In this document: positions 1-64,000 of the stretch, one piece after another
How the letters are laid out: every line of letters begins with the position of its first letter
Numbering within the stretch: the first letter of the stretch is position 1
Assembly (NCBI RefSeq): GCF_000685315.1
Contig: NZ_ARYM01000002.1
Span: 124,001 to 188,000, forward strand
Length of the DNA stretch: 64,000 nucleotides
Direction of reading: 5' to 3'
DNA from: Hyphomonas polymorpha PS728
Lineage (GTDB): Bacteria > Pseudomonadota > Alphaproteobacteria > Caulobacterales > Hyphomonadaceae
Position numbers and translations under genes: made by a program
The notes under the pieces: generated by a model
The model's input: the letters and a program-made list of their open reading frames with translations, nothing else
Told to the model about the DNA's origin: nothing
Database searches by the model: none

Positions 1-1
1 G

Positions 2-649
2 CTGATTTCGGAACTCTCCCCTTATGAAGGCGCGCCGGACAGCGATCTGGCCGCCGCCTCGCGCCTCCTGATGGAAGTGCCCGGTGAGCCGATGCGTCCG
101 CGCCTGACGGCAGCTGCGGAAGCGCTCAACCGGTTCGACACGCGCGCCTCGCGCGGCCTCGCCATGCGCCCGATGCCGGAAGAGATCATGCCGGAGGAAC
201 TGGCCCTCTTCGCCGGCTGGGCGGCGGAAGATCGTTCGGCCCTGTCTGACCGGATCAATGCCATTCAGGGAGGCGGCTGGCCTGCCAGCAAGGAAGACAT
301 CGCCGCCTTTTACCGCGCCAAGGCCCGCGCCCATGTCGCCCATGAAATGTTCGCCGCCAATGCCTCCAAGGCTCTGACGCTGACGGATACGGCCGTTCTG
401 GTAGCAGCTGACCGGGTGGAAGCGGCCTGGGAACGCGCCGCAAAGATGAAGCCGCTGCTGGTTTCCAACCAGTCGGATTCAGCGGTTCTCACGCCTAACC
501 ATCTGGCAAGCATGGCTTATTTCCTTCTGGAGGCCGAAGTTGCCTCGCGGCATCTGATTGCGCTGATGGAGCCTTCTGCGGACGATGAGGTGATTGAGGA
601 AACCTCCGTGGCCCAGACGGACGGGGATGCAGAGACTGCGCTGCCCTGA
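2..649 (+). CDS. Protein of unknown function, 5' end outside window
   Basis: The reading frame is open from base 2 and ends at a TGA at 647-649, so the gene almost certainly begins left of the window. The first ATG inside the window is at 71, but in-frame coding-like sequence precedes it. The visible part is about 215 residues, Ala/Glu-rich and mostly predicted helix, with no signal peptide or membrane segment visible and an acidic C-terminal tail. I do not recognise the family. It lies 66 bases upstream of the Nfu-type gene on the same strand, so the two could be co-transcribed, but nothing in the sequence links the functions. Confidence 0.6.
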   Translation: MISELSPYEGAPDSDLAAASRLLMEVPGEPMRPRLTAAAEALNRFDTRASRGLAMRPMPEEIMPEELALFAGWAAEDRSALSDRINAIQGGGWPASKEDIAAFYRAKARAHVAHEMFAANASKALTLTDTAVLVAADRVEAAWERAAKMKPLLVSNQSDSAVLTPNHLASMAYFLLEAEVASRHLIALMEPSADDEVIEETSVAQTDGDAETALP

Positions 650-715
650 GCCGCGCTCCCTTGATCTCACCGCGCGCGCGGGCCATGTCAGGGGCCAGAC
701 GTAAAAAGGCCTGCC

Positions 716-1285
716 ATGTTTATCCAGACCGAAGCTACCCCGAACCCGGACACGATAAAATTCCTTCCGGGTCAACCCGTTGCCGGAGACCGCGGCCCGT
801 TTGACTTCCCCGACGCGGCCAGCGCGCGCATGAGCCTGCTGGCCCGCGCGCTGTTCCAGGTGGACGGGGTGGAGCGCGTTTTCCTCGGCAGCGATTTTGT
901 CAGCATTAACAAGGTGCAGGCCAAGGATTGGCGGCATGTGAAGCCGATGGTGCTGGCCGCCATCATGGATCATTACATGTCTGGCCTGCCGGTGGTCGAA
1001 GAGGGCGCATCCGGCCTCTCCGACGAGACCGAGTATGAAGGCGAGACGGCTGAAATCGTGAACGAGATCAAGGAACTGATCGAAACCCGCGTGCGGCCTG
1101 CCGTGGCCCAGGATGGCGGCGACATCACCTTCCAGCGCTTTGATCCGGAGACCGGTATCGTCCACCTTTCCATGCGCGGGGCCTGCGCGGGGTGTCCGTC
1201 CTCGACCATGACCCTGAAACAGGGCATCGAGAACATGCTGCGCACCTATGTGCCAGAAGTGACCGCAGTCGAGGCAGCGCTTTAA
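716..1285 (+). CDS. NifU/Nfu family iron-sulfur cluster scaffold protein
   Basis: This is a 189-residue protein with the two-domain Nfu layout. An N-terminal Nfu_N domain (about residues 1-90) begins with the characteristic FIQTEATPNPDTIKFLPG segment. A C-terminal NifU-like domain (about 112-185) carries the CxxC pair at Cys157 and Cys160 in the context GACAGCPS. Family members bind a transient [4Fe-4S] cluster between two protomers and pass it to apo-enzymes in the cytoplasm. The start ATG is well placed relative to the conserved N-terminus. The arrangement resembles mitochondrial NFU1 and alphaproteobacterial homologues. No other isc or suf gene lies nearby, so it probably acts as a stand-alone carrier. 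Confidence 0.9.
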   Translation: MFIQTEATPNPDTIKFLPGQPVAGDRGPFDFPDAASARMSLLARALFQVDGVERVFLGSDFVSINKVQAKDWRHVKPMVLAAIMDHYMSGLPVVEEGASGLSDETEYEGETAEIVNEIKELIETRVRPAVAQDGGDITFQRFDPETGIVHLSMRGACAGCPSSTMTLKQGIENMLRTYVPEVTAVEAAL

Positions 1286-1418
1286 AAGGCGCGCAAAAAA
1301 CGCCAACGGTTACTCCAACAAGCCGCCTGAAAACTCTAACGAGTGTGCAGCAAAAAATCCGGTCCTGAGCCCGCCCGTCACCGGTGGTCAGTGCCATCAG
1401 CAAGGAAGGAACTGCCTC

Positions 1419-2018
1419 ATGGCCCACCCGGTCAACGATCACGCGCTCGACATCATCTTCCGCGATGCCCGCAGCCAGAATGGCTATCTTGACCGGTCGG
1501 TACCGGAGGTTCTGATCCGCGCGGTTTACGATCTCGCCAAGATGGGGCCGACGAGCGCCAACTGCTCGCCCGCCCGTTTCATGTTCGTCACCACGCCGGG
1601 AGGGAAGGAGCGCCTTCTGCCCTTCATGAGCGCGGGTAACCGCGAAAAGACTGCGGCCGCGCCCTGGACCGTGATTATCGCCTACGACATGCGCTTTGCC
1701 GACAAGATCCCCCAGCTTTTCCCGCACAATCCCGATGCCAAGCACTGGTTTGACAATAACACCGAAGAGACCGCCTTCCGGAATGGCACGCTGCAGGCCG
1801 CCTATCTGATGCTGGCCGCGCGCTCCCTCGGCCTCGATTGCGGGCCGATGAGCGGCTTCGACATGGCGGGCGTGAACCGTGAATTTTTCGAGAGCCAGGA
1901 AGGCGAAGAACAGCACTGGCGCGCCAATTTCATCTGCAATCTCGGCTATGGCGACAAGACCAAGATCATGGACCGCCTGCCGCGTCTGGAATTTGACGAG
2001 GGCTGCCGCATCCTCTAG
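1419..2018 (+). CDS. RutE-like malonic semialdehyde reductase / nitroreductase family protein
   Basis: This is a 199-residue single-domain flavin reductase of the nitroreductase superfamily. The N-terminal stretch with RSQNGYLDRSVP and the following MGPTSANCSPARF match the RutE/HadB subgroup, which reduces 3-oxopropanoate (malonic semialdehyde) to 3-hydroxypropanoate in uracil breakdown; FMN is the usual cofactor. No other rut genes are visible, so the substrate here is inferred from family only, and a general oxidoreductase role is equally possible. An AAGGAAGGAA purine stretch lies about 10 bases before the ATG. The stop lies 9 bases before tsaB, so the two may be co-transcribed. Confidence 0.82.
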   Translation: MAHPVNDHALDIIFRDARSQNGYLDRSVPEVLIRAVYDLAKMGPTSANCSPARFMFVTTPGGKERLLPFMSAGNREKTAAAPWTVIIAYDMRFADKIPQLFPHNPDAKHWFDNNTEETAFRNGTLQAAYLMLAARSLGLDCGPMSGFDMAGVNREFFESQEGEEQHWRANFICNLGYGDKTKIMDRLPRLEFDEGCRIL

Positions 2019-2027
2019 CGGGATCAG

Positions 2028-2672
2028 ATGCTGATCCTTGCCCTGAACACGGCCTTCACAACGATGGAAGCGGCGCTCGTGCGCGATGGCGAAATCCTCG
2101 CCGATGCGCGCGAGACCCTGCCGCGTGGCCAGGAGAAGGCCCTGCCGGGCTTTGTCGAGGCGTTACTGAAGGAAGAGGGCGCCGGTTTCGGGGATGTCGG
2201 CCGCCTGGCCGTAGTCACCGGGCCGGGCAGTTTCACCGGCCTGCGCATCGGCGTGGCTTATGTGCGCGGCTTGGCCCTGGTGACCGGCGCGCCGGCCGTT
2301 GGCGTTACCAGCCTCGAAGCGGCCATCCCTGCCGGCATGGAAGGGCCAAGCCTTGGTTGCCTGATGGCCCAGCGCCGCCCGCCCGACCAGACCTGGTGGG
2401 TGCAGGGTATCAGCGAGGACGCGGGCATCGCCCCGGTGCAGGAGGTGGGCCTGGCCGCGCTTTCCGCCATGCTGGAAGGTTTCCATGCGCCCATCTTCAT
2501 GGACGGCGCCGAGGCGCTCGGCGATCAGGCCGCCAAGCTCGACATCCGCCCCATGCGGCCGAGCGCGGTGACTGCCGCGCTGAAGGCGGCCCGCTTCGAC
2601 CCGGCCAGGCATCCGCCCACGCCGGTCTATGCCCGCGAGCCGGACGCGACCCTGCCCACGCCGAAAAACTAG
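2028..2672 (+). CDS. tsaB: tRNA threonylcarbamoyladenosine biosynthesis protein TsaB
   Basis: This 214-residue protein has the ASKHA-fold signature of TsaB: a start resembling LILALNTAFTTMEAAL, then GPGSFTGLRIGVAYVRGLAL near residues 65-85. TsaB is a catalytically inactive paralogue of TsaD that scaffolds the TsaBDE complex making t6A at position 37 of ANN-decoding tRNAs. As is typical, rimI follows, but here an opposed Hsp70-like gene has come between them. The TAG stop (2670-2672) lies inside a CTAG shared with the stop of that convergent gene, so the two coding regions overlap by four bases. Confidence 0.9.
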   Translation: MLILALNTAFTTMEAALVRDGEILADARETLPRGQEKALPGFVEALLKEEGAGFGDVGRLAVVTGPGSFTGLRIGVAYVRGLALVTGAPAVGVTSLEAAIPAGMEGPSLGCLMAQRRPPDQTWWVQGISEDAGIAPVQEVGLAALSAMLEGFHAPIFMDGAEALGDQAAKLDIRPMRPSAVTAALKAARFDPARHPPTPVYAREPDATLPTPKN

Positions 2673-3964
2673 GGCGCGCGCGCCAGCCAGGGCTCCAGAT
2701 CGTCCTGCTGGGCGATCAGGGATAGTCCGTGGGCGATCGATACGAACTGGCTGCCGGTTTCCACCTTGCCGGCGCCGAACTGATCCTCGAAACTGCGCCG
2801 CAGCGCCGGCACGAAGGATGTGCCGCCGGTGAGGAACACCCGGTCGATGCCGCCCGCGCCAAGGCCCGCCCGCTCCAGCGCCAGATCGACCGTGGCACGG
2901 ATGGCGCTGACATCTTCTGCGATCCAGCCATCAAATTCCGAACGCGGAATATCCCGCTCGATATTCAGGCTGCCGGCCTGAAGGCTGAACCGGGCTGTGT
3001 CTGCCTGCGAAAGCTGAGACTTCACCTGCGCCACGGCGCGGTAGAGCAGATAGCTGGCATCTGCCTCCAGAAAGTCGATGAAGGCCTGGATCAGGGCCGG
3101 TTCATTGGCTGCCTGCACCAGTTTCTGGAGATCAGCATAGTCGCGCGTGTGGCGCATGATGGAGAGCTGGTTCCATTGCGCAAACCGGCTGTAGAAAGAC
3201 GAGGGCACTGGCAGGGTTTTCTCCCCGCTGCGGAAGGTGCTGTGTTTGCCAAACAGCGGCGCCACCACATGCTCGATGATCTTCTGGTCGAAGGCGTCGC
3301 CCGCAATGCCGATGCCCGAATGGGAGAGCGCCTGGGCGCGCAGCTTTCCGCCCGCGGGATCAAACCGGATGATCGAGAAGTCGCTGGTGCCCCCGCCAAA
3401 GTCTGCCACCAGGATGGTCGAGGCCTCCGTCAGGCGCTGGGCATAGAAGAAGGCTGCCGCGACGGGCTCGTACACATGGTGGATCGTCTCGAAGCCAAGC
3501 CGCTTCAGCGCCGTTTCATAGCGGGTTTGCGCCAGGGCCTCATCCGGCTGGGCGCCGGCAAAGCGCACGGGGCGCCCCATCACCACCTGGGCCGGCCATG
3601 GCGCGCCCGACCGCTCGGCCAGACGCCGCAGATAGGCGGCCAGCAGATCCTCGAACTGCCAGTTCTTGTTATGGATCACGGTGGAGACAAAAAGCGGGCT
3701 GGCCGCAAATGTCTTGAACGACTGGATGAACCGGCAATCCCCGCCCAGCTCCAGGAACTGGTCGATGGCCCAGGGGCCGATCTCCATCATCGCGCGCGCT
3801 TCATCTTCATCGCGCCAGAAACAGAGCACCGAGCGGCAGGCAGAAAACTCCTCGCCGCCATGGCTGAAGCTCATCGCCTCCGTGCTGCCATCGGGTTTGG
3901 CGAGGGAGGCAACGCTGTTGGTCGTACCGAAGTCTAGGCCGAGCGTGGAGGTCGCCTGGGTCAT
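2669..3964 (-). CDS. Hsp70 family protein, YegD-like
   Basis: This 431-residue protein has the actin/Hsp70 nucleotide-binding fold: a phosphate-1 motif LGLDFGTTNSVASL near the N-terminus, a phosphate-2 motif VADFGGGTSDFSII mid-protein, and an adenosine motif VFLTGGTSFVPAL near the C-terminus. At this length it has essentially no DnaK-type substrate-binding domain, which matches the YegD class of Hsp70-like proteins of poorly defined function. It lies between tsaB and rimI on the opposite strand, and its TAG stop shares a CTAG with tsaB. The client is unknown. There is no J-protein or nucleotide exchange factor next to it. Confidence 0.85.
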   Translation of the reverse strand: MTQATSTLGLDFGTTNSVASLAKPDGSTEAMSFSHGGEEFSACRSVLCFWRDEDEARAMMEIGPWAIDQFLELGGDCRFIQSFKTFAASPLFVSTVIHNKNWQFEDLLAAYLRRLAERSGAPWPAQVVMGRPVRFAGAQPDEALAQTRYETALKRLGFETIHHVYEPVAAAFFYAQRLTEASTILVADFGGGTSDFSIIRFDPAGGKLRAQALSHSGIGIAGDAFDQKIIEHVVAPLFGKHSTFRSGEKTLPVPSSFYSRFAQWNQLSIMRHTRDYADLQKLVQAANEPALIQAFIDFLEADASYLLYRAVAQVKSQLSQADTARFSLQAGSLNIERDIPRSEFDGWIAEDVSAIRATVDLALERAGLGAGGIDRVFLTGGTSFVPALRRSFEDQFGAGKVETGSQFVSIAHGLSLIAQQDDLEPWLARAP

Positions 3965-4080
3965 CTTGCAGCCTTGTGCTGGGGCAAAGGGCAGGCGACC
4001 TAACAGAGGCGGGCATTGCCAATCAATCCTGATTGTCCTTGATCTGCGATCTTTCTGCCGCTTCCGAAGGCTTTTGCCCG

Positions 4081-4536
4081 ATGACTGACCCCATTCGCCG
4101 ACTGACGCCTGCCGACGCGGCGGCCGCCGCTGCGCTGCATGCGGCGGGGTTTGCCGATGCGTGGAGCGCGGCTTCGATCGAGGGGCTGATCACCAGCCCG
4201 AATGTGCTCGCCCTCGGCTGGGAGGAGGGGGGCAACCTCTTGGCTTTCGCGCTGTTTCAATCCTCTGCCGGAGACTGCGAACTCCTGACCATCGCGACGG
4301 ATCCCGTCCGGCGCGGGCAGGGGCTTGCCGGCGCGCTGCTGGATGCGGCGATCCCGGTGCTCGTGGCCGGCGGCGACAGCCGGCTGCTGCTGGACGTGGC
4401 TGAGGACAACACCTCGGCCCGGCGCCTCTATGCCCGGTTCGGGTTCACCGAGGATGGCCGCCGCAAGCGCTACTACACCGCCGGGCGCCCCGCGCCGGTG
4501 GACGCGATCCTGATGTCCCGGCCCATCGGGGCGTAG
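4081..4536 (+). CDS. rimI: Ribosomal protein S18-alanine N-acetyltransferase RimI-type GNAT
   Basis: This 151-residue GNAT acetyltransferase has the acetyl-CoA motif RRGQGLAGALLDAAIP near residue 80 and the RimI-typical ending in which ARRLYARFGFTEDGRRKRYY precedes the last strand. RimI acetylates the N-terminal alanine of ribosomal protein S18. I chose the ATG at 4081 over an in-frame TTG at 4033 because the conserved fold begins directly after it and a GAAGG lies upstream. The gene normally follows tsaB, which supports the assignment, although here the Hsp70-like gene separates them. Confidence 0.85.
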   Translation: MTDPIRRLTPADAAAAAALHAAGFADAWSAASIEGLITSPNVLALGWEEGGNLLAFALFQSSAGDCELLTIATDPVRRGQGLAGALLDAAIPVLVAGGDSRLLLDVAEDNTSARRLYARFGFTEDGRRKRYYTAGRPAPVDAILMSRPIGA

Positions 4537-4608
4537 GGGGCGTCTGAAAAGCTGGCCTCTGCCGCCTGCCGGTCTATAGTTCTCACGAACCCGCGAAGGA
4601 GGCACACC

Positions 4609-5505
4609 ATGGCAGACGGAAATCCAGGCAAGATCGACATTCCGCCCGAAGTGTTCCGGCTTTACGACGCCTATTGCCATGGCGACCTTTCGCGCCGGGC
4701 CTTCTTCTCGCGGCTGAGCGCCTTCGCCGGGGGCGGTATTACGGTCTCGATGCTGGCGGCATGCGTGATGCCCGATTACAGCCAGGCCCAGACGCTGACA
4801 GGCGACACTGACCTCATCGAGGAAGACATCACCTACACCACCCCCAGCAGCGCCGGCACGATGGGCGGCTATCTCGTCCGCCCGGCCAATGCCGCTGGCA
4901 AGCTGCCCGCCATTCTGGTGATCCATGAGAACCGGGGCCTGAACCCCTATATCCGGGATGTGACGCGCCGGGCCGCCAAGGCGGGCTATGTCGCGTTCGG
5001 GCCGGACGCGCTCTATCCCCTCGGCGGCTATCCCGGAAATGATGATGATGGCCGCGCCCTGCAGGCCCAGCGGACGCGGGAGGACATGTTCGCTGATTTC
5101 GTTGCCGCCGCCGAACTCCTGCGCGGGCATGAGGCGGTCAATGGCGCCGTGGGCGTCACCGGCTTCTGCTTTGGCGGGGCGATGGCCAACCAACTCGCGG
5201 TGAGCCTGCCCTGGCTCAAGGCATCTGTGCCCTATTATGGCGGCTGGCCGGCGGATGAGGACGCCGCGAAGCTGGAAGTTCCCCTCCAGATCCACCTCGC
5301 CAGCGATGACCCGCGCGTGAATGAGGGGTGGGTGGCCTATGAGGCGGCCCTGAAGGCCGCAGGCAAGCCTTACGAGCTGCACTGGTATGAAGGCACGCAG
5401 CATGGTTTCCACAATGATACCACGCCGCGCTTCAATCCGGAGGCCGCCGCGCTCGCCTGGTCCCGCACGCTGGCCTTCTTCGCGGCCCATCTGCGCGAAA
5501 GCTGA
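4609..5505 (+). CDS. Dienelactone hydrolase family protein, YghX-like, probably exported
   Basis: This 298-residue alpha/beta hydrolase has the dienelactone hydrolase triad: a Cys nucleophile in TGFCFGGAMAN, an Asp in LASDDPRVNEGW and a His in GTQHGFHND. The N-terminus carries a twin-arginine element (SRRAFFSRLSA, Arg29-Arg30) followed by a hydrophobic stretch ending in MLAAC, so Tat-dependent export, possibly as a lipoprotein, is likely. The long n-region is like E. coli YghX. An AAGGAGG ribosome site sits 6 bases before the ATG, fixing the start. The natural substrate is unknown. The gene stands between rimI and fur on the same strand. Confidence 0.85.
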   Translation: MADGNPGKIDIPPEVFRLYDAYCHGDLSRRAFFSRLSAFAGGGITVSMLAACVMPDYSQAQTLTGDTDLIEEDITYTTPSSAGTMGGYLVRPANAAGKLPAILVIHENRGLNPYIRDVTRRAAKAGYVAFGPDALYPLGGYPGNDDDGRALQAQRTREDMFADFVAAAELLRGHEAVNGAVGVTGFCFGGAMANQLAVSLPWLKASVPYYGGWPADEDAAKLEVPLQIHLASDDPRVNEGWVAYEAALKAAGKPYELHWYEGTQHGFHNDTTPRFNPEAAALAWSRTLAFFAAHLRES

Positions 5506-5552
5506 CAAGGTTGAACTGGACTTTCCCGCTTCGGAAGGGCATTTAGGGGACC

Positions 5553-5972
5553 ATGGACAGACTAGAAAAACTCTGCATTGAGAAGGGCCTCCGCATGACG
5601 GAGCCGCGGCGCATCATTGCCCGTGTGCTTTCGGTCGCGGATGACCATCCGGACGCCGAAGAACTGCACCGCCGGGCCAACTCGCTCGACGCCTCGATTT
5701 CGCTCGCCACGGTCTACCGGACCGTGAAGCTGTTCGAGGATGCCGGCATCATCCAGGCGCACGACTTCCGCGATGGCCGCGCGCGCTATGAAGAAGTGCC
5801 CGCCGAACACCACGATCACCTGATCGATGTGAAGACGGGCGCCGTGGTGGAGTTCCATTCCGAAGAGATCGAGAAGCTGCAGGAAGAGATCGCCCGCAAG
5901 CTCGGCTACCGGCTGGTGGATCACCGGCTGGAGCTTTACGGCGTGCCGATTGCCGAGAAGGACAAGGGCTGA
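5553..5972 (+). CDS. fur: Fur family metal-responsive transcriptional regulator
   Basis: This 139-residue Fur protein has an N-terminal winged helix ending in the recognition-helix sequence SLATVYRTVKLFEDAGII. The dimerisation domain carries the metal ligands in EHHDHLID and in the VEFHSEEIE segment. There are no C-terminal CxxC structural-zinc pairs, as in the alphaproteobacterial Fur/Mur subgroup, where the sensed metal may be Fe or Mn. It binds AT-rich operators as a dimer and represses uptake genes. A strong bidirectional terminator lies just downstream. The TonB receptor 1.4 kb away is a plausible target, but I saw no clear Fur box. Confidence 0.88.
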   Translation: MDRLEKLCIEKGLRMTEPRRIIARVLSVADDHPDAEELHRRANSLDASISLATVYRTVKLFEDAGIIQAHDFRDGRARYEEVPAEHHDHLIDVKTGAVVEFHSEEIEKLQEEIARKLGYRLVDHRLELYGVPIAEKDKG

Positions 5973-5999
5973 AAACGCCCCTGACCTTTCGCCAAAAGA

Positions 6000-6031
6000 A
6001 AAGCGGCCCCGCCTGATGACGGGGCCGCTTT
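6000..6031. terminator. Bidirectional intrinsic terminator between fur and the sugar dehydrogenase gene
   Basis: A perfect 12-bp stem (6000-6011 with 6020-6031) with an 8-base loop is flanked by an A-rich run on the left and T-rich sequence on the right. It can therefore end fur transcripts rightward and sugar dehydrogenase transcripts leftward. Confidence 0.9.
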
Positions 6032-6057
6032 CTGTTTGGGGAAGGGGGCGCGGGGGG

Positions 6058-7212
6058 CTATTCCTGCGGAACCACCCGGAAGATGCCGTCGAAATCCTTG
6101 CCCGCGACATAGAGATAGCCATCCGGGCCCTGAACCACATCGCGGATCGACAGCTCGCCCTTCAGCAGGTTTTCCTTGCCGGCAACCTTGCCCTCCTGCA
6201 GATCGATCCGCACAAGGACGAGGCCGTCCGGGCCATTCATGCCGCCGGAGAAGAGGTCGCCCTCCCAGCCGGGATACTTGTCGCTGGTGACCATGGTGAG
6301 CCCCGCCGGCGCGATCGAGGGCACCCAATAGGTTTCCGGCTGCACCATGCCTTCAGCGGCGGTTTCCTTGGTGATGACCGTGCCGTCATAGTTCACGCCA
6401 TAGGTGATCTTCGGCCAGCCATAATTGTTGCCGGGTTTGACGATGTTGAGCTCATCCCCGCCGCGCGGGCCATGTTCGGTGGCCCAGAGCGTGTCTGTGG
6501 CCGAGTCATAGTAGAGCCCCTGCACGTTGCGGTGGCCATAGGACCAGACTTCCGGCTTGCCATTCACCCCGTCCGCAAACGGATTGTCCGCGGGGATCGT
6601 GCCATCCGAATTGATCCGCACGATAGTGCCATGCGTGTTCTTCGGGTTCTGGGCGTCGGCCATGTATTTGAAGCCCTCGCCGAGGGAGACAAACAGCGCG
6701 CCATCCCCGCCAAAGGCAAGGCGCGAACCATAATGGTAAGCCGTGTCGCGGTCGTCCGCCTTGAAGATTTGCTGCACATTCTCCAGCGCGGCATTGTCAT
6801 CGCTGAGGCGGCCCCGCACGACGGCGGTGGAGTTGGCCGCCTTGGTGCCGGTGGAGAGCGACACATAGACAAGGCGGTTGCTGGCAAAGTCCGGGTCCAG
6901 CGCAATGCCCAGATAGCCGGCCTGGCCTTCGACATAGGCTTCCGGCAGGCCGGACACGGGCGTTGCTTCGCCGGCGGCGGCAAAGAATTTCAGGCCGCCT
7001 TCCTTCTCCGTGAACAGAAGGCCGCCCTCGGGCAGGAAGGCTATGCCCCAGGGTTGCTCGGCAGGGGTGATGAGTTCCAGGCTGACGCCCTTGACCGCGC
7101 CCGGCTCGGCCGGGGCCGTGACCGGCGCCTGCGGGGGCGCTGCAGGCTCTCCGCACGCAGACAGGATAAGGACAAGCGGGCCGAGAGCGGCGAGGCGGGA
7201 AAAGACGGACAT
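6058..7212 (-). CDS. PQQ-dependent sugar dehydrogenase (aldose/sorbosone type), lipoprotein
   Basis: This 384-residue protein has the six-bladed GSDH beta-propeller fold. Characteristic pieces are PWGIAFLPEGGLLFTEKEG near the start, YHYGSRLAFGGDGALFVSLGE, and SYGHRNVQGL followed by WATEHGPRGGDELN, the segment that holds the PQQ and calcium ligands. Family members oxidise aldoses in the periplasm. I chose the ATG at 7212 because it begins a lipoprotein signal with lipobox LSAC; 40 extra in-frame codons upstream look non-coding. A TonB receptor gene lies upstream on the same strand, separated by a terminator. The substrate cannot be told from the sequence. Confidence 0.88.
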   Translation of the reverse strand: MSVFSRLAALGPLVLILSACGEPAAPPQAPVTAPAEPGAVKGVSLELITPAEQPWGIAFLPEGGLLFTEKEGGLKFFAAAGEATPVSGLPEAYVEGQAGYLGIALDPDFASNRLVYVSLSTGTKAANSTAVVRGRLSDDNAALENVQQIFKADDRDTAYHYGSRLAFGGDGALFVSLGEGFKYMADAQNPKNTHGTIVRINSDGTIPADNPFADGVNGKPEVWSYGHRNVQGLYYDSATDTLWATEHGPRGGDELNIVKPGNNYGWPKITYGVNYDGTVITKETAAEGMVQPETYWVPSIAPAGLTMVTSDKYPGWEGDLFSGGMNGPDGLVLVRIDLQEGKVAGKENLLKGELSIRDVVQGPDGYLYVAGKDFDGIFRVVPQE

Positions 7213-7303
7213 ACCGGCTCCTGTAGAGTTGTGGGTCTGTAAGTGCGCAGGAAATCTGATTGTGGGCAGAGATAGGCCGTTCCGGTCTCTGCGCCAATGA
7301 AAA

Positions 7304-7329
7304 AGGGGCGGCCCCGAAAGGCCGCCCCT
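7304..7329 (-). terminator. Intrinsic terminator downstream of the TonB receptor gene
   Basis: A perfect 10-bp GC-rich stem (7304-7313 with 7320-7329) with a 6-base loop is followed by a run of T on the minus strand. It lies 25 bases past the receptor stop codon. Confidence 0.88.
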
Positions 7330-7353
7330 CAAGTTTTCAGGCGTGACGCCCGC

Positions 7354-10296
7354 TTACCAGGACTTCGTGACAGCGATGCCGTAAGTGCGCGGCTCGTTCA
7401 GGAAGATGTTGGTGTAGAGGCCCGACGAGTCATCCGTCAGATAGGCGCCGGTGATGGCGGTCTCGTCGAAGATGTTCTTGCCGAACAGTTCGACGCGCAC
7501 GCCGCTCGGATCGTTGGTGAACGCCAGCGAGACGTTCATGTTATCCCAGCTCGGCAGCTTGTCGCGCGGGGAGTTGTAGACCCGGCTCATGCTGTCGGAC
7601 TGGCGGTAGTAGTCGACGCGGCCGGTGAGGCCCCAGTCGCCGAACGAACCTGGCAGCCAGGTGTACTCGGCACCGATGTTGAAGGTCATTTCCGGTGCGC
7701 CCGGCATGGAATTGCCCTTCAGGTCTTTCGCGTCGCCTTCGATCGGCTGCAGAGCGGTGGCCGTCTGCGTGTTGCCGTTGGCATCGGTGTAGGTGACGGT
7801 CACGCCGGTGAGGCCGAGGAGGGCTTCAAAGCCCGCGCGGCCACCCACAGCGGCCAGGTCGCCGGTGCAGAGGTTACGCGTGATGCCGGTCAGGGCCGGG
7901 TTGGCCTGGATGGCGCCCAGAACCGTCGCATAGCCCTGCGCAGAGATCACGCAGTTGCTGTAGCTGGACGTGTTCTTGAGAACCACGAGGTCCGAGCGGC
8001 CATTGGTCCGGTCGATCACATCGATCGAGTACAGATCACCCAGCTCGGAATCGAGCAGGCCGAGGTTGGCGTTGACCACGAAGGTCGACACCGGGTTCCA
8101 GATCGTCTCGATCTCGAGGCCCTTGAGCTTGGTATCGACGTTGAAGTTCACCGAGGTCCGGTTGATGATCTGGGTAATCTGATAGCCCTGATAATCATAG
8201 TAGAAGCCGGTGGCGTTCAGCTGCAGCGAGCCATTTGCCAGGGTGTTCTTCGTACCGACCTCGAACGCATCGATGAATTCGGGATCGAAGAACTGGCTGA
8301 ACAGGTTGGCACCTGCCGGCTGCGGCGGGTTGATACCACCGCCCTTATAGCCCCGCGAATAGAAGCCATAGAGCAGGGTGTCGTCGGTGAAGCCGACATC
8401 CGGGCGCCAGTCGAGACCGGCGCGGCCGGTAACTTCCTCGAAGGAAGCGTCGAAGTAGCCGTCGCCGCCTGCATCCGGGGTCTGTCCGGCCACAGGGCGC
8501 GGATTGATCGGGCTGCCGTTCTGCGGGCTGCCGGGGCCATAAACGGCGCCAGGGGTGAAGAGATAGGTCGGCACGTTCGCCTGGGTTTTCTCATCCTTGG
8601 TATACCGCAGGCCGAGGGTCGCTTTCAGATTGTCGGTGATGTCGTAGTAGCCTTCACCGAAAACAGCCACGGAGCTGAGTTCATAGGGCGACAGCGAGCG
8701 GAAGTATTGACCGCCAAGACCGGTAAACGCCTGCTCTTCGAGCGTGCCGCCCGAGTCGATCGGAACCTGACCACCGAACAGCGCGCCGCCAAGGGCGTTG
8801 TTGATCTGGGCCAGTGCCGTCAGCGAGTTCGAGATGACGTAGTAGCCATCGGTATTGCTCGAGGCCGGATCAATTGCCTCGAAGTCCATCGCAATGACGC
8901 CGAGGTTGAAGTTGAACGGTCCGTCATAGGACGATTGCAGGCGAAGCTCGTGCGTCGTCTGCTCCGAGGTGCCGCCGGCCACGTCAAACGTGCGGAAGAA
9001 GTTGGAGGCACCCAGGATCGGATCGTTGACCACACCGCCAGGGAAGAGGGCCTGATAGATGGCCGCGCCCGTCGGCCCGAGTGTGCCGAACAGCGGCTGG
9101 CCATTGGTGTTGAAGGCAATCGTCGGCGACTGCTTGTTATAGTCCTCGATGGAGACCGAGCCGCTCTCGCTGTAGCTGCCCAGATAGGTCAGCTTCAGGG
9201 CATCGGTAACATCGAATTCGATCTTGCCGGTGATCAGCGTCTGATCGGCATAGTATTGCGGATCAAAGGCAGATTCGATCTGGCGCAGATTGAGGTTGGC
9301 CGGCTGGGTGAACGCGTCGCCGCTGAGCAGGCCGGCCGTGATGCCGAGGCCGCCGCCAAGGGTGGCCACCGAGTTCAGGCGGTCCTTCATGCTGTCCAGA
9401 GACGTATCGAGACAGCCTTGCGAGGTAACCGTCTGGTCCAGCGCGCTGACCGGAATGCCGGCGAAGGAAGTTCTCAGCGGGCTCTTGGTGCAGAGCTGTT
9501 TGCCAGACCGCAGGCGGTTATCTTCTTCCTCGAAATACTCGTAGGAGAGCCAGCCACGCAGACGCTCGGTCGGTTCGGCCAGGATCGTGGCGCGATAACC
9601 ATAGAGCTCACGGCCGTCAATCGACTGGCCGGTCACGGTGTTGGTGGCGTAGCCGTCCCGCTCGAGATAGTTGCCGGCCAGACGCACAGCAACCTTCTCC
9701 CCGATCGGGATGTTCAGCATGCCCTTGATTTTCTTGGTGCCGTAATTGCCGAGCGTGGCCGAGACATTGCCCTGATACTCTTCCAGCACCGGCTTGGCGG
9801 TAATGGCGTTGAACACGCCGCCCGTTGCGTTCCGGCCATAGAGCGTACCCTGAGGACCGCGCAGCACCTCGATCCGTTCCATGTCGAAGAATTCGGCTTC
9901 GAACAGGCGGTTGGCGGTCAGCGGCACATCGTTCTGGTGAACGCCGACGCCGGCATCGCCCGACTGGGCCACAAGGTCAGCCCCGATACCGCGGATCTTG
10001 AAGTTGAACCCGTTGAAGTTCCCCTTGGTGAAGGAGACGTTCGGGATCGACTTGACGAGGTCCGGTCCCCCGGACAGCTGCATCTTGTTCAGCGCTTCCT
10101 CATCGAAGGCCGAAACGGCAATCGGAACGTCCTGAATGGACTGTTCGACCTTCTGTGTGGTGACGGTAACGGTGCCGAGGCGCCGGGAGTCATCCGGAGC
10201 GGTTTCTTCCTGGGCATACGCGCTACCGAAGAAGCTGAGGGCAAGGGCGGAGGCCCCAGCCAACAAGACGTACTTCGAGTCTGTGTTTCGGCTCAT
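7354..10296 (-). CDS. TonB-dependent outer-membrane receptor
   Basis: This is a 980-residue TonB-dependent transporter. A cleavable signal peptide ends at AYAQ and is followed by the TonB-box/plug region VTVTTQKVEQSIQDVPIAV. The plug domain contains FKIRGIGAD and VLRGPQGTLYGRNATGGVFN. A long 22-strand-type barrel ends in an aromatic residue (ITKSW-like C-terminus, here VTKSW). This is the large receptor class common in Hyphomonadaceae and sphingomonads. The ligand (siderophore, oligosaccharide or other) is not evident; a PQQ sugar dehydrogenase lies next downstream, which weakly suggests carbohydrate. A GGGGAGGA ribosome site precedes the ATG. Confidence 0.93.
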   Translation of the reverse strand: MSRNTDSKYVLLAGASALALSFFGSAYAQEETAPDDSRRLGTVTVTTQKVEQSIQDVPIAVSAFDEEALNKMQLSGGPDLVKSIPNVSFTKGNFNGFNFKIRGIGADLVAQSGDAGVGVHQNDVPLTANRLFEAEFFDMERIEVLRGPQGTLYGRNATGGVFNAITAKPVLEEYQGNVSATLGNYGTKKIKGMLNIPIGEKVAVRLAGNYLERDGYATNTVTGQSIDGRELYGYRATILAEPTERLRGWLSYEYFEEEDNRLRSGKQLCTKSPLRTSFAGIPVSALDQTVTSQGCLDTSLDSMKDRLNSVATLGGGLGITAGLLSGDAFTQPANLNLRQIESAFDPQYYADQTLITGKIEFDVTDALKLTYLGSYSESGSVSIEDYNKQSPTIAFNTNGQPLFGTLGPTGAAIYQALFPGGVVNDPILGASNFFRTFDVAGGTSEQTTHELRLQSSYDGPFNFNLGVIAMDFEAIDPASSNTDGYYVISNSLTALAQINNALGGALFGGQVPIDSGGTLEEQAFTGLGGQYFRSLSPYELSSVAVFGEGYYDITDNLKATLGLRYTKDEKTQANVPTYLFTPGAVYGPGSPQNGSPINPRPVAGQTPDAGGDGYFDASFEEVTGRAGLDWRPDVGFTDDTLLYGFYSRGYKGGGINPPQPAGANLFSQFFDPEFIDAFEVGTKNTLANGSLQLNATGFYYDYQGYQITQIINRTSVNFNVDTKLKGLEIETIWNPVSTFVVNANLGLLDSELGDLYSIDVIDRTNGRSDLVVLKNTSSYSNCVISAQGYATVLGAIQANPALTGITRNLCTGDLAAVGGRAGFEALLGLTGVTVTYTDANGNTQTATALQPIEGDAKDLKGNSMPGAPEMTFNIGAEYTWLPGSFGDWGLTGRVDYYRQSDSMSRVYNSPRDKLPSWDNMNVSLAFTNDPSGVRVELFGKNIFDETAITGAYLTDDSSGLYTNIFLNEPRTYGIAVTKSW

Positions 10297-10525
10297 TTCG
10301 ATTTTTCCTCCCCTCGGGCCGATTATCCGGTCCCGAAAACATTGATGTGTAACGAGCCATCCTCATTGGCGGGACGGCTTCAAGTCCAACACAATGCCAT
10401 GGCGTGGCGCGTGTCAATTGTCCTGTCCGCTCCAAAGGCGAAAGTCTTCACTTCGGTGTCAAAAATGTAACGCCTTCCGCAACGTAGCCTTGGCCCGGGC
10501 GGGTCTCGCTGGTACAGCGGCGGGC

Positions 10526-11245
10526 ATGACACAGCCCTTTTCTTCCGCGCTCGTCCTGTTTTCCGGAGGCCAGGATTCGGCCACCTGCCTCGCCTGGGCG
10601 CTCACCCGGTTTGACCGGGTGGAGACGATCGGCTTCGATTACGGCCAGCGGCATGCGGTCGAACTCGCCTGCCGGCCGAAATTTCTCGATGCGATTCGCC
10701 GGAATTTTCCGGCATGGGGCGAGAAATTGGATGGCGATCACATAATAGATGCCTCCGTGCTCAAGGCGCTGGGCGCTACGGCGATGACGCATGATGTCGA
10801 AATCACCCTCACGGCGGCGGGCTTGCCGAACACCTTTGTTCCGGGCCGGAACCTTCTGTTCTTCACCCTGGCGGGCGCCCTGGCCGTGCGGCGGGGGCAT
10901 GGCGTCCTTGTCGGCGGCATGTGCGAGACGGACTATTCGGGCTATCCCGACTGCCGCGCCGATACGCTGAAGGCGCAGGAAGAAACCCTCCGCCTCGGGC
11001 TGGACGCCGACATCCGCATCGACACCCCGCTGATGTATCTCGACAAGGCCGCCACCTGGCAGCTCGCCCAGGATCTGGGTGGGGACGCTCTGGTCGATCT
11101 GATCGCGGAGGAAACCCACACCTGCTATCTGGGCCAGCGCGGGGCGCGTCACGCCTGGGGCTATGGCTGCGGCGCATGTCCGGCCTGCGAGCTGCGAGCC
11201 AATGGCTGGCAGCGCTGGCAGGCAGGGAAGGGGAGCGCGGCATGA
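10526..11245 (+). CDS. queC: 7-cyano-7-deazaguanine (preQ0) synthase QueC
   Basis: This 239-residue protein makes preQ0 from 7-carboxy-7-deazaguanine, ATP and ammonia. It shows the N-type ATP pyrophosphatase P-loop [10 protein letters not shown] near residue 12, the [10 protein letters not shown] segment, and a C-terminal zinc site with cysteines in HTCYLG and [10 protein letters not shown] chose the ATG at 10526, where the conserved start begins; longer in-frame starts add 44 residues without family character. Its TGA overlaps the queE start as ATGA, so translation is coupled. I found no recognisable preQ1 riboswitch in the 230 bases upstream. Confidence 0.95.
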
Positions 11246-11889
11246 CCTACTCGGTCAAGGAAGCCTTCTACACCCTGCAGGGCGAAGGCGCGCATACCGG
11301 GCGCGCGGCGGTCTTCCTGCGCTTTGCCGGCTGCAATCTGTGGAGCGGGCTGGAGCGCGACCGGGAAAAGGCCGTCTGCCGCTTCTGCGACACCGATTTT
11401 GTCGGCACCAATGGCGAAGGGGGCGGCAAGTTCCGCGAGCCGGGCCTGCTTGCCGCGCATGTGAAGGCTATCTGGGAGGCGAACGCCTCCGCCGGCGGCC
11501 GGCCCTATGTCGTCTGCACCGGGGGCGAGCCCCTGATGCAGCTGGATGAGCCCCTGATTGATGCCCTTCATGCCGCGGGCTTTGAAATCGCCATTGAGAC
11601 CAACGGCACGCTGCCGGCGCCCGCCTCGATTGACTGGATCTGCGTCAGCCCCAAGGCGAACGCCCCGCTGGCCCAGACATCGGGTAGTGAATTGAAGCTC
11701 GTTTACCCTCAAACCGAGCCGGAAGCGCAACCGGAATGCTTTGAAACACTGGACTTTGAGCACTTTTTCCTCCAACCGAGGGACGACGGACCCGGCGTCA
11801 GCCATGTGGCGGCGGTGGCGGCCTATTGCTTGAAGAATCCAAAATGGCGACTGAGCTTGCAAACCCACAAACTGACCGGCCTCCCTTGA
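11242..11889 (+). CDS. queE: 7-carboxy-7-deazaguanine synthase QueE (radical SAM)
   Basis: This 215-residue radical SAM enzyme converts 6-carboxytetrahydropterin to 7-carboxy-7-deazaguanine. Its cluster cysteines are Cys31, Cys46 and Cys49, a CX14CX2C spacing rather than the usual CX3CX2C, as described for the Burkholderia multivorans enzyme. [21 protein letters not shown] at the front and [12 protein letters not shown] in the middle are QueE hallmarks. The ATG overlaps the queC stop, and the 3' end overlaps queD by 46 bases, so the three que genes form one tightly coupled operon. Confidence 0.94.
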
Positions 11890-12284
11890 ACGAGGGCCTG
11901 AAGGCCGAAGGTCAGATTTTTGAGATCTCGAAGGCGGTGTTCTTCGAGGCAGCCCATTTCATGGGCGGCAAGCCTGAAGGCCATCCCTACCGCTCCGTGC
12001 ATGGCCACTCCTTCCGCCTGGAAGCGACCGTGGCCGGCGTTGTGAAGCCCGGCGAGCAATGGGTGGAGGATTTCAGCCACCTCACCGCCACGCTTGAGGC
12101 GACCGCTGCCAAGCTCGACCACAAGCTGCTCAACGAGATCGAAGGCCTGGAAGTGCCCACCCTTGAGCGCATCTGCCTCTGGGCCGCCGCCGATCTCGGC
12201 AAGACGCTCCCCGGCCTCGCCCGCGTCGCCGTCGCCCGCCCCAGCCTCAACGAACGCTGCGAACTCGTCCTCAAGCGCGTTTGA
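11844..12284 (+). CDS. queD: QueD-like 6-carboxytetrahydropterin synthase, catalytic Cys replaced by Tyr
   Basis: This 146-residue protein belongs to the 6-pyruvoyltetrahydropterin synthase fold family. The zinc ligands His38, His53 and His55 are present (FFEAAHFM and VHGHSF), and so is the Asp92-His93 dyad in KLDHKLLN. However, the cysteine that sits four residues before the HGH motif in E. coli QueD (Cys27) is Tyr49 here. Position in queC-queE-queD strongly implies the QueD step, from dihydroneopterin triphosphate to carboxytetrahydropterin. The start at 11844 (ATG) lies inside queE; an in-frame TTG at 11826 is less likely. Confidence 0.85.
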   Translation: MATELANPQTDRPPLNEGLKAEGQIFEISKAVFFEAAHFMGGKPEGHPYRSVHGHSFRLEATVAGVVKPGEQWVEDFSHLTATLEATAAKLDHKLLNEIEGLEVPTLERICLWAAADLGKTLPGLARVAVARPSLNERCELVLKRV

Positions 12285-12369
12285 CGCGCATTGCCGGGGT
12301 TGCATGGGCAGGGGAGGCCGATAAGGTTTCCTCTTGTCGATTCAATGCCTTTGAGGATTGGCCACAGGG

Positions 12370-13752
12370 ATGAGCCTCGACCTTCTCCAGCCGGAAACGG
12401 CCGCTCCGCTGATTGCGCAGATTCAGGAGTCGGTCACCCGGCTGATCGATGCGGCCCGTGATGAGCTGAGCTCGCCCGATACCCTCTGGCAGGTCGGCGC
12501 GCTCGTGGCGGCGGCGCTGCTGGGATATCTCCTCTCGCGCATTCCCAAGACGATGCTGATGCAGGCGGCGGAAAAGCGCGGGCGGATCGATTTCGTCCTC
12601 TTAACCTATCATTCCCTCTCGCGCATTGTCTGGCCGGTTTTCACCGTCATCCTGCTGGCGGGCGCCACTGCCGCCTTCGAGGCCCTGGGCCTCGGCAACA
12701 ACACGCTGCACATCGTCACCAGCCTGCTGCTCGCCTGGATCATCGTGCGCATCTTCACCGCCAGCATGCGGCGCGGCTTCTGGTCGAAGGCGATTGCCTA
12801 TTTCGCCTGGGCGGTCACAGCCCTTTACATCGTCGGCTGGCTGCGCCCGTTCACCAGTTGGCTGAATAGTGTCACCTTTCACCTGGGCGAGAATGACGTC
12901 TCGCTGCTGCGCATCCTGGTCAGCCTGGCGCTCGCCTGGTTTGCCATCTGGCTGGGCCGGCTGATCGGCAATGTGGCCCAGTCCCAGCTGCGCGGCTCGC
13001 CGGATCTGCCTGCCTCGGTCGGCGGCCTCCTGGGGCAGAGCATCAAGATCGGCGTGATGATCGTGGCCGTGCTGATCGCGCTGAATTTCCTCGGCGTGAA
13101 CATTGCCGCGCTCACCTTCTTCTCCGGCGCGCTCGGTGTCGGTATCGGCTTCGGCCTGCAGTCGGTTTTCTCCAACTTCATCTCCGGCGTCATCATCCTG
13201 ATGGAGAAGTCGCTGAAGGTGGGCGACTTCATCGAGCTTCAGTCTGGCCTGTCGGGCGTGGTGAAGGAGATCAACTTCCGCTCCACCGTGGTGATGACGA
13301 ACGACAATGTCGACATCATCGTGCCCAACGAAGCCTTCATCAAGGCGCAGCTGATCAACTGGACGATGACCGAAGCCCGCCGGCGCATTCATGTGCCGTT
13401 CGGGGTGGCCTATGGCACATCAAAAGAGCTGGTGCAGAAGGCAGGCCTCGAGGCAGCCGGCAGCGTGCCCTGGACCTATGACGACCGGGGCGAGCATACC
13501 CCGCAGGTCTGGCTGGTGAAATTCGGCGAGTTCCGCCTGGAGTTCGAACTGATCGTCTGGCTGACGGATGAGGCCGTGCTGCGCCCGCAAAAGGTGATGG
13601 CAGATTATATCTGGGCCATGCATTCGGCGCTGGAGAAGCATGAGATCCATGTCTCGATGCCGCAACGCGACCTGCACATCAAATCACCCGACACGCTCAG
13701 CGTGCGGATCGAATCGGGTGATCTGCAGAAAAGCGGCGATCAGGAAAGCTGA
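12370..13752 (+). CDS. MscS-family mechanosensitive ion channel
   Basis: This is a 460-residue membrane protein with about five or six hydrophobic segments in the first 300 residues, then an MscS core. The pore-lining helix is Gly/Ala-rich (FFSGALGVGIGFGLQSVFSNF), followed by the beta-domain motif VGDFIELQSGLSGVVKEINFR and NVDIIVPNEAFI. Such channels open under membrane tension and release solutes on hypo-osmotic shock. It is longer than E. coli MscS (286 residues) because of extra N-terminal transmembrane helices. The start ATG at 12370 is preferred to a TTG four codons earlier. A 12-bp hairpin lies directly after the stop. Confidence 0.92.
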   Translation: MSLDLLQPETAAPLIAQIQESVTRLIDAARDELSSPDTLWQVGALVAAALLGYLLSRIPKTMLMQAAEKRGRIDFVLLTYHSLSRIVWPVFTVILLAGATAAFEALGLGNNTLHIVTSLLLAWIIVRIFTASMRRGFWSKAIAYFAWAVTALYIVGWLRPFTSWLNSVTFHLGENDVSLLRILVSLALAWFAIWLGRLIGNVAQSQLRGSPDLPASVGGLLGQSIKIGVMIVAVLIALNFLGVNIAALTFFSGALGVGIGFGLQSVFSNFISGVIILMEKSLKVGDFIELQSGLSGVVKEINFRSTVVMTNDNVDIIVPNEAFIKAQLINWTMTEARRRIHVPFGVAYGTSKELVQKAGLEAAGSVPWTYDDRGEHTPQVWLVKFGEFRLEFELIVWLTDEAVLRPQKVMADYIWAMHSALEKHEIHVSMPQRDLHIKSPDTLSVRIESGDLQKSGDQES

Positions 13753-13753
13753 T

Positions 13754-13786
13754 GCCGCTGCCGCCTGGAGGGGTGGCGGCAGCGGC
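13754..13786. terminator. Hairpin between convergent genes
   Basis: A perfect 12-bp stem (13754-13765 with 13775-13786) with a 9-base loop starts two bases after the mscS-like stop and lies 23 bases from the stop of the opposed gene. There is no T tract, so it may end transcription with Rho or protect the mRNA 3' end. Confidence 0.5.
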
Positions 13787-13809
13787 GGGACGGCCCGAGG
13801 GGTGCGGGC

Positions 13810-14280
13810 CTAGTCCAGAGCTTTAGCAAACCGGCGGGCAAACCGGTCAGACGCGCGGCTGGCGTCATGCCAGGTGGTCAGGCCAGCCTGGCGGATATCA
13901 TTCTCGTACCAGTCGTATTCCAGCTCTCCAGCCGGCGCGCCGGCCGCGTCATACGCCACGGCTTTCAGCTTCATGCCGCCAACGCTGACAGAGCGCATCA
14001 TGTCGAGGCCCGGCTTGTCACCGGCCTGTTTGAAGGTCGGCCGGGAAGGGCGCGCATCCAGGATGGTCACCTCCACCCGCGCCACATCCACACCGGCTTT
14101 CGCCAGCTCCCGCGTCAGATCCCGCTCGATCCGTCCGGCGAGCACGTCGCCTTCCTTCTCGCCGTAATCTTCCTGGAGCTTCTTGGTGAACTCCGGCCCG
14201 TAGCCGACCGATATTTCGGCCGCCTGCGCGCCCTGAACCAGAACCGCAGCAAGCGCGGCGGCTGCAAAAAGGCGTTTCAT
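13810..14280 (-). CDS. Secreted protein of unknown function
   Basis: This 156-residue protein has a clear Sec signal peptide: a Lys-Arg n-region, an Ala/Leu core, and cleavage after QAA or GAQA. The mature part is a small mixed alpha/beta domain with a long positively and negatively charged segment (about residues 30-75) and a WYENDI element near residue 127. I do not recognise the family; it loosely resembles small periplasmic DUF proteins. A GGAGAGAAACC site precedes the ATG. It is the last gene before the mscS-like stop on the other strand and is not tightly linked to the MsrB gene upstream. Confidence 0.72.
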   Translation of the reverse strand: MKRLFAAAALAAVLVQGAQAAEISVGYGPEFTKKLQEDYGEKEGDVLAGRIERDLTRELAKAGVDVARVEVTILDARPSRPTFKQAGDKPGLDMMRSVSVGGMKLKAVAYDAAGAPAGELEYDWYENDIRQAGLTTWHDASRASDRFARRFAKALD

Positions 14281-14406
14281 GGTTTCTCTCCGGTATTTGG
14301 CGGCCAGTGGTGGGGTCGGCCCTGATCATGTTTTCAATATAGGGCAGGGCGGCGGGCGAAAGAAGTCACACACGCGTGAGGCGCTCGCCGTGCGGGCGCG
14401 GGCGCT

Positions 14407-14949
14407 TCACTTCTTCGCCTTCTCCTTGCCCGCAAAGAGATAGAGATATTCGCCATACCCTTTGGCGGCCATTTCGTTTTTCGGGATGAATTTGAGGCTC
14501 GCCGAATTGATGCAATAGCGCTGGCCGCCGGTTTCCTTCGGGCCGTCATCAAAGAGGTGGCCGAGATGCGCGTCCGCCCCGCTGGAGCGCACTTCGGTGC
14601 GGCTCATGCCGAGGCTGTCATCCTGGAATTCGGAGATGAGCTGTTCATGGATCGGCTTGGTGAAGCTTGGCCAGCCGGTGCCGGAATCGAACTTGTCGGT
14701 GGAGGAAAACAGCGCCTCGCCGGAGATGGCATCGACATAGATGCCTTCTTCCTTGTGGTTCCAGTATTCATTGTCGAAAGGCGGCTCGGTGCCGTCATGC
14801 AGGGTGACGTATTTCTGCTGCTCGGTGAGGTGGGACACATCATGGCCGGTGGCGGTGGCCGTCTTCGTTTCGCCCTGCGCCGTGCTGACGCCGCAGGCGG
14901 CCACAATCAGTGCAGCCATGGCGGCGGCAAGTCCCGTCTCTCTGTGCAT
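14407..14949 (-). CDS. msrB: Peptide-methionine (R)-S-oxide reductase MsrB, predicted lipoprotein
   Basis: This 180-residue MsrB reduces methionine-R-sulfoxide in proteins. The catalytic Cys146 lies in RYCINSASL. The SGTGWPSF and [12 protein letters not shown] segments are canonical, but the four cysteines of the zinc-binding MsrB class are absent. The N-terminus is a lipoprotein signal (lipobox VAAC, Cys19), placing the enzyme in the periplasm. I chose the ATG at 14949 because an AAGGAG site lies 8 bases before it, while the ATG at 14973 has none. This is probably an envelope repair enzyme; its reductant partner is not in the window. Confidence 0.9.
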
Positions 14950-15055
14950 GGCGAAAGCTCCTTCTCCAGACATGACGCGCCCGGCGGGCGCCTCGTTTAC
15001 CTCATCTAGGTAACAGGCGCCCGCCGGGCAAAGAAAGTCACGAGGGTGTGAGGCG

Positions 15056-15751
15056 TCACACCGTATCGACCAGCACCAGCTCTGCGGAGTTCACACCTTC
15101 GAGAGTGAGCGTCTCGCCGCCGGAAATGGCCGCGCCATCCCGCGCTTTCAGCGTCTGGCCATTGAGCACCACTTCGCCGTCCGCCACCACCAGATAGCCA
15201 TACCGGCCAGCGGGCAGTTCATAGGTCAGCGTTTCTCCGGCCTTCACGGTTGCGCCCAGAACCTTGGCATCCTGATTGATCTGCAGGCTGTCATTCTCGC
15301 CGGTGCCCGAGGCAAACACGGCCCATTGGCCAGACCGGTCGCCCTTGGGAAACTGGCGCGCGCCCCAGCTCGGCTTGCCGCCGCGATTGCGCGGAATGAT
15401 CCACAGCTGGAAGATCTTGGTCACATCATCCTCGGCATTCCATTCCGAGTGCTGAACACCTGATCCTGCGCTCATCACCTGCACATCGCCCGCTTCGGTG
15501 CGGCCATGATTGCCCAGCGAATCCTTGTGGGTAATCGCGCCCTGGCGAACATAGGTGATGATTTCCATCGAGTCATGCCCATGCGGGGGAAAGCCGGTAT
15601 GGGGCTGGATCTCGTCATCATTCCACACGCGCAGCGCGCCGTGGTGCACGCGGGCCGGATCATGATAGCCGGAGAAGGAAAAGTGATAATGCGCGTTCAG
15701 CCAGTCATTGCGAAACCGGCCGAGCTTTTCAAAGGGGCGGAGTTCGATCAT
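15056..15751 (-). CDS. Pirin family protein
   Basis: This is a 231-residue bicupin. The N-terminal cupin has the pirin signature: [30 protein letters not shown] and VQHSEWN, which supply the His and Glu metal ligands. The C-terminal cupin is more degenerate. Bacterial pirins are iron-binding proteins, some with quercetin 2,3-dioxygenase activity and others modulating metabolic enzymes; no specific role can be assigned here. A GAGGAGA site precedes the start ATG. No operon partner is evident, as the neighbours are an MsrB gene with its own ribosome site and a palindrome-rich spacer. Confidence 0.9.
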
Positions 15752-15833
15752 GGGATGTCTCCTCTCAGAACGTTACGGTTGAGAGGTATATGGGATGTTC
15801 GCCGGGGCAGGGCAGACCCTGCGGGGAGATAGC

Positions 15834-15915
15834 ATTCATGCGCGGCGTGCATGAATTGGGCGATTCACCCTTCCCGTTGCCACAACAGGCCCCCTCTCCA
15901 TGCAATGGGGAGGGA
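15834..15915. repeat. Palindrome cluster upstream of an unknown gene
   Basis: Two hairpins follow each other. One is an 8-bp perfect stem (15834-15841 with 15849-15856). The other is a pyrimidine/purine stem of the CCCTCTCCAT type around 15891-15915, a pattern that recurs at 31311-31382. They look like dispersed intergenic repeats rather than gene control sites. Confidence 0.55.
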
Positions 15916-15981
15916 TGGGGTGGGGCTGCAAACGGTGATAAGAGGGCCGGAGATGGAGACAAGAATGGCTGCGCCCTTCCG

Positions 15982-16740
15982 ATGACTGACCAGCCCGGTT
16001 TTGACGGACACCTCATCCTCGCCCCGGCGGAAAACACCGGCGCACCCGGAGGCGCAGGTCTCCTGCACGCAAAAACCGCCGTCTATCCCGGCGCCCAGCA
16101 GGTCACGCTCTGGCTGCCGGCCGATGGCGGGTCGGGCTATGAAACCCTGCGCATCACCGGCCCCGAAGGCGCCCTGATCGAGGAAGGCCCGCTCACCGGC
16201 CGCCTCAATGGCCGCGTCCAGATATTGGTGGATACCTACCCCTGGCCGCCCGGTCAGTACCGGATCGAGATCACCCATTCCGGCGGCTGGGCCCACATGC
16301 TCGCCCTCCGGAAACTGGAAGCGGGCGTAATCCCGCCGCCAGACCCCTCCCCGGTGCCGGAGCCCTCCAAAGGCCCCATCGTCTACCGCGACGGCTTCGG
16401 CAACATTCTTCCGGATACGGATCTTGAGGTGCGCGAAGCGGCCCTGAAAAGAATCGCCGCCCGCTTCTCCCGCCGCCTCGAATTTGAAGGCAACGCCCGC
16501 GCGGGTACCATCATCTATATCGACGGCGACATCCGCCTGCGCTTCTATCATGAAATGTGCATCCGCCCGGTGCATTTCAGCATAGATGTTCCGCCGCCGG
16601 ACAAATGGGAAGCCGCCACCGGCCAGCCCCTCACCGAACGCGACGACATCCTCAATTTCCTCGCCGAAGAAACCCGCCGCCGCCAGGCCCCCAGCCTCAA
16701 AACGCTTATCTACGATAACCGGATCGATTTTGTGGAGTAG
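15982..16740 (+). CDS. Protein of unknown function
   Basis: This 252-residue soluble protein has no signal peptide or membrane segment. It appears to have two parts joined by a proline-rich linker at about residues 125-140 (VIPPPDPSPVPEPS). The front is a beta-rich domain; the back begins with IVYRDGFGNILPDTD, contains RLEFEGNARAGTIIYIDGD, and ends in a charged helix. I do not recognise either domain. The ATG at 15982 is chosen because upstream in-frame sequence is repeat-derived. The gene is isolated: a palindrome-rich spacer lies on both sides. Confidence 0.65.
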   Translation: MTDQPGFDGHLILAPAENTGAPGGAGLLHAKTAVYPGAQQVTLWLPADGGSGYETLRITGPEGALIEEGPLTGRLNGRVQILVDTYPWPPGQYRIEITHSGGWAHMLALRKLEAGVIPPPDPSPVPEPSKGPIVYRDGFGNILPDTDLEVREAALKRIAARFSRRLEFEGNARAGTIIYIDGDIRLRFYHEMCIRPVHFSIDVPPPDKWEAATGQPLTERDDILNFLAEETRRRQAPSLKTLIYDNRIDFVE

Positions 16741-16774
16741 CGGCAGGAAAGAGAACACCCCTCCGCCATCGTCA

Positions 16775-16803
16775 CCCTCGACGGGCGTAAGCCCGTCTGA
16801 GGG
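16775..16803. repeat. Intergenic hairpin repeat
   Basis: A stem of 5 plus 7 bp with one bulged T (16775-16786 with 16791-16803) encloses a GTAA loop. A second 7-bp hairpin follows at 16861-16878. The 220-base spacer between the two flanking genes holds little else. It could act as a terminator for the gene ending at 16740, although no T tract follows. Confidence 0.55.
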
Positions 16804-16960
16804 CCCATCTCCCGCCCTCTCGCCTTTGTAAAAACGGAGAATTTGGAAGCTGGGCGCTCAGATGGCCTGACGGCCATCAAGCGTGATGAGGTCTCAAACC
16901 GCTGACCAAGGCGGCGCCCGCCGCCAACCCGACCTTCCCTGCGGGCGGGGCGGGTTGAGC

Positions 16961-17512
16961 CTAGTTCTGCAAGACCGCCAGGTCTCGCCGATAGGCTTCC
17001 CCGCAATTCTTGACAACGTACCAGGTGGAAACGTCTGACGTCAGAATATCACCCTCTGAAGCTGTCTTCCCATCCGCGGTCAAGCGAAAATGAAATGTGC
17101 CATTGACGGTAACAAAGGCGGCGGCGTCTCCTCCTCTGCGAAGGCGATGTGATAAGGTTGCTCCTTCGCCAAGTGCAAATCCAACATAACAACAATCGGG
17201 ATTGTTCAGCAGAAACTCGTCCACCGTATCGATGGGTATAACTTGCGACCGCTCGCCGCTGGGGCCCGCGCCCATGGGGTAGCCCATTAACGTTTGGGCG
17301 ACTGCGCTTCTGACCAATTCGTCACGCGTAAGCTTTCGTCCTGTTTCCGAACAAATGCCATTGAAATTGGCTTCCCGCGTCTCGCGCCATTGATAGGTAA
17401 AAGCAGCAGCGGAAAGTAATGCCAAGGCTCCGGCTACCGCCCAAGTTGCCGTCAATAGCGTTTGCTTGCGGCGGAGTTTTTCTAACTGCGGATCAAGGCT
17501 GGGCGAGGGCAT
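16961..17512 (-). CDS. Predicted single-pass membrane protein of unknown function
   Basis: This 183-residue protein has a short basic N-terminus, one transmembrane helix at about residues 20-42 (rich in Ala, Leu, Thr), and an outer domain with several Cys (GICSET, NPDCCYVG, KNCGEAY). I do not recognise the family. An in-frame GTG at 17557 would add 15 residues; neither start has a good ribosome site. Base composition is visibly more AT-rich than in neighbours, and the gene stands alone between a repeat-rich spacer and recQ, so recent acquisition is possible. Confidence 0.6.
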   Translation of the reverse strand: MPSPSLDPQLEKLRRKQTLLTATWAVAGALALLSAAAFTYQWRETREANFNGICSETGRKLTRDELVRSAVAQTLMGYPMGAGPSGERSQVIPIDTVDEFLLNNPDCCYVGFALGEGATLSHRLRRGGDAAAFVTVNGTFHFRLTADGKTASEGDILTSDVSTWYVVKNCGEAYRRDLAVLQN

Positions 17513-17734
17513 GTCGCGCGTCTCATCGTGTTGCACAAACCAGTCTGTCACGAACACACGCTTGTGTGACGCTGGATAGATTGAACTGAGGTTATATTAC
17601 GGCCAGGCGCTTTAAGGAACGCGGCCCCCCCCAACACTTGCAACGTCATGTCGGTCACGTACTCGCGTTTGTTGCTGCGTTCACTCCGCCCCAGCCCCTT
17701 GCCCTCGCCCCCGCATCTCCCCAGAACAGGGGCC

Positions 17735-19570
17735 ATGCCGTCTCCGCCCACCCTCACTGACGCCCGCGCGCTCTTGAAGCGCGTCTATGGCTATGACGCC
17801 TTCCGGGGGCTTCAGGAAAATGTGATTGCCGACACGCTGGCCGGCCGCGACGGTCTCGCCGTGTTGCCGACCGGCGGGGGCAAGTCGCTCTGCTACCAGA
17901 TCCCGGCGCTGCTGCGCGAAGGGGTGAGCATCGTCGTCTCGCCGCTGATCGCGCTGATGGCCGATCAGGTCGACGCGCTGAAGCTTGCCGGGGTGCGCGC
18001 CGAACGCCTCGACAGCTCGATGGATTTTGCCGCCCGCGCCGCCGCGCTGGACGCCGCCGCGCGCGGCGAGATGGACCTCCTCTATGTCTCGCCTGAAGGG
18101 CTCGGCAATGGGCTGGCAGACCGGCTTTCGCGCATGAAGGTCTCGCTGATCGCCGTGGATGAAGCCCACTGCGTCAGCCAGTGGGGCCATGATTTCCGCC
18201 CCGATTACCGCGCCCTCGGCCGCCTCAAGGCCCTGTTCAAGGGCGTGCCCCGTCTCGCTGTCACGGCGACCGCCGACGCGCGCACCCGCGACGACATCCT
18301 CGCCCAGCTCGACCTGACAGACCCGGCCGTGCATGTGGCGAGCTTCGACCGGCCAAACCTGATCCTCTCGGCTGAGCCCAAGGAAGGCAACCGCACCGCC
18401 CGCGTCGTCCAGCTCGTCAAGGCGCGTGCCGGCGTCAGCGGCATCGTCTATGCCGCCACCCGCAACGCCGTCGAGGATCTGGCCGACGCGCTGGAGAAAG
18501 CCGGGGTCCCCTCGCTTGCCTATCATGCCGGGCTTGAGGCGGAAGTGCGCGCCGCCCGTCAGCGCCGCTTCCTGCTGGAAGAAGGCCTGGTAATGTGCGC
18601 CACGGTTGCGTTCGGGATGGGCGTTGACAAGCCGGATGTCCGCTTCGTCATCCACGCCGATCCGCCCAAGACGCTGGAGGCCTATTGGCAGGAAGTCGGC
18701 CGCGGCGGGCGTGATGGCGAGCCGGCCGAAGGCGTTGCCCTGTTCGGCCCGTCAGACATGAACCGCTCCCTGCAATGGACCTACAGCAGCGACGCGCCCG
18801 ATGAGGTCAAGCGCGTCCAGCTGACCAAGACGCGCCAGCTCTTCGCCTTCCTCAATGGCGATGAATGCCGCCGGGCCGCTGTGCGCCGCTATTTCGGGGA
18901 AGAGGCGGTGGAGCCCTGCGGGGTGTGCGATGCCTGCAAGGGCGAGCTTGGGGAACGGTACGATGTGACCCGTTATGCCCAGATGGCGGTCTCCGCCGTG
19001 CTGCGCTGCGGCCAGCGCATCGGCCGGGGCCGCCTGGTGCAGCATCTGCTGGGCGAGGCAAAGGACGGGTTTGATACCGATCTCTCCAGTCTTTCCACCT
19101 TTGGCATCGGCAAGGAACTCTCCCGCCAGGGCTGGAACCGGGTGTTCGATGCGCTGCTCTATGAAGATCTGGTGGCCGAGGGCGGGGAAGCCATGCGCCC
19201 GGTGCTGGTCGTGCCGGATGCTGAGGCGGCCAAGGCCCTCTTCCGAGGGGAACGCACCGTCTCGCTCAAGCAGGACCCCGCTGCGGCCCGCCGCAAGACC
19301 CGCTCGAAGGGCGCCGCCAAAGTGGCCGTCATGGCAGACCTCTCCGAGCGGGACTTCTCCCTCTTCGAGGCGCTGCGTACCTGGCGGACGAACCTCGCCA
19401 AGGAGCGCGGCGTGCCGCCTTATGTCATCTTCCATGACAGGACGCTGGCCGAAATCGCGCGGGAACGCCCCGCCACCCCGGACGCCCTGCGCGAGATCAG
19501 CGGGGTAGGGGAGAAGAAGGCGCAGGCCTATGCCGCCGAGGTCGCGCGGGTCATCTCCGAGGCCGCCTGA
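17735..19570 (+). CDS. recQ: ATP-dependent DNA helicase RecQ
   Basis: This 611-residue RecQ has a helicase core with Walker A PTGGGKSLCYQIP (Lys50) and Walker B/motif II VDEAHCVSQWGHDFRPDY, an RQC region whose zinc cysteines are in DECRRAAVRRYFGE and CGVCDACKG, and a C-terminal HRDC domain (about residues 535-608). It unwinds recombination and stalled-fork structures in 3'-5' direction. I use the ATG at 17735, preceded by an AGGGG; upstream in-frame codons are low-complexity. Downstream, before the clpP-like gene, lies a phased TGTCC array. Confidence 0.95.
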   Translation: MPSPPTLTDARALLKRVYGYDAFRGLQENVIADTLAGRDGLAVLPTGGGKSLCYQIPALLREGVSIVVSPLIALMADQVDALKLAGVRAERLDSSMDFAARAAALDAAARGEMDLLYVSPEGLGNGLADRLSRMKVSLIAVDEAHCVSQWGHDFRPDYRALGRLKALFKGVPRLAVTATADARTRDDILAQLDLTDPAVHVASFDRPNLILSAEPKEGNRTARVVQLVKARAGVSGIVYAATRNAVEDLADALEKAGVPSLAYHAGLEAEVRAARQRRFLLEEGLVMCATVAFGMGVDKPDVRFVIHADPPKTLEAYWQEVGRGGRDGEPAEGVALFGPSDMNRSLQWTYSSDAPDEVKRVQLTKTRQLFAFLNGDECRRAAVRRYFGEEAVEPCGVCDACKGELGERYDVTRYAQMAVSAVLRCGQRIGRGRLVQHLLGEAKDGFDTDLSSLSTFGIGKELSRQGWNRVFDALLYEDLVAEGGEAMRPVLVVPDAEAAKALFRGERTVSLKQDPAAARRKTRSKGAAKVAVMADLSERDFSLFEALRTWRTNLAKERGVPPYVIFHDRTLAEIARERPATPDALREISGVGEKKAQAYAAEVARVISEAA

Positions 19571-19580
19571 GGTTCCGAAC

Positions 19581-19628
19581 TGTCCGGATTTGTCCACGGC
19601 CTGTCCGCAACTGTCCGGAATTGTCCGG
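19581..19628 (+). repeat. Helically phased TGTCC array A
   Basis: TGTCC occurs at 19581, 19591, 19602, 19612 and 19622, spacing 10, 11, 10 and 10 bases, in the gap between recQ and the clpP-like gene. Two related arrays lie at 28756-28802 and 49808-49853. Confidence 0.7.
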
Positions 19629-19727
19629 CCCCTGGCTGGGGAATAGTGAGCCGCGTGCCTTGACCCGGCGCCCCTGGCACCGCACCTATACGACCTGAAA
19701 TCAAAGAGATTCCTTTCCGGAGCCTGC

Positions 19728-20330
19728 ATGACCCCCTTCCGCCTTGACGATGAAGACGAAAAAGAAGCCACTCCCGTAGCAAATCCCGCTGCGCTGGTGG
19801 AAAATGCCCTGTTCAAGTCGCGTACCATCCTGCTGACCGGCGGGATCGACTTCAAACAGGCCCGCATGGTCTGCGAGCGGATGCTGGCCCTGTCTGCCGA
19901 AAGCGATGATCCCATCCTGCTGATCCTCTCCTCGCCCGGCGGTCACGTCGAAAGCGGCGACATGATCCATGACATGATCAAATTCGTCACCGCCCCGGTA
20001 AAAGTGCTCGGCTCTGGCTGGGTCGCCTCGGCGGGCGCGCTGATCTATGCCGCCGCCCAGAAGGAAAACCGGTATTCGCTGCCCAACACCCGCTACCTGC
20101 TGCACGAACCCCGCGGCGGCGTTGGCGGCCAGGCTACGGATGTCGAGATCCAGGCCCGCGAAATCATCAAGATGCGCGAGCGTCTGAACAAGATTTTCGC
20201 CGAAGCCACCGGCAAGCCGCTTGAGCAGATCAAGAAGGACACCGACCGGGATTTCTGGATGAGCGCTCAGGAGGCTGTGGATTACGGCCTTGTGAACAAG
20301 ATCATCCGCAATCGCCGCGAAATCTCCTGA
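19728..20330 (+). CDS. ClpP-family serine protease (ClpP paralogue)
   Basis: This 200-residue ClpP-like peptidase keeps the triad: Ser101 in WVASAGALI, His126 in LLHEPRGG and Asp175 in DRDFWMSA. The oxyanion-loop sequence SSPGGHVESGD is also kept. It differs from housekeeping ClpP, which has GQAASMGA at the nucleophile, and starts with an acidic extension (about residues 6-15), so it resembles the second ClpP found in many alphaproteobacteria and actinobacteria. No clpX or clpA is adjacent, so its unfoldase partner is unknown. Two palindromes follow the stop. Confidence 0.88.
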   Translation: MTPFRLDDEDEKEATPVANPAALVENALFKSRTILLTGGIDFKQARMVCERMLALSAESDDPILLILSSPGGHVESGDMIHDMIKFVTAPVKVLGSGWVASAGALIYAAAQKENRYSLPNTRYLLHEPRGGVGGQATDVEIQAREIIKMRERLNKIFAEATGKPLEQIKKDTDRDFWMSAQEAVDYGLVNKIIRNRREIS

Positions 20331-20358
20331 TCACAACAGGTCTGGCGTTTGCCGGAAG

Positions 20359-20401
20359 GTAACACTTGTTACGGATGATCGGGCATTAACCTTAATGCCC
20401 G
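20359..20401. promoter_or_regulatory. Two perfect palindromes before the histidine kinase gene
   Basis: A 14-base operator-like palindrome with 6-bp arms (20359-20364 and 20367-20372) is followed by a 10-bp inverted repeat with a 2-base centre (20380-20389 with 20392-20401). The second ends seven bases before the kinase ATG and has no T tract, so it could serve as an operator or as a translation-masking hairpin. Confidence 0.5.
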
Positions 20402-20408
20402 GTCCCCG

Positions 20409-22040
20409 ATGCCCGTACGCCTCCAGGAAATTGCGCTCAGCGTGCCGCCCATTCCGTCCTCCACGACGGGCGCGGCGGCTCTCTCCCTCTTCTTGTCCGA
20501 CCCGCTGCTGTTTGCGCTCCCGGTCCGGCTGGAGACGGGCGAGGACGGGGCGCCGCGCATTGCGCAGGTCACCCGCGCCCGGCTGACTGAGGCACTCGCC
20601 GGGCCCAATGGCCGCGATATCTTCGCCGCCCGCCCGGTACATCACCTGATCACGCAGACCCCCGTTATCGCAGATGGCACCCTGCCCGTCGCCCTGATTG
20701 CCAAACAGGCGGCAGAGAAGGGCACCAGCGCGCTGACCGATGGCGTGATCGTGATGGAAGAGGGTGTCTATAAGGGCCTCGTTTCTCCGGCTGCGCTGCT
20801 GAAGGCGGTGGCCGAGGAAAACACCGCCCGCGCCCGCAGCCAGCAGGCCAGCCATCGCCGCATCGAAGAGATGAAGGCGAAGATGCTGATGCTGGCGGAA
20901 GGCCGCTCCCGCTTCCTGGCCTTCATCGGCCACGAAATCCGCACGCCGCTGACAGGCATTCTCGGGGTGGCCGACCTCATCAAGGATCAGGCCCCCACCA
21001 GCGAGACCCGGCGCCTGGCGGAGACCATTTCCAATAGCGGCCAGCATCTGGAGCGCCTGCTCAATGACCTGCTGGACCTTTCCCGGCTGGAAGTGGGCAA
21101 GCTGCCGGTAACCATGCAGGCTTTCGAGCTGCGCCAGTTTGCCTCTGAAACGCGCGACCTCTGGCAGCCCAAGCTTGACGCCAAGCGCGTGGGCCTGCGC
21201 ATCGCCGTGGCCCGCAGCGCCGAAGGCCGTATCGAAAGCGATGCCGGGCGCCTGCGGCAGATCCTGTTCAACCTCGTCAGCAATGCCGTGAAGTTCACCG
21301 ATCGCGGCCATGTCACCGTTCAGATGTCCACCGTTCCGGCAGGGGAGGGGCTGACCCTCATCATGACCGTTGCCGATACGGGCCGCGGCATTTCCGATGC
21401 AGACAAGGCGCGCCTGTTTGAAGAGTTCGAGCAGGCCGACGACACCATCGCCGCCACCCATGGCGGCTCCGGCCTCGGCCTCAGCATCGCGCGCGCCCTG
21501 GCGCGGCGTCTTGGCGGGGACATCGCGCTGGCTGACAATGCCGGCGGCGGTTGCCTGTTCACCGTCACTGTGCCGGTGCAGAAAGCCGGCCCGCGCCTGG
21601 CGGTGGAGAATGCCGCGCCCACAAGCGCCGGGCGGTTTGATCTTGGCGAGATCCTTGTCGCCGAAGACCATGAGACGACCGCCTTTGTCATCCGCGAGGC
21701 GCTTGTTGCCGCCGGCTGGCGGGTAGAATGCGTGCCGGATGCGACCGTTGCTGCCCAGCGCATCGCCGTGCGCCGCTATCAGGCGGTACTCACCGATGTG
21801 CATATGCCCGGCGGCGGGGCTGAAGCGGTGCTGAAAGCGGCGCGGTTTGGTCCCGGCCAGAACAGCGCCGTGCCGGTCCTTGCTCTGACGGCGGATGGAA
21901 CGCCCGAATGCCGCGCGGCGTGCGAGAAGCTTGGCTTCTCCGGCCTGATCGAAAAGCCGGTGCGCCCGCGTGCGCTGGTGGCGGCGCTGGCCGATACGCT
22001 GCTCAGCGCGCCGCGGGAAAAGCAGGCGAAAGCGGTGTGA
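20409..22040 (+). CDS. Cytoplasmic hybrid sensor histidine kinase with CBS-like input domain
   Basis: This 543-residue protein has no transmembrane helix. Residues 10-135 resemble a CBS-type pair of the kind found ahead of GGDEF/EAL modules (ARPVHHLITQTPVIADGTLPV and SDGVIV-like LTDGVIVMEEGVYKGLV). A linker coiled coil spans about 138-165. A HisKA domain follows with His175 in FIGHEIRTPLTG, then a HATPase with NAVKF and DTGRGISDAD plus GGSGLGLS. A C-terminal receiver (about 413-535) has acidic Glu419-Asp420, phosphoacceptor Asp463 and the conserved Lys in IEKPVRP. It probably senses a cytoplasmic nucleotide-like ligand. No cognate response regulator or phosphotransfer protein lies beside it. 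Confidence 0.9.
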   Translation: MPVRLQEIALSVPPIPSSTTGAAALSLFLSDPLLFALPVRLETGEDGAPRIAQVTRARLTEALAGPNGRDIFAARPVHHLITQTPVIADGTLPVALIAKQAAEKGTSALTDGVIVMEEGVYKGLVSPAALLKAVAEENTARARSQQASHRRIEEMKAKMLMLAEGRSRFLAFIGHEIRTPLTGILGVADLIKDQAPTSETRRLAETISNSGQHLERLLNDLLDLSRLEVGKLPVTMQAFELRQFASETRDLWQPKLDAKRVGLRIAVARSAEGRIESDAGRLRQILFNLVSNAVKFTDRGHVTVQMSTVPAGEGLTLIMTVADTGRGISDADKARLFEEFEQADDTIAATHGGSGLGLSIARALARRLGGDIALADNAGGGCLFTVTVPVQKAGPRLAVENAAPTSAGRFDLGEILVAEDHETTAFVIREALVAAGWRVECVPDATVAAQRIAVRRYQAVLTDVHMPGGGAEAVLKAARFGPGQNSAVPVLALTADGTPECRAACEKLGFSGLIEKPVRPRALVAALADTLLSAPREKQAKAV

Positions 22041-22050
22041 TCCGGCTTTC

Positions 22051-24291
22051 CTAGAAAGACCGGCCGATCACCAGATAAGCTGATTGCCGCCCCCCTTCGG
22101 AGCGGCCAAAGGCGAGGTATACCGGCCCGAGCGCGGTATTGGCGCCGACATAGACGCTGCCGCCAAAGCGCACATCATCCAGCGAGAAACTATCAGGCTC
22201 CGACCAGACCTCGCCCGCCTCGATTGATCCGCCCACGAACAGGGGAACTCCGAAGAGAACATCGTCGGTATTGACCAGAGAGCGGCGATAGATCAGCCGC
22301 CCGGCAAGGAAGTTCTCGCCGGCCAGCTCATCCAGCCGGTAGCCCGAAAGGCTGAACAGGCCGCCAATCCGGTAGAGCGTATCAATCGGCGGAGCGCCGC
22401 TGAGGCGCAGGCCGCCGGACACCGAAGTCAGTACGGTGTTCCGCCCGAAGGTAAACGCATGCAGGCCGGAGGCGGACATCGTCTGATAGTCTGCATTGTC
22501 GCCCAACCCTTCCAGGCCATGCGTCCAGCGCATCTTGGCGCTCACGCCCCGGCGCGGAAAGAAGGGATCGTTGAGCGTATCGAGACCGGCAGAGGCAAAC
22601 AGGCGGCCCGTATCGATGTCGACTTCATTGAAGGGGCCGGCGCCTTCGTTCAGCTTGGCGCGCCCCGTGCCGAGTTCTGTACCCACACGGATTTCCCCGA
22701 AATTGCCAAACTGGCGGCCCGCATCAATGCCCAGCAGACCATAGGTGAGATCATATCCGGCGGTCTTGAAGCCGCGCTGGGAATAGATGTTCACCGGCCG
22801 GTTCTCGATCTCCGCGCGCGCGGCAGCAAACCAGCTTTGTTCGGGTTCCAGCAGGCGGAAATATTCCAGACCGAATTCATTGATGTCGCCGATAGTGACG
22901 ATTGCGCGGATTTCCGAGCCATAGGCATCCAGCGCCGCGCTGCGATAATCCACCGACACGGCCACATCAGACTCGGTGTTGAAGTCGTTCTCCACGATCA
23001 TGCCGAGCCGCACCCGGCCGGCATTGCGGCGGGAATCTTCGGCCCGCACGATCAGGCCGGTCAGCCCCTCCTGCTCGGCCATCGTATAGTCCACCCGCTC
23101 GAACGGGCCGAGGGCATAGATCCGGTCGAGCGCTTCATTGATCTCATCGGTATCGGCCGGCTTGCCCAGAACGCTTGCCATGCGCGTCTCGAGCAGGGAC
23201 TGGTTGAGGCGGGATGTGTTCTCGATGCGGACGAAGGAGATGACCGGCGGCGGGGCGTCGCCGATGCCGGCATAGCTGACCGGTGGGCGGTCCTTGGCAA
23301 TCGGCGCAAACTTGTCCCCCAGGGCCTGAACCGACTTCCGGCCGGCCTCAATCAGATCCTTGCCGCGCGTGAAGGCGGCCGGGCCAATCTTGCCGGTGTC
23401 GACCCGCACGAGCACATCGCCGGAATTCATTGAGGCAATTTCAGCGCGTTCATTTGCCAGGATCAGCAGGCTGACGGTCTGCGACAGAACATCGACCACA
23501 GAGCCGATCTGCTCCTGCTTCAGCAGCTCGTTGGGGGTCCACACCGCGATCACGATATCGGCGCCCATATCCCGCGCCACGCTGACCGGGATGTTGGCGG
23601 AAAGGCCGCCATCCACCAGCAGCTTGCCATCCAGATTGAATGCCGGGAATACGCCGGGCACGGACATGGACGCCCGCATCGCCATCGGCAGCTCGCCCGA
23701 GCCGATGATGACGGCCTCGCCCGTGGCAATGTCCGTGGCAACCGCGCGGAAGGGGATCGTCAGATCATCAAAGCTCTGCACATTCATCCGCGCCGGGGTG
23801 AGCCGGCGCAGTTCCTTCATCAGCGCCTGATCGGAGATGGCGCCCGTGGGCAGGAGAAGGCCAGCGCCCGATACGCCCAGGCTCGCCGTGCCGGGAAAGT
23901 CTACCTGCTGCTGCTTCTGGCGGTAGGTGAGCTTGTCGCGTTCCGGCGCCGGGTTGAACACGCCGCTCCAGTTGACCTTCTGAACGACCTCTTCCAGCTC
24001 CGCGCCGCTCATCCCGGCTGCGTAGAGCCCGCCGATAACCGCGCCCATAGATGTGCCCACCACGATGTCAGGCCGGATGCCCATCGCTTCGAGCTCCTGG
24101 ATGGCGCCGACATGGGAGAGGCCGAGCGCGCCCCCGCCGGAGAGCACCAGCGCGACCGTGGGGCGCCGGGCCTCCGTCGTTTCGGCCGTTTCCTGCGCCA
24201 GGCTGGTGGCGGCAAAGGCAAACAGGGCGGTGAGAAGGAGCAGCGGCCGGGACAGCCAGCAAGCCAGAGTGCGGGAGAAGGTCTGCGTCAT
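22051..24291 (-). CDS. Patatin-like phospholipase fused to an outer-membrane barrel (type Vd-like)
   Basis: This 746-residue protein has a signal peptide ending SLAQ and a patatin domain (about residues 45-240) with the oxyanion motif SGGGALGLSH, nucleophile Ser81 in GTSMG and Asp227 in VDGGLSANIP. A short POTRA-like region follows around 340-400 (SRLNQSLLETRMASVL...ALGPFERVDY). The C-terminal BamA/surface-antigen type barrel ends in Phe. This is the layout of PlpD-type autotransporters, in which a lipase is exposed or released through its own barrel. It has its own promoter region beside the tRNA gene. The substrate lipid is not predictable. Confidence 0.9.
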   Translation of the reverse strand: MTQTFSRTLACWLSRPLLLLTALFAFAATSLAQETAETTEARRPTVALVLSGGGALGLSHVGAIQELEAMGIRPDIVVGTSMGAVIGGLYAAGMSGAELEEVVQKVNWSGVFNPAPERDKLTYRQKQQQVDFPGTASLGVSGAGLLLPTGAISDQALMKELRRLTPARMNVQSFDDLTIPFRAVATDIATGEAVIIGSGELPMAMRASMSVPGVFPAFNLDGKLLVDGGLSANIPVSVARDMGADIVIAVWTPNELLKQEQIGSVVDVLSQTVSLLILANERAEIASMNSGDVLVRVDTGKIGPAAFTRGKDLIEAGRKSVQALGDKFAPIAKDRPPVSYAGIGDAPPPVISFVRIENTSRLNQSLLETRMASVLGKPADTDEINEALDRIYALGPFERVDYTMAEQEGLTGLIVRAEDSRRNAGRVRLGMIVENDFNTESDVAVSVDYRSAALDAYGSEIRAIVTIGDINEFGLEYFRLLEPEQSWFAAARAEIENRPVNIYSQRGFKTAGYDLTYGLLGIDAGRQFGNFGEIRVGTELGTGRAKLNEGAGPFNEVDIDTGRLFASAGLDTLNDPFFPRRGVSAKMRWTHGLEGLGDNADYQTMSASGLHAFTFGRNTVLTSVSGGLRLSGAPPIDTLYRIGGLFSLSGYRLDELAGENFLAGRLIYRRSLVNTDDVLFGVPLFVGGSIEAGEVWSEPDSFSLDDVRFGGSVYVGANTALGPVYLAFGRSEGGRQSAYLVIGRSF

Positions 24292-24346
24292 CAGGCGATC
24301 CTCTGGCCAGTTGGCTGGCGGCGCAAGAGGGGTCGCCGGCTGGGCG

Positions 24347-24423
24347 TGGTGGTTCGGGAGAGACTTGAACTCTCGACCTCGCGATTATGAGTCGCGCGCT
24401 CTAACCAACTGAGCTACCGAACC
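24347..24423 (-). tRNA. tRNA with CAT anticodon (elongator Met or lysidine-type Ile)
   Basis: A 77-base cloverleaf reads on the minus strand. It has a 7-bp acceptor stem (24417-24423 with 24351-24357), the D-arm sequence TAGCTCAGTTGG, an anticodon loop CTCATAA and a T-arm with GTTCAAGTC. A73 and CCA are encoded (24350-24347). The anticodon is CAT. The anticodon stem GCGAC/TCGC is like tRNA-Ile2 of E. coli, so it may be the TilS-modified Ile tRNA rather than elongator Met; it is not an initiator, because the first acceptor pair is matched. Confidence 0.95.
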
Positions 24424-24481
24424 TGAACGCCGCATCAGCGAAGGCGCCTGATACACATGGAAAGGGGGGCGCGCAAGCACC

Positions 24482-25612
24482 CTATCCTGCAAGCTCTGCC
24501 ACATGGTCTGCAATTGACAGGGATGAGGTCAGCCCCGGGCTTTCGATGCCCAGAAGGTTAATCAGGCCGGCGCTGCCATGGGTTTCAGACCCCTCGATGC
24601 GGAAATCGCCCGATGGGGCGCCTCTGGGCACGATCTTGGGCCGCACGCCGGCATAATCGGGGGTCAACCGGTCGACGGTCAGGCCCGGCCAGTAGCGGCT
24701 GACTTCGGCATGGAACACGGCGGCGCGGGCGGGATCGACGCGGTAATCGAAGGGCGGGGAGGCGCCCTCGGGCAGCCATTCAGCGTCGGGCCCCACCTTG
24801 CCGCGCCCGCCCAGGTCTATCGTCAGGTGCAGGCCCAGCGTGGCGGTGTTGGGCATGGGATAGATCAGCCGGGAGAAGGGCGTGCGGCCGCTTATCCCGA
24901 AATAGCTGCCCTTCACGAAATGGGTTTCCGGCAAGCCGGCCGTGTGGGGGCCTTCTATTGTGGCGGCTATATGGGACGCGTAGTGACCCGCCGCATTGAC
25001 CACGGTGCGAGCGAGGATTGTGGCCGGATTGTCCCCGCCGGTCTCCAGCCGGATATGGCCTGCCTCCACCGCGCCGGAGAGCACCGGCGTGTTGAAGGCA
25101 ATCGAGCCGCCTGCGTCTTCCAGCTCGCCTTGAAGGGCCAGGAAATAGGCGTGGCTATCGAAGATGCCGGAGACGGGGGAGTGGATGGCGGCGGCCACTT
25201 CGGGGTTGAGCGCAGGCTCCATCGCCAGAGCCCCCGCGCCGTCCAGCAGGCGCAGGTCTTCCACGCCATTGGCCTGCGCCCGCGCCAGGATCGCGCCAAG
25301 TTCGCCCGCTTCCCCTTCGCCAATGGCCACCACCAGCTTGCCGCAGCGTTTTACGGCAACGCCATGGGCATCCAGAAAGCTATAGAGCATCCGCCGGCCA
25401 TTGACGCAGTGGCGCGCCTTGAGGCTGCCGGTGGCATAGTAGAGCCCGGCATGGATCACCTCGGAATTGCGGGACGAGGTGTGCATCGCAATCTGGTCTT
25501 CGGCCTCCAGCACGATCACCTCGCGCCCCGCCCGCGCCAGCGCGCGCCCGCAGGCCAGGCCAATCACGCCCGCCCCGATCACCACCACGTCTGCTTCGAA
25601 ACTGTCTGTCAT
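24482..25612 (-). CDS. L-2-hydroxyglutarate oxidase-like FAD-dependent oxidoreductase
   Basis: This 376-residue DAO-superfamily flavoprotein has an N-terminal Rossmann motif VVVIGAGVIGLACGRALA, followed by the LhgO/L2HGDH pattern HTSSRNSEVIHAGLYY and SLKARHCVNGRR. The C-terminal end contains YAGVRPKIV and a GIESPGLTSSL segment that closes the FAD site. Family enzymes oxidise L-2-hydroxyglutarate to 2-oxoglutarate and pass electrons to the quinone pool or oxygen. The assignment to this substrate is by family resemblance. It lies 49 bases from the next minus-strand gene and is probably co-transcribed with it. Confidence 0.88.
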   Translation of the reverse strand: MTDSFEADVVVIGAGVIGLACGRALARAGREVIVLEAEDQIAMHTSSRNSEVIHAGLYYATGSLKARHCVNGRRMLYSFLDAHGVAVKRCGKLVVAIGEGEAGELGAILARAQANGVEDLRLLDGAGALAMEPALNPEVAAAIHSPVSGIFDSHAYFLALQGELEDAGGSIAFNTPVLSGAVEAGHIRLETGGDNPATILARTVVNAAGHYASHIAATIEGPHTAGLPETHFVKGSYFGISGRTPFSRLIYPMPNTATLGLHLTIDLGGRGKVGPDAEWLPEGASPPFDYRVDPARAAVFHAEVSRYWPGLTVDRLTPDYAGVRPKIVPRGAPSGDFRIEGSETHGSAGLINLLGIESPGLTSSLSIADHVAELAG

Positions 25613-25661
25613 CGACTCTGGGGTTCTTTGCCGGAGCGGTATTGCGCCGGGTTTTCAGCGG

Positions 25662-26624
25662 TTACATCTCGCTGATCATGAGCTCGGCGTCGAGGACGAT
25701 ATATCTCTGGCGGCAGAGCTCTGCCCCCGGCCCGGTCTCCGGGCGCAGGTGGCGGGCGCTGATGTGCTGGTTCATGGCGGCGCTTATGTCCTGCTCGGTC
25801 AGGCCGTTCTGGCCAATCAGGCCTTTGAGCGTTTCCCCCGCCATTTTGCGCACTTCGATGAGAGATCGCACTTCGGCGTTCAGCACTTCGACCTGGCTGG
25901 CCGTGCGCACCTGCTGAACCGGGCTCTGGGTTTTGGAGAGCGCGATCAGCGCTTCAAGCTCGTCGATCTTCGGATCGATGACCGGATCAAGCTCGGCATA
26001 ACAGGTTGCTGCCACATCCCCGCGCCGGCCAAGGCCGGTAGTGAGATAGACCGGGAAGGCGGCGCCATCGCTGAGAAGGATCGGCTGAGCTGACGGCATC
26101 GGCGGGCTCGGTGAGGCAGGGCTCGGCGGCGCAGCGGCAGGGGCCTGAATGGGGGGCGCGGGCGCGGTGGCTTTCAGGCGGGGTGGTTCAACCGCCGCAG
26201 GGGCGGTCTCTGGCTGAAGCCGGCTGACCGCAGCGGGCGCGGTGAGCGTATCACCCGCCTCGGCGGCGCGTTGATACCATTTGGCAGCGAGGGCGGTATC
26301 CGCAGGCAATCCAGCGGCGCCGTTCTCATAGATACGGCCCAGTTGCAGCATCGAAGGCACATCGCCCGCTTCTGCCGCCTGCCTCATCAGATTGAGCCCG
26401 CGTGTCCTGTCCCGTGTGCACCCCTGACCGTAATAGCAGGCCTGTCCCTGAACCCCGAGTGCGGCGGCGTCCCCGGCGCGCGCATGACGCTCGATCACCT
26501 GCATCTGGCTGTAATCATCATCCAGCCAGGCATCGATGGCGGAGGAAAGTTCCGGCGGCATGGCAAAGGCGGCGGCTGCAAAGGCAGCGCTGGCGAGCAG
26601 AGATATCAGTAATTTGCGTCCCAT
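25662..26624 (-). CDS. Exported Sel1-repeat protein
   Basis: This 320-residue protein has a signal peptide (MGRKLLISLLASAAFAAAAFA). About three Sel1-type repeats span residues 45-120; the clearest pieces are ALGVQGQACYYGQGCTRDR, LMRQAAEAGDVPSMLQLGRIYENG and AAKWYQRAAEAGD. A proline/alanine-rich linker (about 125-170) and a C-terminal helical domain of unknown type follow. Sel1 proteins are periplasmic interaction scaffolds. The start at 26624 is preferred because longer in-frame starts precede the signal peptide. The divergent TPR gene starts 110 bases away, so the two share a promoter region. Confidence 0.82.
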   Translation of the reverse strand: MGRKLLISLLASAAFAAAAFAMPPELSSAIDAWLDDDYSQMQVIERHARAGDAAALGVQGQACYYGQGCTRDRTRGLNLMRQAAEAGDVPSMLQLGRIYENGAAGLPADTALAAKWYQRAAEAGDTLTAPAAVSRLQPETAPAAVEPPRLKATAPAPPIQAPAAAPPSPASPSPPMPSAQPILLSDGAAFPVYLTTGLGRRGDVAATCYAELDPVIDPKIDELEALIALSKTQSPVQQVRTASQVEVLNAEVRSLIEVRKMAGETLKGLIGQNGLTEQDISAAMNQHISARHLRPETGPGAELCRQRYIVLDAELMISEM

Positions 26625-26734
26625 ACGGTTTATCTTACCGGCGAGCCACTGCCTGTCCAGAAGAGGTAGCCGGGCGCCGCCGTGATTCGATTGCGGCTCG
26701 CCGAAGACCCTGTTTCGGACTATTATTAATCCAG

Positions 26735-27499
26735 ATGCAGGGACGCAGCTTGATTCTGATTGCTTTGGCCATGCTGGCAGCGATGCCGGCCCATGCAGAC
26801 TTTCGCGCGGCATCAGAAGCGTTCCGCGCCGGGCAGTATGACGCCGCTTTCGCGCAAGCCGCCCTCGAGCAGACACCCGACGCCTACGCCTTCCGTGCGC
26901 GGACCCTTCTGGCAAAAGCCATGAGCGGGGAGGGCGATCCGCCGCGCAGCCTGATCGACCAGGCCCTGGCCGAGGCGGAAAAAGCGCTGAAGCTGGACCC
27001 TGAACATGAGGAAGGCCGCCTGCAGAAGGCGATCTCCCTGTCGCTGATCCTGCGGCCCATGAGTATCAGCGAAGCCAGCAGGACCGGCTATGGCGAGCTT
27101 TCAAAACAGCTTGCTGAAGGTGTGCTCAAGGACGACCCGGCGAATTTCTATGCGCACGGCTTTCTGGCCGTCTGGCATGTGGAAGTCGAGCGCCGGGGCG
27201 GTACGATCGGCGCGGCCATCATGGGCGCCAGCCTGAAGACCGCGCGCCGCCATTATGACGAAGCCGTTCGTCTTGCCCCGGAGGATATCGGCCTGCGCTG
27301 GCAATGGGCCCGCGCGCTGGCCGCGCTGGACGCGAAGAAGCACCGCGCCGAGATCGAAACGGCGTTGCAGGCCGCTGTGGCCACTGATCCGGCTACGGAT
27401 CTTGACCGGGTGATGCAGGAACGCGCCGCCCGGCTGCTCGAAGCCGTCAGCCGCAAGAAACCCCGCGATGTGGAGCGCGTGGCGCTGGCGATGCTATAG
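26735..27499 (+). CDS. Exported TPR-like protein
   Basis: This 254-residue protein has a signal peptide ending AHA. The alpha-helical remainder has TPR-like pairs: about residues 25-55 (RAASEAFRAGQYDAAFAQA), 75-100 (ALAEAEKALKLDPEHEEGRLQ) and 170-200 (ARRHYDEAVRLAPEDIGLRW). It probably works as a periplasmic protein-protein adaptor. The ATG at 26735 begins the signal peptide, and upstream in-frame sequence is antisense to the Sel1 gene. The stop lies 10 bases from the convergent trxB stop, so there is little room for a terminator. Confidence 0.8.
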   Translation: MQGRSLILIALAMLAAMPAHADFRAASEAFRAGQYDAAFAQAALEQTPDAYAFRARTLLAKAMSGEGDPPRSLIDQALAEAEKALKLDPEHEEGRLQKAISLSLILRPMSISEASRTGYGELSKQLAEGVLKDDPANFYAHGFLAVWHVEVERRGGTIGAAIMGASLKTARRHYDEAVRLAPEDIGLRWQWARALAALDAKKHRAEIETALQAAVATDPATDLDRVMQERAARLLEAVSRKKPRDVERVALAML

Positions 27500-27509
27500 G
27501 GCTGAAGCC

Positions 27510-28484
27510 CTATTCTGCAGGAACAGCAGCAGCTTCAGCGTGGGCTTCCTGTTCGGAGAGGAAGCGTTCGGCGTCCAGCGCCGCCATGCAGCCCATGCCG
27601 GCGGCGGTGACGGCCTGGCGGTAGGTTTCGTCGGTCACGTCGCCGGCGGCAAACACGCCGGGGATGGCGGTTCGCGGCGAGCCGGGCTCGGTGATCAGAT
27701 AGCCATTCTCCTTCATCGGCAGCTTGCCAACAAAAAGATCCGTGGACGGAGCGTGTCCGATGGCGACGAAGACGCCATGAACAGGCAGTTCGCGGATATT
27801 GCCGGTGGTGAGGTCGCGGATGCGCGCGGCGGTGACGCCGAGAGGCTGCTCATCACCCACAACTTCCTCAAGCGTGTGATTCCAGATCACTTCGACCTTC
27901 GGATTCTTGAACAGGCGGTCCTGCAGGATTTTCTCGGCGCGGAAATGGTCGCGGCGGTGAATGACGGTGACCTTGGAGGCGAAGTTCGTCAGGAAGAGGG
28001 CCTCTTCCACAGCGGTGTTGCCCCCGCCGATGACCAGCACTTCCTTACCGCGATAGAAGAAGCCATCGCAGGTGGCGCAGGCGGAGACGCCGAAGCCCTT
28101 GAACTTCTCCTCGCTGGCAAGGTTCAGCCATTTGGCCTGGGCGCCCGTAGAGATAATGACCGAGTCTGCAGTGTAGGTCGTGCCGCTTTCGCCCACGGCC
28201 TTGAAGGGGCGGGTTTCAAAGTCGACCGAGAGAATGTGATCGCTGGCGACCTTGGCGCCCATCTTTTCGGCATGTTCCTGCATCTTCACCATCAGCTCGG
28301 GGCCCTGGATCTCGTCAAAGCCCGGATAGTTCTCGACTTCCGTGGTGATGGTGAGCTGGCCGCCGGGCTGCATGCCGGTGACGACGAGTGTATCGCGCAG
28401 GGCGCGGGCGGCGTAGATGGCGGCGGTCCAGCCGGCGGGGCCTGATCCGATGATCAGGATTTCGGCATGTTGTGTCTCGGCCAT
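27510..28484 (-). CDS. trxB: Thioredoxin-disulfide reductase
   Basis: This 324-residue TrxB has the FAD motif [18 protein letters not shown] at the N-terminus, the redox pair Cys136 and Cys139 in [10 protein letters not shown], an NADPH motif [15 protein letters not shown], and the C-terminal FAD segment [23 protein letters not shown]. It transfers electrons from NADPH to thioredoxin. The ATG at 28484 is preceded by a GGAGG site, which decides it over the in-frame ATG at 28526. The next gene upstream on the strand is the CDF transporter, 95 bases away. Confidence 0.95.
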
Positions 28485-28578
28485 CTTCAGCCTCCTTCGC
28501 GGACTCATGGGCGGGCTGGCCCCCATATGGGGCCTGAAGGGGCAGGGTTAAAGCGCTCTTGCGCTGGCCGCAAGGCAG

Positions 28579-29640
28579 CTATTCAGGGGCGGAGACAACT
28601 TCCACGGTGGCGTGGGAAACCTTGAACCGGCTGGCTAGGCGCGCCTTCACATCGCGGCGCAGGGATTCGGGATTGGCGCCCGGCGCGGCGGTGACTTCCA
28701 GCGTCACCAGGGGCCGCGATTCGGTCAACGACCAGGCATGGACATGGGCAACCCGGGACACGCCGGGGACATTTCCGGACAGATCATGGACAATTTCGGA
28801 CACCGAGAGACCCGGAGGGGTCCCTTCCAGCAGGATATGGCCAGACTGGCGCATGATGCGCACGCCCGCCACGATCACCAGCACGGCGACGAGGGCGGAG
28901 AGGATCGGGTCGGCCGGGGTCCAGCCTGTCCAGAGGATGATGCCGGCCGCGGCGATGGCAGCGACCGAGCCGAGAAGATCGCCGGCCACATGCCAGAGGG
29001 CGCCGCGCAGGTTCAGGTCTTGCCTGTCGCCGCCATGCAGAACAGCGAAAGCGGCGATATTGACCAGCAGGCCGCCGGCCGCGACGATCATCATCAGGCC
29101 GCCCATCACCTCGACCGGGGCGAGGAGGCGGTGGACCGCTTCCCAGATGATCCAGAGGCCGAGCAGGATCAGCAGCACGCCATTGGTAAAGGCGGCAAGG
29201 ATTTTCATCCGCGCGAAGCCATAGGAGCGGGCAGGATCGGCCGGGCGCTCGGCGAGTTTGTAACCGATCCAGGCGAGCAGCAGCGAGCCGGCATCGGTGA
29301 ACATGTGGGCGGCGTCTGCCAGGAGGGCGAGGGAGCCGGAGATGAGGCCGCCGGCCACTTCGGCAAACATGAAGGCGGCTGTCAGCACGGCGGCAATGGC
29401 CACGCGGCGGCGGGAGTCGGCGCTGGTCATGTCAGCATGATGGTCATGGGAATGGCCGGCATGGCTGTGATCGTGGCCATGGCCGTGATCGTGGGCATGC
29501 GCGCCGGGATCGGCCGGGCAGTCTAGCCCGGTGGCGCTGCTGTGGCCGTGACCATGGGCGTGGTCATGATCATGGCCGGGATCATGATCCTTGACGGCGG
29601 GGCTGCCATGCCCCGGGGGATTTGCATGCGGTTTGGTCAT
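28579..29640 (-). CDS. Cation diffusion facilitator (Zn/Co/Cd efflux), His-rich N-terminus
   Basis: This 353-residue CDF transporter starts with a cytoplasmic segment (about residues 1-70) dense in His-Asp and His-Gly pairs, typical of zinc-buffering loops. Six transmembrane helices follow. HMFTDAGSLLLAWIGY carries the conserved His and Asp of helix 2, and the helix-5 motif is HVAGDLLGSVAAI. The C-terminal CDF cytoplasmic domain ends with HATVEVVSAPE. It exports divalent metals in exchange for protons, as ZitB and CzcD do. The gene contains phased TGTCC array B. The start at 29640 is chosen because upstream codons overlap the promoter of the divergent VOC gene. Confidence 0.92.
   Translation of the reverse strand: MTKPHANPPGHGSPAVKDHDPGHDHDHAHGHGHSSATGLDCPADPGAHAHDHGHGHDHSHAGHSHDHHADMTSADSRRRVAIAAVLTAAFMFAEVAGGLISGSLALLADAAHMFTDAGSLLLAWIGYKLAERPADPARSYGFARMKILAAFTNGVLLILLGLWIIWEAVHRLLAPVEVMGGLMMIVAAGGLLVNIAAFAVLHGGDRQDLNLRGALWHVAGDLLGSVAAIAAAGIILWTGWTPADPILSALVAVLVIVAGVRIMRQSGHILLEGTPPGLSVSEIVHDLSGNVPGVSRVAHVHAWSLTESRPLVTLEVTAAPGANPESLRRDVKARLASRFKVSHATVEVVSAPE
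28756..28802 (-). repeat. Helically phased TGTCC array B, inside the CDF gene
   Basis: On the minus strand TGTCC recurs five times (plus-strand GGACA at 28756, 28767, 28777, 28788 and 28798; spacing 11, 10, 11, 10). The first 27 bases align with array A at 19581 with few differences, although this copy is coding. Confidence 0.65.
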
Positions 29641-29786
29641 CTTGCCCGAGCCAGTGGCGCCTTCCGGCGGGGAAAGCAATCCGTGCGTAATAGCATAACC
29701 TTGTTTACCTTGCGTCGTTGTTGCGGCGTTTGTTCTGCTCGTTAGGGTCTTCTCAAAAGAAAATACCTCCGGGGAGAACCACAACC

Positions 29787-30512
29787 ATGACCCTGCCGCG
29801 TCTCCGACAATTGGTGATTGCCGCCCGAAGCCTGAGCACCGCTGATCAGCTGGCCGAACTGCTGGGCCTGGGCGAGCCGTTCATCGACCCCGGCGTGGAG
29901 GAGTTTGGTCTCGTCAACCGCGTGTTCCCGATCGGGGACCAGTTCCTGGAAGTCGTCGTGCCGACAAGCGGCAAGGCGCCGGCGGCCCGCTTCATCGAGC
30001 GGGGTGGGGAAGGGGGCTATATGGCGATCTTCCAGACCGAGGATCTGGCGGCCGCCCGCGCGCGGGTGGACCAGCTGGGCGTGCGCCGCGTGTGGAACAT
30101 GGACCTCGACGACATTGCCGCGAGCCATCTTCACCCCGCCGATGTGGGCGGGGCGATTGTCTCCATCGACGAGGCGCGCCCGGCGGCAAGCTGGCGCTGG
30201 GCGGGGCCGGGCTGGCAGAAGCGGGCAAAGCCGGGCGCCCTGCGCGGCGCGGTGCTGGCGGGGCCGGACCCCGAAGGCATGGCGGCGCACTGGGCCGATA
30301 TCCTGGCCGTGCCCAAGGGGCGGCGTTACCTGCGCGTGGCAGACGAGGCGGGGATTGAATTCCGTCAGGGGCCGGAGGAAAGGCTGATCCAGTTCCAGAT
30401 CGCCGTGAAGGAACCGCGCGTGGCGCTGCAGCGGGCGCGCGGCATGAACCTCTGCGTGGTGGACCGCGTGGTGAAGATTGCCGGCGTGGGGCTGGAGCTG
30501 GAAGCGGTTTAG
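29787..30512 (+). CDS. VOC superfamily (glyoxalase-like) protein
   Basis: This 241-residue protein resembles two consecutive glyoxalase/dioxygenase (VOC) half-modules, as in the glyoxalase-like domain family. The first (about 1-120) starts LRQLVIAARSLSTADQLAELLGL and includes RVFPIGDQFLEVVVP; the second begins near LRGAVLAGPDPEGMAAHWADIL. Metal ligands cannot be fixed from sequence alone. The start ATG has a GGGGAGA site. It is divergent from the CDF gene. The enzymatic reaction is not predictable, and a non-catalytic binding role is possible. Confidence 0.78.
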   Translation: MTLPRLRQLVIAARSLSTADQLAELLGLGEPFIDPGVEEFGLVNRVFPIGDQFLEVVVPTSGKAPAARFIERGGEGGYMAIFQTEDLAAARARVDQLGVRRVWNMDLDDIAASHLHPADVGGAIVSIDEARPAASWRWAGPGWQKRAKPGALRGAVLAGPDPEGMAAHWADILAVPKGRRYLRVADEAGIEFRQGPEERLIQFQIAVKEPRVALQRARGMNLCVVDRVVKIAGVGLELEAV

Positions 30513-30533
30513 AGGGGGCGGGATGCCCGCTGA

Positions 30534-30609
30534 CATCCTTCGACTTCGCTCAGGATGAGCTTCTCGGACGCAGCCTGTCGGAGCTCATCCTGAGCGAAGT
30601 CGAAGGATG
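30534..30609. repeat. 28-bp perfect inverted repeat
   Basis: Arms 30534-30561 and 30582-30609 are exact reverse complements around a 20-base loop, built on the CTTCGACTTCGCTCAGGATG core. It lies 21 bases past the VOC gene stop. It resembles dispersed palindromic elements seen in many environmental bacterial genomes and may also terminate transcription. Confidence 0.85.
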
Positions 30610-30699
30610 GCGGGCGCGTGCAGGTTTCAGCCAGCAGATTTGCCCGGACGCAGCGTGGGCTGGCCGGTGTTTGGGGCTGAATTCGGGGTTGGTTAGGCG

Positions 30700-31128
30700 C
30701 TAGGATGTGTCGGTGATGGGCGAGAGGGTGCAGGCGCCCTTCATTCCTTCTCGGGGCATTTGCAGTGCAAACGCTTTTCCCTCAAAGCCCCCGCTTGCGC
30801 AGGGGAAGATTACAGCGCGTGCTTCGGCGTTGAGGAAAGCGGGAACGGCGGTTGACCAGATGGGATCATCCCATGCTGCGCGCAGGGGCGTGACTGGTCT
30901 GTAGGCAGACGGGTCCGGCGTGCGGTCGCCGAGATAGGCTATCGTGATGCCGCCCCACCAGTGGACGCGGACAAGGGACGGGCCCCGGCCCATGGCGGCG
31001 AGCTGTTTGGAAGCGCGGACGAGTTGCCAGGCCAGCATCGGCCAGAACAGCGGGAACACCAGGTCAAAGAACCCGGCGAAATCGGGATGTCTGCGGAGGG
31101 CGGCGAGCATCGTCATGAGGCGGAGCAT
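30700..31128 (-). CDS. Protein of unknown function with a hydrophobic N-terminal helix
   Basis: About 142 residues, with start options at 31128, 31116 or 31110; I list the first. Residues 15-40 are hydrophobic and aromatic (FAGFFDLVFPLFWPMLAWQLV), followed by a charged, Trp-containing domain (SLVRVHWWGGITIAYLGDRTPD). I do not recognise it. Its 3' portion (30759-30782) contains a sequence nearly identical to part of the repeat cluster at 31282-31304, so the C-terminus may have been rewritten by a repeat element. Coding status is moderate: the reading frame is the only long one here that starts after the palindromes. Confidence 0.5.
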   Translation of the reverse strand: MLRLMTMLAALRRHPDFAGFFDLVFPLFWPMLAWQLVRASKQLAAMGRGPSLVRVHWWGGITIAYLGDRTPDPSAYRPVTPLRAAWDDPIWSTAVPAFLNAEARAVIFPCASGGFEGKAFALQMPREGMKGACTLSPITDTS

Positions 31129-31241
31129 ACGCCGGGACGCGGAGGGGGTGGGGAAGGTTTTGGGAAGAAATTTGTAGGGCTTTGTAGGGATTGAGAATTC
31201 TGTTCGCAGCAGGGGCGGGAAGTGTTGGATAGGGCGGAAGA

Positions 31242-31417
31242 CCCTCACCTCCCATTGCTTTGCAATGGCCTGCTACGGACGTTTGCAGGGCAAACGCTTT
31301 CCCTGCGCAGCCTCTCCCATTTTATGGGAGAGGGGTAAGAGGCGTTGCGCTACCTTAACCCCTCTCCCGCGTTCGGGAGAGGAGGGGCCCGCGCCCGAAG
31401 GGCGTGGGAGGTGAGGG
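31242..31417. repeat. Composite palindromic element
   Basis: A 13-bp perfect inverted repeat (31242-31254 with 31405-31417) encloses nested hairpins: GTTTGC/GCAAAC at 31281-31295, a 10-bp stem at 31311-31333 and a 9-bp stem at 31361-31382. The last two share a CCTCTCCC/GGGAGAGG core. No ORF is inside. It looks like a non-coding dispersed element between genes. Confidence 0.75.
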
Positions 31418-31432
31418 CTCTGCCCGTGAAGC

Positions 31433-31615
31433 CTAGCCTTTCCGTTCCGGGATCTTGTCGTGCTTGGTGGAGGCCATGTCTTCGAGTTCCTTCTCGGTCA
31501 TGGTCTCGTACATCTCTTTCGAAGCGCCCTGGAGTTTGGATTTGGGCGTCTCGCCGCGCTTGGCACTGAGGGCCGCGCCGGCGGCTTTCTGCTGGGCTTC
31601 AGATTGGGCTTTCAT
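31433..31615 (-). CDS. Small DUF3008-like protein
   Basis: This 60-residue basic protein starts MKAQSEAQQKAAGAALSAKRG and has a conserved-looking SKLQGASKEMYETMTEKELEDMA core and a charged tail. It is highly hydrophilic and helical, and matches what I know of the DUF3008 family of small stress-associated bacterial proteins; the function is unknown. A GGAGCGAG site lies just before the ATG at 31615, which supports this start over the longer frame beginning at 31669. The gene stands alone between a repeat cluster and an AT-rich orphan gene. Confidence 0.78.
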   Translation of the reverse strand: MKAQSEAQQKAAGAALSAKRGETPKSKLQGASKEMYETMTEKELEDMASTKHDKIPERKG

Positions 31616-31721
31616 GGGGCTCGCTCCTTGCGTTGGCGTGCGTCCCCCCACGGAGGATTTAACGCGCAAGGGCGGGGATGGTTGCGAAGCTATAGTATTG
31701 TGAGCGCTTCGTCGTCAGGTG

Positions 31722-32318
31722 TCATTGCGGCTCGGGGAAAACTTCATCACATTCTTCCATGGCGCTGATTGGCCAATCCGAGTCCATCAAAACTTTTTCC
31801 TGAGCATCATTTAGATAAATCAGGTAGTCCGCATAAATTCTTTCTCTGAAATTGTCCAAAGATGCTCGATCATTGAAAGGGATTTCGTCGGGAGCTGGGG
31901 TGGATGTAAACGTGACATACACAATGCTGCCTATTCTGTTCGATGCATGCGCCGCTGTTGTGAGGCGCCCCTCAGCTGCAACCCAATAAGCTGCTGTGCA
32001 TTTGACGCTTGCAGAGTATTTCACCGGGGCAACATCAATCATTGGTTTTATAGTTGCGGCGCTTTCTTTTGACCGAATTTCTATATCTCCGCCTGACGCA
32101 ATAAAGTCGCTTGCATCGCTTTCAGCGCGCTCTTTCTGCTGTTCCGTCAGCATTTCCCCAAATGGGTCCATGTACTTCCATGCCCAAGCATCTTCGCTCG
32201 AGTCGTCGGCGATGACTGGTGTGGGCGCTGGGGGCTCGATTGCTGCTTGTTGTGCGGAACAGCTCACCCCGCAGAGCGCTATGAGGGGTAAGCCAGCAAA
32301 AAGAGAAAACTCACGCAT
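31722..32318 (-). CDS. Predicted lipoprotein of unknown function, AT-richer than surroundings
   Basis: This 198-residue protein begins with a lipoprotein-like signal whose cysteine lies in GVSCSAQ at about residue 20. The remainder is soluble with no domain I recognise; its end is acidic and contains a second Cys (EECDEVF). The ATG at 32318 is used, and the GTG one codon earlier is an alternative. Codon use and base composition are clearly more AT-rich than gyrB next door, suggesting acquisition by transfer. It stands alone, with the same strand as gyrB but 49 bases downstream of its stop. Confidence 0.62.
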   Translation of the reverse strand: MREFSLFAGLPLIALCGVSCSAQQAAIEPPAPTPVIADDSSEDAWAWKYMDPFGEMLTEQQKERAESDASDFIASGGDIEIRSKESAATIKPMIDVAPVKYSASVKCTAAYWVAAEGRLTTAAHASNRIGSIVYVTFTSTPAPDEIPFNDRASLDNFRERIYADYLIYLNDAQEKVLMDSDWPISAMEECDEVFPEPQ

Positions 32319-32366
32319 CACAGGTGAGGCCGATCACGTTTCACAGAGCCAAAAATGGAGAATGCA

Positions 32367-34847
<2,481 letters not shown>

Positions 34848-34955
34848 TTAAATATAGGGGATTTACGCTCCGCTGGGAACCGGAGCGGCAATCATTTTGC
34901 AGTGCCTCGGGGGCGGCAAAAAAGTATTTGGAATCAGGGGATTGCCGAGGGTTTT

Positions 34956-34976
34956 CGGGGCGGCGGGGCCGCCCCG
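34956..34976. other. GC-rich hairpin after the helicase gene
   Basis: An 8-bp stem (34956-34963 with 34969-34976) with a 5-base loop lies 9 bases past the helicase stop. On the helicase strand it is followed by A rather than T, so it is not a canonical intrinsic terminator. Confidence 0.45.
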
Positions 34977-34984
34977 GCGGCGGC

Positions 34985-37141
34985 TTACGCGCGCGGCTTC
35001 TTCAGACCCTGGAAACTCTTGCCTTTTGGTCCCTTGGGTGGGCCGGATTTACCGCCCGGTTTGCCCTTGCCGGCCGGCTTGCCCGAGGGCTTTCCGGCAG
35101 ACTTTCCGGGGCCCTTGGTGAAGGACGGCTTGTCCTTGTTGCCGGCCCAGGCGGGCTTGGCGGGACGCTCGCTGCGGCCTTCCTCGCGGGGGCCGTCATA
35201 CCGCTTTCCGGCGGGCTTCTCAGCGCGGCTGGAGCGGTCTTTCCAGTCGGGGCGCTCGCTGCTGCTGCGGGCGGGACGTTCGGCGGGGTTCCAGTCGCTC
35301 TTGCGCTCACGCGGCTCGCGGCGTTCCGGGCGTTCGGCCCGGTCGAAGCGGGGCGGGCGATCCTCGCTGCGGCTTTCGCTGCGCCCTTCCGGGCGGCGTT
35401 CGCGGCGGGGCGGGGGGGCGGCATCCTCGATCTCGGGCACGCCATCGAGCGGGAAGGCCTGCAGGCTGCCCTCAAGGCGGCCATTCTCGGCGTGCTCGAA
35501 CAGGCGCTCGGCGCCTTCGGGGGTCAGCTCGACATGGGTGTTGCCGGAATTGATCCGGATCTGGCCGATCTGGTCGCGGTCGATGCCGCCGGCCTTGCAG
35601 AGCATCGGCAGCAGCCATTTGGGATCGGCATTCTTCTTGCGGCCGACATTGATGGCGATCCAGACGGCGCCGTCGATGCTGGCACGTTCACGCCGGGCGC
35701 GGGGTTCGCGCGGCTCACGTGGTTCGCGGTCCGACCAGTCGCGGCGCTCACGCGGGGCGCGCTCGGGGCGGTCCTGCCACTCGCGCTCGCCGCGATCCTC
35801 GCGGGGTTTGCGGGCCGGGCGGTCGTCCACTTCGCGCAGGTCTTCGGGCGCCGAGCGGCCAGCGCGGGCCTTGCGGATGAAAGCGGCGGCGATCTGCTCT
35901 GGCGTATGTTCCGCCATCAGACGGGAGACGAGGTCTTCTTCCTTCTCCACCATCGGATTGGTGAGGGCGGTATCGGCCAGAAGGCGGGCGTCATCACGCG
36001 CGGTGACATCATCGGCAGACGGCGGGCGGGCCCAGCGGGCCTCAACCTTGGCATCCTGCAGGAGGCGCTCGACCCTGCGGCGGGCCTTGGGCGCAACGAT
36101 CAGTGTGCTGATACCCTTGCGGCCGGCGCGGCCTGTGCGGCCCGAACGGTGGAGCAGGGTGGCCGGATCACGCGGCAGGTCAGCATGGATCACGAGGTCG
36201 AGCTTTGGCAGGTCCAGGCCGCGGGCGGCGACATCGGTGGCGATGCAGACGCGGGCACGGCCAGAGCGCAGCGAGGAGAGGGCGTTGGCGCGCTCTTTCT
36301 GGCTGAACTCGCCCGAGAGGGCCACAACGCTGAAACCGCGATTGCCGAGGCGCGTGACGAGATGGTTCACGGCGGCGCGGGTGGAGCAGAAGACGATGGC
36401 GCTTTCCGTGTCGGAATGGCGCACGATGTTGACGATGGCGTTTTCTTCGTCGCCTGGGGCAACCATCAGCGCTTCATAAGCGATGTCGGCATGGGCGGTG
36501 GTGTCGCTGGCCGTGGTGATGCGCAAGGCATCTTTCTGGTAGCGAGAGGCGAGCGCGGCGATACCTTTCGGCACGGTGGCCGAAAACATCAGGGTACGGC
36601 GATCCGCAGGCGTATCTTCGAGGATGTGCTCAAGCTCTTCGCGGAAGCCCATGTCGAGCATCTCGTCAGCTTCGTCGAGCACCACGGCGCGGATTTCGGA
36701 GGTGTCGAGCGAGCCGCGATTGATATGGTCTGACAGGCGGCCCGGCGTGCCGACAACGATATGGGCGCCGCGTTCCAGCGCCCGGCGCTCGTCGCGCATG
36801 TCCATGCCGCCGACACAGGTGGCGATTTCGGCATTGGCGTTGGCGTAGAGCCAGCGCAGCTCGCGGGCGACCTGCAGGGCAAGCTCGCGCGTGGGCGCGA
36901 TGATCAGGCCGAGGGGGGCGGACGCGCGGATGAGGAAGGTTTCCTCCCCGGCGAGGAGCTCATTCGCGATGGCGAGGCCGAAGGCAACCGTTTTGCCTGA
37001 ACCGGTGCGCGCGGAGACCAGAAGGTCGCGTCCTTCCAGTTCCGGCGCGGTGGCGGCGGACTGGACTTCGGTGAGGTTTTCGTAGCCACGCTCAAGGATG
37101 GCTGCGCGGAGGGCGGCAGGCAGGGTTTCAGGCAGATTCAT
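34985..37141 (-). CDS. DEAD-box RNA helicase with DbpA-type RNA-binding domain
   Basis: This is a 718-residue helicase. Core motifs are the Q-motif region near ENLTEVQSAA, Walker A SARTGSGKTVAF, DEAD in VVLDEADEMLDMG, FSATVP, and the second RecA lobe with ATDVAARGLDLP and HRSGRTGRAGRKG. Residues about 470-550 match the DbpA/CsdA RNA-binding domain (AVWIAINVGRKKNADPKW). The last 160 residues are low-complexity Arg/Glu then Lys/Gly/Pro rich, typical of CsdA-like proteins that act in ribosome assembly and cold-shock RNA unwinding. The ATG at 37141 is chosen over an upstream frame extension. Confidence 0.93.
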   Translation of the reverse strand: MNLPETLPAALRAAILERGYENLTEVQSAATAPELEGRDLLVSARTGSGKTVAFGLAIANELLAGEETFLIRASAPLGLIIAPTRELALQVARELRWLYANANAEIATCVGGMDMRDERRALERGAHIVVGTPGRLSDHINRGSLDTSEIRAVVLDEADEMLDMGFREELEHILEDTPADRRTLMFSATVPKGIAALASRYQKDALRITTASDTTAHADIAYEALMVAPGDEENAIVNIVRHSDTESAIVFCSTRAAVNHLVTRLGNRGFSVVALSGEFSQKERANALSSLRSGRARVCIATDVAARGLDLPKLDLVIHADLPRDPATLLHRSGRTGRAGRKGISTLIVAPKARRRVERLLQDAKVEARWARPPSADDVTARDDARLLADTALTNPMVEKEEDLVSRLMAEHTPEQIAAAFIRKARAGRSAPEDLREVDDRPARKPREDRGEREWQDRPERAPRERRDWSDREPREPREPRARRERASIDGAVWIAINVGRKKNADPKWLLPMLCKAGGIDRDQIGQIRINSGNTHVELTPEGAERLFEHAENGRLEGSLQAFPLDGVPEIEDAAPPPRRERRPEGRSESRSEDRPPRFDRAERPERREPRERKSDWNPAERPARSSSERPDWKDRSSRAEKPAGKRYDGPREEGRSERPAKPAWAGNKDKPSFTKGPGKSAGKPSGKPAGKGKPGGKSGPPKGPKGKSFQGLKKPRA

Positions 37142-37273
37142 GGAGGAGACAAGACTTTCAGGCGTCACAATCGGTGCCCAATGACACAGAACGGGGGCGG
37201 GCGCCATGGCAGGACGCCACATAAGGGAGAATACTTACAGTGAACATCCTTAAGCGGTGGTATCTCCCCGGCC

Positions 37274-38626
37274 ATGAAAGACGCCTGGATCCCCTACGCG
37301 ACGCGCGCTGTGCCCCGCTATACCAGCTATCCGACGGCGGCGGATTTTACGCCTGAGACGGGCGTGGCCGCAGCCATGGCCTGGTCGGCGGCCACACGCG
37401 CCGATGAGGCGATCTCCGCCTATCTGCACATTCCCTTCTGCGACAAGCTCTGCTGGTATTGCGGCTGTGCCACCAGCGTGCCCAATGGTTACCGGCGGGT
37501 GGCAGAGTATGTGGGCCTTCTGCTGAAGGAGGTTTCGCTGCGCGGGCGGGCGATGGGGCCGCATGGCGGGATCGGCCATCTGCACTTTGGCGGCGGCTCT
37601 CCCAACATTCTGAACCCGAATGATTTCCTGGAACTGATGGACGCATTGCAGCGCCATTTCGGCCTCCGCACGGGCGCGGAAATTGCCGTGGAACTGGACC
37701 CGCGCACGATGAAGCCGGGGCAGGTGCCCACTTTTGCGCGCGCCGGGGTCAACCGGGTGAGCCTCGGGGTGCAGACACTCGCGGAGGATGTGCAGCATGC
37801 GATCAACCGCATCCAGCCGCGCGACATGGTGGTGGCGCTGATCGAGGATCTGCGCGGGGCGGGTATCGATGCCGTCAACATGGACCTGATGTATGGCCTG
37901 CCTTACCAGACCACGCAGCATGTGGTGGAGGCCGCCCGCTTTGCCGCCGAGATGGGCGCGGCGCGTGTCTCCGTGTTCGGCTATGCGCATGTGCCTTGGT
38001 TTGCCAAACATCAGCGCGCGATTGATGAGAACGCCCTGGCGGGCCTCCATGAGCGGTTCACGCAGGCCCGTGTGGCGGCGATGACCCTGGAAGGGGCCGG
38101 GTATGTGGCCATCGGGCTGGACCATTATGCCCGGGCCGATGACACGCTGGCGATTGCCGCGCGCGAAGGCCGCCTGCACCGGAATTTCCAGGGGTATACG
38201 GATGACCCGTGCGAGACCCTGATCGGCATGGGCGCCACGGCCATTTCGCAGTTCCGCGAGGGCTTCAGCCAGAACCTCAAGGACCGCAAGGCGTGGGGCG
38301 AAGCGGTCACCGCAGGCCATCTGCCGGCCGAGCGCGGCATTGCGCTGACGCCGGATGACCGCCTGCGCGCCCGGGCGCTGGAGACGCTGATGTGCCGGCT
38401 GGAGGTGGATGCGGCCGAAATTTGCGCCGAAATGGACGTGCCCGACGACCGGCTGGATGGCGCGCTGGACGCAGCGCGGGAGCTGGAGCGGGTAGGGCTC
38501 TGCCATGTTTCCGGAACGGTGGTGACCGTGCCGGAAGAGGCGCGCATCATGCTGCGCACGGTGGCCCAGTGTTTTGACGCGCGCTCACCCGCCGCCGCGC
38601 CGCAGCGCCACGCAAAGGCGGTCTAG
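37274..38626 (+). CDS. hemN: Oxygen-independent coproporphyrinogen III oxidase
   Basis: This 450-residue HemN is a radical SAM enzyme. HIPFCDKLCWYCGC supplies Cys56, Cys60 and Cys63 (CX3CX2C), with the following Cys65 typical of HemN. GGGSPN and EDLRGAGIDAVNMDLMYGLPYQT are also characteristic, and the C-terminal HemN domain is present. It decarboxylates coproporphyrinogen III for anaerobic or low-oxygen haem synthesis. An FNR-type site was not obvious upstream, but only 130 bases separate it from the divergent helicase gene. The TAG stop is in a CTAG shared with the convergent fghA stop. Confidence 0.93.
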   Translation: MKDAWIPYATRAVPRYTSYPTAADFTPETGVAAAMAWSAATRADEAISAYLHIPFCDKLCWYCGCATSVPNGYRRVAEYVGLLLKEVSLRGRAMGPHGGIGHLHFGGGSPNILNPNDFLELMDALQRHFGLRTGAEIAVELDPRTMKPGQVPTFARAGVNRVSLGVQTLAEDVQHAINRIQPRDMVVALIEDLRGAGIDAVNMDLMYGLPYQTTQHVVEAARFAAEMGAARVSVFGYAHVPWFAKHQRAIDENALAGLHERFTQARVAAMTLEGAGYVAIGLDHYARADDTLAIAAREGRLHRNFQGYTDDPCETLIGMGATAISQFREGFSQNLKDRKAWGEAVTAGHLPAERGIALTPDDRLRARALETLMCRLEVDAAEICAEMDVPDDRLDGALDAARELERVGLCHVSGTVVTVPEEARIMLRTVAQCFDARSPAAAPQRHAKAV

Positions 38627-39474
38627 CCTTTCAGGGCCTTGGCGTGATGGGCAATGTGTTCGTCCATGAAGGTGGCGATGAAATAATAGTCGTGGCCGTA
38701 GCCTTCGCGCAGGCGGTAATCGAGCCGCTGGCCGTCCTTCTCGCACGCCTTGATGAAGATTTCGGGTTTGAGCTGGGTTTCGAGGAAACTGTCTGCCGTG
38801 CCCGTATCGATCAGGATCAGGGCTTTGGACTGGCGCTCTTTCACCAGCTCTGTGGCGTCATACTGTTCCCAGGCAACGGAGAGGGGGCCGAGATAGGCGG
38901 TGAACGCCTTTTCGCCCCAGGGCACGCGGCAGGGGGATGTGATGGGCGAGAAGGCCGAGCAGGATTTGTAGGTGCCCTGATTTTTCAGGTGCAGCGTGAT
39001 GGCGCCGTGACCGCCCATGGAATGGCCGAAGATGCCCTGGCGCGACATATCCGCTGACGGAACATTCGCGGCGATGAGGGCGGGCAGTTCATCGGTGATA
39101 TACTGGTCCATCTTGTAGTTTTTCGCCCAGGGTTCCTGCGTGGCGGTGAGGTAAAAGCCTGCGCCCTGGCCGAGATCATAGGCGTCGTCATTGGGGACGT
39201 GTTCGCCGCGGGGGGAAGTGTCTGGCGCGATGATGATGAGGCCGTGACGGGCGGCATGTTCCTGCACGCCGGACTTTTCCATCATGTTGGCCCAGGTGCA
39301 GGTGAGGCCGGAGAGATACCAGAGCACCGGCACGGGGCCATGGGCGGCCTGGGGCGGAACATAGACGGCAAAGCGCATGGTGCAGCCGAGTAGCGGACTC
39401 TCATGATCATAGACCGAAAGCGTGCCGCCAAAGGATTTCCAGGCGGAGACTTGGGTAAGCTGGGTCATGGGCAT
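38623..39474 (-). CDS. fghA: S-formylglutathione hydrolase
   Basis: This 283-residue esterase-D type alpha/beta hydrolase has nucleophile Ser152 in GHSMGGHGA and typical family segments LSGLTCTWANMMEKSG and APDTSPRG. It hydrolyses S-formylglutathione to formate and glutathione, the second step of glutathione-dependent formaldehyde oxidation; the first-step gene (adhC) lies 2.5 kb away on the same strand. The start ATG at 39474 or 39468 cannot be resolved. The stop overlaps hemN within a CTAG. Confidence 0.93.
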   Translation of the reverse strand: MPMTQLTQVSAWKSFGGTLSVYDHESPLLGCTMRFAVYVPPQAAHGPVPVLWYLSGLTCTWANMMEKSGVQEHAARHGLIIIAPDTSPRGEHVPNDDAYDLGQGAGFYLTATQEPWAKNYKMDQYITDELPALIAANVPSADMSRQGIFGHSMGGHGAITLHLKNQGTYKSCSAFSPITSPCRVPWGEKAFTAYLGPLSVAWEQYDATELVKERQSKALILIDTGTADSFLETQLKPEIFIKACEKDGQRLDYRLREGYGHDYYFIATFMDEHIAHHAKALKG

Positions 39475-39617
39475 ACTCTCTGGCTGGCAGGCAAACGGGG
39501 ATAGGGCCCTTCTGGCCTCTTGCCGCCCGTCTCGTCAAGGAAAGCGGGGCGGGGGCTTGCCTGATCTATTGGCATTTGAGATGGCAATACAAAGCAAGAG
39601 ACGTCAAAGGGACAGGC

Positions 39618-40709
39618 ATGGGCGGATATACGCTGTATGGGGCTGAGGTCAGCTATTTCACCGGCAAGGCGCGGGCCTATCTGCGTTGGCGGGGCGTGGA
39701 CTTTCGCGAGGAGTTGGCCACGCAGGCGGTTTACCGCGATGTGATCCTGCCGAAGGTCGGCTGGCCGGTGATCCCGGTGATGGTGACGCCGGAGGGCGAG
39801 GCAGTGCAGGACTCCGCCGACATCATCGAGACGGTGGAAGCGCGCGAGGGGCTTTCCCCGCCCGCGATACCGCAGACGCCGCTGCAGCGGTTCGTGGCGC
39901 AGCTGCTCCATCTCTATGCGGATGAATGGCTGACCCTGCCGGCGATGCATTACCGGTGGAGCTATAACGAGGATTGGGCTTATGCCGAGTTTGGCGCTCT
40001 GTCTGCGCCGCAGGCGAGCCGGGGCGAGCAGTATGAGATCGGCAAGAAGAATGGCCAGCGCTTCAAGGGCGCGCTGCCGATCCTGGGCGTGCATCCCGAA
40101 ACCATTCCGGGGATCGAGGCGTCTTATGAGGCGTTTCTAGGAGAGTTTTCGGCGCATCTCGAGCAGCATCCCTATCTGCTGGGCGGGCGGCCGTGCCTGG
40201 CGGACTTTGCCTTTATCGGGCCGCTCTATGCGCATCTTTACCGCGATCCCACCTCTGGCGAATTGATGAAGCGGCTGGCCCCGCGCGTGGCCGACTGGGT
40301 GGAGCGGGCGCATGCGGGCGGGAAGGGCGCGGGTGATCTGCTGGCGGAGGACACGGTCCCCGAGACGCTCGAGCCGATCCTGGCGCGGCAGATGCGCGAG
40401 CAGTTTCCGGCGCTGGTGGAGACGGCGCGGCTGTTTGAAGGCTGGGCCAGCGAAGCGGCGGCGGGCGCATTCCTGCCGCGCGGGCTGGGGGAAATCTGGA
40501 TCGACATTGAAGGCACGCGCGGCCCGGCGCAGGCGCGGACCTTTCCGCTCTACCGGCTGCAGGCGGTGACCGACGCTTATGACGCGATGGACGAGGCCGC
40601 GAAGGCGCGGGCAGATGCGCTGCTGGAGCGCGTGCGCGGGGCGCCGCTGAAGGATTTCCGGCTGTCAAAGCGCCTTGTGCGGACGAACTACCGGCTGGCG
40701 CTGGCGTAA
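39618..40709 (+). CDS. Glutathione S-transferase family protein
   Basis: This 363-residue protein has an N-terminal GST thioredoxin-like domain (about residues 4-80: YTLYGAEVSYFTGKARAYLRW, then VPVI-type VIPVMVTPEGEAVQDSADIIE) and an all-alpha C-terminal domain (about 100-240) containing PYLLGGRPCLADFAFIGPLYAHLY. About 110 further residues at the C-terminus are not part of a standard GST. The role is probably detoxification or a structural function; the substrate is unknown. The ATG at 39618 has an AAGGGA site and the fold begins right after it. Confidence 0.88.
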   Translation: MGGYTLYGAEVSYFTGKARAYLRWRGVDFREELATQAVYRDVILPKVGWPVIPVMVTPEGEAVQDSADIIETVEAREGLSPPAIPQTPLQRFVAQLLHLYADEWLTLPAMHYRWSYNEDWAYAEFGALSAPQASRGEQYEIGKKNGQRFKGALPILGVHPETIPGIEASYEAFLGEFSAHLEQHPYLLGGRPCLADFAFIGPLYAHLYRDPTSGELMKRLAPRVADWVERAHAGGKGAGDLLAEDTVPETLEPILARQMREQFPALVETARLFEGWASEAAAGAFLPRGLGEIWIDIEGTRGPAQARTFPLYRLQAVTDAYDAMDEAAKARADALLERVRGAPLKDFRLSKRLVRTNYRLALA

Positions 40710-40715
40710 GGCGGC

Positions 40716-41006
40716 TCAGCGGGGGCGGGGGAAGGAGATGGCGAAGCCGTTTTCGATATAGCCTTCGTCGGGCGCGTTATGCGGGCTTCCGGCGTCGGAA
40801 TAATATTCGAGGGCGGGCCAGCGGGCGGCGATTTCTGCCTTCAGGGCGGGGGTGAGGCCATCGCGCATATGGGCGACGACGGCTTTGGTCCAGTCTGCAA
40901 GGGAGACGACTTTGTTGCCGCTGGCGATGGCCAGTTCGGCGATGGCGCGGATGGCGCCGGATTTTATGCGCGACAGGTCGGGAGTATCCGGGCGGGGATA
41001 GACCAT
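40716..41006 (-). CDS. Small protein of unknown function
   Basis: This 96-residue acidic to neutral soluble protein starts MVYPRPDTPDLSRIKSG, contains a helical middle (AIAELAIASGNKVVSLADWTKAVVAHM), and ends in a Pro/Arg tail. I do not recognise the family and see no signal or membrane segment. Its stop lies only 7 bases from the GST stop on the other strand. It is 22 bases downstream of the VOC gene on the same strand and probably in the same transcript. Codon use fits the genome, so it is probably real. Confidence 0.6.
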   Translation of the reverse strand: MVYPRPDTPDLSRIKSGAIRAIAELAIASGNKVVSLADWTKAVVAHMRDGLTPALKAEIAARWPALEYYSDAGSPHNAPDEGYIENGFAISFPRPR

Positions 41007-41028
41007 GGCCGGATACTCCCCGCTGTCA

Positions 41029-41406
41029 TCAGCCGCGCATCATGGCGCAGATCTTGTTGCCATCCGGATCGCGCAGATAGGCCAGGTAGAGCTTCATGCC
41101 GCCGCCTTCACGCCAGCCCGGCGGGTCTTCAATGGCGGTGCCGCCGGCTTCCACGCCGGCCTTGTGCCAGGCATCGGCCTGCTCGGTGGAAGCCGCCGCA
41201 AAGCCGATGGTGCCGCCATTGGCGTGGCAGGCTGGCTGGCCATCGATCGGTGCCGTCACCAGGAACATGCTGCCATTGTGGATATAGATCAGGCGGCCTT
41301 TCGGGTCCTGGATCGCCGGCTTGCCGCCGAGCGCGCCGAACAGGGCGTCATAGAATTTCTTGGATTTGCCGATGTCGTTAGACCCGACCATTACGTGACT
41401 GAACAT
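41029..41406 (-). CDS. VOC/glyoxalase family protein
   Basis: This 125-residue single-domain VOC protein starts MFSHVMVGSNDIGKSKKFYDALFG, with a first possible metal ligand at His4, and ends YLRDPDGNKICAM, which carries the typical last ligand region. Members include glyoxalase I-like and dioxygenase-like enzymes; there is nothing to fix the reaction here. It lies upstream of the 96-residue unknown on the same strand. A GGAGGAAAC site precedes the ATG. Confidence 0.85.
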   Translation of the reverse strand: MFSHVMVGSNDIGKSKKFYDALFGALGGKPAIQDPKGRLIYIHNGSMFLVTAPIDGQPACHANGGTIGFAAASTEQADAWHKAGVEAGGTAIEDPPGWREGGGMKLYLAYLRDPDGNKICAMMRG

Positions 41407-41491
41407 TTGTGTTTCCTCCGTTTGAGTTGTTACTTATCAGAAGGCAGCGCATTGATGTAAACTGCCATTCTGGCTTCTTGGGGATGGCGCA

Positions 41492-41920
41492 ATGTCTCAA
41501 GCACTATTGTTGGTTCTCGGCGCGATTCTGGCGCTTTTAGGTACCATGGTCCAATCGATAATCAGTTGGGGCCAGTCGAGGGTCGACAAAAGAAGAGATT
41601 TGCTGATTGAGGCGTATTCAGAATACCTCACAGGGCTCGCGCAGAGAGCGTCAATTCTGCATCCGCACTCAGAACGAACCGAGCAAGCAACAGCTCTTAT
41701 GGTGGCCGGTAAACAGAAGATCTCCGGATTCGCTCCAGCCAATGTGGTAAAAGCTCTCGCTGCGCTTGAGGCATCACCTATGCTGCTTTCGCACAGCGAC
41801 ACTCAAGAAGGTATGGTTGGGTTAGTGCAAGCAATGAGGGTTAGTGTAGGAGTTGGAAAGCAGCAGCTGAACAAAGAGATCAGAGATATTTTGTTCAGCG
41901 CTGTCCGATCTGGCAATTGA
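41492..41920 (+). CDS. Predicted membrane-anchored protein of unknown function, AT-rich
   Basis: This 142-residue protein has an N-terminal hydrophobic helix (about residues 3-24, LLLVLGAILALLGTMVQSIISW), followed by a basic RVDKRRDLL patch and a helical cytoplasmic part. I do not recognise the family. Composition is AT-rich with atypical codons (AGA, TTA) compared with adjacent adhC, suggesting it is acquired. It is a lone plus-strand gene; its stop is 5 bases from the adhC stop. A GGGGATGG lies a few bases before the ATG. Confidence 0.6.
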   Translation: MSQALLLVLGAILALLGTMVQSIISWGQSRVDKRRDLLIEAYSEYLTGLAQRASILHPHSERTEQATALMVAGKQKISGFAPANVVKALAALEASPMLLSHSDTQEGMVGLVQAMRVSVGVGKQQLNKEIRDILFSAVRSGN

Positions 41921-41924
41921 TTTT

Positions 41925-43031
<1,107 letters not shown>

Positions 43032-43101
43032 GGGGCGGGCTCCTTATTTCGAACCCTTACCTAATCTGCTGCGGGGCCGGGGTCCACTGCCTGCTGGGGG
43101 T

Positions 43102-44214
43102 CTATTCGGAGAGGGCGGCCGTGCCCTCGTCCACGCGGATGCGCTGGGCGCGGTCGCCGAAGGCTTCGAAGAGGAAGGCTTCGGTGCCTGTCAGCCAGGC
43201 CTGGCCGCCGAGGGCGGAGAGCTCGTCGAAGAGGGCGGCGCGGCGGTCTGGATCAAGATGGGCGGCGGCTTCATCGAGCAGCAGCAGGGGCGAGGGGCCC
43301 GAGCCGCCCGCAGACAGGGCGGTGGCGGAGGCGAGGATGAGCCCGATCAGCAGGGCTTTCTGCTGGCCGGTAGAGGCTTCCCCCGCAGGAGCGGCCGTGG
43401 GCCTGTGGATCACGGCGAGGTCTGTGCGGTGGGGGCCTGAGAGCGTGCGCCCGGCGGCGATGTCGCGGCGGCGGCCGTTCCGGTAGGCGTCTACCAGCAG
43501 GTCGAAAATGGTGCGGAAGTCTTCGCCCCTCAGCGCGGCGGCTTCGGCCTCGCCTTCCAGGGTCAGATCCGCCTTTGGGAAATGACCTTCGGGGCGCGCG
43601 TCGATGGCGAGTTGGAGGGCTTCGAGCACGATGGCGCGGTTGATGGCCATCTCGGTGCCCGCTTCGGCAAGGCGGGCCTCGATCGCGTCGGCCCAGGCGG
43701 GGTCGACATGGCCGCGCTCGATCAGGGCATTGCGTTCGGCAAGGGCTTTTTCATAGCGCGCGGAGGCTTTGCCATGGGCGGGCAGGTGGGCGAGCACCAG
43801 CCGGTCAAAGAAGCGGCGCCGGTCGGACGCGCCGCCCCGGAATACGCCGTCCATCGCGGGGGTGAGCCAGACGATGCGGATACGCTCGGCGAGGTCGCCG
43901 GGGGAGGCGGGGGCGCCATCAATCCGTACACTGCGTTTGGCGGTGCCGGCGCCTTCCAGATGGATCGATATCTTCTGCTCGTCATCCAGCGTGGCGGCGA
44001 GCGCCCAGCCGCCGGGCGCGTCGCGGCGGGTCATCTCGGAAAGCTGGGCGCTGCGCAGGCCGCGGCCGGGGCCGAACTGGCTGACTGCTTCGAGAAGGTT
44101 TGTCTTGCCCGCGCCATTGGAGCCATAGAGGCAGACATGGCGCCCATCGAGGCGCAGGGTCAGGCCCGCATAGTTGCGGAAGTCTGTCAGGCTGAGACGG
44201 GTAAGGGCGGTCAT
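43102..44214 (-). CDS. recF: DNA replication and repair protein RecF
   Basis: This 370-residue RecF has the Walker A motif YGSNGAGKTNLLEAVS near residue 32, the ABC signature region STGQQKALLIGLILASA, and Walker B LLLDEAAAHLD near the C-terminus. RecF helps load RecA at gaps with RecO and RecR. It is separated from dnaN by a small monooxygenase gene with gaps of only 3 and 6 bases, so all three are probably one transcript. The product is of normal length. Confidence 0.95.
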   Translation of the reverse strand: MTALTRLSLTDFRNYAGLTLRLDGRHVCLYGSNGAGKTNLLEAVSQFGPGRGLRSAQLSEMTRRDAPGGWALAATLDDEQKISIHLEGAGTAKRSVRIDGAPASPGDLAERIRIVWLTPAMDGVFRGGASDRRRFFDRLVLAHLPAHGKASARYEKALAERNALIERGHVDPAWADAIEARLAEAGTEMAINRAIVLEALQLAIDARPEGHFPKADLTLEGEAEAAALRGEDFRTIFDLLVDAYRNGRRRDIAAGRTLSGPHRTDLAVIHRPTAAPAGEASTGQQKALLIGLILASATALSAGGSGPSPLLLLDEAAAHLDPDRRAALFDELSALGGQAWLTGTEAFLFEAFGDRAQRIRVDEGTAALSE

Positions 44215-44220
44215 GCCGGC

Positions 44221-44616
44221 TCAGCCGCCGGAGGTAAGGCCGTGCCCGCCTTGCGGCTGTGTCTCGGCGATCTGTTCCATGCCGGCGATCAGCGGGCGCG
44301 CTTTCTGGATGGCCGCCTGAACCTGGGGCAGGGCAAGGGACGCCTTGTGGCTATCGGCATCGCGCCAGGCTTCGGTGACCCAGATGGCGTTGGCGTCGGC
44401 TGGGTCGCTGGCCACGATATAGCTGAGACAGCCGGGCATATCGCGCAGGCCTTCGAGCAGGTAGCCGATCAACTCGTCGCGCGTGCCATCGGCGGCAATG
44501 AACTTTCCGATCAGGCCGTACATGCCGGTCTCCGTGGTTTGGGCACCTGCAGGCAGGGCTGACAGCGCCGCGAAGGCGAGGGAGCCGCCGAGGAATATCC
44601 GGCGGTCCACACTCAT
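44221..44616 (-). CDS. Exported antibiotic biosynthesis monooxygenase (ABM) domain protein
   Basis: This 131-residue protein has a probable Tat signal (DRRIFLGGSLAFAALSALPAGAQ) and then one ABM dimeric ferredoxin-like domain: YGLIGKFIAADGTRDELIGYLLEGLRD, a PGCLSY strand and WVTEAWRDADSH. ABM proteins include quinol monooxygenases such as YgiN, which act without cofactor; the substrate is unknown. It is placed between dnaN (3-base gap) and recF (6-base gap), an unusual insertion in a replication operon. Whether it is functionally linked to replication is unknown. Confidence 0.88.
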   Translation of the reverse strand: MSVDRRIFLGGSLAFAALSALPAGAQTTETGMYGLIGKFIAADGTRDELIGYLLEGLRDMPGCLSYIVASDPADANAIWVTEAWRDADSHKASLALPQVQAAIQKARPLIAGMEQIAETQPQGGHGLTSGG

Positions 44617-44619
44617 ACC

Positions 44620-45741
44620 CTACACCCGCAGCGGCATCACCACATAGCGTGCAGATCCGTCTGACGGGTCGAGCACAAGCGCGGGCGAGGCCGGGTCGTT
44701 GAACATGAACTCCACATCGGGCGATTCAATCTGGCTGGCGATGTCGAGCAGGTATTTGGCGTTGAAGCCGATTTCCATCGGATCGGCTTCATACTCGGCC
44801 TCGATTTCCTCATTGCCCGCGCCGGTTTCGGCGTGGTTCACCGCCAACGTCAGGCGGCCATTGGCAACAGACAGCTTCACCGAGCGCGACCGCTCTGCCG
44901 AGACGGTGGAGACGCGGTCCACGGCGGCCTCGAAGGATTTGTTGTCGACGGTCATCTTCTTGTCATTGCCTTTCGGGATGACGCGGGCGTAATCGGGGAA
45001 GGAGCCGTCGATCAGTTTCGAGGTCAGCACAGCGCGGCCAGCGCGCAGGATGATCTTGGTGTCGGAGACTTCGATCTCGACATCCTCGTCGAGCCCATCG
45101 ACCAGGCGGCGGGCTTCGCCGACCGTCTTGCGGGGCACGATCACGCCGGTGAGTTTTTCGGCGCCATTGGGGGCTTTCAGTTCAGCCAGTGCCAGACGGT
45201 GGCCATCGGTGGCTACTGTGCGCAGTACGGCGCTGCCATCATCGGATTTGGCGGCGTGCAGGTAGATGCCGTTGAGATAATAGCGCGTCTCCTCGGTGGA
45301 GATGGCGAAACGGGTCTTGTCGATCAGGCGCGCAAACTCCTTGGCGGGGAGCTTGAAGCTGACGGCGCCTTCATCCGGCGTCATCGTCTGGAAATCGGAG
45401 GCGGGCAGGGTGGGCAGCTCGAACCGCGAGCGGCCGGCGGCGATCGTCAGGCGCTGGGATTCCGGGTTGAGCTCCAGTTCGACCTCGGCGCCCGAGGGCA
45501 GCTTGCGGACAACGTCAAACAGCGTACCGGCCGGGGCGGTGATGGCGCCGGGCTTGGAGACTTTCGCATCGGCAGAGTCGACCGCTTCGATGTCGAGGTC
45601 GGTCGCGGTGAGCTTCAGCGCGCCTTGCGAGGCTTCGAGCAGGACGTTGGAGAGGATCGGAATCGTCGTCCGGCGCTCGACAATGTTCTGGACATGGCTG
45701 AGGGCGTCCAGAAGGTCTCCGCGTTCGATCGTCAGTTTCAT
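44620..45741 (-). CDS. dnaN: DNA polymerase III beta sliding clamp
   Basis: This 373-residue DnaN is the three-domain clamp, starting MKLTIERGDLLDALSHVQNIVERR and ending SDGSARYVVMPLRV; VMPLRV-type endings are universal in clamps. It encircles DNA and tethers Pol III and other partners through a hydrophobic cleft. It lies downstream of dnaA in the usual order with 186 bases between, and an intrinsic-type hairpin in that gap suggests partly separate transcription. The ABM and recF genes follow in the same direction. Confidence 0.97.
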   Translation of the reverse strand: MKLTIERGDLLDALSHVQNIVERRTTIPILSNVLLEASQGALKLTATDLDIEAVDSADAKVSKPGAITAPAGTLFDVVRKLPSGAEVELELNPESQRLTIAAGRSRFELPTLPASDFQTMTPDEGAVSFKLPAKEFARLIDKTRFAISTEETRYYLNGIYLHAAKSDDGSAVLRTVATDGHRLALAELKAPNGAEKLTGVIVPRKTVGEARRLVDGLDEDVEIEVSDTKIILRAGRAVLTSKLIDGSFPDYARVIPKGNDKKMTVDNKSFEAAVDRVSTVSAERSRSVKLSVANGRLTLAVNHAETGAGNEEIEAEYEADPMEIGFNAKYLLDIASQIESPDVEFMFNDPASPALVLDPSDGSARYVVMPLRV

Positions 45742-45837
45742 CGTGTCATCCGTCCATCAGGGAGCCGGCCAGGGCTCCGTTTCCTAGTCTTGCGCCGGGT
45801 TTTCATTAAGCTCTGTTCCGCCGGGGCCGGCAAGAAT

Positions 45838-45864
45838 CAGCCCGCTCCGGGCAGGAGCGGGCTG
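45838..45864 (-). terminator. Terminator-like hairpin between dnaA and dnaN
   Basis: A perfect 11-bp stem (45838-45848 with 45854-45864) with a 5-base loop lies 64 bases past the dnaA stop. On the dnaA strand it is followed by only a short T-rich stretch, so termination may be partial and dnaN may receive read-through. Confidence 0.7.
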
Positions 45865-45927
45865 CAGAGCCTTAACGAACTTCCGGAAAAAGCCAAGCGC
45901 TGGCGCTGAACGGGCGCGGAAAAGGGG

Positions 45928-47382
45928 TCAGTTTTGACCGCTTTCCATCAGCTCGTGGATCACCGCCTGTACCTTGGCGATATCGGAGGCAAGCTCCTGA
46001 TCTTTTCCGAGATCCCCCTCCATGCGCCGGAACGCATAGAGAACAGTTGTGTGGTCGCGTTTGCCGAAGGCGCGGCCGATCTGGGGGAAGGATTTCCGGG
46101 TCAGGGTGCGGCAGAGATACATCGCGATCTGACGCGGATAGACGAAACCGCGCATCTTGCTGGGGCCTTCAAGGTCCGACTTCGCAATCGGGAAGACTTT
46201 CAGCGTCGCGCGCTTGATCACGTCGATCGAAGGCTCGCGCTGCTCGCCCGCATGACGGCGGATGATCTTCTCGAGCATCTCCATCGTCGGGGCGCGCTCG
46301 CCAAAGCCGGCCTCGGTGTAGAGGCTCCACACGGCGCCGGTCAGCTCGCGGCCGGGGCCGCGGATGCCGTTATTGAGGCGCTGCATCATCTCTTCGGTCA
46401 GCACGAAAGCCGGATGGTTCTCGGCGATGTGACCGGCGAGGCGCACGAGGATTTCGCGGCGCATGTCTGCGTCGGGCAGGGCGACCTCAACGGCGGTAGC
46501 GCCCTTGATTTCGCTGCGCATCCGCTGGCCGAAGCCGTTGGCTTCGCCCGGCGCGGAGTCGCCCACCAGAACAACCTGGCCACCATTGGAGGTGACTTCG
46601 CGGATGTTCTGATAGAGCTCGGCCTCGGTGCCCGGCTTGCCGGCGATCCGGTGCAGGTCGTCGATCAGCAGGATCGAGGCGGCCCGCAGGCGTTTCTTCA
46701 GGTCGCTCGTGTCACGGGCTTTGACGCCGTCGAGATAGGCCGACATGAATTCCTCAGCCGTCAGATAGACAATCCGGCGCCCGGTATCCCGGCGGGCCGT
46801 TTCCTGGCGGAGGGCCTGCATCAGGTGGGTCTTGCCGGTGCCCGGAGGGCCATAGATCAGCGTGGTGGCGGTGCCGGCCGGAAGGCCAGCCGCGATGCGC
46901 TTTGCCAGCGTCACGGCAATCTCGTTCGACGGGCCGGTGACCAGCGTATCGAAGGTCATGGCCGGGCCAGCTCCAGACGATGTGGCAGGCGCTTCCGGCT
47001 CAACCGGCGCGGCCGGTGCCTCAATTGCCCAGGGGTCGTCGACCAGATCGCGCAGATCCGCCGGAGCATTCCGCCAACAGATCAATTTGAACGTGCGCTC
47101 TGCCGGGTCAGCGGCGGCCCACAGTTTCTCGATCACGCGCAGATACTGGCTGGTTACCCGATCAAAGGCCAGCGGATCCCGCGCAGCCACGATCATTTCG
47201 CCTTCATGATCTGCGACGAGGCGCAGATCTTCAATCCAGCGGTCAAATTCAGATTCCGCGATCTTGTCCCGCAGGACATCGCGAACGCCGTTCCAGATCC
47301 TTTGACCTGTCGCTTCAAAAGCATCGTTGTTATCGACCGCCTCTGATCCAAAAGGCGAGACAGTCATTCCGTTTCGGTCCAT
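45928..47382 (-). CDS. dnaA: Chromosomal replication initiator DnaA, divergent AAA+ motifs
   Basis: This is a 484-residue DnaA. An N-terminal domain I (WIEDLRLV region) and a Pro/Ala/Glu linker (about 120-142) are followed by an AAA+ core (about 145-345). The C-terminal HTH has the signature IGRAFGKRDHTTVLYAFRRM. The core departs from the usual DnaA motifs: Walker A is YGPPGTGKTH (178-187) rather than GGVGLGKTH, Walker B is LLIDDLHRIAG, and the SRF arginine-finger segment reads RSEIKGA. The start is the ATG at 47382; a GTG immediately before could serve. It binds origin boxes to open DNA for replication. Confidence 0.93.
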   Translation of the reverse strand: MDRNGMTVSPFGSEAVDNNDAFEATGQRIWNGVRDVLRDKIAESEFDRWIEDLRLVADHEGEMIVAARDPLAFDRVTSQYLRVIEKLWAAADPAERTFKLICWRNAPADLRDLVDDPWAIEAPAAPVEPEAPATSSGAGPAMTFDTLVTGPSNEIAVTLAKRIAAGLPAGTATTLIYGPPGTGKTHLMQALRQETARRDTGRRIVYLTAEEFMSAYLDGVKARDTSDLKKRLRAASILLIDDLHRIAGKPGTEAELYQNIREVTSNGGQVVLVGDSAPGEANGFGQRMRSEIKGATAVEVALPDADMRREILVRLAGHIAENHPAFVLTEEMMQRLNNGIRGPGRELTGAVWSLYTEAGFGERAPTMEMLEKIIRRHAGEQREPSIDVIKRATLKVFPIAKSDLEGPSKMRGFVYPRQIAMYLCRTLTRKSFPQIGRAFGKRDHTTVLYAFRRMEGDLGKDQELASDIAKVQAVIHELMESGQN

Positions 47383-47934
47383 CACCGAGCCCCGTTTCTA
47401 ATTATCTTCGCTCATCCCAGCGAGCACACGACACTACCCGGCAGGCCCCCGCCTGAAACACAAAAAACTCTGTACCGGGACTAAATTCGCTGGTATGGAG
47501 AAATTATTCCCGGGGGATTTTTCTGGCAAGTACTAACTTTTTTTGACAGCCGCATTTCGCGTGTTGACACCCCGGTCTCCGAAAAAAAATCAGCAGAGAT
47601 TCATGCAACTGACGTCTCAAAAAAAGTTTGAAGTGATCGCCCGCTTACTTTTGTTCGCTTCTGTTCTGTCAATACGGAAAGCATTCTCAGGCCTGTGGAA
47701 TACAGTTTTTTTGACCTTGCCTTTGCTGGGGTGCAACATCGCCGTGCAGCAAGGTTGATCCCATAGAAAAAGTGCCCCGATCCATCGCGATGGGGCGTTC
47801 AAGGGCCTGCCGGAGAACCATCTCCCGCGCCTGCCATTCGGAGGGGGTAGAAAAGGAAAACCCGCCGGGCGCTTACCTGGCGGGCCATCTTTTCAGCTAC
47901 CGTTCAAAGGCTGGTAGCGAGCCTGCGCGCTGCC
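47383..47934. other. dnaA-rpsT intergenic region
   Basis: About 550 bases without a convincing gene. It holds several A and T tracts (around 47541-47630), one GANTC (CcrM-type) site at 47598-47602, and a TGTGGAATA at 47694-47702 that is at best a poor match to a DnaA box. The rpsT terminator sits at the right end. It presumably contains the dnaA promoter. I do not see the cluster of DnaA boxes expected of an origin. Confidence 0.5.
47861..47884 (-). terminator. Intrinsic terminator of rpsT
   Basis: A 6-bp GC stem (47861-47866 with 47879-47884) is followed on the minus strand by TTTTCCTTTT, 50 bases past the rpsT stop. The loop is 12 bases, which can pair further in part. Confidence 0.7.
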
Positions 47935-48198
47935 TCAGGCCATTGCCTTGACGCGGGCCGAAAGGCGCGAAACCTTGCGGGAAGCCGTGTTCTTGTGGGT
48001 CACGCCTTTGGTCACAGAGCGCATGATTTCCGGCTGGGCAGCTTTCAGGGCTTCCTGAGCGGCCGACTTGTCGCCGGATGCGATCGCTTCTTCGACCTTG
48101 CGAACATAGGTGCGCACGCGAGAGCGGCGAGCTTTGTTGACCTCGGTGCGCGCTTCGATCTTGCGCACCATTTTCTTGGCTGAGCGGGTATTCGCCAT
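47935..48198 (-). CDS. rpsT: 30S ribosomal protein S20
   Basis: This 87-residue basic protein starts [32 protein letters not shown], the standard S20 N-terminus (shown here in pieces: MANTRSAKK, then [15 protein letters not shown]), and continues with [19 protein letters not shown]. It binds 16S rRNA early in 30S assembly. An AGGAG site precedes the ATG. Its place between the enoyl-CoA hydratase gene and dnaA matches the gene order of Caulobacter near its origin. Confidence 0.97.
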
Positions 48199-48314
48199 AA
48201 CAAACTCCTGGCGCCCGGCGGGAACTCCCTCGGGCAGAAGGCGCGGAGATACATAAACGGCCCTGTGGCGTCAACCGCCATCGTGACGGAAAAGCAGCCT
48301 TTTCGCCGCTGCCC

Positions 48315-49097
48315 TCAGCGGTCCCGGAAATGCGCGGACCGCTTCTCCACATAGGCTTTCATGCCTTCTTTCTGGTCATCGGTGGCAAAAAGCGACTGGA
48401 AGAGGCGGCGTTCGAACTGGATTCCCTGCGATAGCGGGGTTTCGAAGGCCGCATTGATGGCTTCCTTGGTCATCATGGCGGCAGCCCGGGGCATGGCGGC
48501 GATGGTGGTGGCCAGGGTCCGGGCTTCTTCCATCAGTTCATCGGCGGGCACGATCCGGGCGACAAGGCCGCAGCGTTCTGCCTCGTCGGCCTCCATCATC
48601 CGCCCGGTCAGGCAGAGTTCCATGGCCTTCGACTTGCCGATGGCGCGGGTGAGGCGCTGGGTGGCCCCGGCGCCGGGCATCACGCCGAGGCGGATTTCCG
48701 GCTGGCCGAAACGGGCATTGTCGGCGGCCAGGATGATGTCGCACATCATGGCGAGCTCGCAGCCCCCGCCGATGGCATAGCCCCCGACCGCCGCGATGAT
48801 CGGCTTGCGGGCCCGGGCGGCGCGTTCCCAGTTCCGGGTGATGAAATCCTCATAATAGGACTGGGGGAAGGTCTTGCCCTGGATTTCCTTGACATCGGCG
48901 CCGCCGGAGAAGGCCCGTTTGGAGCCGGTAAGGATCACGCAGAGGATGGTGTCGTCCGCCTCGAACCGGTCCAGCGCCTGGGTGAGTTCCGACATCATCT
49001 CCTCGCTGAGGGCGTTCAGGCTCTCGGCGCGGTTCATCTGGATAACGGCGTACCCGTCTTCTGTGTTCACTTCGGTGATGAGGGTCTTGTAGGCCAT
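48315..49097 (-). CDS. Enoyl-CoA hydratase/isomerase
   Basis: This 260-residue crotonase-fold enzyme has an oxyanion-hole segment SKRAFSGGADVKEIQ, a second hole and active-site segment GGYAIGGGCELAMMCDIILAA, and the catalytic Glu region PEIRLGVMPGAGATQRL. It adds water to trans-2-enoyl-CoA in beta-oxidation. The chain-length preference cannot be read from the sequence. It lies upstream of rpsT on the same strand with 116 bases between, and the pairing is conserved in Caulobacterales. Confidence 0.93.
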   Translation of the reverse strand: MAYKTLITEVNTEDGYAVIQMNRAESLNALSEEMMSELTQALDRFEADDTILCVILTGSKRAFSGGADVKEIQGKTFPQSYYEDFITRNWERAARARKPIIAAVGGYAIGGGCELAMMCDIILAADNARFGQPEIRLGVMPGAGATQRLTRAIGKSKAMELCLTGRMMEADEAERCGLVARIVPADELMEEARTLATTIAAMPRAAAMMTKEAINAAFETPLSQGIQFERRLFQSLFATDDQKEGMKAYVEKRSAHFRDR

Positions 49098-49346
49098 GAT
49101 GGGTCCTTGAGGGGAGGGCGGCGTCTGGGCTGCCGGTGTTGTCTTTGGGATGCAGGCGCTGCGGGGTCGCGTCGTTCTGGGTTCAGGTCTCAGGAGGGCT
49201 GATCAGGAAAACGGGCGTGGATGGTGCAGGGCGGGGCCTCAGTAATTGTGGCGATCTGGAGGCGGCGTATACGCCTACATGAACAGTTTGTCACCCCGGT
49301 CACCTGCCGCCTGTCCATCCCGGGACAGGGCTTCTATATCTTGGGC

Positions 49347-50711
49347 ATGAGCCCGCCCCCTTCCGACACCTCCGATCCTGAACGCAACCGCCTGTCCGGC
49401 CGCATCGCCCGCACCGCGAAGGTGGGGGCCAACCTGTCTGGCGCAGGGCTGACCTTTGCGGCCCAGTCGCTGTTTGGCGGGGACAAGGGCGATGAGCGGG
49501 TGGCCAGGGCGATGGCGGCGGCGCTGGGCAAGTCCAAGGGGCCGCTGATGAAGGTGGCGCAGATGGTGTCCACCGTACCGGACCTCTTGCCGCCGGAATA
49601 CGCCGCCGAATTTGCCAAGCTGCAGGCCGAGGCCCCGGCCATGGGCTGGCCCTTCGTGAAGCGGCGGATGCGGGCCGAGCTGGGCGCGGACTGGGAGGGC
49701 AAGTTTGCGGCATTTGGCAAGGAGGCGAGCCATGCCGCCTCGCTGGGGCAGGTGCACGAAGCCACCCTGCATGATGGCCGCAGGGCTGCCTGCAAGCTGC
49801 AATATCCGGACATGGCGAGCGCGGTGGAGTCCGATATCGGACAACTCCGGACACTTCTGGGCCTCTTCAAGCGCATGGACGGCTCGATTGATGCCGACGA
49901 GATGGTCGAGGAGATCACCGACCGGCTGCGCGAGGAACTCGATTACGCCCGTGAGGCCAAACACATGGCCCTCTACCGGGACATGCTGGCCGACAAGGCG
50001 TTCATCACCTGCCCGAAGCCGGTGACGGAGCTGTCGACGGCCCGGCTCATCACCATGACCTGGCTGGAGGGCGAGCGGCTCGACGCCTTTCAGACCGCGC
50101 CGCAGGAAGTGCGCAACCAGATCGCCGAGATGCTGTTCTGGACCTGGTGGGCGCCGATGAACTCCTACGCCGTGATCCATGGCGATCCGCATCTTGGCAA
50201 TTATCAGGTGACCGGCGGCGGGGAGGGGATCAACCTGCTCGACTTTGGCTGTGTGCGCATCTTCCCGCCGGCCTTTGTGGCGGGCGTCGTCGATCTCTAC
50301 CGGGCGATGCTGCATGATGATTTCGATGCCGCTTATGCCGCCTATGAGGCCTGGGGGTTCCAGAACCTGTCGCGGGAGCTGGTGGAGGTGCTGAACGTCT
50401 GGGCGCGCTTCATCTATGGGCCGATCATCGATGACCGGGTGCGCACGGTGGCCGATGGGGTTTCGGCGGGCGAGTATGGCCGCAAGGAAGCGTTCCGGGT
50501 GCGCCAGCTGCTGAAGGAAAAGGGACCGGTGAAGATCCCCCGCGAGTTTGTGTTCATGGACCGCGCTGCCATTGGCCTTGGCGCCGCCTATCTGCGGCTG
50601 GGGGCGGAGCTGAACTTCCACCAGCTGTTTGAGGAGAGCCTTGAGGGCTTCTCGGTGGAGACGGTGGCGGCACGGCAGGCAGAAGCGCTTGGCCGGGCGG
50701 GGTTGGCATGA
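49347..50711 (+). CDS. ABC1/UbiB-family atypical kinase
   Basis: This 454-residue protein of the UbiB/Coq8 atypical kinase family has the KxGQ-like motif MKVAQMVSTVPDLLPPEY, an Ala-rich loop HAASLGQVHEA replacing the Gly-rich loop, the catalytic-type HGDPHLGNYQV and the metal-binding DFG in LLDFGCVR. Members support ubiquinone synthesis or lipid handling, with ATPase rather than protein kinase activity. The ATG at 49347 is used; upstream codons cross a palindrome-rich promoter region. Its TGA overlaps the PAP2 start as ATGA. The gene contains a partial TGTCC array (49808-49853). Confidence 0.9.
   Translation: MSPPPSDTSDPERNRLSGRIARTAKVGANLSGAGLTFAAQSLFGGDKGDERVARAMAAALGKSKGPLMKVAQMVSTVPDLLPPEYAAEFAKLQAEAPAMGWPFVKRRMRAELGADWEGKFAAFGKEASHAASLGQVHEATLHDGRRAACKLQYPDMASAVESDIGQLRTLLGLFKRMDGSIDADEMVEEITDRLREELDYAREAKHMALYRDMLADKAFITCPKPVTELSTARLITMTWLEGERLDAFQTAPQEVRNQIAEMLFWTWWAPMNSYAVIHGDPHLGNYQVTGGGEGINLLDFGCVRIFPPAFVAGVVDLYRAMLHDDFDAAYAAYEAWGFQNLSRELVEVLNVWARFIYGPIIDDRVRTVADGVSAGEYGRKEAFRVRQLLKEKGPVKIPREFVFMDRAAIGLGAAYLRLGAELNFHQLFEESLEGFSVETVAARQAEALGRAGLA
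49808..49853 (-). repeat. Partial phased TGTCC array C, inside the ABC1 kinase gene
   Basis: Plus-strand GGACA lies at 49808, 49839 and 49849, spacing 31 and 10 bases (about three and one helical turns). The rightmost 20 bases, read on the minus strand, resemble the first two units of array A. Confidence 0.4.
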
Positions 50712-51355
50712 CGCGCGCAGATCGCTGGCCCCTCGCGCTGATTGCCCTTGGCGTGCTGGGGTTTGCAAGTCTTGCCGGGCTGGTGTCTGCCGGCGCCGCG
50801 CATGGCTTCGATCATGGAGTGCTGAGCTGGTTCCGGGTGCCCGGTGACCTCTCCCAGCCGGTGTTCAGCGCCTGGCTGACGCACCCGATGGCGGACATCA
50901 CAGCGCTTGGCGGGTACACGGCCCTCACTCTGCTGACCCTCGGAGCGGCGCTTTATTACGCCTTGCTGAGAAACTACGTCACGGCGATCATTTTATCATT
51001 GGCCATCGGGTCGAGCGGCCTGCTGACCCACCTGCTGAAACAGGGGATCGACAGGCTGCGCCCCGACCTTGTGGATCATCTGACCCATACGGCGCATTCG
51101 AGTTTTCCCAGCGGCCACGCCCTGCAGGCAACGGTTGCCTTTCTGATCATCGGCGCATTGCTGGCCAGCGGGCAGCCGGCCCGGCCCATCAGGACGCTGA
51201 TCTTTGCCGGCGCGATCCTGCTGACCTTTCTTGTCGGGATCAGCAGGATCTATCTTGGCGTTCACTGGCCAACCGATGTGCTGGCAGGCTGGTGCCTGGG
51301 CACCGCCTGGGCAGCCTTGTGGTGGCTGGTGCTGCGCCGCGTGGCTGCGCGCTGA
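50708..51355 (+). CDS. PAP2-family membrane phosphatase
   Basis: This 215-residue membrane protein has five or six helices and the three PAP2 phosphatase motifs: KQGIDRLRP, SFPSGHA and SRIYLGVHWPTD. It probably removes phosphate from a lipid such as phosphatidate or undecaprenyl diphosphate on the periplasmic face. Its start overlaps the ABC1 kinase stop by ATGA, so translation is coupled; both proteins belong to families acting on isoprenoid or membrane lipids, which may explain the pairing. Confidence 0.93.
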   Translation: MTRADRWPLALIALGVLGFASLAGLVSAGAAHGFDHGVLSWFRVPGDLSQPVFSAWLTHPMADITALGGYTALTLLTLGAALYYALLRNYVTAIILSLAIGSSGLLTHLLKQGIDRLRPDLVDHLTHTAHSSFPSGHALQATVAFLIIGALLASGQPARPIRTLIFAGAILLTFLVGISRIYLGVHWPTDVLAGWCLGTAWAALWWLVLRRVAAR

Positions 51356-51367
51356 CCGCCCGGCTTC

Positions 51368-52642
51368 TCAGTTCATCTTGAAGCGGATCGGCACGGTTTT
51401 CGGGCCGCTGACGAAGTTTGCCTGCGTGCGTGAAGGCTTCCCGGCCAGTTCCACCGATTTGAGGCGCGGCAGGAGTTCTTCCCACAGGACGCGCATTTCC
51501 ATCCGGGCAAGGTGCTGGCCCAGGCACACATGCGCGCCATAGCCGAAGGCGACATGCTTGTTGGGCGAGCGGTCGACCTTGAAGCTGTAAGGGTCTTCGA
51601 ACACGGCTTCGTCCCGGTTGCCGGAAGGATAGGCCAGGAACAGCCAGTCATTCCTGGCGATCTTCCGCCCGGCGATTTCGGTGTCGTCAGTGGCGGTGCG
51701 CATGAAGTGTTTCACCGGCGTTTCCCAGCGGATGGATTCCTCCACCATGGACGGGATCAGCGAGAGATCGTCTTTCACCTTGCGGAACTGGTCGGGATTT
51801 TCGGCCAGCGCCCACATGGCCCCGGCGGTGGTGTTGGAGGTGGTGTCGTGGCCGGCGGTGGCGGCGATGATGTAATAGCTCATGGCTTCGAGATGGCCGA
51901 GCGGCTGGCCATAGACGGCGCCATTGGCGATCACGCTGGCAAGGTCTTCGCGCGGGTTCTGGCGGCGGTCTTCGGTCATGGCGTTGAAATAGGTCATGAA
52001 GTCGAAGATCGTTTCATTGATCATCTTCAGCGTGTCTTCGGTGCCGCCGACTTCCTTGCCGGCCCGGTTCACGTCCGGGTCCTGGGTGCCGAAGAGTTCC
52101 TGCGTCAGCTTCAGCATGCGCGGCTCGTCAATCGGCGGCACGCCCAGAACTTCCATGACGACATGCAGCGGATAGAGGAAGGCGACATCGCGGGCGAAGT
52201 CGCATTCGGTGCCTTTTTCCGCCATCTGGTCGATGAAGCCGCGCGCAATCTCGCGCACCCGGTCTTCCAGCTTGCGCAGGTTCTGCGGCATGAACCAGGC
52301 CTGCGTCAGGCGGCGGTACTGCATGTGGTCCGGGTTATCCATCTGCACCAGCGAGCGCAGGATGTTCGGCTTGCCGCCCATCATCTCGCGTACGCGCTTG
52401 TCGCTTTCGATGGTGGTCAGCGTGGCCGAGCGGTCTTCATTGTGGAACAGATCGTTCTGTCTTTCGATGTTGAGAATGTCGGCATGACGGGTCACGACCC
52501 AGAAGGGGTCAAAGCCTTCCAACTCAGCCACATCCAGCGGCGCGTTGGCGCGCAGCCAGCGGAAGGCCTCATCGACGCGCTTGCCATCAGCATAGGCTTT
52601 GGGGTCAACAACATCACGGGCAATGTGTTCAGGTATGGTCAT
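51368..52642 (-). CDS. Cytochrome P450
   Basis: This 424-residue soluble bacterial P450 has the I-helix AGHDTTSN (about 263-270), the K-helix ExxR (Glu302, Arg305), and the haem loop FGYGAHVCLG with Cys373. The overall sequence resembles the CYP108/CYP142-type group that hydroxylates terpenoids or sterol side chains; I do not assign a substrate. A GGGAGG site precedes the ATG. It is divergent from a TetR gene that is followed by rubredoxin, which suggests that the TetR protein controls it. The electron donor is not certain. Confidence 0.93.
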   Translation of the reverse strand: MTIPEHIARDVVDPKAYADGKRVDEAFRWLRANAPLDVAELEGFDPFWVVTRHADILNIERQNDLFHNEDRSATLTTIESDKRVREMMGGKPNILRSLVQMDNPDHMQYRRLTQAWFMPQNLRKLEDRVREIARGFIDQMAEKGTECDFARDVAFLYPLHVVMEVLGVPPIDEPRMLKLTQELFGTQDPDVNRAGKEVGGTEDTLKMINETIFDFMTYFNAMTEDRRQNPREDLASVIANGAVYGQPLGHLEAMSYYIIAATAGHDTTSNTTAGAMWALAENPDQFRKVKDDLSLIPSMVEESIRWETPVKHFMRTATDDTEIAGRKIARNDWLFLAYPSGNRDEAVFEDPYSFKVDRSPNKHVAFGYGAHVCLGQHLARMEMRVLWEELLPRLKSVELAGKPSRTQANFVSGPKTVPIRFKMN

Positions 52643-52703
52643 GCTTTTAGTCCTCCCACTTCCGGGTTTTGCGATTACCGGGGTCCAGATTGCTCTACAT
52701 CAA

Positions 52704-52725
52704 ACTTGCTATACAGCCAACAAGT
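52704..52725. promoter_or_regulatory. Candidate TetR operator between P450 and tetR
   Basis: An inverted pair of 5-base arms (ACTTG at 52704 and CAAGT at 52721) with 12 bases between lies in the 99-base divergent spacer. Size and place suit a TetR-family operator controlling both genes, but the arms are short. Confidence 0.35.
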
Positions 52726-52741
52726 ATGTTACGGGGTGCGT

Positions 52742-53395
52742 ATGTCTGACACAGGCACGAGATCATCTGCAGCGGCGGGCCGGCTGACTCAGGCCGAAAG
52801 GCGTGACCGGTCGGAGCGTGAGTTGCTCAGCGCGGCCATCCGGGTTGTGGGCGAGCAGGGCGTGTCTGCCGCAACCTTTGACGCGATCGGCAAGGAGGCG
52901 GGCTTCTCCCGGGGGCTGGTCACGCAGCGGTTCGGGTCCAAGGAAGGGCTGATCCGGGCCGTGATCGCCCGCCTGCATGAGGGGCAGGGCGAATACCTCG
53001 ATGCGGCGAGGGTTTCGGATATGGACGGGCTGAGCGCGCTATGCGCCTTCGTCGACCTCCATTGCCTGGCCATGCGGGAATCCGAAGAGGCAGACACCTA
53101 TTTCATGCTGCTGGCCGCCGCGGTGGCTGACCGGCTGGAAACGCGCGAAGCGTTTCGCGACTCCCACGAGATCGAGCGGGCGCTGATCCGCGGCTTCATC
53201 GAGCGCGGCACGGCCAATGGCCATATCAGCGCAGATATAGACGCAGATGCCGAAGCGCTGCTGGTGGGCTGCTCGCTTCTGGGAATGCGCATCCAGGCGC
53301 TGGTCGATCCCGCTTTCGACCCGGTTCCGGTACATGGCGCGCTGATCACATCAATCAAGGCCCGGCTGCGCAGGCCGGACGGGGAGGACACATGA
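52742..53395 (+). CDS. TetR family transcriptional regulator
   Basis: This 217-residue regulator has an N-terminal HTH (about residues 20-70) with AATFDAIGKEAGFSRGLVTQRFGSKEGLI. The C-terminal helical domain probably binds a small ligand and forms the dimer. It is divergent from the P450 gene and overlaps the rubredoxin start (ATGA), so it probably regulates both. The ATG at 52742 was chosen because the HTH is correctly placed after it; the larger open frame upstream is antisense to the P450. Confidence 0.9.
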   Translation: MSDTGTRSSAAAGRLTQAERRDRSERELLSAAIRVVGEQGVSAATFDAIGKEAGFSRGLVTQRFGSKEGLIRAVIARLHEGQGEYLDAARVSDMDGLSALCAFVDLHCLAMRESEEADTYFMLLAAAVADRLETREAFRDSHEIERALIRGFIERGTANGHISADIDADAEALLVGCSLLGMRIQALVDPAFDPVPVHGALITSIKARLRRPDGEDT

Positions 53396-53568
53396 GCGAC
53401 GGGTTCAAGACATGGCAGTGCCGCACCTGCGGCTACATCTATGACGAGAAGGAGGGCGACCCGAATGAGGGCCTCGCCCCCGGAACGCGCTGGAGCGATA
53501 TTCCGGCCGACTGGATCTGCCCGCTCTGTGGCACGCCGAAATCCGATTTCGACATGGTCGAGATCTAG
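53392..53568 (+). CDS. Rubredoxin
   Basis: This 58-residue rubredoxin has Cys10 and Cys13 in WQCRTCGYIYD, and Cys43 and Cys46 in DWICPLCGTPKSDF, which bind one iron. DPNEGLAPGTRWSDIPADW is the typical middle. It carries single electrons, for example to alkane hydroxylases; a role with the neighbouring P450 is possible but unusual. Its ATG overlaps the tetR stop, and its TAG is in a CTAG shared with the convergent gene. The gene is short enough to be missed by length-filtered gene calls. Confidence 0.94.
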   Translation: MSDGFKTWQCRTCGYIYDEKEGDPNEGLAPGTRWSDIPADWICPLCGTPKSDFDMVEI

Positions 53569-54341
53569 GGCGCCACTCTCTGACAGGCTCCGCTGGCCGT
53601 CTCGCAATCCATCCGGTCGAGGCTGACAAGATCGCCGAACGGGTTGATTGAGGCGGGGTCATCTGCCTTCAGCGTCACGGCATAAACCGGACCCATATTC
53701 TGCGCGCTGCGGAAGAAGGAGAGCGCGGTGCCTGCGCAAAGCCGGCGCGTCTCGCCTGGCTGCAGCGCGGCTGACTTCAGAGCCGGGGCGGTGGCGATCC
53801 ACTGACCCTTGGCATCATGCAGGGTGAGGTAATAGCGCAGCTTGCGATTGGCGGTGTTGGTCACCTCACTGCAGGCTTCCAGATGCGGCGTGCCGCCATG
53901 GCCGGTCACGCGCTGGGTGATCTCGCCAAGCTGTCCTTCGGTACGGCCGCCCGGATAGAGCAGGGCGCCGAAGCGGGAATTGACCGCCTTGTAATAGGTG
54001 GCTGCTGCTACCCGGCAAGTTGCGTTCTGCGCGCCCGCTTTGCTGAGAGGGTATTCCGCATCGCAGGCAGTCTGCATGTCGGTGAGGAAGTCTGCGTCGC
54101 AGCGGCCCTGATCCAGCGCGCCGGAGCGGTAGCAGGCGTCGTGAAACTTGCAGGCCTCCAGGAACGGGCCATCGGGCACGATCTTGTCGAGCAGCTTGCG
54201 CCCGCCGCAGGCGTCCAGCGGTTCCTGCGCCGCAAGGATCGATGCGCTGGCGAGCATGTCATCCCGTGCTCTCGGCTCTGCCGTCACCGGCTGAGCAACA
54301 AGGCCAAGGAATACGAGAACGAAAGCCACCACGCGCGTCAT
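53565..54341 (-). CDS. Secreted protein with a phospholipase A2-like motif
   Basis: This 258-residue protein has a signal peptide ending VTA. Residues 44-92 contain DACGGRKLLDKIVPDG and the pattern CKFHDACYRSG (Cys64, His67-Asp68, Cys70), which matches the catalytic CxxHDxCY element of phospholipase A2; more cysteines (81, 93) fit disulfides. The C-terminal half is a beta-rich domain of unknown type. I infer an extracytoplasmic lipase or toxin-like activity; no lipid is indicated. The stop overlaps the rubredoxin stop in a CTAG. Confidence 0.75.
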   Translation of the reverse strand: MTRVVAFVLVFLGLVAQPVTAEPRARDDMLASASILAAQEPLDACGGRKLLDKIVPDGPFLEACKFHDACYRSGALDQGRCDADFLTDMQTACDAEYPLSKAGAQNATCRVAAATYYKAVNSRFGALLYPGGRTEGQLGEITQRVTGHGGTPHLEACSEVTNTANRKLRYYLTLHDAKGQWIATAPALKSAALQPGETRRLCAGTALSFFRSAQNMGPVYAVTLKADDPASINPFGDLVSLDRMDCETASGACQRVAP

Positions 54342-54423
54342 GGGAAAAATCGTTTGCGGAACGTTGCGGCAATTTGAAGGCAGGTCTTGCAGGGAAGGCG
54401 CGGCCGGGTTTAGGAGCCTGCCC

Positions 54424-54894
54424 ATGACCGACGATTTCAACCGCTATCAGACCACAGAGCTCCCGCCCGGCTATACCCAGCTGGCCTGGCATCGCGGCTT
54501 TGGCCGCCAGATTGGCCCGCTGTTCGAGAAGCGCGAAGACGGCACGCTGATGCGCGCCTTCCGGGTGGAGGAATACCACACCAACGGCATGATGAACGCC
54601 CATGGCGGGATGCTGATGACCTTCGCCGATATGGCCTGGGGCGCCGCCGTGGAAAAGGATGACGATACCTGGTGGGTGACCGTCCGCCTGATGTGCGACT
54701 TCGTCTCCGGCGCGCCGCTGGGCAGCTTTGTCGAGGGCAAGGGCGTGATCGTCGGCCGGCAGGATGATGTGTTCACGGTTGAAGGCCGCATCTGGACGGG
54801 CGACAAGCTGCTGATGCGGGGCACCGGCATCTTCAAGGTGATCCCGCGCCGGGAAGAGGGAAAACCCTTCGTCAGGACCACTGCGGGCGCCTGA
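54424..54894 (+). CDS. PaaI-family hotdog thioesterase
   Basis: This 156-residue hotdog protein has the segment HTNGMMNAHGGMLMTFADMAWG, in which HGGMLMTFAD is the PaaI/YdiI-type helix that holds the catalytic Asp, and later strands with VTVRLMCDFVSGAPLGSFVEGKG. It hydrolyses acyl- or aryl-CoA thioesters; the substrate is unknown. The ATG at 54424 is used; the frame upstream overlaps the promoter of the divergent PLA2-like gene. Its stop is 17 bases from the TerC stop on the other strand. Confidence 0.87.
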   Translation: MTDDFNRYQTTELPPGYTQLAWHRGFGRQIGPLFEKREDGTLMRAFRVEEYHTNGMMNAHGGMLMTFADMAWGAAVEKDDDTWWVTVRLMCDFVSGAPLGSFVEGKGVIVGRQDDVFTVEGRIWTGDKLLMRGTGIFKVIPRREEGKPFVRTTAGA

Positions 54895-54910
54895 CGAAGG
54901 GCGTTCATTG

Positions 54911-55963
54911 TCAGCTGCCTGCGTGAGGCTTATCGGCGCTCGTCTTCCACAGCGAGAAGAGGATCGCCCCGCCCAGCAGCGCGATGGTCAGCATCAGCGA
55001 CCAGTGCGGCTCAAGGTAAGGCACGATGTGGAGTTCCTTGTAGAGCAGGAAGTTCCAGAAGATCTTGATGCCGATCAGCACCAGTACGGCGGCAAGGCCG
55101 TATTTGAGGTATTTGAACCGCTCCACGGCTGCTGACAGCATGAAATACATCGAACGCAGGCCGAGGATGGCGAAGATGTTGGATGTGTAAACGATGAACG
55201 GATCGCGGGTGACGGCAAAGATGGCCGGCACCGAGTCCACTGCAAAGATGATGTCGACCGTCTCGACCATGAACAGCGCCAGCAGCAGCGGCGTGGCATA
55301 GCGGGTCATCTTGCCGGTGTCGGGGTCGATCTTCCTGATGAAGAAGTTGTGGTTGGTGATCTCGTCGGTCACCCGCAGGCGTTTCTTCAGGAAACGGAAG
55401 ATCGGGTTCTTCTCCAGATTGAGCTCTTCCTCTTCGGGGCCTTCGCCGGGGATCAGCATCTTGCCGCCCGTGTAGAGCAGGAAGGCGGCGAAGATAAACA
55501 ATACCCAGGTGAACTCGTTGACCACCGCCGCGCCCAGCGAGATGAAAATCCCCCGGAACACGATGGCGCCCAGGATGCCCCAGAACAGCACCCGGTGCTG
55601 ATATTCCCGGGGCACGGCAAAGAAGGTGAACACCATGCCGATGACGAAGATGTTGTCGAAGGCAAGCGCGGTCTCAAGCAGATAGCCGGTGGCGAACTGG
55701 ACCGCAGCCTGCTGGTTGAGGTTTTCCGGGCTGTTGTAGAATTGTGGGTCCGGCTCGTAGCCGAAATAGATGTAGAAGCCGAAGGCCACGGCGAGCGAAG
55801 CAAAGCAGGACCACATGATGGCGCTTTTCTTCGGGGAGATGACCTCGTCTTTCTTGTTCAGCAGGCCAAGATCGACCCAGAGCAGAAAACAGATGAGGGA
55901 GAGAAAAGCGGTCCACAGCCATAAGGGCTGCGCCGCATATTCCACGGTCAGGAAATCTGGCAT
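54911..55963 (-). CDS. TerC family integral membrane protein
   Basis: This 350-residue protein has about nine transmembrane helices. It contains ETALAFDNIFVIGMVFTFF and VETVDIIFAVDSVPAIFAVTRDPFIVYTSN, whose acidic residues within helices are the TerC hallmark. Relatives such as Alx export manganese or calcium or aid secreted metalloproteins. I looked for a yybP-ykoY manganese riboswitch in the upstream bases and did not recognise one. The ATG at 55963 begins the first helix region; 47 further in-frame codons upstream look non-coding. Confidence 0.9.
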   Translation of the reverse strand: MPDFLTVEYAAQPLWLWTAFLSLICFLLWVDLGLLNKKDEVISPKKSAIMWSCFASLAVAFGFYIYFGYEPDPQFYNSPENLNQQAAVQFATGYLLETALAFDNIFVIGMVFTFFAVPREYQHRVLFWGILGAIVFRGIFISLGAAVVNEFTWVLFIFAAFLLYTGGKMLIPGEGPEEEELNLEKNPIFRFLKKRLRVTDEITNHNFFIRKIDPDTGKMTRYATPLLLALFMVETVDIIFAVDSVPAIFAVTRDPFIVYTSNIFAILGLRSMYFMLSAAVERFKYLKYGLAAVLVLIGIKIFWNFLLYKELHIVPYLEPHWSLMLTIALLGGAILFSLWKTSADKPHAGS

Positions 55964-56126
55964 GATTGGGGTGCCGTCAAAGCAGTGCGCCGCGTCCGCG
56001 CGTGTTGCTTCAAGGTTCCGACATCGCGCTTGCCGCCGCAAACACCAGAGGGGCCCGGACCCGGTTGACGCCGCGCAGGGTAGATCAAGCACCAGCGCCG
56101 TCAAGCCTCGCCGCGCCGCTGTCAGT

Positions 56127-57464
56127 CTACATCCAAAGGCTGAGCAACCCTGCCAGCGCGCAGCCCAGGACGACCAGAACGATGTTCACCTTGTAGCGGA
56201 TCAGGGCAATTGCAGCGCCGGCCGCAATAACCATGGCCAGCAGATCCGGCTGCGTAAGGTCTGGCAGGGAGAGGTGGCTACCCCAGGGCAGGGGCGTGTT
56301 GATCGCGCCCCGGAACAACACCGCCATCCCGAACACGGCTGCCACCTTGGCTATGATCCCGAACACAGCGGCAGTAATCGCCTGCAATATGCCGGCCGCC
56401 GCCCGGCTGCGCCGCAACCCCTCCGAAAAGGGAGCGCCGGCAAAGATCCACACGAAGGAGGGGGCAAAGGTGCACCAGCTAGCCATGAGCGCTGCGGCGG
56501 CGGCCAACCACAGCCCGCCGCCTTCCGTCTGCCAACCGGCCATGAAGCCGACGAACTGGTTGACCAGCACCAGCGGTCCTGGTGTCGTTTCGGCAAGGCC
56601 GAGGCCATCGATCATCTGCGGCGCCGTGAGCCAGCCTTCAGCTTCCACCGCCTGCTGCTGCAGATAGGCCAGAACGGTATAAGCCCCGCCAAAGGTCAGC
56701 ACCGCCAGCTTGGAAAAGAAGACGCCGACCTTGGTAAGCACATGATCCGGCCCGAGCATCACCATGGCGGCGATCAGCGGGGCAAACCAGAGCGCCCCCC
56801 AACTGGCCGCAGCCTTCAATGCTCTTGCGGCGCTGGCCTTTTCCGCAGGGATGGGGAGCGCTGCTGTGGCAGGCCTTGGCTGCGAGAGGCTGCGTATGAG
56901 GCCAATCGCTGCCGCCAGGCCGATCACCAGCGGGAAGGGCATCTGGAACAGGAAGAGGCCGAGGAAAGCCGCCGCAGCCAGGGCAATATCCTGGGGGCCT
57001 TTGAGCGCCCGGCGGCCGACCTTGACCAGCGCTTCCAGAATAAAGCCGATCACCGCCGCCTTCACGCCGTAGAAAAGGGCGGCCACCACGGGCAGCGTGC
57101 CCCAGGCGGCATAAAGCCAGGTCAGCGCGAACACGATCAGGGCGCCGGGCAGCACGAACAGCAGTCCGGCAATCACCCCGCCGGTCACGCTGCGCAGGCG
57201 CCATCCGGCATAGGTGGCCAGCTGCTGCGCCTCTGGGCCGGGCAGCAACATGCAGTAGTTAAGCGCGTGCAGGTATTCGGCCTCACCGATCCACCGCTTC
57301 TCCTCCACGAAGACGCGGTGCATCAGGGCGATCTGCCCCGCCGGGCCGCCAAAGCCGAGACAGCCGACGCGAAAGCTGGCCGAGGCGAGCTCCTTCAGGC
57401 TGGGCGAGGGGGCAGCGGCTTCCGTCACGGGTGTGTGGTTTCGCAGAAGCTGCCGCAAAGACAA
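56127..57464 (-). CDS. chrA: Chromate transporter ChrA
   Basis: This 445-residue member of the CHR family is the long form with two homologous halves. The first starts ASASFRVGCLGFGGPAGQIALM and the second near LTFGGAYTVLAYLQQQAV; PGPEAQQLATYAGWR and TTPGPLVLVNQFVGFMAG are the paired signature loops. It exports chromate. No chrB regulator is visible. The start is 60 bases from the histidine leader on the other strand, so the two share a divergent promoter region. Confidence 0.92.
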   Translation of the reverse strand: MSLRQLLRNHTPVTEAAAPSPSLKELASASFRVGCLGFGGPAGQIALMHRVFVEEKRWIGEAEYLHALNYCMLLPGPEAQQLATYAGWRLRSVTGGVIAGLLFVLPGALIVFALTWLYAAWGTLPVVAALFYGVKAAVIGFILEALVKVGRRALKGPQDIALAAAAFLGLFLFQMPFPLVIGLAAAIGLIRSLSQPRPATAALPIPAEKASAARALKAAASWGALWFAPLIAAMVMLGPDHVLTKVGVFFSKLAVLTFGGAYTVLAYLQQQAVEAEGWLTAPQMIDGLGLAETTPGPLVLVNQFVGFMAGWQTEGGGLWLAAAAALMASWCTFAPSFVWIFAGAPFSEGLRRSRAAAGILQAITAAVFGIIAKVAAVFGMAVLFRGAINTPLPWGSHLSLPDLTQPDLLAMVIAAGAAIALIRYKVNIVLVVLGCALAGLLSLWM

Positions 57465-57486
57465 GCCACGAAATCTGGCGATATTG

Positions 57487-57515
57487 TTGACTTTTCATGC
57501 CTGGCTGCGTATCGG
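57487..57515 (+). promoter_or_regulatory. Probable promoter of the his leader
   Basis: TTGACT at 57487-57492 is followed by a 17-base spacer and TATCGG at 57510-57515. The predicted start of transcription at about 57522-57523 is at or next to the leader ATG at 57524. Confidence 0.6.
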
Positions 57516-57523
57516 CCCCGGCA

Positions 57524-57562
57524 ATGAACACAGGCATGCACCACCATCATCACCCCGCATGA
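57524..57562 (+). CDS. hisL: Histidine leader peptide (hisL-like), probably leaderless
   Basis: A 12-codon ORF encodes Met-Asn-Thr-Gly-Met, then five consecutive His codons, Pro, Ala and a TGA. An inner ATG at 57536 is an alternative start. The promoter prediction puts the transcript start within two bases of the first ATG, so the mRNA may be leaderless. Runs of His codons ahead of his genes are the classical sensor of charged tRNA-His in attenuation. hisS, hisZ and hisG follow. The His run and mutually exclusive stems downstream are visible; the regulation itself is inferred. Confidence 0.8.
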   Translation: MNTGMHHHHHPA

Positions 57563-57677
57563 CGCGCCGCTGAGGCGCGAACCGGTCCGGCTGCGCCTCT
57601 GAAACGTGTTCCTCCCCCCCGAGAACCAGACCAGATGCGGCAGGCCGAACGGGCCCGCCTCACGGCCTTTGTGCCGC
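57563..57677 (+). promoter_or_regulatory. Candidate his attenuator region
   Basis: Stem 1 (57563-57568 with 57574-57579) directly follows the leader stop. Stem 2 (57572-57578 with 57593-57599) uses the same right-hand bases, so the two exclude each other. A third, longer stem-loop (57637-57647 with 57663-57668 and 57673-57677, with a 4-base bulge) is followed by a short CTTTCC, a weak terminator. Bases 57656-57661 in its loop could also pair with 57572-57577. Confidence 0.6.
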
Positions 57678-57739
57678 CTTTCCAATCGGGCTGCCTGCGG
57701 TTATTGCGGGGCCAGCCGGCAAACAGGATCTGAAGACCC

Positions 57740-59221
57740 ATGAGCACCAAGGACGCCCGCCCCCTCTCTGGCAAGGATCTCGCCCGCAAGCCGCGCGGCT
57801 TTCCCGACAAGCGCGAGGCCCTGATCCATGCCCAGGCGAAGCTCGTGGAGACGGTGACCGGGGTTTACCGGCAATGGGGCTTTGAGGCGCTCGATACCGG
57901 GGCGTTTGAATATGCTGACGCGCTCGGCAAGTTCCTGCCCGATTCTGATCGTCCCAATGCCGGCGTGTTCTCCCTGCAGGATGATGACGAGCAGTGGATG
58001 GCGCTGCGCTATGATCTGACAGCGCCGCTTGCCCGTTTCGTGGCCGAGCAGGGGCAGGGGCTTGGCCGCCCGTTCCGCCGCTATGCTGCTGGGCCTGTCT
58101 GGCGCAATGAGAAGCCCGGCCCTGGCCGGTTCCGCGAATTCTGGCAGTGCGACGCCGATACGGTCGGCGCGCCCGGCCTGCATGCCGATGCCGAGATGAT
58201 CGCCATGGGCGCCGAAGCGCTCCGCGCGCTGGGCATGAAGCCCGGAGAGTTCGTCATCCGCGTCAACACGCGGCGGCTGCTCAACGGTGTGCTGGACGGG
58301 GTGGGCGCGACCTCTGGCGACACCCGCCTCGCCATCCTGCGCGCGCTCGACAAGCTCGACCGTCTCGGCGCTTCGGGCGTGGCGGACCTCCTCGGCGCAG
58401 GCCGCAAGGACGAGAGCGGCGACTTCACCAAGGGCGCCGGGCTCGGAGCGGAAGAAGTCAAACGCGTGCTCGCCTTTGCCGAGGCGGGCGCTGAGACCCG
58501 CGCCATGACGCTGGCCAATCTCGCCAAGGCGGCCGGCAGCACGGAAGAGGGCAAGGCAGGCCTCGGAGAGCTGGAAGCCATCGCGCTGGCGCTTGAGGCG
58601 CTCGGCGCGCCTGAGGACGATGTCAAGATCGATCCCTCCGTGGTCAGAGGGTTGGAATATTATACCGGGCCTGTGTTCGAGGCAGAATTGCTGCGTGAGG
58701 TGACCGGCGAAGACGGCAAGAAATACCGCATCGGCTCCATCGGGGGCGGCGGGCGGTATGATGATCTCGTCGCGCGCTTTACGGGCGAGACCGTGCCCGC
58801 CACCGGCTTTTCCATCGGCATCTCGCGGCTGGCGGCGGCCCTCGCCATCCTCGGCGAAACCGGAAAGCTGGATGGTCCGGTGGTCGTGCTCAATCTGGAC
58901 AAGGATAATCCCGGCATCGCGCTTGGTCTTGCCGCAGAGCTGCGCCGCGGCGGCATCCGGGCGGAAGCCTATATGGGCGCCTCGGGCATGCGCCCGCAGA
59001 TGAAATATGCTGACCGGCGGTCTTCACCCGCTGTCGTGATCGTCGGTACTGACGAGATCGAGAAGGGCACGGTTACCATCAAGGATCTGGAGATCGGCGC
59101 GCAGAAGGCCAAGGCGATTTTCTCCAATGAGGAATACCGCGAAGCGCGCCCCGGCCAGATAGAAGTGCCGCGCGCCGAAATGGTCGAGACTGTCCGCCGT
59201 ATCGTCGAGGCCCACGCATGA
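57740..59221 (+). CDS. hisS: Histidyl-tRNA synthetase, long alphaproteobacterial form
   Basis: This 493-residue class II synthetase has the motif 2 region RRYAAGPVWRNEKPGPGRFREFWQCD, the histidine-specific RGLEYYTGPVFE, and motif 3 GGGGRYDDLV...TGFSIGISRLA, with an anticodon-binding domain at the end. It is about 70 residues longer than the E. coli enzyme. In alphaproteobacteria of this lineage HisRS is known to accept tRNA-His lacking the extra G-1. The 3' end overlaps hisZ by ATGA. Confidence 0.95.
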   Translation: MSTKDARPLSGKDLARKPRGFPDKREALIHAQAKLVETVTGVYRQWGFEALDTGAFEYADALGKFLPDSDRPNAGVFSLQDDDEQWMALRYDLTAPLARFVAEQGQGLGRPFRRYAAGPVWRNEKPGPGRFREFWQCDADTVGAPGLHADAEMIAMGAEALRALGMKPGEFVIRVNTRRLLNGVLDGVGATSGDTRLAILRALDKLDRLGASGVADLLGAGRKDESGDFTKGAGLGAEEVKRVLAFAEAGAETRAMTLANLAKAAGSTEEGKAGLGELEAIALALEALGAPEDDVKIDPSVVRGLEYYTGPVFEAELLREVTGEDGKKYRIGSIGGGGRYDDLVARFTGETVPATGFSIGISRLAAALAILGETGKLDGPVVVLNLDKDNPGIALGLAAELRRGGIRAEAYMGASGMRPQMKYADRRSSPAVVIVGTDEIEKGTVTIKDLEIGAQKAKAIFSNEEYREARPGQIEVPRAEMVETVRRIVEAHA

Positions 59222-60339
59222 AACACGACGCTCTTGTGGCGGTTGCCCGCGCGGTCGTGGAGACGGCTGGCGGCACGCCGATTGACCCTGACTATGTTCT
59301 GCCAGCGGACATTCCGCTGGAGCTTTCCGGCGAAGCTGTCCGCGCCCGGCTCTGCGTGTTCCAGGATTATCGCGGCGCCGACATGGCGATGCGGCCAGAC
59401 CTGACGCTGCCTGTCGCCCAGCGGGAAGCGGCCCGGCGCGCAGCCGGCGAGGGCGGCGCGAAGACCTATACCTATGCCGCGCGCGCCTTCCGCATACCCG
59501 TTGCGCCGGACGATCAGCTGGAATTCACCCAAGTGGGCCTCGAACGCTTCGGCCATGAGGCGAGCGCAGAGGCCGATGCCGAACTCTTCGCGCTGATCCA
59601 CCGCGCGGTGGAAGCCTGCGGCGTGGCGCCTTCCGGCGTCATCATGGGCGATCTGGCAATCTTTCCGGCCTTCATTGATGCGCTTGGCCTGCCCGGCGTG
59701 ACGGCGGATCTGCTGAAGCGCGCCTTCCGGCAGGAGGGCGGCGTGCGCGCGGTGCTGGACGCGGCCTCCCGCCCGCTGGAGCCTGATGTGGCAGCAGTGC
59801 TGAGCGCGGCCGACCCGGTCGCTGCGCTTGGCAATCTGCTCTCTGAGCGGAATATTCCGATGGCCGGGGGGCGAAGCCTCGCCGAGATCGTCGAGGGCCT
59901 GAAAGCACGCTGCGCGGCCATTGAGGCAGGGGGCCTCAGCCAGGCCGCGCGCGATGTGCTGCTTGCCCTGCGTGAGGTCGATTGCCCGCTGGGAGAGGCG
60001 GCCGGAACGCTTTCCGCACTTGCCGAGACCCATGGGCTTGGCGCCGTGCCCGGCGCCATTGCGGCGCTCAAGGCGCGGGCCGAGGCGATCCTCGCGCGGG
60101 TGCCGGCTGCCGCGCAGACCGCGCGCTTCCGCACGGGCTTTGGCCGCCGTTTCACCTATTATGATGGGTTTGTATTTGAAATCCTCGCGCCGGGTCTGGA
60201 ACTCACCCAGCCGGTTGCCGCAGGCGGACGGTATGACGGCCTGCTGACGGGGCTTTCCGGCGGCAAGGTGTCGGCAACCGGGATCGGCGGCGTGGTGCGG
60301 CCGGACCGTATGGTGCGTGTGCGGAGGGCAGGAGCATGA
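59218..60339 (+). CDS. hisZ: ATP phosphoribosyltransferase regulatory subunit HisZ
   Basis: This 373-residue HisRS paralogue lacks a full catalytic site but keeps the fold: MRPDLTLPVAQREAARRA, EFTQVGLERFG and the late GRRFTYYDGFVFEILAPG, AAGGRYDGLLTGLSGG. HisZ is needed for activity and histidine feedback of the short HisG, which follows directly. It is coupled to hisS and hisG by two ATGA overlaps. The gene trio is common in alphaproteobacteria. Confidence 0.93.
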   Translation: MKHDALVAVARAVVETAGGTPIDPDYVLPADIPLELSGEAVRARLCVFQDYRGADMAMRPDLTLPVAQREAARRAAGEGGAKTYTYAARAFRIPVAPDDQLEFTQVGLERFGHEASAEADAELFALIHRAVEACGVAPSGVIMGDLAIFPAFIDALGLPGVTADLLKRAFRQEGGVRAVLDAASRPLEPDVAAVLSAADPVAALGNLLSERNIPMAGGRSLAEIVEGLKARCAAIEAGGLSQAARDVLLALREVDCPLGEAAGTLSALAETHGLGAVPGAIAALKARAEAILARVPAAAQTARFRTGFGRRFTYYDGFVFEILAPGLELTQPVAAGGRYDGLLTGLSGGKVSATGIGGVVRPDRMVRVRRAGA

Positions 60340-61046
60340 GCCGGATCACGATTGCGGTTCCCTCCAAGGGGCGTCTCAAGGAACAGACTGAAGACTGGCT
60401 CGCCAGCATTGGCCACACCGTTCGCCAGATTGGCGGGGAGCGGGGGTACACGGCAGAGATTGAAGGCATCGATGCCGAAGTGCGTCTTCTCTCGGCCAGC
60501 GAGATCGCGCAGGGCCTGATCGAGGGCAGCCTGCATCTGGGCGTAACCGGGGAAGACCTGCTGCATGATCTGTCGCCGGATGGTCCGGTGGATTTCGAAG
60601 TGCTCAAGCGCCTCGGATTTGGCGGGGCTGATGTTGTGGTTGCCGTGCCCCAGGCCTGGTTTGATGTTGACACGATGGCAGATCTGGAAGCCGCCGGCGC
60701 CGCCTTTCGCAAGGCGCATAACCGCCGCCTGCGGGTCGCCACCAAATATCTGCGCATCACCCGGCGATATTTTGCCCAGAAATCGGTGGGCGAATATCGC
60801 CTCGTCGAAAGCGCTGGCGCCACAGAGGCCGCCCCTGCCACCGGCACGGCGGATGTGGTGGTCGATATCACCACAACCGGCGCCACCTTGCGGGCCAATG
60901 GTCTCAAGGTGCTTGATGATGGGGTAATCCTGAAAAGTCAGGCTTCGCTTACGCGCTCAATCCGGGCGCCCTGGAGCGAGGAGGCGAACAGTATCGTACA
61001 ATCCCTTATGCGTCAGCCGGGCACAGGGACAAAACGCCCCCTTTAA
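60336..61046 (+). CDS. hisG: ATP phosphoribosyltransferase, short-form HisG
   Basis: This 236-residue HisG lacks the C-terminal regulatory domain of the long form (about 300 residues), as expected next to hisZ. The start ITIAVPSKGRLKEQTEDWL and the later VVDITTTGATLRANGLKVLDDG, the PRPP-binding segment, are characteristic. It joins ATP and PRPP in the first step of histidine synthesis. The ATG overlaps the hisZ stop. It ends the hisS-hisZ-hisG unit; no other his gene is in the window. Confidence 0.94.
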   Translation: MSRITIAVPSKGRLKEQTEDWLASIGHTVRQIGGERGYTAEIEGIDAEVRLLSASEIAQGLIEGSLHLGVTGEDLLHDLSPDGPVDFEVLKRLGFGGADVVVAVPQAWFDVDTMADLEAAGAAFRKAHNRRLRVATKYLRITRRYFAQKSVGEYRLVESAGATEAAPATGTADVVVDITTTGATLRANGLKVLDDGVILKSQASLTRSIRAPWSEEANSIVQSLMRQPGTGTKRPL

Positions 61047-61065
61047 ATTTTTTTTGGACACATTC

Positions 61066-61173
61066 TTGACACATCCCCGAAAACGTTGCCGTATGGGTAG
61101 GCAAGTTTCTGGGAGGAAACGCTGCAAACGGTGGAGGGGCGTAGCGACCGGGGACGGGGCTACGCCTCTTTTT
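61066..61173 (+). ncRNA. Candidate small RNA or attenuated leader between hisG and argD
   Basis: A TTGACA at 61066 is followed by a weak -10 around 61089-61096 and then a short transcript region. It ends in a strong intrinsic terminator: an 8-bp stem (61138-61145 with 61159-61166), then TTTTT at 61169-61173. The predicted RNA is about 70-80 bases and contains TGGGAGGAAAC. The same bases also read as a start of Met-Gly-Arg-Gln..., rich in Arg codons including three AGG, from the ATG at 61093. A 7-base direct repeat GACACAT (61057 and 61068, 11 bases apart) overlaps the promoter. Confidence 0.5.
61138..61173 (+). terminator. Intrinsic terminator upstream of argD
   Basis: A stem of 8 bp (61138-61145 with 61159-61166) with a 13-base loop is followed after two bases by five T. 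It could end the hisG transcript, the candidate small RNA, or both. Confidence 0.85.
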
Positions 61174-61210
61174 CATTTCAGGGGCCGTTTTCACGATTTG
61201 AGGGAGAAGA

Positions 61211-61345
61211 CCGGGACCAGCAACCGCGATGGTTCAGGGGGAGTCGAGGGGCGTTGTCACCGCGCCGCCGGTCCCGGCTTCATGAATAACAATATGCACT
61301 TATCGATAAACGTCAAGCGATATTATCGTTTTTCGATTAAATCGC
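61211..61345. promoter_or_regulatory. argD upstream region: long hairpin and CGAT/ATCG dyad cluster
   Basis: An 8-bp stem CCGGGACC/GGTCCCGG (61211-61218 with 61270-61277) encloses 51 bases. It is followed by an AT-rich patch with the palindrome TTATCGATAA (61300-61309) and four more CGAT or ATCG half-sites up to 61345. This patch, about 100 bases before argD, is the likely promoter and operator. No regulator is recognised. Confidence 0.5.
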
Positions 61346-61447
61346 TGTAATCCTTCCCCCTGTGTTGACTCGCCCAGCGCCGCGCCCCATGCGTGGCGCC
61401 TTAACCAGCCCCGCCCCCGGATCATCGCCGCGTCAAAGGAGACCAAG

Positions 61448-62635
61448 ATGGAAGATCCCCGCCAGCACATCCTTCCCGTTTACCGCCCGCCGGAGGAAGT
61501 GTTCGTGCAGGGCGAAGGCGCCTACATGTTCACCGAGGACGGGCGACGTTATCTCGATTTCATCGCGGGCATCGCGGTCAACGCGCTGGGCCATGCGCAT
61601 CCGGCCATGATTGACGCCCTGCGCGATCAGGCTGGCAAGCTTTGGCACACCTCCAACATGTTCCGGATCAAGGGGCAGGAGGAACTCGCCGACAAGATCT
61701 GCCGCGATACCTTTGCTGACCGGGTGTTCTTCACCAATTCGGGCACCGAAGCGATCGAGTGTGCCATCAAGGCGGCGCGCAAGTATCACTGGGCTGCCGG
61801 AGACCCGGACCGGATCGACATCATCACCTTCACCGGTGCCTTCCATGGCCGCTCCATCGGGGCGATCAATGCGGGCGGCAACCCGAAATACCTGGAAGGC
61901 TTCGGCCCGAAACTGCCGGGCTTCGTGCATCTGGAATGGGGCGATCATGACGCCCTGAAGGCTGCGCTGGCCGCCTCGACTACGGCCGCTGTGCTGGTAG
62001 AGCCGGTGCAGGGCGAGGGCGGCGTGCGCGCCATGCCCGAGCAATGCCTCAAAGGCCTGCGCGAGCTGTGCGACCAGCATGGCGTGCTGCTGATGTTCGA
62101 TGAGGTCCAGTGCGGCATGGGCCGTACGGGCAAGCTCTGGGGCTATCAGTGGGCCGCCGATGTGGAGCCTGATGTGATCGCCGCGGCCAAGGGCATCGGC
62201 GGGGGCTTCCCCTTCGGCGCATGTCTTATGACCGAAGCTGTTGCCGAACCGATGCAGCCGGGCAGCCATGGCTCGACCTATGGCGGCAACCCGCTGGCGA
62301 TGGCGGTCGGCAATGCGGTGTGGGACATCATCTCGAATGAGGAATTCCTGGCCAATGTCCGCCGCGTTTCCGGTACGTTGGCGCAGGGCCTGAAAAGCCT
62401 CGCTGACAGCCATCCGGACAAGGTCGAAGGCGTTACCGGCAAGGGCCTGCTCACCGGCCTGCGCCTCAAGGCAGACCCGAAAAACCTGCAGACCCTCTGC
62501 CGGGAAGAGGGCCTTCTGGCGGGCGTGGCAGGGAACAATGTCCTGCGCCTCGCCCCGCCGCTGATCATCGACGACGCCCAGGTACGCGACGCCGTCAGCA
62601 TGATCGACGCCGCCCTGACCGAATGGGCGCCGTAA
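61448..62635 (+). CDS. argD: Acetylornithine aminotransferase
   Basis: This 395-residue class III PLP aminotransferase has FFTNSGTEAIECAIKAARKYH, TFTGAFHGRS, the Asp in LLMFDEVQCGMGRTGKLW and the PLP lysine Lys248 in AAAKGIGGGFPFGA. It makes N-acetylornithine in arginine synthesis and may also act on succinyldiaminopimelate in lysine synthesis. The short length and the opening LPVYRPPEEVFVQGEG fit ArgD rather than other class III enzymes. AAGGAGA precedes the ATG. argF, a frequent neighbour, does not follow here. Confidence 0.92.
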   Translation: MEDPRQHILPVYRPPEEVFVQGEGAYMFTEDGRRYLDFIAGIAVNALGHAHPAMIDALRDQAGKLWHTSNMFRIKGQEELADKICRDTFADRVFFTNSGTEAIECAIKAARKYHWAAGDPDRIDIITFTGAFHGRSIGAINAGGNPKYLEGFGPKLPGFVHLEWGDHDALKAALAASTTAAVLVEPVQGEGGVRAMPEQCLKGLRELCDQHGVLLMFDEVQCGMGRTGKLWGYQWAADVEPDVIAAAKGIGGGFPFGACLMTEAVAEPMQPGSHGSTYGGNPLAMAVGNAVWDIISNEEFLANVRRVSGTLAQGLKSLADSHPDKVEGVTGKGLLTGLRLKADPKNLQTLCREEGLLAGVAGNNVLRLAPPLIIDDAQVRDAVSMIDAALTEWAP

Positions 62636-62713
62636 GCGCCCGCCGGCTTTGATTTCTGCCGCTCCTTGGCGCCTGCCTTTTTCGGCGGGCGCCATCCGGC
62701 GGTAAGTACCCTC

Positions 62714-63262
62714 ATGCGCCAAGACCACCGACACTGCTTCATCCTCACCGGCGGCCCCGGCGCGGGCAAGACGACGCTGCTGGCGCATCTGGCCGGGCAG
62801 GGGATCGCCATGATGCCCGAGGCGGGGCGGGGGATCATCCGTTCCCAGATGGCCATTGGCGGCCGCGCGCTGCCCTGGAAAGATCGCGCGCTGTTTGCCG
62901 AACTGATGCTCGGCTGGGAACTGCGTTCCCTCAGCGAGTCGGCGACACGGCCGGGCCCCATCCTGTTTGACCGGGGCGTGCCGGATGTGGCGGGCTATCT
63001 GACGCTGGAAGGGCTGGAGGTGCCCGCGCATATCCGGCAAGCCGCCAAAATCCACCGGTACAATTCGCTCGTCTTTCTGGCGCCGCCCTGGGAGGAGATC
63101 TTTCACACCGATCCCGAGCGCCGTCAGGACTTTGAGACCGCCCGGCGTACCTGTGAGACGATGCGGCGTGTGTATACGGAGCTCGGATACAACCTGGTCG
63201 AGCTTCCGTGCGCGTCTGTTCCTGAGCGCGCCGATTTCGTGCGGGCCAATATCGGCGCTTAA
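62714..63262 (+). CDS. AAA_28-type ATPase
   Basis: This 182-residue P-loop protein starts HCFILTGGPGAGKTTLLAHLA (Walker A), has ILFDRGVPD as a probable Walker B or Asp-Arg-Gly motif, and contains a central helical region with APPWEEIFHTDPERRQDFETA. It matches the AAA_28 kind of small NTPase or nucleoside-kinase-like proteins; the substrate is unknown. The ATG at 62714 is used as the Walker A follows directly. It lies 78 bases after argD and may be co-transcribed with it. Confidence 0.83.
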   Translation: MRQDHRHCFILTGGPGAGKTTLLAHLAGQGIAMMPEAGRGIIRSQMAIGGRALPWKDRALFAELMLGWELRSLSESATRPGPILFDRGVPDVAGYLTLEGLEVPAHIRQAAKIHRYNSLVFLAPPWEEIFHTDPERRQDFETARRTCETMRRVYTELGYNLVELPCASVPERADFVRANIGA

Positions 63263-63286
63263 TCCTTGTTTTCGCTTAAAGAAAAG

Positions 63287-63315
63287 GGACAGGCTGAGAG
63301 AGCATAGCCTGTCCC
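63287..63315. terminator. Terminator-like hairpin after the AAA ATPase gene
   Basis: A perfect 10-bp stem (63287-63296 with 63306-63315) with a 9-base loop begins 24 bases past the stop. It lacks a T run to the right; leftward it is followed by TTTTCTTT. It would terminate mostly on the minus strand or act with Rho. Confidence 0.55.
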
Positions 63316-63510
63316 CTGCAAATGCGCACGTGCGGTCCCCCCACACTTGCTGCTGCTGAATTAGCAAATCTGAGTACTGCTCGCGTCCGTGCAGATACCT
63401 AAATTTCGGCGGGCTTTGCTCCAATTTGAGCTTTCATGTGCGTGGGCCCCGGTTAAGCTCATCTTCTGGCTGGCTTTGGGGAGAGCAGGCTGGAAGGGGA
63501 GCGGTCTGTA

Positions 63511-64000
63511 GTGCTGGTAGAGCGTGAACGGGATTTCGAGCGGCTGGATGTCCTGATTGCGGCGGCGAGCCGGGGCCAGGGGAGTGTGGCGCTGGTCTGC
63601 GGGGAGGCCGGTATCGGCAAGACTTCGCTGATCCGCGGCCTGTTTGCCCGCCTGCCCAGAGGCTGGCGTGCGGCTGCGGGCGGCTGCGACGCGCTTTACA
63701 CCCCCCGCCCGCTCGGCCCCGTGCGCGATATGGCGGAGATGCTGGGGCCAAAGGTCCGTGCCCTGCTGGAAAACGGCGACCGGCAGCGCCTCTTCGCAGC
63801 AATCCTTGACACGATCGGCCGTTCCAACAGCCCGATCCTGATGGTCTGGGAAGACATGCACTGGGCTGATCATGCCACGCTGGACCTGCTGCGCTATCTT
63901 GGCCGCCGAATTGCCTTCCTGCCGCTGGTCCTTGTGCTGACCTACCGGGATGACGAAACCGGCGCGCAACATCCTCTGACCCAGGTGCTGGAGGAGTTGC
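63511..64000 (+). CDS. LuxR/MalT-like AAA ATPase regulator, 3' end outside window
   Basis: A frame opens after a TAA at 63454 and stays open to the right edge. I start it at the GTG at 63511, which has GAAGGGGA 9-10 bases upstream. The 163 visible residues show a P-loop VCGEAGIGKTSLIRGLFARL (about 30-49), Walker B-like LMVWEDMHWADHATLDLLRYL and an ALTYRDDE-type segment (here VLTYRDDETG), the pattern of STAND ATPases that carry a C-terminal LuxR helix-turn-helix. The effector domain is not in view, so a regulator is inferred. The 200 bases upstream hold no other gene. Confidence 0.75.
   Translation, partial: MLVERERDFERLDVLIAAASRGQGSVALVCGEAGIGKTSLIRGLFARLPRGWRAAAGGCDALYTPRPLGPVRDMAEMLGPKVRALLENGDRQRLFAAILDTIGRSNSPILMVWEDMHWADHATLDLLRYLGRRIAFLPLVLVLTYRDDETGAQHPLTQVLEEL

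Follow-up and report, generated by a model that had tools for sequence, protein, structure and literature searches.

A probably leaderless histidine-codon leader and putative attenuator ahead of hisS-hisZ-hisG in Hyphomonas polymorpha PS728

Hyphomonas polymorpha PS728 is an alphaproteobacterium of the family Hyphomonadaceae, within the order Caulobacterales. Here we describe a short reading frame with a run of histidine codons ahead of its hisS-hisZ-hisG genes. The window analysed is a stretch of 64,000 nucleotides (NCBI RefSeq assembly GCF_000685315.1, contig NZ_ARYM01000002.1, positions 124,001 to 188,000), and all positions are those of the window unless a locus is named. The genes concerned are:

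57524-57562, + strand: leader ORF, MNTGMHHHHHPA followed by a stop codon; 12 codons, five of them His (CAY codons at 57539-57553)
57740-59221, + strand: hisS, histidine--tRNA ligase (TIGR00442, 367 bits, cut-off 286.75)
59218-60339, + strand: hisZ, ATP phosphoribosyltransferase regulatory subunit (the top NCBIfam matches are HisZ models, every one below cut-off)
60336-61046, + strand: hisG, catalytic subunit (TIGR00070, 173.4 bits, cut-off 75.75)

The leader ORF starts 216 bases 5' of the hisS start, hisS overlaps hisZ by 4 bases and hisZ overlaps hisG by another 4, and a divergent chromate-transporter-like gene lies upstream of the leader. The 12-codon ORF with five consecutive His codons that the first-pass annotation had placed at 57524 is present there. 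Its His run is the sole run of five CAY codons within the window, where about 0.0016 such runs are expected by chance (64 kb, both strands, base composition). The naming of hisS-hisZ-hisG as the controlled genes was borne out by the profile matches and by gene order, since hisZ and hisG stand behind hisS in 76 of 80 named loci. Elsewhere in the window, an Rfam terC RNA (RF03067, 49.3 bits) was found at about 56009-56066 on the minus strand (L001:45-102), near the start of gene 54911-56104, which we take to be TerC-like.

We searched 105 genomes of the family, 100 of which had a hisS match, and read 99 upstream regions of up to 700 bases each; genome G112, with a C-terminal hisS match only, was left out of this reading. 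The leader script, which requires three His, returned 64 leaders, and inspection by eye contributed one more (L172, MSYGPHPHCA, with two His), giving a His-rich leader before hisS in 65 of the 99 loci. Carriers comprise 35 of 40 Hyphomonas (genus group g1), 28 of 28 members of g15, many of them named Henriciella, and 2 of 2 of g21. The script found no leader in g14 (3 loci), g16 (3), g17 (1), g18 (1), g19 (7, including Ponticaulis) and g22 (14); the g16 and g19 genomes gave three weak matches to the leader model (E 0.002-0.0098). Summed over the 64 leaders the His codons are CAC 181 times and CAT 164 times, and the peptide drifts outside the His run. The first-pass annotation had staked its reading on retention of the His codons in close relatives, and in Hyphomonas they mostly survive: four genomes are without the leader, and a fifth non-carrier (L010) has just 209 bases upstream of hisS. 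In a hisS tree of 53 rows of our choosing, non-carriers fall within groups of carriers, with L008 next to L009 (100/95) and L030 in a group of three; the leader was therefore lost or replaced more than once in Hyphomonas. The four (L007, L008, L015 and L030) have a different compact region adjoining hisS, CGGCGCTAGGTGCGGGGCGAA or a variant of it.

All strong model matches within the family sit before hisS. Beyond the leader sites the model gave 12 weaker matches in the family (E 6.8e-6 to 0.0098). Three of these, in G033, G023 and G014, were inspected as candidate second copies and rejected, two resembling His-tailed protein ends and one being without a His-rich ORF. Among 385 genomes of the class, nine weak matches fell outside the family, and the script found in these nine no His-run leader of the Hyphomonadaceae type; one of the out-of-family matches, L251, which holds MKTGLHPHEHHAEKAMP and a stop codon, was not judged a relative. 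In other families of the order the script found a His run in just 2 of 24 loci (L037 and L038). The model misses the Caulobacteraceae form of the leader described below, so the out-of-family search is no measure of wider occurrence.

The leader is preceded by a promoter-like pair (P1), and a further promoter-like sequence lies close to hisS:

57487-57492, + strand: -35 element TTGACT of the leader promoter P1
57510-57515, + strand: -10 element TATCGG, 17 bases from TTGACT and 8 bases 5' of the leader ATG at 57524
57689-57717, + strand: hairpin shortly 5' of hisS, above a weak second promoter-like sequence, TTTCCA-17-TATTGC (with it, 57679-57717), identified by eye

The -35/-10 pair with its 17-base spacing is as the first-pass annotation had described it. 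The same geometry precedes 64 of 64 leaders: TTGAC, 17 bases, and a TA hexamer whose end lies 6-10 bases 5' of the ATG. Just 1 of 64 has an SD-like motif within 20 bases of the leader ATG. A consensus scanner applied to 57400-57800 reported no sigma-70-like promoter at its thresholds. Judged from the sequence, transcription probably begins at or close to the leader ATG, as the first-pass annotation had also proposed, and the sensor ORF would be leaderless; the ribosome would then load on the 5' end of the mRNA. The second promoter-like sequence, TTCACA-N17-TA[TA]GCG or variants under a hairpin 5' of hisS, was found with 60 of 65 leaders by loose criteria. It is strict in most Henriciella and weak in Hyphomonas, the window's own sequence was not among the matches to these criteria, and the arms of the hairpin vary between species. 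If this promoter is real, hisS is only partly under the attenuator.

Between the leader ATG and the second promoter-like sequence lie the following complementary segments:

57526-57531, + strand: arm A, GAACAC, beginning with the G of the leader ATG; A' is its complement
57563-57568, + strand: arm B, CGCGCC, adjoining the stop codon (stem alignment)
57572-57579, + strand: arm C, GAGGCGCG, common to B:C and C:D (stem alignment)
57592-57599, + strand: arm D, UGCGCCUC (stem alignment)
57606-57611, + strand: arm A', GUGUUC, a conserved motif 3' of D; possible partners are arm A and GAAC at 57623-57626
57637-57646, + strand: arm E, GCGGCAGGCC (GAGGCAGGCC in many relatives), a possible partner of D (predictions and by eye)
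57637-57677, + strand: larger terminator-like stem, -20.7 kcal/mol; present in the window, not conserved, without a U-tract

Stem B:C joins CGCGCC at 57563-57568 to GGCGCG at 57574-57579 (-11.5 kcal/mol), and stem C:D joins 57572-57579 to 57592-57599 (-15.7 kcal/mol). The two mutually exclusive stems of the first-pass annotation are thus present, overlapping and conserved; the bases common to both are 57574-57579. It had also proposed checking their covariation within Hyphomonadaceae. Both stems are paired nearly throughout, B:C in 99.7% of cells and C:D (seven pairs counted) in 97.2%, against 17-65% and 29-75%, respectively, for slid controls. Stem C:D has double changes in three cells (a count reached by 7 of 500 shuffles) and a covariation score matched by 2 of 500 shuffles, with 280 of 500 shuffles likewise yielding one pair changed on both sides; B:C has one double change only (17 of 500 as high). 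The support from covariation is small because the letters of the arms hardly change. A compensating change in D:E, GTCTC/GAGAC, was seen by eye in L009.

What would be the first bases of the mRNA, arm A, are complementary to the GUGUUC motif behind the stems and covary with it across the alignment, a feature that is new here. The motif is present in 60 of 64 leaders, about 2-10 bases 3' of arm D. The match reads (AU)GAACAC with GUGUUC(AU) in Hyphomonas and in MN-type Henriciella, and AUGAAAAC with GUUUUCAU in MK-type Henriciella; in the window it comprises six pairs. Over 65 leaders the mean complementarity is 7.18, compared with 6.30 for permuted partners (0 of 2000 as high, in a permutation that ignores descent) and 4.15 for shuffled sequence. 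Among the 60 leaders with the motif, positions 3-8 are paired in 59-60, against only 38 for the A and 39 for the U of the AUG; in many relatives the whole AUG is matched. Position 6 is C-G in 46, A-U in 11, U-G in 2 and unpaired in 1; the main double change corresponds to essentially one clade.

Folding was compared between groups of leaders, with L029 (Hyphomonas) counted in two of them. For the MK-type leaders (n=11, ten of g15 and one Hyphomonas) the median ensemble switches, giving B:C together with D:E when the ribosome is stalled on the first His codon and C:D when it stands at the stop codon. Hyphomonas (n=35) and MN-type g15 (n=14) folded at equilibrium without a switch, so that a kinetic switch must be assumed for Hyphomonas. 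With prefixes ending at about A', B:C ranked above C:D in only 3 of 64 leaders of all types when the ribosome was on the first His codon, and C:D led in 63 of 64 when it was at the stop. In the medians of Hyphomonas and MN-type g15 over a longer region, a rod in which C pairs with distal sequence and D with E wins in every ribosome state, and A:A' is absent from them in all states. In MK-type leaders A:A' is predicted mainly without a ribosome (median 4.9 pairs, compared with 0.5 with the ribosome at the stop).

We consider it likely that these elements form an attenuator in which the ribosome gauges the supply of charged tRNA-His and thereby determines the amount of P1 transcript that extends into hisS-hisZ-hisG. 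Beside the observed ORF, its conservation, promoter geometry, complementarities and some covariation, we infer the start site, the stalling, the switch and the output as follows. A ribosome loaded on the 5' end would stall on the His codons when charged tRNA-His is low, leaving arm B free to form B:C; D, freed by B:C, could then pair downstream with E, and the polymerase would continue. With enough charged tRNA-His the ribosome would reach the stop codon and cover B, C:D would form, and read-through would drop. Arm A would be covered by the stalled ribosome and free with the ribosome at the stop; it may then pair with A', closing the start of the leader.

At the output step, the first-pass annotation had taken the stem at 57637-57677 for a terminator. 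We rejected it as a conserved feature: its z, from single-base shuffles with the ends of the region fixed by rule, has a median of 0.13 over 35 Hyphomonas and is -1.16 for the window, and no part of 57400-57800 passed the consensus scanner's thresholds for an intrinsic terminator. The stem is probably not the terminator. Premature termination at or after C:D is the most likely output; Rho-dependent or translational control is also possible, because there is no good U-tract.

A related leader occurs in Caulobacteraceae, in an arrangement that differs from that of Hyphomonas. A His leader of another form, for example MTRTPHHHGHHHHPTSPRGIGRVRTL and a stop codon, precedes hisS in 25 of 27 Caulobacteraceae-like loci, a biased sample as all 27 are best matches to the query; the two others are L119, with no upstream sequence, and L120, with no His ORF. 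In 24 of the 25 (L127 being dropped from the arm count) two later arms pair with repeated exchange (T-A 14, C-G 8, mismatch 2), and a GCTATA-like box stands at a similar distance from the ATG in 22 of 25. No tRNA was found in the upstream regions of these 27 loci. The Rfam Caulobacter sRNA CC3513 (RF01528) overlaps the hisS leader from the other strand in L141 and in 5 of 7 loci examined (L129:2750-2919 on the minus strand, and also L130, L132, L137, L140 and L141). CC3513 may here be an antisense RNA, or the leader itself with its strand misassigned. The Caulobacter sRNA CrfA (RF01527) was also found about 0.4-0.5 kb 3' of hisG in seven Caulobacteraceae loci (L129:6721-6856 and equivalents).

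The attenuator reading has to be weighed against the absence of an equilibrium switch and of predicted A:A' pairing in Hyphomonas and MN-type g15, the scanner's failure to report an intrinsic terminator, a second promoter-like sequence that could bypass it, the four Hyphomonas that live without the leader, and the scarcity of His runs in other families of the order (2 of 24 loci). The same His sensor might act by another output, its folds altering access to the hisS start or exposing untranslated RNA to Rho. Some attenuators hide a ribosome-binding site instead, as part of one account describes (PMC9413887). The hairpin shortly before hisS, the missing U-tract terminator and, in Caulobacteraceae, a strong covarying hairpin near hisS without a U-run all fit such an output. 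We regard it as possible, if rather less than probable: in MK-type Henriciella the sequence GUUUUC follows C:D at two to three bases, an objection weakened in turn by the fact that this run is also the complement of AUGAAAAC.

The leader might also serve mainly to yield a trans-acting small RNA or peptide, in the manner of rnTrpL/peTrpL, with control of hisS secondary since hisS would have its own promoter. The second promoter-like sequence, CC3513 over the Caulobacter leader and the Sinorhizobium meliloti precedent, as set out in part of PMC7298713, speak for this; the drift of the peptide outside the His run, the placing of arms B-D where control by ribosome position needs them and the position of every strong family match before hisS make it unlikely. 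Autoregulation by HisRS, binding to the leader RNA of its gene while the His codons play no part, would suit a conserved structure ahead of hisS, yet in-frame runs of five or six His using both codons need a translation-based reason, and we hold this autoregulation to be very improbable. Chance is practically negligible as an explanation. C+G-rich sequence does fold readily, and the 57637-57677 stem is probably a case of it; a chance origin of the ORF and of arms B-D is refuted, such His runs being expected so rarely per window and the leader being retained in the family.

In some Hyphomonadaceae the leader carries a tRNA gene. ARAGORN placed a tRNA-Gln(UUG) between leader and hisS in 7 of the 99 family loci:

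L090:2856-2929, L091:2863-2936, L094:2853-2926, L095:2858-2931 and L108:2855-2928, and also L155 and L177: extra tRNA-Gln(UUG)

Rfam tRNA scores were 59.8 bits (L090) and 56.4 bits (L108). It is an extra, divergent copy, another tRNA-Gln(UUG) being held by all seven genomes, and by eye its anticodon stem has two-sided changes among the seven with UUG constant. In several of them, again by eye, the 5' flanking sequence CGACC could pair with GGGTCG within the tRNA. All seven tRNA-bearing leaders hold Gln codons (HHHHQQT four times, HHHHQHM, QQHHHHQHS and QQHHHHHS); of the 57 leaders lacking an intact tRNA only two have any, L036, whose peptide has one Q, and L173, in which the tRNA is decayed (Fisher 5.8e-8, uncorrected for descent). 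MK-type Henriciella relatives without the tRNA read HHLHPKT, HHHHHHM or HHHHHHR, and L156 keeps a remnant of the tRNA acceptor stem (both by eye). On the hisS tree the tRNA needs two changes, one being possible. The relatives that appear to have lost the tRNA have also lost the Gln codons; these are few events, not dozens, and the joint loss is striking. It is quite conceivable, if short of probable, that the hisS attenuator of these bacteria is a two-amino-acid circuit: with His and Gln codons in the leader and the tRNA-Gln gene further along the same transcript, that gene would be transcribed more when the leader runs short of charged tRNA-Gln or tRNA-His. Should the leader function in this way, codons that a tRNA reads would control the gene for that tRNA, closing a feedback loop. 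We know of no such case, and titles and abstracts of the open-access literature yielded none.

The wider interest is that in two families a probably leaderless His-sensing attenuator would govern both the tRNA-His synthetase and the enzyme that gates histidine synthesis. The model Caulobacter belongs to one of the two families, so the attenuator can be tested in a tractable strain. If the first mRNA bases do pair with a distal motif, this may be a way of restricting a leaderless sensor to few rounds of translation. Titles and abstract starts in the open-access literature held no hisS leader in Hyphomonadaceae or Caulobacteraceae; subscription work, for example a 2004 comparative survey of attenuation, may hold one. 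Among RNA families, the Rfam His_leader (RF00514) and the T-box riboswitch model had no match up to E 5 in 56500-58500, where two chance matches to RNA families were obtained, and RF00514 had none at gathering score in L001, L090, L092, L108, L129 and L141.

The rarity that the first-pass annotation had claimed for a leaderless leader on a hisS unit was overstated: ahead of tRNA-synthetase genes, leader peptides of this leaderless type have been described in other bacteria, and in its basic kind the present case has precedents. The leader ORF of S. meliloti trpL is leaderless, and this alphaproteobacterial attenuator RNA likewise begins with the leader AUG, according to the relevant parts of PMC7298713 and PMC10117765; it reads Trp, not His, and controls trpE(G), and we liken it by description, not by sequence. 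Streptomyces lividans has leaderless leader peptides before leuS, trpS and thrS, some without a uridine run (parts of PMC8079986), thus sharing a leaderless sensor ORF before a tRNA-synthetase gene, in Actinobacteria and for other amino acids. In bacilli, which are Firmicutes, His leader peptides are predicted before hisS* and hisZ, genes of the same kind as here, with no leaderless feature described in the pertinent part of PMC2965389. Nearer at hand, Caulobacter, of the same order, has an ilv attenuator and a trpS leader CDS; these concern Ile/Val and Trp, and hisS is absent from the main text of PMC4117421.

The closest comparison is with the enterobacterial his operon leader (RF00514), which likewise has a short ORF carrying consecutive His codons; PMC9413887 treats such leaders in general. 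The Hyphomonas leader differs in that it would control hisS-hisZ-hisG, is probably leaderless, has no clear intrinsic terminator, and has first mRNA bases complementary to a distal motif. In the enterobacterial leader, too, the arms behind the ORF are laid out as alternating alternative pairings.
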